Origin: Flavobacteriaceae bacterium | GTDB taxonomy: Bacteria; Bacteroidota; Bacteroidia; Flavobacteriales; Flavobacteriaceae | NCBI GenBank assembly: GCA_020627885.1 | Contig: JAHDGB010000005.1 | Coordinates: 1-38,835 of the forward strand | Length of the DNA stretch: 38,835 nt | Direction of reading: 5' to 3' | Part shown: positions 1 to 38,835 of the stretch, one piece after another | Layout: the number at the start of each line of letters is the position of its first letter | How positions within the stretch are numbered: position 1 is the stretch's first letter | Program-made: the position numbers and the translations under genes | The notes under the pieces: model-generated | What the model was told of the DNA's origin: nothing | What the model saw: only the letters and a program-made list of their open reading frames with translations | Database searches by the model: none

Positions 1-1
1 T

Positions 2-49
2 GAAATGGGTAAAGGCGAAAAGCAAACATTAAAATTCATTAAAAAGTAA
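2..49 (+). CDS. C-terminal end of an upstream protein (partial, product unknown)
   Basis: Frame 2 reads EMGKGEKQTLKFIKK* from the window edge to a stop, followed by a strong terminator hairpin. Confidence 0.5.
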   Translation, partial: EMGKGEKQTLKFIKK

Positions 50-106
50 GTTAATCTTTATCTCCCTCCTTTAAAGAAAAGATAATACACTAACTTCTTA
101 TAAGTT

Positions 107-140
107 AAAAACTCAGGATTGAATTCAATCCTGAGTTTTT
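107..140. terminator. Bidirectional intrinsic terminator between convergent genes
   Basis: Perfect 34-nt inverted repeat AAAAACTCAGGATTGAATTCAATCCTGAGTTTTT flanked by A/T tracts, between the gene ending at 49 (+) and lpdA ending at 235 (-). Confidence 0.85.
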
Positions 141-234
141 TGAAACTTACACACTTTATGAGGTAGTGCCAATTATTTTTTATTTAGACTTATAAAACTC
201 ATATTTGGCGAGTTCTATTTTACTTATAACGTTT

Positions 235-1635
235 TTAAATATGTAATGCTCTATCTTCTGTAGCAGCTAAAGCTGCTTCTTTTATTGCTTCAGTAAACGT
301 TGGGTGGGCATGAGACATACGAGAGATATCTTCGGCACTAGCTCTAAATTCCATAGCTACTACGGCTTCAGCAATTAAATCGGCACAACGCGCTCCAATC
401 ATATGAACGCCTAAAATTTCATCGGTAGTTTTATCGGCTAAAATTTTCACAAAGCCATCTATATCCATACTTGCTCTTGCTCTTCCTAAAGCTCGCATTG
501 GAAACTGACCAACTTTGTAATCCTTTCCTTCAGCTTTTAATTCTTCTTCTGTTTTACCTACAGCCGCTACTTCTGGCCATGTATAAACAACTCCTGGAAT
601 TAAATTATAATTAATATGTGGTTTTTGCCCTGCAATAGTTTCGGCAACAAAAACTCCTTCTTCTTCTGCTTTATGTGCTAACATTGCTCCTTTAACAACA
701 TCACCAATTGCATATATATTAGAAGCACTGGTTTGTAAGTGCTCATTAACCTCAATTTGTCCTCTATCTGTTAATTTAACGCCAGCTGCTTCTGCATTTA
801 ATCCGTCCGTGTATGGACGCCTACCAACTGAAACTAAACAATAGTCCCCTTTTATCTCTACTTCTTCTCCTTTTTTATTATCTGCTTTTACAATAACTTC
901 TTTTCCTTTTCGCTCTACAGATTTTACTTTGTGAGACATGTTCATTTTAAACTTCGCTTTCTTAAAGACCTTATTAAGCTCTTTAGACAAACCAGCATCC
1001 ATAGTAGGGATAATACGGTCCATATACTCAACTACTGTAACTTCTGCTCCTAGGCGTCTATATACCTGCCCTAGTTCTAAACCAATAACTCCTCCTCCAA
1101 TAACAATTAAATGTTTAGGAATTTCTTTTAACTTTAAAGCTTCAGTAGAAGTTATAATACGTTCTTTATCTAATTTGATAAATGGTAAATTAGACGGTTT
1201 AGATCCAGTAGCAATAATCGTGTTTTTTGCCTCAATTTCTATTGTCTTTTTCCCAGAAATTGTAATATGAGTTGCATCTTTAAAAGCTCCCACTCCTTCA
1301 TAAACATCGATATTATTTTTCTTCATTAAGAAATCAATACCTCCAGTAGTTTGATCGACCACTGCTTGCTTACGGGCTATCATTTGTTTTAAATTTACTT
1401 TTATCTCACCTGGTATATCGATACCATGCGTTTCAAAATGTTTAATAGCATCGTCATAATGATGAGATGAATCTAAAAGTGCTTTACTAGGAATACAGCC
1501 TACATTTAAGCAAGTTCCCCCTAATGTAGAATACTTTTCGATTATTGCTGTTTTCATACCCAGTTGTGCGCAACGTATTGCTGCCACATATCCTCCTGGT
1601 CCTGAGCCTATAACGGCTACATCGTATTTACTCAT
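235..1635 (-). CDS. lpdA: Dihydrolipoyl dehydrogenase (E3)
   Basis: 466 aa; GSGPGGYVAAIRCAQLG, GGTCLNVGCIPSKALL redox-active CxxxxC, C-terminal HAHPTFTEAIKEAAL. Confidence 0.96.
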   Translation of the reverse strand: MSKYDVAVIGSGPGGYVAAIRCAQLGMKTAIIEKYSTLGGTCLNVGCIPSKALLDSSHHYDDAIKHFETHGIDIPGEIKVNLKQMIARKQAVVDQTTGGIDFLMKKNNIDVYEGVGAFKDATHITISGKKTIEIEAKNTIIATGSKPSNLPFIKLDKERIITSTEALKLKEIPKHLIVIGGGVIGLELGQVYRRLGAEVTVVEYMDRIIPTMDAGLSKELNKVFKKAKFKMNMSHKVKSVERKGKEVIVKADNKKGEEVEIKGDYCLVSVGRRPYTDGLNAEAAGVKLTDRGQIEVNEHLQTSASNIYAIGDVVKGAMLAHKAEEEGVFVAETIAGQKPHINYNLIPGVVYTWPEVAAVGKTEEELKAEGKDYKVGQFPMRALGRARASMDIDGFVKILADKTTDEILGVHMIGARCADLIAEAVVAMEFRASAEDISRMSHAHPTFTEAIKEAALAATEDRALHI

Positions 1636-1764
1636 ATTATATTTTTTTTATCATCCTCTCTATTTCCTTTTGGCTATCTATACAGAAGTGAATCTTATTT
1701 AATAAATTTTGATTAGATATTACTAAAACTGATTGCAAAATTAGCATTTTAATTTATAAATGGT

Positions 1765-3345
1765 TTAATTTTTACTTTCAATATCTTTAATTACCCAATT
1801 GAGTTCAGCATCTATGTCATTTAATCTATCTTGTCGAGTGGGTTTCATAATAATATCTGCTTTAACCCCATAGCCATCTGGTGTGATTTTTTGAGGGGCG
1901 TCTATTTGCATCATTCCCATGCTTATTTTTACCTTAGTATTTGGCAATTCATATTTTTTAAATATTCCAGCAACAGTGCCATTATATGCCCCTCCGGTTT
2001 CTTCTCCAACAAAAGTCGCACGTTTATTTGCTTTAAGGTGTGTTGATAATATAGATGAAGCCGAAAATGAATTACCGTTAATTAAAACATATATTTTCCC
2101 TTTAAAGTTTAAAGGGTTTGGTTTTTGTAATTTCGAATACCTAAATTTATAATACAACTTTCCATTTCTCTTTTTCGTTTTTATTAAATTATGCACTGCA
2201 ATAACTGGAGATAAAACCCCTGCAATGACTTTTACAATACTAGGAGTTGTATTAGTCATTAACATTTTTAAAAGGGGAATACGGCTATTTACCTCACTCT
2301 CATTAATAAAAATAAAATCTTTATTTGTTAAATAAGAATACAGATTATTAATCTCTGATAAGCGCCCTCCTCCATTGTCTCTTAAATCGATAATTAGGTT
2401 TTTAATTTTTAAAGACTCTACTTTTTCAAAACTTTCTTTATAAAAATCTTTATATGGACCACGAGTAAAACCTCGTATACGCATGTATGCTATAGAACTA
2501 TCCTTTCCTTTTAAACTAAAATGCCTGGTATAAAGTTTTTTTGAATGAATATATCCATATTTTTTATTGTCTTTCCTCTCTTTCTTAGCCTCTATTTTTT
2601 TTTCTTTTTTTTGCAGTTTACTTAATCTTTTATGTTTTTTATTTACTCTTTTAATTAAGAATGAATCTTTTTGTTTCTTTTCTTTCTCTATTCTTCTAAA
2701 CATTCTTGAAAAAACAGAATCTTTAGCTTTAAAAGTAATATTAAGACTATCTACAAACCCTTTATCTTTATAATAAAAATTTAAAAACCTTGAGCCAACA
2801 AATGAATGATACAAAGTCGTATTATAACCATCTGTAGCTATTAAATTATTATATTTCTTTACTAATTTATCGACTTGTTCCTCCCCTATTTTTAAAACTT
2901 GACACCCTACAAGTGTAGAATCATTTCCTAATGAGCGTTTTACCCATATTTTATCTTCAACAGATTCAAAATCGAGTTTATTAAGCTCAAATTTTTTTTC
3001 TTTATAAAATTTACGCTGTGCTTTAGTGAGACGTTTATGTGGTGGGCTAACAGAAATATGTCCTTGCTTTACTTCCCTTATTACTGGGGCCAATTTCTCA
3101 TAAAACGCTTTACTTGTTAATCGTTTATTTATCGCTCTTTTTAAACTATCAAATTTAAAATCTAAAGCTATTTTTGAAGTGTATTGGTATAATCTTGGAT
3201 GATTTCTTTTTAGCTGTTTATATGCTTTATTTACGTCTTCGTGCAATGTTTCGATACTATGAAGTTTAGAAACAATAACATTATGTTTTTTAACAGAAGT
3301 ACAAGAGGTTAAAATTATGTAAACACAAAATAAAAGCTTTCTCAT
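1765..3345 (-). CDS. S41 family (C-terminal processing-type) peptidase, lipoprotein-like
   Basis: 526 aa; N-terminal LLFCVYIILTSC lipobox-like; LIIDLRDNGGG and NGNSFSASSILSTHLK / GEETGGAYNG motifs of S41 peptidases. Confidence 0.85.
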   Translation of the reverse strand: MRKLLFCVYIILTSCTSVKKHNVIVSKLHSIETLHEDVNKAYKQLKRNHPRLYQYTSKIALDFKFDSLKRAINKRLTSKAFYEKLAPVIREVKQGHISVSPPHKRLTKAQRKFYKEKKFELNKLDFESVEDKIWVKRSLGNDSTLVGCQVLKIGEEQVDKLVKKYNNLIATDGYNTTLYHSFVGSRFLNFYYKDKGFVDSLNITFKAKDSVFSRMFRRIEKEKKQKDSFLIKRVNKKHKRLSKLQKKEKKIEAKKERKDNKKYGYIHSKKLYTRHFSLKGKDSSIAYMRIRGFTRGPYKDFYKESFEKVESLKIKNLIIDLRDNGGGRLSEINNLYSYLTNKDFIFINESEVNSRIPLLKMLMTNTTPSIVKVIAGVLSPVIAVHNLIKTKKRNGKLYYKFRYSKLQKPNPLNFKGKIYVLINGNSFSASSILSTHLKANKRATFVGEETGGAYNGTVAGIFKKYELPNTKVKISMGMMQIDAPQKITPDGYGVKADIIMKPTRQDRLNDIDAELNWVIKDIESKN

Positions 3346-3600
3346 TTATATAATTATCATTTTTTAATAATGCCTCTTTTTTTACAAACCTGTAAAAGAA
3401 ATAGTGAAAATTTCTATTTAAATAGTCTGGAAAATAAAAATTAATAGAATTCAATATTTCTACAAAAACTAAATATAGCTAGCATTTTATGCATACTCAA
3501 ATATATAATAATTAAAATACTAGAAAACTTAACTAAAAATCCATTTTTTAAGTCTTAGAATTAGTAGGGTTTTGAACATCTAATTAAACTAAAAAAGAAA

Positions 3601-3620
3601 AGCGGATCTAAACATCCGCT
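3601..3620 (-). terminator. Intrinsic terminator downstream of the 34-aa ORF
   Basis: agcggat-ctaaac-atccgct inverted repeat; on the minus strand followed by TTTTCTTTTTT. Confidence 0.75.
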
Positions 3621-3645
3621 TTATAATTTTAAATAAAAACGAATA

Positions 3646-3750
3646 TCATTTAAAGCGTCTTTTAGAGTTCCAAAGAACAGCTTTTGTATTTTTAAATGTT
3701 TTTGATTTAATTTCAGGTTTGTTACTCTTAACTAATCCTTTGTTAATCAT
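3646..3750 (-). CDS. Small basic protein (34 aa), not in ORF track
   Basis: ATG..TGA ORF MINKGLVKSNKPEIKSKTFKNTKAVLWNSKRRFK; 11 K/R of 34; own terminator immediately downstream and a TAATTTTG -7-like element upstream on the minus strand. Confidence 0.5.
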   Translation of the reverse strand: MINKGLVKSNKPEIKSKTFKNTKAVLWNSKRRFK

Positions 3751-4226
3751 AATAATAGTGTTTTGGGGTTTTATTAGCGCGCAAAATTAATTTAAATTTA
3801 AAATACAATTAAACAAATTAACATTACTTTAACTTATTATGCAATTTCAACAGTATAAAAAACAATGATTATTTTAGTTAAGAGGAATTAAACACTACAA
3901 ATCTGTCAACCTTCTAATAGTTTATTTTGACATACCATCTTTCAACATTTTTTAACCATGAATAGTATTTTATAACTGAGAATCAAATGTATCACCGTAA
4001 CCTTTCCTGAATCAAAATCTTTTAATAAGATATTAGAATATAAAGTTAAAGAAGTATGAAACCCAAATGGGCGAAAACTCACATTAACCATATTAAACAA
4101 TCAATATATTACAAGCCATTCTATTTTTATTAGCTCTAAATTTTGGTAGAATTTAAATACAGTTTAATCAAATATTGCTTATTTGAGAGGGTAAATAATT
4201 ATTGTATTTAATTACAAATAAATCTA

Positions 4227-4979
4227 TTACTTCGATAATTCAAGTTTACTATTCTCTTTGTGAAACATAATATCTTTAAATAGCTCAGGGCTTTCTTTAA
4301 CAATATCCACCTGTTGGTTAATAATTTGATAACGATTTTTTAAATTGAATTTTTTATTTAACTCTTGGTAAAACTTGTTAAGTGCCCCATCACCCCATGC
4401 AGCATCTGATGAATCGAAAATATAAAAATTTTCTAAAATTTTGTTTTACACTTTTAATACTCAACCTATGTAACGTTTAAGCTTTTTACCTTCTATATCC
4501 AACTTTCCTTTATTTTCAAGAAATGAAATGTGATATGCTCTCTAGTATCTTCTAGTAACTGTTCTGTAATACTTGCAATGATCTAGAACTACAGACTACG
4601 ACAAATTGAGCATCACTGATCGTAAGTTTTCTGAGGGGGCCATACCTTTTTAAGATTACTGTATCTAATATCTAAGCCTGTACTAAATTTTTCTCCTTCG
4701 GTTATAACTTCTAATGTTTCATAAAGAAACGTATTACTCATCTTCTTACCTTTTAAAACCGGAAATATTTTCTCTTTCAATTTTTCTATATCAATATCAA
4801 TAGATTTGTAGTCATATACACAGATAATCTCGTATTTAAAGGCATATAAAAACTTACCATCTTATAATTGATAAAATAATTCGTCATTATCTGAGACTAG
4901 TGGACGTCGTTTAAACAAGATTTTAAGTGATTAAGATCTCTGTTTTCTGCTATTTAAAAAGCAAAAGCTCTTTTTTCAT
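4227..4979 (-). pseudogene. Decayed RMD1/YagE (DUF155) family gene
   Basis: Minus-strand fragments in several frames: YAFKYEIICVYDYKSIDIDIEKLKEKIFPVLKGKKMSNTFLYETLEVITEG ... ISFLENKGKLDIEGKKLKRYIG*VLKV*NKILENFYIFDSSDAAWGDGALNKFYQELNKKFNLKNRYQIINQQVDIVKESPELFKDIMFHKENSKLELSK*. Layout matches the RMD1 C-terminal half, with the terminal TM helix truncated. Confidence 0.65.
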
Positions 4980-4983
4980 TTTA

Positions 4984-5397
4984 TTATGAGGAAAAAACCT
5001 CTTCATCGTTTTTAAAGCTCTTAAATTCAATCATATAACCATTAGGATCTGTAATAAAAAAGGATAAATGTTCTCCTATCTTATGTTCCATAAAAGTAAC
5101 TTCAGTGGTTACCTCTTCATTTGATTGAAAAAGTTTAGTGTATAATTTCCCCCATTCGTCTACAGGTATGATTACACCAAAATGAAAAGATGGTAATACA
5201 TTATTACCTAACCTATAATTTCTAAAATCGAAATTAAAAGAACCGGCCTCTGTAAATGTTAATTGGTTGCCGTATAAATTAATATCTGCCCATTTATCTG
5301 CTTGTCTACCTTGAGATGCACCTAAAATAGAGGTGTAAAAAAGTTTTGTAGTTTCTATGTTCTTGCAAGGTAATGCTAAGTGAAATTTTGTTTTCAT
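4984..5397 (-). CDS. VOC/glyoxalase family protein
   Basis: 137 aa; FHLALPCKNIETTKLFYTSILGA start and FFITDPNGYMIEFKSF end typical of VOC domains. Confidence 0.88.
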   Translation of the reverse strand: MKTKFHLALPCKNIETTKLFYTSILGASQGRQADKWADINLYGNQLTFTEAGSFNFDFRNYRLGNNVLPSFHFGVIIPVDEWGKLYTKLFQSNEEVTTEVTFMEHKIGEHLSFFITDPNGYMIEFKSFKNDEEVFSS

Positions 5398-5402
5398 AAT
5401 TA

Positions 5403-5633
5403 TTAAAATTTTAAATCAGTTTTAATTTTCAACACAAGATCATCTTCAAAATCGTCATAAATTTCTTTAAATGAAATATAAAATGCTTTCCTTATAGGAG
5501 ATTAATCTTTTTTAAGTCACATTCATATAATACCGAACGGATTTATCTCTTCAAAAATAATATCATTATTATTCTCTAAAGTAAATGAGAAATGCCTCTT
5601 AGAATAAGATTTAAAAATTGCCCTTTCCATCAT
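5403..5633 (-). pseudogene. Degenerate small gene of unknown family
   Basis: One frame reads MMERAIFKSYSKRHFSFTLENNNDIIFEEINPFGII*M*LKKD*SPIRKAFYISFKEIYDDFEDDLVLKIKTDLKF*; three internal stops in one otherwise coherent frame. Confidence 0.45.
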
Positions 5634-5639
5634 ATAAAA

Positions 5640-5888
5640 TTATTCATTAATAGAAATTTCATCATCAAAATCATTATTATGCTCTTCCATAGCTTTAACT
5701 AAACGTTTTCCGATTTTTACTAAATAGATAGTATCTTCTGTTCTCACTTCAACAGCTTCTATTATTTCTTTTTTAGCATTTCTAAATGAAATAATATGTC
5801 CGTCATCATAACCATCTGGGTATTTATTTACTAAAAGATCTAATATGTCTTCATTTAGTTTCTTAAAATCTACTATTATTCTTTTCAT
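5640..5888 (-). CDS. Conserved-looking hypothetical protein (82 aa)
   Basis: Intact ORF MKRIIVDFKKLNEDILDLLVNKYPDGYDDGHIISFRNAKKEIIEAVEVRTEDTIYLVKIGK; 32 bp downstream of the polyamine genes on the same strand. Confidence 0.75.
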   Translation of the reverse strand: MKRIIVDFKKLNEDILDLLVNKYPDGYDDGHIISFRNAKKEIIEAVEVRTEDTIYLVKIGKRLVKAMEEHNNDFDDEISINE

Positions 5889-5920
5889 TATTGAATCTAT
5901 TAAAAATTTTAGTTAAGATT

Positions 5921-6904
5921 TTACATATCTAATAAATAGGCAAAAATCAAAGGGACAACTATGGTAGCATCACTTTCTATAATAAATTTAGGTGTGTCTA
6001 TATCTAATTTTCCCCAAGTAATTTTTTCATTAGGCACCGCTCCACTATAGGATCCATAACTTGTAGTTGAATCACTTATTTGGCAGAAATAACTCCAAAA
6101 AGGCGTTTCTGGTTGCTCCATATCTTGATATAACATGGGCACCACACAAATAGGGAAATCTCCTGCAATACCTCCTCCTATTTGAAAGAATCCTATGCCT
6201 TTTTCAGAATTATCTGTGTACCAATTTGCTAGAAAAGTCATATACTCAATCCCAGATTTTATAGTACTTGCTTTCAATTCTCCTTTAAGGACATAGCTCG
6301 CAAAAATATTCCCCATGGTACTGTCTTCCCAACCTGGACAAATAATAGGTAAATTCTTTTCTGCTGCTGCATACATCCATGAGTCTTTCAAATCAATTTC
6401 ATAGTATTCTTCAAGCACTCCAGACAACAACATTTTGTACATATACTCGTGTGGTAAAAAACGATCGCCATTAGCCTCTGCTCCTTTCCAAATCTTAACA
6501 ATGTGTTTTTGCAAACGTCTAAAAGCTTCCTCTTCTGGAATACAGGTATCTGTAACACGATTTAATCCTTTTTCAAGTAATTCCCATTCGTCTTGAGGAG
6601 TTAGATCACGGTAGTTAGGTACTCGCTTATAGTGAGAATGTGCTACCAAATTCATTATATCTTCTTCTAAGTTTGCTCCTGTACAAGAAATAATCTGTAC
6701 TTTATCTTGACGAATCATCTCTGCTAAGCTTTTACCCAATTCTGCAGTACTCATAGCACCAGCCATAGAAACTAACATCTTAGCGCCAGAGGCTAATTGA
6801 GCTTCATACCCTTTTGCCGCATCTACTAAGGCAGCCGCGTTGAAATGTAAATAATGGGTTTCTATAAATTTAGAAATCGGACCTTTAGTACTCATCGTCT
6901 TCAT
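5921..6904 (-). CDS. Deoxyhypusine synthase family protein (bacterial DHS-like)
   Basis: 327 aa; FNAAALVDAAKGY, LVSMAGAMSTAELGK, GADGD-like segment replaced by GGGIAGDFPICVVPM; adjacent to agmatinase. Confidence 0.88.
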   Translation of the reverse strand: MKTMSTKGPISKFIETHYLHFNAAALVDAAKGYEAQLASGAKMLVSMAGAMSTAELGKSLAEMIRQDKVQIISCTGANLEEDIMNLVAHSHYKRVPNYRDLTPQDEWELLEKGLNRVTDTCIPEEEAFRRLQKHIVKIWKGAEANGDRFLPHEYMYKMLLSGVLEEYYEIDLKDSWMYAAAEKNLPIICPGWEDSTMGNIFASYVLKGELKASTIKSGIEYMTFLANWYTDNSEKGIGFFQIGGGIAGDFPICVVPMLYQDMEQPETPFWSYFCQISDSTTSYGSYSGAVPNEKITWGKLDIDTPKFIIESDATIVVPLIFAYLLDM

Positions 6905-7820
6905 TGAATTTTTTGGTGTTATTTTTTAAAGTTACTTCGTAATGGTTATCAAAGTCGTCTTCTATTTCATTTTCTTGAAACTTATAACTTAGCATTTTAT
7001 AATAAAGTTTTGCTGCTAAGAAATCTGAGGATTTATCACCCTTGTTAGGACATAATTCTACGATATCAAAACCTACCACGTTCTTTTCTTTAAATACTTG
7101 TTTTAAATACTCAAGCGTTTCATACCATAGTAGCCCTCCCGGCTCAGGTGTGCCAGTACTCGGCATAATTGAGGGATCAAAAACATCAAGATCTATAGTG
7201 ATAAAAACGTTCTCTGTCATTTGATCTATAGAGGTATCCATCCAAGAATCATCGTTTACCATCTCATGAGCAAAATAAGTTTTCTCTCTGTCCATTACAG
7301 TAGTTTCAACACTATCCATAGAACGTATACCTACTTGTATTAAATTCATAGTCTGACTGGCTTCATATACTGCACAAGCATGATTGTAACTAGACCCTTC
7401 ATATTCTTTTCTTAAATCTGCATGAGCGTCTAATTGAAGCACAGTTAAGTTGTTATAACACTCATTAAAAGCTCTAATTGTTCCTATAGATATGGAGTGC
7501 TCACCTCCAAAAATGGTCACAAATTTGTTCTTTTTTATAAATTTTTTTGTTATATCGTGTACCGCTGTGACCATAGTTTCTGGCGAACTATTTTCAGTCA
7601 CAGAATCAGCTAAATAAACACCTTGTTTATATACTTCTGTTTCAGTCTCAATATCATATAATTCCATATTCTCTGATGCATTTAAAAATGCTTCAGGACC
7701 TTTGTCTGCACCTTTTTGCCATGTACTTGTACCATCGTAGGGAACTGGTATTAATACGATTTTTGCATTTTCTAGTTTACCTAACTCTTTTGGAATACCA
7801 GCGTATGTATTTGTTTTCAT
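6885..7820 (-). CDS. speB: Agmatinase/ureohydrolase
   Basis: 311 aa; GGEHSISIG, LQLDAHADLR, FITIDLDVFDPSIMPSTGTPEPGG arginase-family metal motifs; overlaps the next gene by 20 bp. Confidence 0.93.
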   Translation of the reverse strand: MKTNTYAGIPKELGKLENAKIVLIPVPYDGTSTWQKGADKGPEAFLNASENMELYDIETETEVYKQGVYLADSVTENSSPETMVTAVHDITKKFIKKNKFVTIFGGEHSISIGTIRAFNECYNNLTVLQLDAHADLRKEYEGSSYNHACAVYEASQTMNLIQVGIRSMDSVETTVMDREKTYFAHEMVNDDSWMDTSIDQMTENVFITIDLDVFDPSIMPSTGTPEPGGLLWYETLEYLKQVFKEKNVVGFDIVELCPNKGDKSSDFLAAKLYYKMLSYKFQENEIEDDFDNHYEVTLKNNTKKFNEDDEY

Positions 7821-7838
7821 TTTATTAAAATGTTTTCT

Positions 7839-9308
7839 TTAGTATGATAATTTTATAGTTTCTGAATCTTCACCATTTGGATTATTAGTTTTAGAGAAAT
7901 TGGTATTAATTCCATAATCATATCCTAAAATTGATAGTAATTGTTCCGATGTTTGTTGTTCTGAAAATACAGAAGTATTAAGTTTTCCATCGCCATCTCG
8001 ATCTATAAGAATATGTTTTGGTGTAGGAATCAAACAGTGTTGCAAACCTCCAAAACCACCTATGGTTTCTTGGTAGGCTCCTGTATTAAAAAAACCAATG
8101 TATAATGGAATATCTTGATCGTATTTAGGCAAATAAATTGCATTCATATGTTGCTCACTATTATAATAATCATCACTATCACAGGTCAGACCTCCTAAAA
8201 GTACACGCTCATATTCCTTATCCCAACGATTAATAGGTAGCATAATAAAACGTTTATTAATTGCCCAAGAATCTGGAAGTGTAGTAATAAATGACGAATT
8301 AATCATATTCCATTTTTCGCGATCGTTTTGTTGTTTTTGATATAACACCTCATAAATAGCTCCTCCACTTTCTCCAACTGTAAAACTGCCAAACTCGGTA
8401 AAAATATTTGGCACAGCAACATTGTGTTCGTCACAAACTTGTTTTATCTGACAGATTATTTCGTTAATCATGTAAGCATAATCATATTCATATCCCAACG
8501 AATTTTTAATAGGAAATCCTCCTCCTATATTTAAACTGTCTAAAGTCGAGCATTCCTTTTTAAGCTTAACATACACTTTCATACATTTTAAAAGTTCGTT
8601 CCAGTAATATGCTGTATCGCGTATTCCGGTGTTAATGAAAAAGTGCAACATCTTAAGAGTTACTTTAGAATTGTCTTTGATTTGATTATTATAAAAAGAC
8701 ACAATGTTTTTATAACCTATTCCTAACCTAGACGTGTAAAATTCAAATTTTGGCTCTTCTTCAGAAGCGATACGTATGCCTACATTATATTTTCCCTTAA
8801 CAACTTGATCAAAAAGATTAATCTCTTCGAAATTATCCAGAACCACAATGCAGTTTTCATGACCATTGTTAATAAGACGTGCAAGGTTATGAACGTATTG
8901 ATTACGTTTAAAACCGTTACTAATAACATAGGTGTTTTCTGTGATTTTTCCTTGCGCCTTTAAATTTTCTACAATATCCACATCAAAAGCTGAAGAGGTT
9001 TCAATATGAATATCATTTTTCAATGCCTCATCAAGTATATGCTTAAAATGAGCACTTTTTGTACAGTAACAATAATTGTAGCTACCTGCATAGTTGTTTT
9101 CTTTTATAGCATCTGCAAACCAACTTTTTGCTCTATTAATATTGTTAGAGATTTTGGGTAAGTATGTAAACTTTAATGGAGCTCCATATTCTTTTATTAG
9201 CGTCATTAAATCGATTCCATGAAAGTTTAATTCATTTGTTTTTAGGGTGAACTCTTCCTGTGGAAAATCAAAAGTTTGATCTATAAGATCTATATATTTT
9301 GTCTTCAT
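7839..9308 (-). CDS. speA: Arginine decarboxylase (PLP-dependent, alanine-racemase fold)
   Basis: 489 aa; YCTKSAHFKHILDEALKNDIHIETSSAFDVDIV (PLP lysine region), LNIGGGFPIK, GLTCDSDDYY; next to agmatinase. Confidence 0.88.
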   Translation of the reverse strand: MKTKYIDLIDQTFDFPQEEFTLKTNELNFHGIDLMTLIKEYGAPLKFTYLPKISNNINRAKSWFADAIKENNYAGSYNYCYCTKSAHFKHILDEALKNDIHIETSSAFDVDIVENLKAQGKITENTYVISNGFKRNQYVHNLARLINNGHENCIVVLDNFEEINLFDQVVKGKYNVGIRIASEEEPKFEFYTSRLGIGYKNIVSFYNNQIKDNSKVTLKMLHFFINTGIRDTAYYWNELLKCMKVYVKLKKECSTLDSLNIGGGFPIKNSLGYEYDYAYMINEIICQIKQVCDEHNVAVPNIFTEFGSFTVGESGGAIYEVLYQKQQNDREKWNMINSSFITTLPDSWAINKRFIMLPINRWDKEYERVLLGGLTCDSDDYYNSEQHMNAIYLPKYDQDIPLYIGFFNTGAYQETIGGFGGLQHCLIPTPKHILIDRDGDGKLNTSVFSEQQTSEQLLSILGYDYGINTNFSKTNNPNGEDSETIKLSY

Positions 9309-9309
9309 T

Positions 9310-9600
9310 CTATAGTAAGTAAAAAATTAGAAAATGTACGTTTTGCTCAGAAGAACAAATAAGTATATGTTTCTAAAAATTCAAATACGAAAAATAAACA
9401 CAGTGTAAGGAGCAAAGCTATTTTGCCTCAAAAGAATAAATATAGTATTAGTTTCAGAAGTCAGCCTAATAATTCGGTTCTCTATCCCTAGAGCAGCTTT
9501 CGAAGTAGACTTCTTTATCCTTCTAAGCCCGAATATGAAAAAAGATTTCATTTCAAAAATGGCAATGCGTTCAGCTAATGAACTCATTATATAACAAACA
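9310..9600 (-). ncRNA. Candidate structured leader RNA upstream of speA
   Basis: Minus-strand hairpins: 9569-9583 GTTCA-TTAGC-TGAAC, 9549-9561 CATTT-TTG-AAATG, 9480-9493 CTCTA-GGGA-TAGAG, 9410-9429 GAGGCAAA-ATAGC-TTTGCTC, plus a 7-bp long-range helix AGAAGTC (9508-9514)/GACTTCT (9456-9462). -7-like TATGTTTG at 9595-9602. Confidence 0.5.
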
Positions 9601-9602
9601 TA
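9595..9602 (-). promoter_or_regulatory. Bacteroidota-type -7 element (TAnnTTTG) for the speA leader
   Basis: Minus strand TATGTTTG; no clear -33 TTG at consensus spacing. Confidence 0.4.
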
Positions 9603-9630
9603 ATAAAAAATAATTTAGTTTTTATTTTTT

Positions 9631-10653
9631 TTAAACAGGAGTAAAATCCTTATGCCCAGGTATTGTCTCTGGTATAGGTTCTTTTATATCTACACCCAAA
9701 TGCAATATTCGAGTACCAGCTTCACAATTTGGTCTAATATTTTTACCTATTACTATACCATCTTTGTTCGCAATGATCTTATCCTTAACTTCTCCAAAAA
9801 CATTATATATAATAGCTATTACTTGTCCTTTATTAATACGATCTGTAAGTTTAGGAAGCACATCTACTATACCCCCACTCTTAGAATATATCCAATATGA
9901 ACTATTACAAACTGTAACATCTTTTGTTACTAAATCTTTTACTTCTCCTTCCAGCATTTCTAAATGTACCAATGTGTTTTTAATACCTTCTAAAGTAGCA
10001 TTTATTAATGTATGTTGAAAAACACTAGGATTACCAATTTCTATAGTTATTGCTGGAATATTGTTTGAATTCGCCCATGCTCTTAAAGTACCTTCCTCGT
10101 CATATTTATTGACAATAATTTGTGTTTTTTGAAGGTATGCTAACTCTCTTGTTTGCTCATTATCAATATCTGAACGAATATAAAGACTATTTACTCTCCC
10201 ATGACTCGCTGTATGTAGATCTAATAAATAATCAAACTTTTTAACAATTTTATTTACAAAATGATGTGCATAAATTTGACTGGTTGCCCCTTCTGGTTGC
10301 CCAGGCATAATTCTATTTAAATCTACATTATCTAAAAAATAACGCTGATTTGCCAAATAACCAGGAATATTACTTATTGGAATTAAGACAATATTTCCTT
10401 TTAATTTTAAAGGATTAATGTCTTCCAATAGTTTAAAAATAGTAGAGATACCATTTAATTCATCTCCATGTAAAGCTGCTGTTAAACCAATAGTTTTTCC
10501 TTTTTCATGACCTTTAATTACAATTAATGGCACTCTCCAAGGAATACCTAGAGCATTTTCAGAAATGTGAATAAAAAGTCTATGTATTTTCCCTCTTTTA
10601 AGGGAAGAAAAATTTAACTCATCTTTAGATTTAATAATTAAAACGTTACTCAT
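9631..10653 (-). CDS. Succinylglutamate desuccinylase/aspartoacylase (M14) family protein
   Basis: 340 aa; GLTAALHGDELNGI (HxxE), DLNRIMPG, DYLLDLHTASHGR zinc-binding motifs. Confidence 0.9.
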   Translation of the reverse strand: MSNVLIIKSKDELNFSSLKRGKIHRLFIHISENALGIPWRVPLIVIKGHEKGKTIGLTAALHGDELNGISTIFKLLEDINPLKLKGNIVLIPISNIPGYLANQRYFLDNVDLNRIMPGQPEGATSQIYAHHFVNKIVKKFDYLLDLHTASHGRVNSLYIRSDIDNEQTRELAYLQKTQIIVNKYDEEGTLRAWANSNNIPAITIEIGNPSVFQHTLINATLEGIKNTLVHLEMLEGEVKDLVTKDVTVCNSSYWIYSKSGGIVDVLPKLTDRINKGQVIAIIYNVFGEVKDKIIANKDGIVIGKNIRPNCEAGTRILHLGVDIKEPIPETIPGHKDFTPV

Positions 10654-10659
10654 AATATT

Positions 10660-12087
10660 CTATGTCATTATTTCGCTTAACAATGCAGCGTCATTATCTA
10701 AGGATTTGAAAAGTTTTAATCTAAATTGTCCTTTCTTATTAACTAAGTTTTGTGCCATTTTATCAATAGAAACTATGGTTAAAATAGTTTGGATGTAAGC
10801 TTCAATTAAATCATCTAACCCCAATCCAAGCATATTAAAATCTTTCCTATCCATTAACATTAATCTAGAGGTATCTGAGTCCCATTGGTTTTCTCCTATT
10901 TTAGTAGATAAGTTTGTTCCTAAAACCTTCCAGCTATCTATTGGAGTTTCTGCCTCTAAAGGTTGAGTAGCTCGTCTTGCATAAATAGCACATGGTGAGA
11001 AACCTTTAGGAGAAGAGTATACCATCATTCTTAAATCGGCAATGAATATATTTCCTTTTCGATTAGGCACTGTTCCAATATGAAAAAATTTACCATACTC
11101 GCTTGTGGAACTCCAATTGTAATGTCCTATTAGACTTTGCACAATAAATTGATCGTAATCATAACTATTTGCCATGAAATCATCTAGTTCTTTATCGGTT
11201 GTAATTGTAAAAACACCTTGACCAGCGTTAGAATATGGGTTTTTAATTACAGCTTTACCTCCAAACTTTTTAACCCATAGCGGAATCTCATTTTTGTTAA
11301 CATCTTTGATTGTTTCTGGAACATTTATTTTTAAACCAGATTCTGCTAATTCTGAATTATAAAGTTCATAAGCTTTATTTGCTAATAATTTATTCCTTCC
11401 TCCTGCTAAACAAACTAAAGTAGAATTATAAACAAAGGTTTTAGAAGTTGGTGGAATACGATTCCATGGTTTTTGAGTCACATATCTAAAAGCAGCACGT
11501 ATAGGTACTTTTGTTTTATCTTCTAAATCTACCATCATGACTCCATTCTCAAAAGAGATTGATTGTCCCTCTTTATTAAAATGAGGTATTAAATATACTT
11601 TTTCACCAGTTAAGTCTGCAATTGTTGCTGCATAACCAGAAGTTTCTAAATAATTTTTGTCGTAAATTACAGCAAGACATCCTTTAGGTAATCGCTTTCG
11701 TTTTATTGCGGGTAGAAAAGAATTTTCAATAAGAAATTTATACCCTCTGTATTCATCTAAATCTGATCGTGGTGGCATAGACTTTTGACCTGAAGGGCAA
11801 GAGTTAGTTTCCAAAATGACCATTTTTCTATTACCCTTTTCGGTAGTAACATAGAATAAATCTGATCCCCCCCAATGAAAATGTTTGCATTGGTAGTTTA
11901 AAACAGATTTTAAAACAGTTCTATCTACCTGAGGATTTAAATGAGCATATCTTTCTATAATGCGCTCTTGATCTAAGTTAAAAAAGTGGCTTATCATTGA
12001 GTGCAATTGAGAATTCAATGCTTTTGGATAAAAATGATTTTCTGCATCAAAATTATCTGGTTCAATAATCTCTATGTTTCTTTTCAT
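10660..12087 (-). CDS. ATP-grasp superfamily protein
   Basis: 475 aa; GKAVIKNPYSNAGQGVFTI ATP-grasp lysine/glycine loop, ADLRMMVY; 6 bp upstream of the aspartoacylase-like gene. Confidence 0.7.
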   Translation of the reverse strand: MKRNIEIIEPDNFDAENHFYPKALNSQLHSMISHFFNLDQERIIERYAHLNPQVDRTVLKSVLNYQCKHFHWGGSDLFYVTTEKGNRKMVILETNSCPSGQKSMPPRSDLDEYRGYKFLIENSFLPAIKRKRLPKGCLAVIYDKNYLETSGYAATIADLTGEKVYLIPHFNKEGQSISFENGVMMVDLEDKTKVPIRAAFRYVTQKPWNRIPPTSKTFVYNSTLVCLAGGRNKLLANKAYELYNSELAESGLKINVPETIKDVNKNEIPLWVKKFGGKAVIKNPYSNAGQGVFTITTDKELDDFMANSYDYDQFIVQSLIGHYNWSSTSEYGKFFHIGTVPNRKGNIFIADLRMMVYSSPKGFSPCAIYARRATQPLEAETPIDSWKVLGTNLSTKIGENQWDSDTSRLMLMDRKDFNMLGLGLDDLIEAYIQTILTIVSIDKMAQNLVNKKGQFRLKLFKSLDNDAALLSEIMT

Positions 12088-12443
12088 TACATTATAAAAT
12101 GAATTTAATTTTTAAGCAAAATAAAAAAAGAGATTTTATATTTTATAATTTTATTTTATTTTTATAATACTTAGGTTCAATTGTTACTTTTTTTTTACAA
12201 AAACAGGATTCTAATTCCTAATTTGCATACAACTTTTGGAATTAATCCGTAAAAAAACTGTAAATTATAATTATTGCTATTTCCAGCATAGACTGCTGAG
12301 GAAATTGCCTCCATTATTGAAACTCGTTGAACTTTTCACTAGTAGCTATATATATTTATGGGTTGTCGATTATAAAATTTATCTTTACTAATTATTTATC
12401 TATAGTTACATCGCCATTCGTCTAAATAGCATTATGTAGGTAA

Positions 12444-13298
12444 ATGTTCAATCAATCAAAAATGGAGTATTACTATAAAGATGACCACGAGAGCGAATTT
12501 AGTCTTATTGATGCCTCGGAAATAAAATTTAATGCCGATAGCATAAATGAAACCTGCTACAAAATTATTTGGGCTAAAGACGATGAAATATCCTTAGGTG
12601 TTGATGGTTGTCGAATACTTCTAAAGAAAGGTCAGCTATTATTTACTACACCTTTAAATAATTTAGACCTAGAAGTAGAGAATGCTAAAATTATTATCTA
12701 TTCCTTCAACCGATCGTTCTATTGCATAAGAGATCACGATGCCGAAGTATCCTGTAATGGCTTTTTATTTCTTGGTTCATCAATGCCTATTATAGTTGGT
12801 CTAACGCCAAAAGAAGAAAATAGCTTCAATCTGTTATATGATTTCTTTGTAGAAGAGTTTGAAACCGTAGACCATATTCAAGGTGAAATGCTAATCGTAT
12901 TATTAAAGCGTCTTTTAATTAAATCTGTAAGGATAGCACGTAAAAATCTTCCTAAAGAAGATATGCCACAGGGTAAGTTTGATATTATTAGAAAGTTTAA
13001 TTTACTAGTGGAACAACATTTTAGAGAAAAGCATAAAGTATCTGAATATGCTGATATTTTGAATATTTCACCAAAGTCTTTATCTAATGTGTTTTTAAGA
13101 TACTATAACCAATCACCTTTAAAAGTAATAAGTGAACGTATTTGTTTAGAAGGAGAAAGACTTATAAGGTTTTCTGATAAAAATATGAGTGAAATTGCTT
13201 ATTCTCTTGGTTTCAATGAGGCCTCACACTTTTCAAAGTTCTTCAAGAAACATACAGGAAAATCGCCTAAGCAATACAAGACAGATATTTCTAATTGA
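12444..13298 (+). CDS. AraC family transcriptional regulator
   Basis: 284 aa; C-terminal double HTH ...VSEYADILNISPKSLSNVFLRY...MSEIAYSLGFNEASHFSKFFKKHTGKSPKQYK. Confidence 0.93.
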   Translation: MFNQSKMEYYYKDDHESEFSLIDASEIKFNADSINETCYKIIWAKDDEISLGVDGCRILLKKGQLLFTTPLNNLDLEVENAKIIIYSFNRSFYCIRDHDAEVSCNGFLFLGSSMPIIVGLTPKEENSFNLLYDFFVEEFETVDHIQGEMLIVLLKRLLIKSVRIARKNLPKEDMPQGKFDIIRKFNLLVEQHFREKHKVSEYADILNISPKSLSNVFLRYYNQSPLKVISERICLEGERLIRFSDKNMSEIAYSLGFNEASHFSKFFKKHTGKSPKQYKTDISN

Positions 13299-13354
13299 GC
13301 AAAAAGTGTAATCTTAGAGGAATAATGTGTATGCAAATAACTTAACCCGAGGCA

Positions 13355-13362
13355 TATCTTTG
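13355..13362 (+). promoter_or_regulatory. Probable -7 element (TAnnTTTG) of the msrB operon
   Basis: TATCTTTG in gcaTATCTTTGcagtatc, about 120 bp upstream of msrB; a second candidate TAATTTTG at 13444-13451. Confidence 0.4.
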
Positions 13363-13479
13363 CAGTATCAAAATAAAACATTATTAGCCCTTAAGGGAAA
13401 TATGTAAATTGTAAGGTATAATTACGACATAACAAAACAAGCGTAATTTTGTATAACAATTAAAAGAAAAGGATATGTT

Positions 13480-13941
13480 ATGCTAACATGGAAAGAAGTT
13501 ATTAGTTTTTCGGTAAGTGGGAATCCAGAACCAGACCGAAGAGTAGAGAAAACTGAAGAGGAATGGAAAGCTCTTTTAACATCTGAGCAATTCAGAATTA
13601 CAAGAAAAGCTGGAACAGAAGCACCTCATACAGGAGCTCTCTGTAGTAGATATGATGCAGGAAAATATAACTGTGTGTGTTGTGATACGCCACTATTTGA
13701 TTCCACAATTAAGTTTAACTCTGGTACAGGATGGCCAAGTTTCTCACAACCTATTAAAGAAAACGCTATCAAGTATATAAAAGATAGTTCTTTTGGGATG
13801 GTTCGTGTAGAAGTGCGGTGTAACACTTGTGACGCACACCAAGGACACGTATTCCCTGATGGGCCAGAACCAAGCGGATTGAGATATTGTATCAATTCTG
13901 AGTCTATGGTTCTTCAGGCTGAAGATGCGGAGGCAAAGTAA
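13480..13941 (+). CDS. msrB: Peptide-methionine (R)-S-oxide reductase
   Basis: 153 aa; CVCCDTPLFDS, FNSGTGWPSF, RCNTCDAHQGHVFPDGP, RYCINSESM. Confidence 0.97.
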   Translation: MLTWKEVISFSVSGNPEPDRRVEKTEEEWKALLTSEQFRITRKAGTEAPHTGALCSRYDAGKYNCVCCDTPLFDSTIKFNSGTGWPSFSQPIKENAIKYIKDSSFGMVRVEVRCNTCDAHQGHVFPDGPEPSGLRYCINSESMVLQAEDAEAK

Positions 13942-14489
13942 TGGAAGATAAAAAATTGGGAACCCTAACCGTTGGAGCAGGATGTTTCTGGTGTATTGAA
14001 GCCATTTTTCAGCAATTAGATGGAGTCGAGAAAGTCACCTCTGGCTATTCCGGCGGATTAGTCCCTGGAGTACCAACTTATCGCGAGGTAAGTTCTGGGC
14101 GCACAGGGCACGCAGAAGCAATACAAGTAAGTTTTAATCCTGAAATTGTTTCGTATAAAGATTTGTTGTTCATTTTTATGACAAGTCACGATCCAACTAC
14201 GCATAACGCCCAAGGGGCAGATTTTGGCTCTCAGTATCGTTCGGTCATTTTTTACTATACGGATGAACAAAAAGAAATAGCAATGGAAACGGTAAAACAA
14301 ATCGCACCCTATTTCAATGAGCCAATAACCACAGAGATTAGTCCGGCGCAGACATTTCACCCAGCAGAAGACTACCATCAAGATTATTACAATAAAAACA
14401 GTAGCGCAGGTTATTGTAAGGCTATAATAGAACCAAAGCTTGCAAAGCTGAGAAAGATGCACGGCGAAAAACTTAAACTTAAAAATTAG
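13941..14489 (+). CDS. msrA: Peptide-methionine (S)-S-oxide reductase
   Basis: 182 aa; GAGCFWCIEAIFQQLDGV, GHAEAIQVSF, QGADFGSQYRSVIFY, AEDYHQDYY; 1-nt overlap with msrB. Confidence 0.97.
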   Translation: MEDKKLGTLTVGAGCFWCIEAIFQQLDGVEKVTSGYSGGLVPGVPTYREVSSGRTGHAEAIQVSFNPEIVSYKDLLFIFMTSHDPTTHNAQGADFGSQYRSVIFYYTDEQKEIAMETVKQIAPYFNEPITTEISPAQTFHPAEDYHQDYYNKNSSAGYCKAIIEPKLAKLRKMHGEKLKLKN

Positions 14490-14526
14490 ATTATGCTACT
14501 CTTTCTAATTATTGATTAATAACAAT

Positions 14527-14550
14527 AAAGGGAGTCCTAGGACTCCCTTT
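14527..14550. terminator. Intrinsic terminator after msrBA
   Basis: Perfect palindrome AAAGGGAGTCCTAGGACTCCCTTT followed by ATTTTTT. Confidence 0.9.
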
Positions 14551-14645
14551 ATTTTTTGAAGAAATGAAAATCTTAATTAATAGTTGTTGTTACTCTTTTT
14601 GCGATTTGCAATATAGAGCATCACAATTCAAAAACAGAAAGTGAT

Positions 14646-15143
14646 ATGAATAAAGATATAATACCAGAAGAGAAAAAAGTGTTTAAAGCACCAGAGTTTA
14701 ATATAAAAGATTGGATTGATGCAAATGGAAATAAAACAGATCAAGTAAAACTGGCAGACTACGAAGGAAAGTTTAAAATAGTATACTGTTTCCAGAGTTG
14801 GTGCCCAGGATGTCACGATATAGGCTTACCAAATTTAAAGAAAATGGTAAATGCATTAGAGAAAAATGACAAGGTTGCCTTTTTAGCAGTACAAACCGTT
14901 TTTGAAGGACACCATGCCAACACTTATGATAAAATGGCAGAAACTCAAAAGCAGTATGAACTAAAAATACCCTTTGGTCACGATGCAGGAGACGATGGAA
15001 AATCACGTTCAAACATTATGACCAATTACCAAACAGGTGGCACGCCTTGGTTTATTTTTATAGATCAAAATAATAACGTCGTATTTGCAGACTTTCATCT
15101 TAATGTAGATGCTGCAATCAAATTTTTAAGTCAGATAAAATAA
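14646..15143 (+). CDS. Thioredoxin-like/TlpA-AhpC-type redoxin
   Basis: 165 aa; YCFQSWCPGCHDIGLPNLKKM, GTPWFIFIDQNNNVVFADF. Confidence 0.88.
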   Translation: MNKDIIPEEKKVFKAPEFNIKDWIDANGNKTDQVKLADYEGKFKIVYCFQSWCPGCHDIGLPNLKKMVNALEKNDKVAFLAVQTVFEGHHANTYDKMAETQKQYELKIPFGHDAGDDGKSRSNIMTNYQTGGTPWFIFIDQNNNVVFADFHLNVDAAIKFLSQIK

Positions 15144-15673
15144 TGAATACAATTCCAAAAATAAAATTATACGGAGCAGATGGTTGCCATAAAACTCATT
15201 ATTATCAATTGGTCTTAGATAAAACGGGGTTACCTTGGGAATTTTTGGATGTAGAAGCAAATGAAGACCACGCTGAAGAGCTGCGCGGTCTTTATGAAAA
15301 CCGAAAACTTAACTTCCCTACCATTACTATTGATGAAAAGAAGTTAAGAAATCCGTATAAAGAAGATATAGAGAAATGGTTGAACAAATTAATACCGAGC
15401 AGATTGAACATAGTACACGACAAAGAAAATATGCGATTCTCGTTAAATATTAATGAAGAATTAGCAAAGGTAGATTATAGTATTACTAATGGTAAGATGT
15501 ACCTCAATCATTCCGAAGTGCCTTATAATTTAAGAGGCCAAGGAATTGGTAAAGTATTAGTAGAAAAAACCTTTAAGCAACTTACAAAAGAAGGCTATAA
15601 AGCCGTTGCTGTTTGCACTTACATTAAAGCAATTGCAAGGCGTAGCGACAAATGGAGTAAAATAATTCAATAA
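15143..15673 (+). CDS. Glutaredoxin-like domain fused to a GNAT-like N-acetyltransferase domain
   Basis: 176 aa; N-term KIKLYGADGCHKTHYYQLVLDKTGLPWEFLDVE...NFPTITID; C-term YSITNGKMYLNHSEVPYNLRGQGIGKVLVEKTF (GNAT RGxGxGxxL). Overlaps the redoxin stop by 1 nt. Confidence 0.88.
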   Translation: MNTIPKIKLYGADGCHKTHYYQLVLDKTGLPWEFLDVEANEDHAEELRGLYENRKLNFPTITIDEKKLRNPYKEDIEKWLNKLIPSRLNIVHDKENMRFSLNINEELAKVDYSITNGKMYLNHSEVPYNLRGQGIGKVLVEKTFKQLTKEGYKAVAVCTYIKAIARRSDKWSKIIQ

Positions 15674-15889
15674 CAATTTAGTGTAAAAGGGTTAAAAAAT
15701 GTTAGATGATTCAATCATAAATGCACTGATAGTTTGGGTTATACAATAAGATTATTGATGTGCAAACAGGATAAGGAAGGATACAAAATTGTTTGGAGAC
15801 GATCTCAAAATCAAATGCTGTATTGCTTCAACTACCATTTTTGAAACACTGTATTTTTGATCTGGAGAAACATCGTTCGCACAATTTAT

Positions 15890-16190
15890 AGAAGTACTTT
15901 CTATCGAAGCTGGATGTAAAGGACACAAAGAAGTTGTAAAGGTTAATTACGATAAAGAACTTGCATCCGTTTATGATTTAGGTGTTTTCGTGAAAATTCA
16001 AGGTTTTTACATCACAGATAGGCACGAGACGTATTAAATTGACGAAGCCCTCAGTTCTATTTAAAGAAATGCAGATTACAAATTTACCATTAAGCGCATT
16101 GCAAAGAACAAAAATAAATTACGCAACACCTTATAAGGCAAATCCAAAATCCTTTTTAAATCCCAAACAAAAGTCACTCTTATATAATGA
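15890..16190 (+). pseudogene. Decayed msrA copy
   Basis: Frame reads AGCKGHKEVVKVNYDKELASVYDLGVFVKIQGFYITDRHETY*IDEALSSI*RNADYKFTIKRIAKNKNKLRNTL; matches the MsrA segment GHxEVVKVxYDPxxxSYxxLLxVFFxIHDP...QYRSxIxYxN. Catalytic GCFWC and DYHQDY ends not recognisable. Confidence 0.65.
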
Positions 16191-16428
16191 AAACTTGAAG
16201 AATTTAAAACCTATTTATTCTTCTAATATAGAGAGTGCTTGGATATGTCTAAACTAAATTTGGAAAATAGTACAATAGCTATTTTTTTGTTATTTCGTTT
16301 ATTTGTTTATACTTAAAATTGGGCTATAATAGACATTAACACAGAGAATGGTATAAAGCTTTAACATTGATAATATGAAAAAATGGTTTGTTAAAGTCGG
16401 GAAGTAATATAATTTATAGAGTCTGTAA

Positions 16429-16878
16429 ATGAAAAAAAAGAAATCAAAAATCATAATTATCGTAATTGTGTTGCTTGTTGGGCTACAATTTATAAGACCC
16501 AATAAACAAGAGAACGAACAAGTAAATAGGTATGATATCATCTATGCTAATAATCCACCAAAAAAAACAGCAACACTTATTAAATCAACTTGTTACGATT
16601 GTCATTCGAATCAAACGAGACAGTATTGGTATAGCAATATTTCGCCTGTAACTTGGTTAATAGATAAGGATATAAAAAACGGAAGAGAGAAACTTAATTT
16701 TTCTGATTGGGAAAGGTATTCTTACAACCAGAAGATTGATTATGCTGGAGAAATTATGTTGCAAATGTACGAAGGTAATATGCCAATAAAAGAGTATATA
16801 TGGATGCACAAGGAAGCCAAACTAAATAAACAGCAACAAAACCAGATAACAGAATGGATAAATTCTTTAGTAGAATAA
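16429..16878 (+). CDS. Haem-binding domain protein (CxxCH), exported/membrane anchored
   Basis: 149 aa; N-term TM IIIIVIVLLVGLQFIRPNKQ; LIKSTCYDCHSNQTRQYWYSNISPVTW. Confidence 0.88.
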   Translation: MKKKKSKIIIIVIVLLVGLQFIRPNKQENEQVNRYDIIYANNPPKKTATLIKSTCYDCHSNQTRQYWYSNISPVTWLIDKDIKNGREKLNFSDWERYSYNQKIDYAGEIMLQMYEGNMPIKEYIWMHKEAKLNKQQQNQITEWINSLVE

Positions 16879-17348
16879 CTTTAAAAAGAACTATCCTTTT
16901 TTTAATTGTACCTTTTTTCTTAATACAGCTATACAGACCAAATAAAAACGATAAAGATTCTGTGATGTCAGATGACTTTTTAGAAATAAGTAATGCACCA
17001 GAAGATATTAAATTGCTGATTAAAAACTCGTGTTATGATTGTCATTCCAATTATACAAATTATGAATGGTACGATAATATCTCACCAATATCTTGGTGGG
17101 TTGATAAAACAGTAGCTAAAGGAAAAGTAGCTATAAATTTTTCTGAATGGAAAAATACAGACCCTCAGAAAAGATTGTCCTTTTTATCTGCTAGTGTGTT
17201 TGATATTAAAACTGATAGGATGCCTACCGAGCGTTACATAAAATTGCATCCATTGGCAAAACTATCAATAGAAGAAAAAGAGAATATAATTATGTGGATT
17301 GATGATATCAATAGATTTGATCCCTACTACGGCATAAACGAACACTAA
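16854..17348 (+). CDS. Second haem-binding domain protein (CxxCH), paralogue of the preceding one
   Basis: 164 aa; LIKNSCYDCHSNYTNYEWYDNISPISWWVDK; 25-bp overlap with the upstream paralogue. Confidence 0.9.
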   Translation: MDKFFSRITLKRTILFLIVPFFLIQLYRPNKNDKDSVMSDDFLEISNAPEDIKLLIKNSCYDCHSNYTNYEWYDNISPISWWVDKTVAKGKVAINFSEWKNTDPQKRLSFLSASVFDIKTDRMPTERYIKLHPLAKLSIEEKENIIMWIDDINRFDPYYGINEH

Positions 17349-17354
17349 CTGACC

Positions 17355-20300
17355 TTGAAACTCTTAAAAAAAATAACCGATACAATAATTTCTACCAGAC
17401 TAACAGCTATACTCTTTTTGTTATTCGCTGCTGCAATGGGCATTGCAACTTTTATAGAAAATGATTTTAATACCGAAACCTCAAAAGCTTTAGTATTTAA
17501 TAGTTGGTGGTTCAATATGCTTCTCCTTTTATTTATAATAAACTTCGTAGGGAATATTAAGCGATATCGCTTATTAAACAAAGATAAAATCTCAATACTA
17601 CTCCTCCATCTTTCTTTTATTGTTATCATTCTGGGAGCTGGAATAACGAGGTATATAAGCTTTGAAGGTATAATGCCTATTAATGAAGGAGAAACCACAT
17701 CATCACTATTATCTGACAAAAAATATGTTTCAGTAACCATAGATGATGATAGGGTTGAAAAAACAGTAGAAAAACCATTACTACTTGCGCAAAATACAGC
17801 TAATGGAGCTAGACCTTTAAAAATAGCATTCCTAGATTTTATTCGTGGCGGAAATTCATTCTCAATAACTGATGCTTTCAAGGAAGTACCGTTTGAAGTA
17901 TCATATCTAGATTACATACCAAATGCTAAGTCGGAATTTAAGCAATCAGAGACCGGAATAAATCATTTACATTTTGTGGAATCAAGCGGAAAAGAACGTA
18001 ATGATCATTATCTCAAAACAGGAGCGCGTTTGTCTTTTCCAGAAGCAGATATTTCATTTCAAAATGAACAAGAAGGTATAATAAATATTTATTACAAAGG
18101 AAGCGACCTCTACATAAGAACACATCGTGAGCTTCAATTTACAGTAATGGCTTCTCAAGAGTCAGGACGATTACTACCATTAGTTGAGCACAGATTAAGG
18201 TTAAGAGCGCTTTATACACTCGGCGATTTACAATTTGTCGTACCATCACCTTTAATGAAAGGAAACCTTGTTTATAAAAAGGCAGAGAATATTGATGATT
18301 ACCCATTGGATATGCTAAAAGTAAATCTAAATGTGAATGGAGAGAATAGAGAAATTGAGGTTTTTGGAGCTAAATTTATTAAAGGTATACCAAAGAAAGT
18401 TAAAGTAAGTAACCTAAATTTTACAATAGCTTACGGAGCTAAAACGATGCAACTACCTTTCGCTATTAAGTTGAACGATTTTATTTTAGAAAAATACCCA
18501 GGTTCAAATAGCCCAAAGTCATTTACGAGCAGGTTGACATTAACGAGTCCTGAAGAAGCTTTTGATTACAATGTATTTATGAATAATGTATTGGACTATG
18601 AAGGCTATCGCTTTTTTCAGTCTAGCTACGATGAAGAAAACGGTGTTGAAAAAACAATATTATCTGTTAATCACGATAAGTTAGGAACTTGGACAACCTA
18701 TGTTGGGTATATTCTTTTATTTACGGGACTACTTATAATGCTAATGTCGCCTAAGACGTTCTTTGGAAAGCAGCGAAAAAGATTGAAAAAACTAAAAGCA
18801 TCTGCATTAACAATCACACTGTTCTTCGGTTGCACTTTTTTCATAAATGCTCAAAATACCACTAGTAAAGAAAGATTGAGTGTACTAGAATCTGCTAATA
18901 ATATTCCAATGGAATATGTTGACGAGTTTAGTAAATTAATTCTGCAAGATCCTGGAGGAAGAATGAAACCAATGAATACTTTTGGTTCAGAATTACTTCG
19001 TAAACTTACTAAAAATGACAAGCTAGGTAATCTTACCTCAGATCAAGTGATTCTTTCCTTATTCTCTGCTCCAGAAGAGTGGAATGATGTCCCAATGATC
19101 TTTATTACAAAGAATAATAGCAAATTAAGAGATAGATTAAACATACCTCACACTCAGAAATTCTCAAAGCTCTCTGATTTTTTTAATGCTAACGGAGACT
19201 ATATTCTTGTTGAAGAAGTCTCTAAAGCGAGTAAAAAGAAAATCAAGAATAAGTACGAACAAAGTGTAATGGATGTAGATGAAAGGGTAATACTCCTCTA
19301 TTTAGCAATACAGGGAGATTTGTTTAAACTTATCCCCTTACCCAATGATGATAAAAACACATGGCTAACAATTAGAGATGCGAAAAAAAGGGAGTTTACA
19401 GACTCTAGATTAATAACTTTAGTTAATACGCTGAATAGTTACAAGAGCGCTATTCAGAATAATGGACAAGGCACATTAAACCCGTCGGAACTATTATCGA
19501 GCTTAAAGAGTTTTCAAAAAGAACAAGGCAAAGAGATAATCCCAACCGATAAGAAAGTTGAATTAGAATTATTCTACAATAAAAATGATATTTTCAAAAA
19601 TCTTTTTTGGCAATATATGATGGCGAGTTTGTTTTTATTTATCGTGGTAATCACTGCGGTATTCAAGAGCAATAGTAATGGGATTTCGATTTTAACTAAA
19701 ATCGCAGTAGCTATTGTCGCATTACTGTTTATTTACCATACCGCCGGTTTAGGTATTAGATGGTATATTTCAGGACATGCACCTTGGAGCAATGGCTATG
19801 AATCAATGATTTATGTGGCGTGGGCAACCTTGTTTTTTGGTTTGATTATTGGTAGAAAATCTGGGCTAACAATCGCTGCAACAACATTTGTAACATCAAT
19901 GGTGCTTATGGTTGCACATTGGAACTGGATGGACCCAAGTATTGGGAATCTAGTTCCTGTTTTAGATTCGTACTGGTTAATGATTCATGTGGCAATAATT
20001 GTAGCGAGTTACGGACCGTTTGCGATAGGAATGGTTTTGGGTATGATAGCGTTGTTACTTTTTGTCTTAAAAACCAAGAAGAATGAGAAAAAAATAGATA
20101 AAGTAATAACAGAGCTTACTATTATAAATGAGTTGGCACTTACTATTGGATTAGTTATGCTAACCATAGGCAATTTCTTAGGTGCAATTTGGGCCAACGA
20201 AAGTTGGGGACGTTATTGGGGTTGGGACCCGAAAGAAACTTGGGCGCTAATAAGTATAATGATTTATGCTTTTGTGATTCATATGCGAGTTGTCCCAGGA

Positions 20301-20516
20301 CTAAGAGGGAAACTAAAATTTAACATGGCATCTGTCTTTGCTTTTTCAGCAATCTTAATGACATATTTAGGAGTAAATCACCTTCTTTCTGGACTACATT
20401 CGTATGCTATTGGCGAGGCAGCACCTATACCAAATGAGATTATTGGTTGGTTAATAGCCTCGGCATTATTAAGTGTAGTTGCAATTATGAGAAATCGAAA
20501 ATATAGAGCGTCATAA
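17355..20516 (+). CDS. Fused cytochrome c biogenesis protein (ResB-CcsA, CcsBA type)
   Basis: 1053 aa with TTG start; ResB-like N-terminus (LTAILFLLFAAAMGIATFIENDF), C-terminal CcsA with ESWGRYWGWDPKETWALISIMIYAFVIHMR haem-handling WWD motif. Confidence 0.94.
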   Translation: MKLLKKITDTIISTRLTAILFLLFAAAMGIATFIENDFNTETSKALVFNSWWFNMLLLLFIINFVGNIKRYRLLNKDKISILLLHLSFIVIILGAGITRYISFEGIMPINEGETTSSLLSDKKYVSVTIDDDRVEKTVEKPLLLAQNTANGARPLKIAFLDFIRGGNSFSITDAFKEVPFEVSYLDYIPNAKSEFKQSETGINHLHFVESSGKERNDHYLKTGARLSFPEADISFQNEQEGIINIYYKGSDLYIRTHRELQFTVMASQESGRLLPLVEHRLRLRALYTLGDLQFVVPSPLMKGNLVYKKAENIDDYPLDMLKVNLNVNGENREIEVFGAKFIKGIPKKVKVSNLNFTIAYGAKTMQLPFAIKLNDFILEKYPGSNSPKSFTSRLTLTSPEEAFDYNVFMNNVLDYEGYRFFQSSYDEENGVEKTILSVNHDKLGTWTTYVGYILLFTGLLIMLMSPKTFFGKQRKRLKKLKASALTITLFFGCTFFINAQNTTSKERLSVLESANNIPMEYVDEFSKLILQDPGGRMKPMNTFGSELLRKLTKNDKLGNLTSDQVILSLFSAPEEWNDVPMIFITKNNSKLRDRLNIPHTQKFSKLSDFFNANGDYILVEEVSKASKKKIKNKYEQSVMDVDERVILLYLAIQGDLFKLIPLPNDDKNTWLTIRDAKKREFTDSRLITLVNTLNSYKSAIQNNGQGTLNPSELLSSLKSFQKEQGKEIIPTDKKVELELFYNKNDIFKNLFWQYMMASLFLFIVVITAVFKSNSNGISILTKIAVAIVALLFIYHTAGLGIRWYISGHAPWSNGYESMIYVAWATLFFGLIIGRKSGLTIAATTFVTSMVLMVAHWNWMDPSIGNLVPVLDSYWLMIHVAIIVASYGPFAIGMVLGMIALLLFVLKTKKNEKKIDKVITELTIINELALTIGLVMLTIGNFLGAIWANESWGRYWGWDPKETWALISIMIYAFVIHMRVVPGLRGKLKFNMASVFAFSAILMTYLGVNHLLSGLHSYAIGEAAPIPNEIIGWLIASALLSVVAIMRNRKYRAS

Positions 20517-20953
20517 AAACATATACTTCATAAAATAGTGCTAATTCATTTTTAATTGACCGAATTACGCTTTTACTTCTTAGTGCTTTCAATTATTATC
20601 TATTTAACGATAAATGAGTAAAATAACAAAAAATATTGAAATGCATTTTTAGAGCTTTATGTGCAACAATATCTGTTTAATTGACTTACTTAAAACTACA
20701 ATCAAAATCGTTTTTATATCATTGCACTATTTATGATATATCTCCAAAATACCTTTAAAAAAAGGGCGTGTCATTCATTTGGGGTTTAAAATATTTCTTT
20801 TTTACTTATAGAGTATTTACGTTGTCTCAGTTATAATGTTAAAATCCCCAAATTAACATTGAGCAAAATATATAAATTTAAAGGAAAATAGTCCATTTGA
20901 TGGCTTCTACCATTATTTTAATTTGCACCTAGATTAAAAGACTAGTCAGGACG

Positions 20954-21748
20954 ATGCAAAATTATCATAAAGGAAGGTTAAATTATAAAATATTCGAGAA
21001 CGAAAAAGTGTCGTTCTCGAATGATGATAACACATTTTCCATTGTGCTATTGCCAGAAATGGCGTCAGATTTATTTATCAACTTTGAATCTGTAAATATC
21101 GGGAAGTCAAATATTATTTTTCTTTGCCCTGGTGATGCTTTGTTAACTATGTCAAAAACTCAAGAATGTAAAATAATCGGATTTGAAAAAGGGAGTATGT
21201 CTATTTCTGAGAATTTAATTTACTTACTCTTTAATACAACATTAAGAGAAGGTAGAGAATCTAAATCCATTCATACATTAAGGAAGTCTAATGGACCGAG
21301 AATACTTGAATATTTCTCACAATTAGAAACTTCATTTATTGATGAAACATTCAATGAGTATATAGCTCTTTTTCAAATCAATGGCATTATTTACGAATGT
21401 GTTTACGACACCCTTTTTGGAGGCCATAAAGATATTGTAAATTTTTCCGCCCTCTTAAATTCTAATTACAGTAAAAAGCACTTGGTGTCACAGTATGCAA
21501 ATATACTAAGACTGCCACCTAAAGAATTATTAAGAGCTTTTAAAAGAAGAGGTTACAAGAAGCCAAGCGAGGTTATAAGAGATAGAATTTTGCTAGAAGT
21601 CAAGAAGCTTTTAATCAACACTAATTTAGACGTAAAACAAATAGGGGGCAAATTAGGATTTGAAGACCCTGCCTATTTTGCAAGATTTTTTAAGAAAAAT
21701 ACTGGAAAAACAGCATTAGAGTTTAGGGATCAATACTATAAAAACTAA
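20954..21748 (+). CDS. AraC family transcriptional regulator
   Basis: 264 aa; C-terminal LLINTNLDVKQIGGKLGFEDPAYFARFFKKNTGKTALEFRDQY. Confidence 0.93.
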   Translation: MQNYHKGRLNYKIFENEKVSFSNDDNTFSIVLLPEMASDLFINFESVNIGKSNIIFLCPGDALLTMSKTQECKIIGFEKGSMSISENLIYLLFNTTLREGRESKSIHTLRKSNGPRILEYFSQLETSFIDETFNEYIALFQINGIIYECVYDTLFGGHKDIVNFSALLNSNYSKKHLVSQYANILRLPPKELLRAFKRRGYKKPSEVIRDRILLEVKKLLINTNLDVKQIGGKLGFEDPAYFARFFKKNTGKTALEFRDQYYKN

Positions 21749-21847
21749 AAAATCAAATTAAAAAATGGAAAATAGTGCAACAAGTGTGGTTTGTGCTTTT
21801 TCTACCTTTATATTCTAATAAATTTAATACACTAATTCAAAAAAAAA

Positions 21848-22942
21848 ATGAAAATTAAATCAACTATCCTAACATTAGCTGCATTACTGTTTATGTTTAC
21901 TTCCTGTAACAATAACGCTGGTAGTGCTGATATGGCAGACAATTCTTCTTACAAAAACAAAATTTTTTTCACTATGGAAAATGGTGAATTAATCCGTCCA
22001 ACTGGTTACAGGTCTTGGGTTTATGTTGGCACACCTGTTACACCCAATGATTTAAATAACGGTAAAGCGGCATTCCCAGAAATGCATAATGTTTACATTG
22101 ATCCTACTAGTTATGATCATTACAAGAACACCGGTAAATTCAAAGAAGGAACGATAATAATGAAAGAACTTGTTAGCGTTGGTTCAAAAGCAGCTGTTAG
22201 TGGTAATGGTTACTTTATGGGTGAATTTATAGGTTTGGAAGCATCTGTAAAAAGTAAAGAGCACTTTCCAGATGAGCCAGGGAATTGGGCAATTTTTAGT
22301 TTTACACAACCAAAAGTTGGTACACTAAAAGAGCGAGCAAAAGCATTTCCATACGATGCTTGTGCATCGTGTCACGATGCTAATGCAGAAGATGACTTTG
22401 TATTTACACAATATTACCCAGTTTTAAGAGCCGCAAAAAATGCAGGAAAAGGGAATCCTGAAGACGTATCTGTAAGAACTGCATCGGAAAAAAAAATAGG
22501 CATCTGGGAGGCATCTGCACCTACTCCTCAGAAAAAATTTGACATACCAACAGATGAAAAGAAGCTGTTTGCTTACTTAAATTCTGGAAAATATAAATCT
22601 TTAAAAGTGCAAGAGAAAGAGCAACATAAGTCCGCAGGACCACACGAATATGTTAGGACTTTTGTTAGTGACAAACTAGCAAAATCTGTGAAATCTGGTA
22701 ATTCTGAACATCCAATAGGATCTTATGCTATTAAAGAGCAGTACAAAGACGGAAAGCAATTTGGATGGGCTGTTATGTTAAAAACTGGAGATAAGTCAAA
22801 TGGAGGAAAAGGATGGTTTTGGTATGAAGCGACAGATAGAACGGATATAGCTTCTAAAGCCGCTCTCGGTAATGGAGTTAAAGGATGTGTATCATGTCAC
22901 TCTATCGGTCAAGATATGGTAAGGGCTACGTTTATAAAATAG
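21848..22942 (+). CDS. Cytochrome P460-type protein, lipoprotein, two CxxCH motifs
   Basis: 364 aa; lipobox LLFMFTSC; GYRSWVYVGTPVTPNDLN...FPEMHNVYIDPTSYDHYKNTGKFKEGTIIMKELV typical of P460; CASCH and CVSCH sites. Confidence 0.88.
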   Translation: MKIKSTILTLAALLFMFTSCNNNAGSADMADNSSYKNKIFFTMENGELIRPTGYRSWVYVGTPVTPNDLNNGKAAFPEMHNVYIDPTSYDHYKNTGKFKEGTIIMKELVSVGSKAAVSGNGYFMGEFIGLEASVKSKEHFPDEPGNWAIFSFTQPKVGTLKERAKAFPYDACASCHDANAEDDFVFTQYYPVLRAAKNAGKGNPEDVSVRTASEKKIGIWEASAPTPQKKFDIPTDEKKLFAYLNSGKYKSLKVQEKEQHKSAGPHEYVRTFVSDKLAKSVKSGNSEHPIGSYAIKEQYKDGKQFGWAVMLKTGDKSNGGKGWFWYEATDRTDIASKAALGNGVKGCVSCHSIGQDMVRATFIK

Positions 22943-23172
22943 ATCTCTATAGAGCCTATAAAAAAATAGCACTTCATTTTTCTCTTTTAACCAATACTTA
23001 TTATATCGGTTAAACTGAATTAAACGCATACATATTTAAAACAATTGGGTTTTTATTAATGTTTTAGTGCTATTGTATGTATGTCGTTTATTTTAGTTCT
23101 AGTGGCATAGGCTTTTGTTTTTCGAAAAAATAAAGCCCTATGCTTCAATTAAAATAATTAAGATAATATTAT

Positions 23173-23478
23173 ATGAAAAAACTAAAGCACCGTTGGAATA
23201 TTGAATCAAATTTTCAGCTATTTATAATTTTACTGGTTTTTTCATTAAATGGGTCACTTTCATTGTTTTTTGCAAAACCCATTCTAACATTTTTCGGGAT
23301 TACTATAGAAACTCTGAACCCTATTTTATTTTGGGTTTTAAGAATACTCATAGTTTTTATAGTGTACCAATTTTTATTAGTGGCTTTGGGAGCATTATTT
23401 GGTCAGTATAAGTTCTTCTGGAATTTTGAAAAGAAAATGTTATCACGTTTGGGCTTAAAAAAGCTATTAAATAACTAA
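23173..23478 (+). CDS. Small membrane protein (DUF6787-like)
   Basis: 101 aa, two to three hydrophobic helices; KHRWNIESNFQLFIILLVFSLNGSLSLFFAKPIL...GQYKFFWNFEKKML. Confidence 0.7.
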   Translation: MKKLKHRWNIESNFQLFIILLVFSLNGSLSLFFAKPILTFFGITIETLNPILFWVLRILIVFIVYQFLLVALGALFGQYKFFWNFEKKMLSRLGLKKLLNN

Positions 23479-23488
23479 AGGCTAGACC

Positions 23489-23986
23489 ATGCTATACAAT
23501 AAGCGAAATATACTTGGGATATTAACTTTTCTAATTTCGATGGTAGTCTTTGGGCAGCACGATAACGAAGGTAAAAAAAATCACAAAGAAGAATCTGAAC
23601 CAGGGTTTGAAGCAGTGCTCTCAGGGTTATTCATTCGTAATACTGAAGAAGGAATTACAGATTACGGTACTGAGCTTCATTTAACGTACTGGACTACACA
23701 CAAATGGGCATTTGGTGTAGGTTACACAATGGTGTTTGAAGAAGAATCAAGAATAGGTCACGAGCTTGCTGGGCTCCTAAGTCACAAACCATATAAATAC
23801 TTAACAGTAAACGTAGGGCCAAGTTTCTCTTTGCCAAATTCACATAAAGACACCGAGGTATCTACGTATGCAGAGACAGAGTGGGCATTCCATATAGGAG
23901 AGCTTCACACTGGCCCAACATTAGGAGCACTTATAGGAAAGGACTTTAGATATTTTGTTGGTTTCCACATGAGTTACGAATTCTAA
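23489..23986 (+). CDS. Exported beta-rich hypothetical protein (possible outer-membrane protein)
   Basis: 165 aa; signal peptide ILGILTFLISMVVFGQ; alternating aromatic strands ending HMSYEF with C-terminal Phe. Confidence 0.6.
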   Translation: MLYNKRNILGILTFLISMVVFGQHDNEGKKNHKEESEPGFEAVLSGLFIRNTEEGITDYGTELHLTYWTTHKWAFGVGYTMVFEEESRIGHELAGLLSHKPYKYLTVNVGPSFSLPNSHKDTEVSTYAETEWAFHIGELHTGPTLGALIGKDFRYFVGFHMSYEF

Positions 23987-24073
23987 TTAATAAAAAACAA
24001 TTAGGGAATATCTATAAGTATATCGCCTATATTTATCATTAAATTGTATCCCTAAATATTAAGGAATTAAAAA

Positions 24074-25636
24074 GTGAAATTAAATTTAAAAAATAGTTTT
24101 AGTAACGAGCTGCCGTCAGACCCAATTCTGGAAAACAACAGAAGACAAGTTAAGGAGGCGTGTTACTCGTACGTAATGCCCAAAACACCTAGCAATTCGT
24201 CTTTAATCCATGTGGCGCCAGAAATGCTTAAGAATATAGGGCTTTCAGAAGCAGACAGTAAAACTGAAGCGTTTTTAAATGTGTTTTCAGGAACAAAAGT
24301 TTTGGAAAACACCAAGCCTTATGCAATGTGCTATGGCGGGCATCAATTTGGAAATTGGGCTGGTCAATTAGGAGACGGTAGAGCCATTAATTTAACGGAA
24401 ATAGAACACAATAATCAAAACTGGGCCATACAGCTAAAAGGTGCTGGTGAAACACCATACTCACGAAATGCAGATGGATTAGCTGTTTTACGTTCATCTA
24501 TTAGAGAATACCTATGTAGTGAAGCAATGCATCATTTAGGAGTACCAACAACACGTGCATTATCCCTGTTGTTATCTGGAGACGAAGTGCTTCGTGATGT
24601 GTTGTATAATGGGAATCCTGATTACGAAAAAGGAGCAATAGTTACACGAGTAGCACCTTCATTTTTGAGGTTTGGTAGTTATGAGATTTTCTCAGCTAGA
24701 GACGATAAAAAGACATTAAAAACACTGGTAGATTATACCATAAAACATCATTTTTCACATCTAGGAAAACCTTCTAAAGATGTTTATGTAGCCTTCTTAA
24801 AAGAGGTGGCAAATAGAAGTTTAAAAATGGTGATTCAATGGCAGCGTGTTGGTTTTGTTCATGGTGTAATGAATACAGATAATATGTCCATTCTCGGACT
24901 CACTATCGATTATGGTCCATACGGGTGGCTAGAAGGTTACGACCCTAACTGGACGCCAAACACTACAGATAATACGTATAAGAGGTATCGTTATGGAATG
25001 CAACCTCAAATAGTCCTTTGGAACTTACTTCAATTGGCAAATGCTATTTATCCTTTAGTTGAAGAAACCAAACCTTTAGAAGCAATATTGAATGAGTATC
25101 GTAATGATTTGGATGTCGATTATCTTAAAATGATGTGCTCTAAACTAGGTTTTATGAGTGAAAATAAAACCGATAGTATTCTAATTAAAGAATTAGAAAA
25201 GAATTTGCAACTTTCTGAAACAGACATGACAATTTTCTTTAGAAATCTTGCAAACTTAAAAAAGTTAGAAGTAAGAAATTGGTTTAAAGTCGTTAGGGAA
25301 TCATTTTATGAACCTATTGAAATAGCTGATAATATAAGACTTAGATGGACAGATTGGTTCGCTAAATATGCTGAAAGACTTCAATCTGAAGATACCACAG
25401 ATGAAGAACGTAAAGCAAAGATGAATACTGTTAACCCTAAGTATGTGCTACGTAATTATATGGCGCAAACTGCCATAGATGATGCAAATAATGGCGATTA
25501 CAGTACGATAGACGAGTTATATCAACTACTTAAAAAACCATACGATGAGCAACCAGACAATAAAAAATGGTTTGTAAAACGCCCTGAATGGGCTAGACAC
25601 AAAGTTGGTTGCTCAATGTTGTCTTGTAGTTCATAA
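24074..25636 (+). CDS. selO: SelO/YdiU family protein adenylyltransferase
   Basis: 520 aa, GTG start; YAMCYGGHQFGNWAGQLGDGRAINL, QLKGAGETPYSRNADGLAVLRSSIREYLCSEAM, GFVHGVMNTDNMSILGLTIDYGPYGW; C-terminus CSMLSCSS. Confidence 0.97.
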   Translation: MKLNLKNSFSNELPSDPILENNRRQVKEACYSYVMPKTPSNSSLIHVAPEMLKNIGLSEADSKTEAFLNVFSGTKVLENTKPYAMCYGGHQFGNWAGQLGDGRAINLTEIEHNNQNWAIQLKGAGETPYSRNADGLAVLRSSIREYLCSEAMHHLGVPTTRALSLLLSGDEVLRDVLYNGNPDYEKGAIVTRVAPSFLRFGSYEIFSARDDKKTLKTLVDYTIKHHFSHLGKPSKDVYVAFLKEVANRSLKMVIQWQRVGFVHGVMNTDNMSILGLTIDYGPYGWLEGYDPNWTPNTTDNTYKRYRYGMQPQIVLWNLLQLANAIYPLVEETKPLEAILNEYRNDLDVDYLKMMCSKLGFMSENKTDSILIKELEKNLQLSETDMTIFFRNLANLKKLEVRNWFKVVRESFYEPIEIADNIRLRWTDWFAKYAERLQSEDTTDEERKAKMNTVNPKYVLRNYMAQTAIDDANNGDYSTIDELYQLLKKPYDEQPDNKKWFVKRPEWARHKVGCSMLSCSS

Positions 25637-25667
25637 ATTAATTATCATATAAAACGAAAAACTTAAA

Positions 25668-26111
25668 ATGGATAAAAACAAATTAAAAGAGGCATTAATA
25701 ACCTTAGAGAAAAAGCATATTGATACTGCAGAAATGAAGTATGAGGATTTCTTAAAGGGAAATTTATTAGATCATTCTGAAGTAGTTGATACTGATGACC
25801 AGTCACACCATAGACAGAGTCTTGATATATCAGATCAGTTAGACGAACAAGCACACGTCCATACAGAACATTTAGAAGTCATTAATAAAATTTCTTTTGA
25901 ACCAACCGATGTAGTAAAACCAGGAGCTGTTGTAAGTGTAAATGGGCGTTGTATAATTGTTGCTGTGTCAAAATCACCTTTTAAAATAGGAGACCGTGAT
26001 TTTATAGGTATTTCAACTAACGCACCAATTTATAACTCGCTTCAAGGGAAAAAATCTGGTGACTCTTTCGAGTTCAATAACCATAAATTTACGATAGAAG
26101 CAGTCAATTAA
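25668..26111 (+). CDS. GreA/GreB C-terminal-domain-like protein
   Basis: 147 aa; C-terminal VVKPGAVVSVNGRCIIVAVSK...FIGISTNAPIYNSLQGKKSGDSFEFNNHKFTIEAV resembles the GreA C-terminal domain. Confidence 0.65.
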   Translation: MDKNKLKEALITLEKKHIDTAEMKYEDFLKGNLLDHSEVVDTDDQSHHRQSLDISDQLDEQAHVHTEHLEVINKISFEPTDVVKPGAVVSVNGRCIIVAVSKSPFKIGDRDFIGISTNAPIYNSLQGKKSGDSFEFNNHKFTIEAVN

Positions 26112-26273
26112 TTTTTTACGCTATAAGGCGTGGCAAAGATTACTCTTTTATTTGATTATACCTAAAGTACCTAAACATATCCGGTTACTTCGGTATGCTG
26201 GCTTTACTTTGCACTATTGGGAACATCATATTATTTACGATTTGGTAAAACGAAATAAGAGAAGAACACATCT

Positions 26274-26624
26274 ATGAGTGATAAAGAAATAATAAGCGGA
26301 ACAAACTGGATTAGGAAAATCTATAATATCAATGGTCATTGATCTATTTAAACTAAAAACGACAAACACTATACAATATTTGGAGATGGTTTTAGTACGT
26401 CAAAAAAACCAGATATTAAGGTCTTTCTTTTCCAGAAGTAAACTTAAGGTATTGACCAGAGAGAATCTGTTAATATTGATGACTTATTTCTCGGAGAAAT
26501 GACAAACTTTTCGGGAGCACAGTATTATAAAATTTATAATGAGATTTTAACAGAGGGTTACGAAAGTATCGTTATTCATTGTAAAGCATATTCGGTAGTT
26601 TGGGAAAGAACTAATTTGAAATAA
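26274..26624 (+). pseudogene. Decayed DM13-domain gene
   Basis: One frame with four internal stops: MSDKEIISGTNWIRKIYNINGH*SI*TKNDKHYTIFGDGFSTSKKPDIKVFLFQK*T*GIDQRESVNIDDLFLGEMTNFSGAQYYKIYNEILTEGYESIVIHCKAYSVVWERTNLK*. Matches DM13 layout (GxW...G...F.T..GPDxxVfL...G.QxYxI...sVvIhCkxysVvf..A.L). Confidence 0.7.
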
Positions 26625-26627
26625 TTT

Positions 26628-26900
26628 TTGGTATTAGACAACTTAAATAGGATAAAAGAAGGATATTCAGAAGGGGTATATAATTCAAAGAAATATGGAT
26701 TAACAAAAACATCCTTTAATAATGGCAAGTCAATAAAATTCTATGCTGAAGAGTTAGGTGGAAATGATTTTGTGAGCCTTAATTATTATATAACCAAAAA
26801 TAAAGAATTGCTTAAGCCTTGCGAAATGGCTGAGCAAAAAGTGATTCATTTTTTACAAAAAGTTACACTCATCCAAAATGAGGAAAATAGGAAAGGTTAA
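26628..26900 (+). CDS. Small conserved-looking protein (90 aa), next to msrA
   Basis: Intact TTG-initiated ORF MVLDNLNRIKEGYSEGVYNSKKYGLTKTSFNNGKSIKFYAEELGGNDFVSLNYYITKNKELLKPCEM; 100 bp upstream of the second msrA. Confidence 0.7.
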   Translation: MVLDNLNRIKEGYSEGVYNSKKYGLTKTSFNNGKSIKFYAEELGGNDFVSLNYYITKNKELLKPCEMAEQKVIHFLQKVTLIQNEENRKG

Positions 26901-27000
26901 AGGAATTTGGTATAACAGTATAAGAGGTGTTAGGTGATACCTTTGTAGTGTTAAAAAGCTTGAGGTAAAGCGCTAAGTATAAATCTAAAAATAAACTAAT

Positions 27001-27504
27001 ATGACAAACTTAAAAAAAGCATACATCGCAGGAGGTTGTTTCTGGGGTATGGAAGATTTATTTAGAACACGACCAGGTGTTAAAAACACAAAAGTAGGCT
27101 ATCAAGGTGGTGAAAACGATAATCCAACATACAGAAACCATCCAGGGCATGCCGAAGGAATTGAGATAACTTATGATGTAACAGAAACGTCTTTCAAAGA
27201 AATATTAGACTTTTTCTTTAGAATTCACAATCCAACAACGGTAGATCAACAAGGAAACGACAGAGGTTCTAGTTACCGCTCAACTATTTTCTTCCAAGAT
27301 GAAGACGAAAAAGTAATAGCTGAAGAAGTGATTAATATTGTAAACAAATCAGGAAAATGGGACGCAAAAGTTGTTACGACATTAGAGCCATTTGCACCTT
27401 TCTGGGTAGCAGAAGACTATCACCAAGATTATTTAGTAAAAAACCCAAACGGATACACGTGTCACTATTTGAGATTTGAAGATAGTTACATAGAAGCTGC
27501 TTAA
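27001..27504 (+). CDS. msrA: Peptide-methionine (S)-S-oxide reductase (second copy)
   Basis: 167 aa; GGCFWGMEDLFRTRPGV, GHAEGIEITY, GNDRGSSYRSTIFF, AEDYHQDYL. Confidence 0.96.
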   Translation: MTNLKKAYIAGGCFWGMEDLFRTRPGVKNTKVGYQGGENDNPTYRNHPGHAEGIEITYDVTETSFKEILDFFFRIHNPTTVDQQGNDRGSSYRSTIFFQDEDEKVIAEEVINIVNKSGKWDAKVVTTLEPFAPFWVAEDYHQDYLVKNPNGYTCHYLRFEDSYIEAA

Positions 27505-27510
27505 TAAAAT

Positions 27511-27544
27511 AAAAGAGTTTACACAAAAAAGTGTAAACTCTTTT
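27511..27544. terminator. Intrinsic terminator after the second msrA
   Basis: Perfect 14-bp stem AAAAGAGTTTACAC-AAAAAA-GTGTAAACTCTTTT followed by ATTATTTT. Confidence 0.92.
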
Positions 27545-27560
27545 ATTATTTTATACATAA

Positions 27561-27710
27561 ATGAAAACATTAATGAAAGATAAAAAAATAGATATACTAA
27601 AAATTGAGACAAACAAAAAAAGCAGTTTTAAGGAACTGCCTTTGGCGTTTAAAATCATACCTATTATTCTAACAATCACATTGCTATTTATTCCAGTAGT
27701 CTTTATGTAA
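27561..27710 (+). CDS. Small single-TM protein (49 aa), not in ORF track
   Basis: ATG ORF MKTLMKDKKIDILKIETNKKSSFKELPLAFKIIPIILTITLLFIPVVFM; basic N-terminus plus one hydrophobic helix; 24 bp before the AhpD-like gene. Confidence 0.5.
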   Translation: MKTLMKDKKIDILKIETNKKSSFKELPLAFKIIPIILTITLLFIPVVFM

Positions 27711-27734
27711 ATAACACTAAAACTAATCAAAAAA

Positions 27735-28196
27735 ATGAGTGAGGTAAAATTCAAAAACACAAGATTTAATCCAGACGTAACGCCATTTCACGGATTAGCA
27801 AAGCAAATGGCAAAAGCTGTTGGTTACACAGCAAATTTAGATATCGACAAAGAATTAGCACAGCTATTAAGACTTCGTGTAGCACAAAAAAACGAATGTG
27901 CTTACTGCATTATTTTACATTCTAAAGCTTCTCGAGACATTGGCATTTCCGATGCAAAAACTGATAATATTTCATCTTGGTACAATAGCGAACTATACAC
28001 GAAAGTAGAGAAAGTAGCACTAGCGTATTGTGATAAACTAACTGATGGCAAATCCAAAAACTTTCAGAAATACCACAAGGCATTGGCAAAGCATTTCAAT
28101 GAAAAAGAAATAGCAGAAATTGCAGCAATAGTAATTAATATGAACGTTTGGACTCGTTTAAAACTTGCCCAAGGAGAAACACCATTTCAGGAATAG
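27735..28196 (+). CDS. Carboxymuconolactone decarboxylase/AhpD-like alkylhydroperoxidase family protein
   Basis: 153 aa; LLRLRVAQKNECAYCIILHSKASRDIG (CxxC..H AhpD core), EIAAIVINMNVWTRL. Confidence 0.92.
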   Translation: MSEVKFKNTRFNPDVTPFHGLAKQMAKAVGYTANLDIDKELAQLLRLRVAQKNECAYCIILHSKASRDIGISDAKTDNISSWYNSELYTKVEKVALAYCDKLTDGKSKNFQKYHKALAKHFNEKEIAEIAAIVINMNVWTRLKLAQGETPFQE

Positions 28197-29156
28197 TTGG
28201 CAGGAAATAAACATATAGGATTAGGAACAGCTGCCATTGGTAGGCCATTGTATATCAATGTACGACAAAATACAGATGAGAAACCATTTTCACTACCTAA
28301 GTTTAAGGAGAATGGTTTACAAGTTTTAGAAGACGCATACAGCAACGGAATTCGATTTTTTGATACATCGCCTGGTTATGGGCTTGCAGAACAACTACTC
28401 ATAGACTGGCTTAAAAAGAAGGGTGACCCAGATATTATTGTTTCCACAAAATGGGGTTATACCTATGTTGCTAATTTTGATCCAAATGCCATAGAGCACG
28501 AGGTAAAAGAACACTCTATTGAAAAACTTAATAATCAATGGAAATTTTCTAAAATGCTACTACCCCATCTTAAGGTGTATCAAATTCATTCTGCAACACT
28601 CGATACAGGTGTCTTAGAAAACAAAGAAGTTTTATCGCGTTTACACGAAATAAAAAAAGTACACAATATTACTATTGGTTTAACTACTACTGGCAACAAT
28701 CAAACCGAAATATTAGAGAAGGGTTTATCAATAGAAGTTGAAAACGAAAAGCTCTTTCAATCATTCCAATGTACGTTTAACATTTTAGATCAAAGTGTGT
28801 TTAAATATGCTAATAAACTTCAGAATATATCAGGTCCATTTATCATTAAAGAAGCACTTGCAAACGGACGGTTAATTCCAAATAATAGGTATTCAAATTA
28901 TTTTTTGCTTTATGATTTTTTGATGAAGTTAGCAGATCAATACAAGGTTGGTACAGATGCTGTAGCAATGCGTTATTGTATCGACAAGTTTCAGAACGCA
29001 AAAGTGTTGAGCGGAGCAGATAATTGTGTTCACCTACGAGCCAATTTACTAGCAAATCAATTTTCATTAACCCAAGACGAACTGGAAAAACTCGATTCCT
29101 TTAGAATAGAATCAACTGAATACTGGCTAGAAAGAAAATCATTACAATGGAATTAA
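28197..29156 (+). CDS. Aldo/keto reductase
   Basis: 319 aa; TTG start abutting the upstream stop; GLGTAAIGRPL, AYSNGIRFFDTSPGYGLAEQLL, VSTKWGY, HSATLDTGV. Confidence 0.92.
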   Translation: MAGNKHIGLGTAAIGRPLYINVRQNTDEKPFSLPKFKENGLQVLEDAYSNGIRFFDTSPGYGLAEQLLIDWLKKKGDPDIIVSTKWGYTYVANFDPNAIEHEVKEHSIEKLNNQWKFSKMLLPHLKVYQIHSATLDTGVLENKEVLSRLHEIKKVHNITIGLTTTGNNQTEILEKGLSIEVENEKLFQSFQCTFNILDQSVFKYANKLQNISGPFIIKEALANGRLIPNNRYSNYFLLYDFLMKLADQYKVGTDAVAMRYCIDKFQNAKVLSGADNCVHLRANLLANQFSLTQDELEKLDSFRIESTEYWLERKSLQWN

Positions 29157-29460
29157 ACAAAAACACAACTAATTGGGAACTACTTCCCATCTTTAACAAT
29201 TCTGTTCCTGTTTTAGAAGATTATAAAGGGAGAGCGCTTCTTTTTGTTAATAGAATGGTTATAGGGAATGCGGATAATATAAACATGATAGGGGGTTTAC
29301 ACACGATTTGAAGACCCAAAATATAAGCCAAAAAATTTTCAAAAAACCAAGAAAGATTATTTTATTCGTTGGTCATTTTGAAAAAATGTTAATCAAGCCA
29401 AGCTGAAGGAAGATCTCACTGGATATTGCTAAATACAGAAGAAAAATTAATATATAAATA
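29147..29460 (+). pseudogene. Frameshifted gene of unknown family, coupled to the aldo/keto reductase
   Basis: ATG overlaps the AKR stop; MELNKNTTNWELLPIFNNSVPVLEDYKGRALLFVNRMVIGNADNINMIGGLHTI*, then other frames RFEDPKYKPKNFQKTKKDYFIRWSF and AEGRSHWILLNTEEKLIYK*. Confidence 0.5.
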
Positions 29461-29469
29461 AAAGATAAT

Positions 29470-29946
29470 ATGCAAAATTTAAATGAAATAGGCTTAGATA
29501 AAGACAAAGCTAAAGAACTAGTAAAAGAATTAAATGAATTGTTAGCTAATTATTCCATATTTTACCAAAATGTAAGGGGTTACCATTGGAACATAAAGGG
29601 AGAGAAATTCTTTGAACTTCACAAAAAATTTGAAGAATTGTATAATGACTTGTTTGTAAAGATAGATGATATAGCTGAGCGGATTCTTACACTAGGAGGA
29701 AAACCTAATCATAACTTTACGGACTATAATCAATCCGCTATTATTTCTGAAGCTACTGAAGTTACCGACGGAATCTGGGCAGCTAAAGATATTTTAAACA
29801 CTTTTCAAAAACTATTAATAAAGCAAAGAACAATACTTTCTCTTTCTGGAGATGCTGAAGATGAAGGCACCAACTCTATGGTAAGCGATTATATAGGAGA
29901 ACAAGAAAAATTAGTATGGATGTACTCTTCTTTTTTAAACAATTAA
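29470..29946 (+). CDS. dps: Dps family DNA-binding/ferritin-like protein
   Basis: 158 aa; LLANYSIFYQNVRGYHWNIKGEKFFELHKKFEELYNDLFVKIDDIAERILTLGG ferroxidase motif. Confidence 0.96.
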   Translation: MQNLNEIGLDKDKAKELVKELNELLANYSIFYQNVRGYHWNIKGEKFFELHKKFEELYNDLFVKIDDIAERILTLGGKPNHNFTDYNQSAIISEATEVTDGIWAAKDILNTFQKLLIKQRTILSLSGDAEDEGTNSMVSDYIGEQEKLVWMYSSFLNN

Positions 29947-29956
29947 ATAAATATAT

Positions 29957-30238
29957 ATGAAAGCAATTTGGAACAATCAAGTATTAGCAGAAAGCGATAA
30001 AACTGTAGTTATTGAAAACAATCATTATTTTCCGCCAGAAAGTTTAAATAAAGATTTTTTTAAATCAAGCGAATTACACTCAACCTGTCCCTGGAAAGGA
30101 GAAGCGTCTTACTATTCATTACAGGTAGATGGGAAAGAAAATAAAGATGCTGCGTGGTATTATACAAACCCTTCAGAATTGGCAAAAGGAATTAAAAATC
30201 ATGTTGCTTTTTGGAGAGGCGTTGAAGTAACCCAATAA
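29957..30238 (+). CDS. DUF427 domain protein
   Basis: 93 aa; KAIWNNQVLAESDKTVVIENNHYFPPESL...CPWKGEASYYSLQVDGKENKDAAWYYTNP. Confidence 0.9.
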   Translation: MKAIWNNQVLAESDKTVVIENNHYFPPESLNKDFFKSSELHSTCPWKGEASYYSLQVDGKENKDAAWYYTNPSELAKGIKNHVAFWRGVEVTQ

Positions 30239-30642
30239 TGCATAAGGATATGCAAGAATGGTATTTGCCAATTACAATATTACCAGCTTTAGGAATGTTA
30301 ATTCTCTCTACAACAAGTCAAATGATGACTTTAAGTAGTGAAATTAACAGCTTGCTCCAGGAAAAATGTACAGATTTTCAACATTTAATTTCAGAAAAAA
30401 AACTAAAACAATTGGGGTTACTTACTAGAGCTAGTGCACTACTTTATCTAGCTTCTGGTATTTATGTCCTTTCTGGAATTCTTGGGGCTGTATTAGAGGC
30501 AGCGTCATTTTATGATATCCCTAGTCTCTTATTGTATGGCGGAACTATTTTGGTCTTTATAGCATTTATTTTGTTAATAATATATGCTTTTAGGGCCGTA
30601 AGAATAAGGAAACTTCAATTTGACAATAATCATAATTTATAG
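30238..30642 (+). CDS. DUF2721-like membrane protein
   Basis: 134 aa with three TM segments; ILPALGMLILSTTSQMMTLSSEI...QLGLLTRASALLYLASGIYVLSGIL; 1-nt overlap upstream. Confidence 0.7.
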   Translation: MHKDMQEWYLPITILPALGMLILSTTSQMMTLSSEINSLLQEKCTDFQHLISEKKLKQLGLLTRASALLYLASGIYVLSGILGAVLEAASFYDIPSLLLYGGTILVFIAFILLIIYAFRAVRIRKLQFDNNHNL

Positions 30643-31155
30643 TTGAAAGAGATAAATAAAATAGGGTTTGGTGGAGGTTGCCATTGGTGTACAGAAGCTG
30701 TATTTCAATCACTTAATGGAGTTCATAACGTTGAGCAAGGTTGGATAGCTTCAGAAGGAGATAATTTTGCTTTTTCTGAAGCTGTAACATTAAAATATGA
30801 CAAAAACGTTATTCCGTTGGAGGTCTTGTTAGAGATTCATTTGCATACACATAAGAGCACATCAAAACATAGTATGCGCAATAAATATCGCTCTGCTGTA
30901 TACGTGTTTCATTCTGAACAGGAGACTGATGTTAGAACAAAGTTAAATGTTCTTCAAGAAAGATTTGATAATAAGTTGATAACACAAGTGCTTTATTTTT
31001 TAGAATTTAAACCATCACGAGAACAGATAACCAATTACTTCTATAAAAACCCAAAAAAACCATTCTGCGAAACATTTATTAATCCTAAATTACAATTCTT
31101 GTTAAAGGAATATTCTGGTTATGTAAATAAGCAAATGAAAGAACTTAAAGGATAA
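30643..31155 (+). CDS. Divergent MsrA-like protein lacking canonical GHAE and DYHQDY motifs
   Basis: 170 aa, TTG start; GGGCHWCTEAVFQSLNGVHNVEQGWIAS, ...KYRSAVYVFHSEQE; C-terminal half diverges. Confidence 0.88.
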   Translation: MKEINKIGFGGGCHWCTEAVFQSLNGVHNVEQGWIASEGDNFAFSEAVTLKYDKNVIPLEVLLEIHLHTHKSTSKHSMRNKYRSAVYVFHSEQETDVRTKLNVLQERFDNKLITQVLYFLEFKPSREQITNYFYKNPKKPFCETFINPKLQFLLKEYSGYVNKQMKELKG

Positions 31156-31203
31156 ATAGAGTATCAATAAAGATAAACATTAAAGAACTTAAAGTTTAAA
31201 GTA

Positions 31204-32427
31204 ATGAATAGAAAGCTAAAAATAAAAAACCGTAAAGGACACGAATTGCATGCTTTACTCGAACTACCAGCAAATCAAAAACCAAATAAATATGCGATAT
31301 TTGCTCACTGCTTTACGTGCAGTAGTCGTTTGGATGCAGTGAGGAACATAAGTCGTGCTCTAACAAATTTTGGGTTTGGTGTTGTTCGCTTTGATTTTAC
31401 AGGACTTGGACGAAGTACTGGAGAATTTACAGAAAGTCATTTCTCTGGTAACGTTAATGACCTACTCGATGTACACCTCTTCATTAAAGAAAAATATATG
31501 GCACCGTCATTATTAATTGGTCATTCTTTGGGTGGATCTGCATCTATTGTAGCTGCTTCTAAATTAGAAGATATTAAAGCGGTAGCATCAATTGGAGCAC
31601 CTTCCGATGTTAAGCATGTAAAAAACAATCTTGTCTCGAATCAGCTTGAAGAAGTTGAAAAGCTAGGAGAAATTGAAATCAATATTGGAGGCCGTCCCTT
31701 TAAAATAAATAAAGAATTTGTAGACGATTTTAGTAAAATAGATTTACTCCAAGTTACCAAGGGTTTAAAGAAACCTTTACTCATAATGCACTCACCTCAA
31801 GACAAAATCGTTAAGACAGATCATGCTCATGATCTGTTTGTAGCAGCATATCATCCAAAGAGTTTTGTAAGCCTAGATGGAGCAGACCATTTACTTACTA
31901 ACAAGACAGATAGTGTCTATACTGGTAATGTAATAGGAGCTTGGGTAAAACGGTATTTCCCAGAGGAAGAAAACGAAATGTTAAGCACAGAAGGGGAACA
32001 GCTTGTAGCACACCTAGATTTAACCAAAGATAATTTCACGACACAATTACAAACTAATAAGCACTCGTTTATTGCAGACGAACCTGGTAGTGTTGGTGGT
32101 GATGATTTTGGACCATCTCCTTATGAATATCTCAATGCCTCAATTGCAACTTGTACTGCAATGACTCTAAAACTCTATGCACAGAGAAAAAAATGGGATT
32201 TGAAAGAGGTATTTGTATACATCTCTCACGCAAGAAAACATAGTGATGAGTTAATGATAGATATCGAAAAGCCTGGGTATTTAGACCAGATTTCGAAACG
32301 TTTAAAATTTGTAGGAAACCTTGATGATAAACAAAAACAGAGATTAAAAGAAATAGCTTCAAAATGTCCAGTACACAAAACTGTGGCAAGCAAGGTAATT
32401 TTTGACACTAAAATAATTGAAGATTAG
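31204..32427 (+). CDS. Bifunctional alpha/beta hydrolase-OsmC family protein
   Basis: 407 aa; [31 protein letters not shown] nucleophile elbow, GADHLL; OsmC part [17 protein letters not shown]...SKCPVHKTV with both Cys. Confidence 0.95.
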
Positions 32428-33583
32428 ATTGGATACAAATAGACTAAAAATAAAATTTATTGAAGTTCGGAAAGCTACCGAAGCAATATGCACGCCGTTA
32501 GAAATTGAAGACTACTCTGTTCAACCTGTAATTGATGTTTCTCCACCAAAATGGCATTTAGCACACAGTTCCTGGTTTTTTGAAGAGTTTGTGCTAAAGC
32601 TGTTTTCAAAGGACTACGAAATCTTCGATGAAGATTTTGCATATCTGTTTAATAGCTACTACAATAATGCTGGCGAACGTGTTTTGAGACCAAATAGAGG
32701 TCTTATGACACGTCCTACGGTAAAAAGAGTGTATGAGTATCGCAATTACGTTACACAAGGTGTCATTTCGTTGTTGGAAAAGAATCAAAACAAGGATGTA
32801 TTAGCTTTAATTGAAATCGGTCTTAACCACGAGCAACAACATCAAGAATTACTTGCTTATGACATTAAATACATCCTTGGCCATCAACCTACATTTCCGA
32901 AATACAAAAATGATTTTCTATTTTCTGAAGAACATCAACAGCAAACGTTCATTCCGATAGAAGAGGGTGTTTATGAAATTGGACATAAAGGCAATGACTT
33001 CTGTTTTGATAATGAATTAGGAAGACATAAAACTTATATTCAATCGTTTGAGATTTCAAATAAGCTTGTAACTAATCAAGAATACATTGAATTTATTGAA
33101 TCTGGAGGTTATAGAGATTACAACTTATGGCATGCCGAAGGCTGGGATTATATAAACACCAATAATATAAATTCACCATTATACTGGCATTTTACCAAAG
33201 AAAAATGGCACTATTATAACTTTAATGGTTTAGAGCTAATTAATCCAAGTGAACCAGTAATGCACATAAGCTATTATGAAGCATTTGCTTATGCTCAATG
33301 GAAGAAAATGCGTCTACCTACTGAGTTTGAATGGGAAGTGGTATCAGATAAATTAAATTGGGGAAACCTCTGGGAGTGGACCTCTAGTGCATATCAACCC
33401 TATCCTAATTTCGCAAAAGCAGATGGTGCATTAGGAGAATATAATGGTAAGTTTATGGTAGGATTGCAAGTTTTACGCGGTGCATCAATCGCAACACCAA
33501 AAAACCACAGTAGAAAAACCTACAGAAACTTTTTTCAACCCAGCTTACAATATATGTTCTCTGGAATAAGACTCGTTAGATAA
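32417..33583 (+). CDS. egtB: EgtB-type sulfoxide synthase (ergothioneine biosynthesis)
   Basis: 388 aa; DinB-like N-term with [15 protein letters not shown] and [13 protein letters not shown]-sulfatase C-term [10 protein letters not shown]...[15 protein letters not shown]...LRGAS. Overlaps the upstream stop by 11 nt. Confidence 0.93.
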
Positions 33584-33584
33584 T

Positions 33585-34526
33585 ATGGACAAACAATTTG
33601 CAAATGATGTTATAGAAGGATTGTCCTCTAAACAAAAGTACCTCTCTTCAAAGTATTTTTATGATGATATAGGAAGTAGAATTTTTCAGGAAATAATGAA
33701 TATGCCTGATTATTACCCAACAGACAGCGAGTTTGAAATTCTATCACTACAAGCCAGTAAAATTATTGAAGCTCTAAACTTTAACAAGCCTTTTAATATT
33801 GTAGAGTTAGGGGCTGGGGATGGGTTTAAAACCTTTAAACTTTTGGAGTATTTAGTACAAAATAAAATTCAGTTTTATTATGTCCCAATAGATATTTCAC
33901 AAGGTGCTATGGATATCTTGACGAAAAGTTTAAAGGAGAGACTTCCCTCACTAGATATTTATCCGCGCGTTGGCGATTATTTTGAAGTCCTTCAAAGTGA
34001 AAACCTACAGACAGAAATTCCAAGTTTACTATTATTTCTTGGCGGAAATATAGGGAACTACAAACAAAATGAAACGAAAAACTTAATGTCTATTTTTTAT
34101 GATTCAATGAAACCCAATGACAAGTTATTAATTGGTTTCGATTTAAGGAAGAATCCGATTACAATTCACAATGCTTATTACGATAAATACGGCATTACAA
34201 AAAGATTTAATCTTAATCTTTTAATAAGAATTAACAGAGAATTTGAAGGAGATTTTAAACTGGACGATTTTGATTTTTATTGTACTTACAATCCCGAAAA
34301 TGGAAATGTAAAAAGCTATATAGTTAGCTTGAGGAAGCAGACTGTTTACTTGAAAAAGCTTGACCATTATTTTCACTTTGATTATGATGAGTGTATCTGG
34401 ACAGAGCTTTCAAAAAAATATAACTTTGATGAAATAGAAGCATTAGCAAACAACACAAAATTTAAAGTCGAAAATCACTTTTTGGACTGTAAACATTACT
34501 TTTCAGATTCTTTACTTTCAAAATAA
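33585..34526 (+). CDS. egtD: L-histidine N-alpha-methyltransferase
   Basis: 313 aa; SSKYFYDDIGSRIFQEIMNMPDYYPTDSEFEIL, NIVELGAGDGFKTFKLLEYL, LLLFLGGNIGNY. Confidence 0.94.
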   Translation: MDKQFANDVIEGLSSKQKYLSSKYFYDDIGSRIFQEIMNMPDYYPTDSEFEILSLQASKIIEALNFNKPFNIVELGAGDGFKTFKLLEYLVQNKIQFYYVPIDISQGAMDILTKSLKERLPSLDIYPRVGDYFEVLQSENLQTEIPSLLLFLGGNIGNYKQNETKNLMSIFYDSMKPNDKLLIGFDLRKNPITIHNAYYDKYGITKRFNLNLLIRINREFEGDFKLDDFDFYCTYNPENGNVKSYIVSLRKQTVYLKKLDHYFHFDYDECIWTELSKKYNFDEIEALANNTKFKVENHFLDCKHYFSDSLLSK

Positions 34527-34614
34527 AAAGCACCAAAAAACAATGTGGACTTTCTATATTTAGACTTGGACATTAAGTTGCGTTATTTAGGGTTATAAAA
34601 ATTAACTTTAAATA

Positions 34615-34803
34615 TAAAAAAGAAACAAGACTTACAGTCCTTCATTTAAACAAAAGACAGTAAAATTAAGTGTTTCCAGGGGTAATGTTAAACAGGTATG
34701 TGATGGGTTAGATATTCAGTATTACTTCGTTGGAGAAAAAGAATCAGATACTTACGATAAGAATAGTTTTCCTGGTCGAGGGAAACCAAAATTAACAGAG
34801 TAG
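34615..34803 (+). mobile_element. Relic of an IS3-type OrfA transposase
   Basis: Frame reads KKRNKTYSPSFKQKTVKLSVSRGNVKQVCDGLDIQYYFVGEKESDTYDKNSFPGRGKPKLTE*; matches IS3-group OrfA (YSPEFKQKAVxLSxxRGNVxxVCxELxI...NSFPGxGxPKLTE). No OrfB or terminal inverted repeats recognised. Confidence 0.75.
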
Positions 34804-34877
34804 CAATCATAATTAACTTATAGCTCTTAATATTTTAAATCAACACTTTTAAAGTGAATAGAATGTTACTACTATTC

Positions 34878-35336
34878 CTATAAAGAAATAGCTGTAGTAT
34901 GTTTTACTTCATTTATCATAAACATGCTATGTGTGCTTCCAATATGACTAATAGTAGTTAGTTTTTTTACCATAAACTCTCTAAACGCTTCCATGTCTTT
35001 TACTAGTACTTTTAACAAATAATCATAATCACCACTTATATGATAACATTCTAAAACCTCTTGTAAATTTGCAACTTCTTTCTCAAACTTAACAACATAA
35101 TCTTGCGTATGTTGAGATAACTTAATATGGCAAAAAGCAACAAAAGACTTATCTACTTTTTCCTTTTTAACCAAAGCAACATACCTATCAATAACTCCAA
35201 TATTTTCGAGTTTTTTTATACGTTCATACACCGCCGTAACCGATAAATTTAACGAATTAGACAACTCTTTATTCGTTTTTTTACTATCGTTTTGCAATAG
35301 AACTATTAATTTTTTATCTATATCATCAAATTTCAT
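34878..35336 (-). CDS. Lrp/AsnC family transcriptional regulator
   Basis: 152 aa; DDIDKKLIVLLQNDSKKTNKELSNSLNLSVTAVYERIKKLENIGVIDRY; RAM domain ECYHISGDYDYLLKVLVKDMEAF. Confidence 0.95.
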   Translation of the reverse strand: MKFDDIDKKLIVLLQNDSKKTNKELSNSLNLSVTAVYERIKKLENIGVIDRYVALVKKEKVDKSFVAFCHIKLSQHTQDYVVKFEKEVANLQEVLECYHISGDYDYLLKVLVKDMEAFREFMVKKLTTISHIGSTHSMFMINEVKHTTAISL

Positions 35337-35493
35337 GATTGAAAATTTTTCTGTCTAAAAAGCTTAAACAACATTTTTAATTAATAATAATCTAATTTAA
35401 CGCAAAAAAACAATTTTATTTTCTAAATAAAATAATTCTTATTGATTAATATTCTTTTAAAGTATAATTTTAATTAATATTTAACCAATATTC

Positions 35494-36594
35494 ATGAAGG
35501 ATTTTATTATTATAGGAGCAGGACAATCGGGGTTATCTATTGCCTACTATTTAAAGAAACAAAACTTAGACTTCTTAATAGTCGATGCTAATTCTGAAGT
35601 AGGAGAACCTTGGCTAAAACGCTGGGACTCCCTAAAGCTATTTACTCCATCAGAGTTTAATAATTTACCCGGGCTAACATTTCCCCATAAAAAAGGGCAT
35701 TACGCTAACAAATATGAAGTCGCAAATTATTTAAAACAATATGCAACAACATTTAGTTTCCCTATTACTTTCAATGAAAAAATAATAGCCTTAAAAAAAG
35801 AGAGTAATCATTTTATTCTTAAAAGTAAGGGTAATGTTTTTAAAGCAAAAAATGTTATCGTTTCTACTGGCCCTTTTCATACACCATACACGCCAGCATG
35901 CCATTCCAAAATTTCAGATCATATTGTACAAATTCATAGTGAGCATTACAAAAACCCTAGTCAATTACAAAAAGGAGATACTTTAGTTGTTGGAGCTGGA
36001 GATTCTGGCGTACAAATTCTTCAAGAAATTTCTGAAACTAATAGAGCAGTATACTTTTCTGGAACTACCAATATTGGGACACTACCACAAGAAGTCTTAG
36101 GAAAAACATTATGGTGGTGGTTTAAAAAAATAGGTTTTTTATCAGCTTCAAAATATTCTTGGATTGGAAAAAAACTAATCTCTGGGAGGCAACCTGTTAT
36201 TGGTACTGATGTGAAAAAATTATTTAAAAAACCCAATGTACACTGTGTTGGAAGAACTTTAGATACAGATAATGAAACTATTGTTTTTGAAAAAGAAAGA
36301 ATTTCCTCTATTAAAAATATAATTTGGGCTACTGGATTTAAACCAAATTTTAACTGGATTGAAGGTGAGCAAATGGATTCTAAAAACTACCCAAAAAATT
36401 ATAGAGGTATTAGTGAAATAAAAGGGTTGTATTATTTAGGATTACCATGGTTACATACCAGAGGTTCTGCTACCCTTGGTGGTGTGAAAAATGATGCCAT
36501 TTATTTAAATGACTATATTTTAAAAATGAAAGCTACTGTAAAAGAGCATTCAAAAAACGAAAATAAAAGAATAATTAGTTTAAACATAAAATAG
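35494..36594 (+). CDS. Flavin-containing monooxygenase-like FAD/NAD(P)-binding protein
   Basis: 366 aa; IIGAGQSGLSIAYYLKK, VVGAGDSGVQILQEI second Rossmann, IIWATGFKPNFNW. Confidence 0.92.
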   Translation: MKDFIIIGAGQSGLSIAYYLKKQNLDFLIVDANSEVGEPWLKRWDSLKLFTPSEFNNLPGLTFPHKKGHYANKYEVANYLKQYATTFSFPITFNEKIIALKKESNHFILKSKGNVFKAKNVIVSTGPFHTPYTPACHSKISDHIVQIHSEHYKNPSQLQKGDTLVVGAGDSGVQILQEISETNRAVYFSGTTNIGTLPQEVLGKTLWWWFKKIGFLSASKYSWIGKKLISGRQPVIGTDVKKLFKKPNVHCVGRTLDTDNETIVFEKERISSIKNIIWATGFKPNFNWIEGEQMDSKNYPKNYRGISEIKGLYYLGLPWLHTRGSATLGGVKNDAIYLNDYILKMKATVKEHSKNENKRIISLNIK

Positions 36595-36601
36595 CATAAT
36601 A

Positions 36602-37879
36602 ATGAATGATGACAAAGAAATATGGCTAAACGATTTAAAACGTAAAAGAGAAAAAGGGCCAACATTACACAAGGCCTCTTATTCAGAATTTAATGATGCA
36701 ACAAAATCGGTTCATGCAGGCCAATATAACGATCCTATTACTGGAGCTTTAGGAACTCCTATTTACCAGTGTTCTACATTTTATTTAAATGAAGATTCAT
36801 ATAAAGCTATAAAAGAAGGTCGTGGTAGAGATGAAATGATATATTCTAGATACGGTAATCCTTCTCAATGGAGTGTTCAAGAAAAACTATCTTCATTAGA
36901 AAATGCAGAAAGTTCTATTGTTTTTGCTTCAGGCATGTCTGCAATTTCTTCAACATTATTGGCTATGTTAGATAAAGGAAGCCATGTGGTGTCCTCAAGA
37001 GACATATATGGCGGAACTTATAACTTTTTATATGAAGATTTATTCCGTTATGGCATGTCGGTTACCTTTACCTCTCCTACTAACCTAAATGAAATAGAAG
37101 AAGCCATACAAGAAAATACTAAAGTTTTATATTTCGAAGCACTAACAAACCCTTTGTTAAAAATTACGCCATTAAAAAATTTAGTTGCTTTGGGTAAAAA
37201 ATATAACTTAAGAGTTATTATAGACAATACTTTTTTAACGTCTTATAATGTTAAACCTCTTAATTTAGGAGTCGATTTAGTCGTAAACTCCGCAACAAAA
37301 TACTTAAATGGACATTCTGATTTAATTGGAGGCACCGTTTCTGGATCTAGGAAACTGATAGATCGTATATGGCCACAAATGCTTAAAAACGGAGGTTCTA
37401 TGAACCCGCATAGCTGTTTCTTACTAGAACGTAGTTTAAAAACATTTGCTCTTAGAATGCGTACACATAATGAAAACGCGTTAAGACTAGCTAGTTATTT
37501 GGAAACCCATAAAAAAATTAAAAGAGTTTATTATCCAGGGATACCGTCTCATGAACAACACGATTTAGCTAAATCTCAAATGAAAGGCAAATATTCTGGA
37601 ATGATTAGCTTTGAAATTGAAGGCGGAAACAAAAACGCTCACAAATTATTAAGCCATTTAAAACTGCCAAAAGAAGCAACAAGTTTAGGTGGCGTAGAAA
37701 GTTTAATTTCTTTACCATATAACACCTCACAAGCTTCACTAACTAAAGAACAACAAAAAAGTATCGGTATAAATGAAGGCCTTGTTCGCTTATCGGTCGG
37801 TATCGAAGATATTGAAGATCTAATTACCGATTTTGAACAAGCAATTAATAATGTATTTAAAAAAGAACAGATATGCTAA
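36602..37879 (+). CDS. Cys/Met metabolism PLP-dependent enzyme (methionine gamma-lyase/cystathionine gamma-lyase type)
   Basis: 425 aa; YSRYGNPSQWSVQEKLSSLENAESSIVFASGMSAIS, VIIDNTFLTSYNVKPLNLGVDLVVNSATKYLNGHSDLIGG (PLP lysine). Confidence 0.94.
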   Translation: MNDDKEIWLNDLKRKREKGPTLHKASYSEFNDATKSVHAGQYNDPITGALGTPIYQCSTFYLNEDSYKAIKEGRGRDEMIYSRYGNPSQWSVQEKLSSLENAESSIVFASGMSAISSTLLAMLDKGSHVVSSRDIYGGTYNFLYEDLFRYGMSVTFTSPTNLNEIEEAIQENTKVLYFEALTNPLLKITPLKNLVALGKKYNLRVIIDNTFLTSYNVKPLNLGVDLVVNSATKYLNGHSDLIGGTVSGSRKLIDRIWPQMLKNGGSMNPHSCFLLERSLKTFALRMRTHNENALRLASYLETHKKIKRVYYPGIPSHEQHDLAKSQMKGKYSGMISFEIEGGNKNAHKLLSHLKLPKEATSLGGVESLISLPYNTSQASLTKEQQKSIGINEGLVRLSVGIEDIEDLITDFEQAINNVFKKEQIC

Positions 37880-38409
37880 ACAATATTAATATCGCAGGAT
37901 TGAGCGAATTTACTAACGAAGTAAAAGACGCACCAACTGAAGGAAAAGCAACATATGGAATTGCTCTAGATTGGGTTAGTGGAACAAAAACTAAAGTAAA
38001 AACTAAAAATATGATTTTAGGTAATCATAAAATAATAAGAGATTTTGAATTCGCTATAGACGAACCCTCTCAATTATTAGGTGTTAATCATGCGCCAAAC
38101 CCAGCCGAATACATGTTAGGTGGTTTAGCTGGTTGCATGGCAGTAACATTTATGGCTGGGGCAACAGCCATGAACATTGAGATTAACAAATTAAACATTG
38201 AAATTGATGGCGAACTAGATTTAAATGGATTTTTAGGAATAGACAACCAAGCAAATGTTGGTTTTCCTGAACTAAAATTTATTTTTAATGTAAAAGGCAA
38301 TGGATCGCAAGAACAATATAATAAGCTTATTGAACGTGTAATGAAGTACTCCCCTAATTTTAACACTATAAAAAATGAAGTAAAAATGATTGGAGAACTA
38401 AAAGCCTAA
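37873..38409 (+). CDS. OsmC family protein
   Basis: 178 aa; NPAEYMLGGLAGCMAVTFMAGATAMNIEINKL...YSPNFNTIKN; second OsmC Cys replaced by Ser. Confidence 0.9.
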   Translation: MLNNINIAGLSEFTNEVKDAPTEGKATYGIALDWVSGTKTKVKTKNMILGNHKIIRDFEFAIDEPSQLLGVNHAPNPAEYMLGGLAGCMAVTFMAGATAMNIEINKLNIEIDGELDLNGFLGIDNQANVGFPELKFIFNVKGNGSQEQYNKLIERVMKYSPNFNTIKNEVKMIGELKA

Positions 38410-38459
38410 CTCGTTCTTATACATAAGAACTGTTTGTTTTTTAGATAATATAATATTTT

Positions 38460-38835
38460 TTATATCCCTTTTAATCGTTCCCAAAATTTAGAAAACAATG
38501 CTTTAGTTGGGCGTTTACCTTGAAATTTTTTCATGTCCAAACGCTCTCCGTTTTTATACATTGTCAATTTAAAAACTGCTGAATTAGGATCATTAACATC
38601 GAAAAAAGGATAACGTAAATCTGTATATGTTATATTTTCTGAACCTTCAATTTTTTCAAGATTATAATAACCATTACTAAACCACGACATGGTTTGCATA
38701 TCTTTTTCTTCAATAGAAAGTAAATGGTGTCTTTTTGGCAACTTATGCCAATTTTTAAATGCGGCTTCATTATCTAAAACCGAATAAAAACTAGCATAAT
38801 AATAGTTTTCATCTTCAGCAATACCATACCATAAA
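38460..38835 (-). CDS. Metal-dependent hydrolase-like membrane protein (C-terminal part, runs off the window)
   Basis: The track starts at an internal TTG; the frame continues upstream as LWYGIAEDENYYYASFYSVLDNEAAFKNWHKLPKRHHLL... to the window edge. Confidence 0.6.
   Translation of the reverse strand, partial: LWYGIAEDENYYYASFYSVLDNEAAFKNWHKLPKRHHLLSIEEKDMQTMSWFSNGYYNLEKIEGSENITYTDLRYPFFDVNDPNSAVFKLTMYKNGERLDMKKFQGKRPTKALFSKFWERLKGI

Follow-up and report, generated by a model that had tools for sequence, protein, structure and literature searches.

A conserved leader combining a pseudoknotted RNA domain with a translated upstream ORF precedes the speA polyamine operon in Flavobacteriaceae

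Most of what is known about leader peptides that respond to polyamine precursors comes from enterobacteria and fungi. In TnaC and the fungal arginine attenuator peptide, a metabolite holds the ribosome at the stop codon by way of a conserved C-terminus. Among the closest described systems at polyamine genes is SpeFL, or orf34, at speF (PMC6386406). In odc1 (uORF-25-1) of the Alphaproteobacteria, a single hairpin and pseudoknot lie upstream of an 11-codon upstream open reading frame (uORF) that begins with UUG 5 nt before the main start codon (PMC8632094). The spermidine riboswitch is a variant of SAM-I, described in a text that does not include Bacteroidota (PMC10853860). The transcriptome of F. 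psychrophilum contains 64 structured 5' transcript regions as well as leader-peptide attenuators, with speA absent from the main text (PMC9723704). Initiation in Flavobacterium uses no Shine-Dalgarno sequences and depends on structure (PMC6847099); the phylum Bacteroidota initiates translation without Shine-Dalgarno pairing. None of the papers found describes a polyamine-precursor-sensing leader peptide at a Bacteroidota arginine decarboxylase, and the literature searches made turned up no account of any leader before speA in flavobacteria, an absence that is weak evidence.

The DNA analyzed here (the window) is the whole 38,835-nt stretch of contig JAHDGB010000005.1, whose nearest relatives, judged by leader sequence, are Flavobacteriaceae. 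The operon lies on the minus strand and consists, in order of transcription, of speA, an agmatinase gene and a deoxyhypusine-synthase-like gene. The first encodes a speA-type arginine decarboxylase (7839-9308; Pfam Orn_Arg_deC_N) whose best NCBIfam models are arginine decarboxylases, with scores below the equivalog cut-offs, and whose retrieved PDB relatives are arginine decarboxylases too. The agmatinase gene speB (6885-7820) exceeds the cut-off of NCBIfam TIGR01230, and the third enzyme (5921-6904; Pfam DS, 148.5 bits) possibly makes homospermidine. An AstE/AspA-type gene (9631-10653) and an ATP-grasp-like gene (10660-12087) lie directly upstream on the same strand. All motifs named in a preliminary description of the region, including TATGTTTG, CTCTAGGGATAGAG and GAAGTCTACTTC (9513-9502), are located on the minus strand where it had placed them. 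The first of these, which the description had called a -7-like box, occupies 9595-9602 and fits TAnnTTTG, the Bacteroidota -7 consensus (PMC9723704). Among 208 relatives, TAnnTTTG is clustered 46-60 nt 5' of the uORF start, with 98 hits versus 16 in shuffles, and transcription is predicted from the TATGTTTG box to start at about 9587. The predicted transcript of the window clade has a 5' hairpin, GTTCA-TTAGC-TGAAC (9569-9583, minus strand), for which relatives have other complementary arms, such as GTCC/GGAC (L232) and ACCCAA/TTGGGT (L227).

Between this putative promoter and speA lies a conserved composite leader on the minus strand, made up of a pseudoknotted RNA domain, a stem before speA and a translated ORF that the preliminary description had overlooked. 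Most of the relatives' upstream regions compared have one open minus-strand frame in a common register, which in the window spans 9381-9551 and comprises 56 codons and TGA (MKSFFIFGLRRIKKSTSKAALGIENRIIRLTSETNTIFILLRQNSFAPYTVFIFRI). A search of the family's genomes, for which a 13-row protein alignment (A1) served as the query, finds relatives of this uORF in 202 of 400 genomes (189 of the 332 good ones) at E values down to 5e-29. The matches are mostly open frames of about 58 codons without stops, and the length is 55-58 codons in 136 of 154 uORFs. The first codon is always ATG, TTG or GTG and stands at a constant column; parsimony places 15, 0 and 0 changes on the tree at its first, second and third bases. 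The family is absent from Pfam and NCBIfam. An in-frame ATG at 9587 was considered as the start and rejected, as the corresponding ATG of close relatives is out of frame or soon followed by a stop, for example in L002 (ATGAGTTCATAA).

Conservation of the uORF is concentrated in the last ~10 residues adjoining the stop codon, and the middle of the peptide is hypervariable. The window's uORF ends in F-R-I-stop (TTT CGT ATT TGA; 9381-9392, minus strand), and its homologues terminate in [I/F][R/Q][I/V]-stop, with RI, RV, QI or QV as the final two residues in 119 of 154 and TGA as the stop in 136 of 154. This motif is short, and leaders with divergent N-termini have it in common. Proline at -9 and threonine at -7 are features of the two uORF types, A and B; these two positions and arginine at -2 draw on every codon of the CCN, ACN and CGN boxes, respectively. 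Computed over 95 disjoint leader pairs, pN/pS in the last 14 codons is 0.33 in frame versus 1.75 and 1.50 in the other frames, and third positions hold 458 differences versus 211 and 196 at the other two. The in-frame ratio and the third-position excess together give the uORF a translation signature, and these substitution patterns indicate that its C-terminus is under protein-level selection. A short translated ORF before the regulated gene, with conserved stop-proximal residues and variability elsewhere, is what is expected of arrest-type leader peptides.

The RNA domain overlaps the start codon and the first ~32-33 codons of the uORF. This pseudoknotted domain extends from the 5' strand of P0 (GCC, 9563-9561) to the 3' strand of the pseudoknot (9462-9456), thus covering 9456-9563 on the minus strand. 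Helix P1 joins TTCGG (9533-9529) to CCGAA (9477-9473), and its pairs are formed in 98-99% of 109 representatives. P2 (9496-9528) consists of GCTT (9528-9525) with AAGC (9499-9496) and GAAG (9523-9520) with CTTC (9505-9502), and P3 is the hairpin CTCTA-GGGA-TAGAG (CTCTAGGGATAGAG; 9480-9493), in which all five pairs have changes on both sides. The registers of P2 and P3 differ by one base between subtype A, to which the window belongs, and subtype B. The loop of P2 bears the strand AGAAGTC (9508-9514), which pairs with GACTTCT (9456-9462). The preliminary description had taken these strands for a simple enclosing long-range helix; the helix exists, with six core pairs complete in 93% of the 109 representatives, and is instead a pseudoknot formed from the P2 loop. 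Its outer pair is A-U in place of G-C in 8 of 34 sequences.

Alignment of the related speA upstream regions gives covariation in P1, P2, P3 and the pseudoknot. RNAalifold, run unguided on 34 diverse sequences, returns P1, P2 and P3 with compensatory changes in 13 of 15 pairs. When the pseudoknot and P0 are added (A2), 88.5% of cells are paired and 21 of 30 pairs have compensatory changes, a count that 0 of 500 shuffles equal; shifting the partner strand cuts pairing to 28-55%. In an unbiased scan, co-changes on the branches of the tree were counted for each of the 10,222 column pairs. This count replaced an APC-corrected G-test against a simulated phylogenetic null, in which the best E was 0.2-2 and pairs reflecting nothing more than the split between the two subtypes reached scores equal to those of true helices. 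The scan ranks a P2 pair first (columns 65-95; 14 co-changes versus 1.9 expected, E 1.7e-4), followed by another P2 pair (64-96) and by the P1 pair 61-117, for which all seven co-changes are compensatory. Other pairs of P1, P2, P3 and the pseudoknot are enriched at the subsequent ranks and are individually non-significant after correction. A covariance model scores the window at 85.9 bits and detects L249 (E 2.5e-8) and L264 (E 2e-4), neither of which is in its alignment and whose peptides differ in this part.

The coding sequence under the knot behaves differently from the end of the uORF. Codons 2-32 have a pN/pS of 0.68 and a synonymous divergence of 0.115, about four-fold lower than the 0.456 of the C-terminus, so their nucleotides are constrained for a reason other than the protein. 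Folding energy gives a different picture: 9453-9587 has z = -0.54, with 53 of 200 shuffles as stable, and the minimum free energy fold of the window lacks the knot. By energy alone the upstream half of the gap is ordinary and 9309-9380 is unusual; the finding is above chance because of the comparison across relatives. With that conservation and covariation, the proposal of a structured cis-acting leader for the polyamine operon is supported. No known Rfam class accounts for it, since Rfam 15, whose families include Flavo-1, 6S and riboswitches, has no match at gathering thresholds in the whole window, only sub-threshold chance hits at E 1.1 or worse in a permissive scan of 9200-9720, and nothing at E<=1 across the loci of 13 relatives.

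From the uORF stop to speA, the 72 nt of 9309-9380 fold with unusual stability (z = -2.79). Here the outer arm TTAGAAA (9376-9370) pairs with TTTTCTAA (9334-9327) around an inner hairpin, TTTGTTC-TTCT-GAGCAAA (9359-9342), to give an intergenic stem at 9327-9376 on the minus strand. Across 140 distinct intergenic leaders the mean z is -1.44 (p 4e-21), versus -0.59 in a control stretch. The widest pair opens a median of 4 nt past the uORF stop (12 in shuffles) and closes ~15 nt before speA, and this stop-to-start geometry occurs in 45% of leaders versus 13% of shuffles. The outer arms TTAGAAA/TTTCTAA vary little within the window clade; the inner hairpin varies yet stays complementary, as in TTTGTTC/GAACAAA and TTTGCCC/GGGCAAA. 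RNAalifold returned no structure on the gappy alignments of this region, so the case for the stem is made by the z scores, the geometry and the covariation seen in the inner hairpin. An intrinsic terminator after the uORF was also considered and rejected: the window has none there, and just 12 of 94 relatives have a T-run after the last stem.

For 196 of 207 distinct leaders, speA begins downstream, the median distance being 75 nt. When 60 relatives were searched by nucleotide sequence, the leader appeared at 76-84% identity within the genus and as fragments further out. Named carriers are Winogradskyella, Dokdonia, Aquimarina, Kordia, Muricauda/Allomuricauda/Flagellimonas, Maribacter, Lacinutrix, Hyunsoonleella, Tamlana and Oceanihabitans. 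Sixteen genomes of the family that gave no uORF hit were sampled, and ten of them have no speA hit either. The leader system is not universal, as some speA loci have no recognizable uORF or knot (L246, L251, L252, L253, L257 and L019). Outside the family, no leader of this kind was seen before speA in the few loci examined, and the RNA model matched nothing besides the window itself in 247 class-wide genomes; the order sample was dominated by one genus.

In a species-rich sister genus (g148), probably Flavobacterium, the leader ORF has another N-terminus and terminates with ANIRV-stop at 52-68 nt from speA. Of the genus's 121 genomes, 93 contain it. Among 75 distinct sequences, N at -4, R at -2 and V at -1 are invariant in the protein, the arginine being encoded by AGG, AGA, CGG, CGA and CGT. 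This uORF end has a pN/pS of 0.09, and >1 out of frame. The knot is undetectable there by the RNA model, synonymous divergence in codons -40 to -15 is 0.449, and the intergenic stem is weak (0 to -3.9 kcal/mol in examples) yet more stable than shuffles. In loci L255-L263 and L267-L336 (probably Flavobacterium), the 59-residue leader peptides that end in ANIRV-stop before speA form a separate family, with the -7 box a few bases 5' of the start codon. In other genera the uORF ends in LRI, YLRV or LQLQV. The peptide end is thus, judging by the sequences compared, the more widely shared layer of the leader. The RNA knot is a feature of a large subset and is present in the window and in roughly half of the genomes of the family.

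Several leader copies precede genes other than speA. Extra copies in L205, L212, L107 and L116/L226 stand before a small protein (MKR.IVDYKKLN...) of the same family as window ORF 5640-5888, and the C-terminal RI/QV is missing from these leaders. In L089 a copy precedes a NUDIX-like gene, in L131 a glyoxalase-like gene, and in L137 a gene for a ~458-aa protein that resembles ATP-dependent zinc protease/RimK fusions, all named by eye; the last of these genes is also found close downstream in L089 and L131. The leader may define a wider regulon. The Kordia loci L109, L119 and L100 have, on their minus strands, a second and divergent leader that points away from the one at speA; it is followed by a small protein and two genes, of which one resembles window ORF 10660-12087. 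L096 (Aquimarina pacifica) contains a second operon copy with an intact leader, from which most of speA, the agmatinase gene and the deoxyhypusine synthase gene have apparently been deleted.

The position of the promoter box, the translation signature, the C-terminal selection, the knot, the intergenic stem, its geometry and the link to speA are directly supported. The reading that we consider somewhat better than an even bet is a cis-acting leader of two layers, in which the nascent uORF peptide would hold the terminating ribosome and the RNA knot would gate translation of the uORF. Here we infer the arrest, its ligand, the direction in which speA is switched on and the role of the knot. With arginine or a polyamine bound, the nascent C-terminus would slow or block termination at the uORF stop, in the manner of SpeFL, TnaC and the fungal arginine attenuator peptide. 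The stalled ribosome would cover the 5' arm of the intergenic stem, which would then stay open and leave the speA start accessible. If the ribosome leaves fast, the stem would form ~15 nt upstream of the speA start and initiation, which in this phylum goes without Shine-Dalgarno pairing and responds to structure, would be reduced. The knot, placed over the start codon and first 32 codons of the uORF, would control the frequency of uORF translation and may also have a ligand of its own.

A variant with about one chance in four, by our estimate, makes the leader a hybrid sensor, a single stretch of mRNA serving both as an aptamer and as the code for an arrest peptide. The knot would read one metabolite, such as a polyamine product, and so set the frequency of uORF translation; the nascent C-terminus would read another, such as arginine, and set how long the ribosome dwells at the stop. 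Expression of speA would then integrate substrate and product.

That the leader is purely a riboswitch is unlikely. The pseudoknot would then be a metabolite aptamer controlling speA directly, with the ORF serving only as a ribosome path for refolding. The leader does contain a conserved structured domain with a compact, pseudoknotted fold, in which unpaired GTTT after the start codon and AAGT in the loop are conserved at very low substitution, and the frame of the N-terminal block is near neutral (pN/pS 0.68). Against these features stand the strong protein selection on the C-terminal half of the uORF, a whole genus in which the peptide end is retained and no trace of the knot is seen, and a distance of >140 nt from the knot to the speA start. 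Given the conserved C-terminus, a mechanism based on the ribosome is no less likely than a pure riboswitch.

The uORF peptide might instead work in free form as a regulatory microprotein, binding SpeA for instance, and be merely co-transcribed. Its conserved product of ~56 aa and fixed length would suit this role, which nevertheless appears quite improbable when conservation lies at the last ~10 residues, the middle is hypervariable, the N-terminus follows the constraints of the RNA, and the position before speA is constant.

Classical attenuation, in which scarce Arg-tRNA would stall the ribosome at tandem arginine codons and alter the downstream fold, is highly unlikely. It has a precedent in the two arginine codons of Salmonella speF orf34 (PMC6386406), and the window's uORF has consecutive arginine codons (LRRIK). 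An RR pair within the first 35 codons occurs in 17 of 35 type-A representatives but only 1 of 74 of type B (18 of 109), and it is attributed to RNA pairing because it sits in helix P2. The leader thus has neither of the two features by which arginine attenuators were judged, namely conserved tandem codons and a terminator after the uORF.

Two proposals of the preliminary description can be set aside. A bistable RNA, in which the GAAGTC strand would switch from the long helix to the local hairpin GAAG-TCTA-CTTC and back, has very little probability left: both pairings are present in the window sequence, but the four local pairs occur in 13% of 109 representatives (11% of the window's subtype), and CTTC is a strand of P2. 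An independent RNA, for instance a 6S homologue of Bacteroidota, has next to none, as nothing beyond the hairpins speaks for it, Rfam has no match at gathering in the window or at E<=1 in the relative loci, and the stretch lies within a translated ORF that almost always adjoins speA (196 of 207 leaders).

The preferred two-layer reading concerns an element that is widespread in marine Flavobacteriaceae and has strong RNA covariation inside a coding sequence. Its layers are separately testable, as the sister genus keeps the peptide layer alone. The element would count both as a new family of structured RNA and as a new candidate family of arrest peptides.

The likeness to the spermidine riboswitch extends to RNA-based control in polyamine metabolism, with no SAM-type match by Rfam here. 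With TnaC and the arginine attenuator peptide the uORF has in common C-terminal conservation next to the stop; stalling at that site would be by analogy with them, and no sequence similarity is claimed. SpeFL/orf34 of E. coli and Salmonella resembles the flavobacterial leader as a short ORF in a structured leader before a polyamine decarboxylase gene, and a role for ribosome pausing would be a further likeness. BLASTP of the uORF against E. coli SpeFL gives no alignment at E<=100. SpeFL has 34 aa and precedes an ornithine decarboxylase, whereas the flavobacterial uORF has ~56 aa, precedes an arginine decarboxylase in another phylum, contains a pseudoknot inside its coding sequence and has no terminator in the window. 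The likeness to odc1 is a pseudoknotted RNA tied to a conserved uORF before a polyamine gene. The odc1 motif of a hairpin and pseudoknot with an overlapping 11-codon UUG uORF is not present here; in its place, the flavobacterial leader has a three-helix domain within a uORF that ends ~75 nt before the gene.
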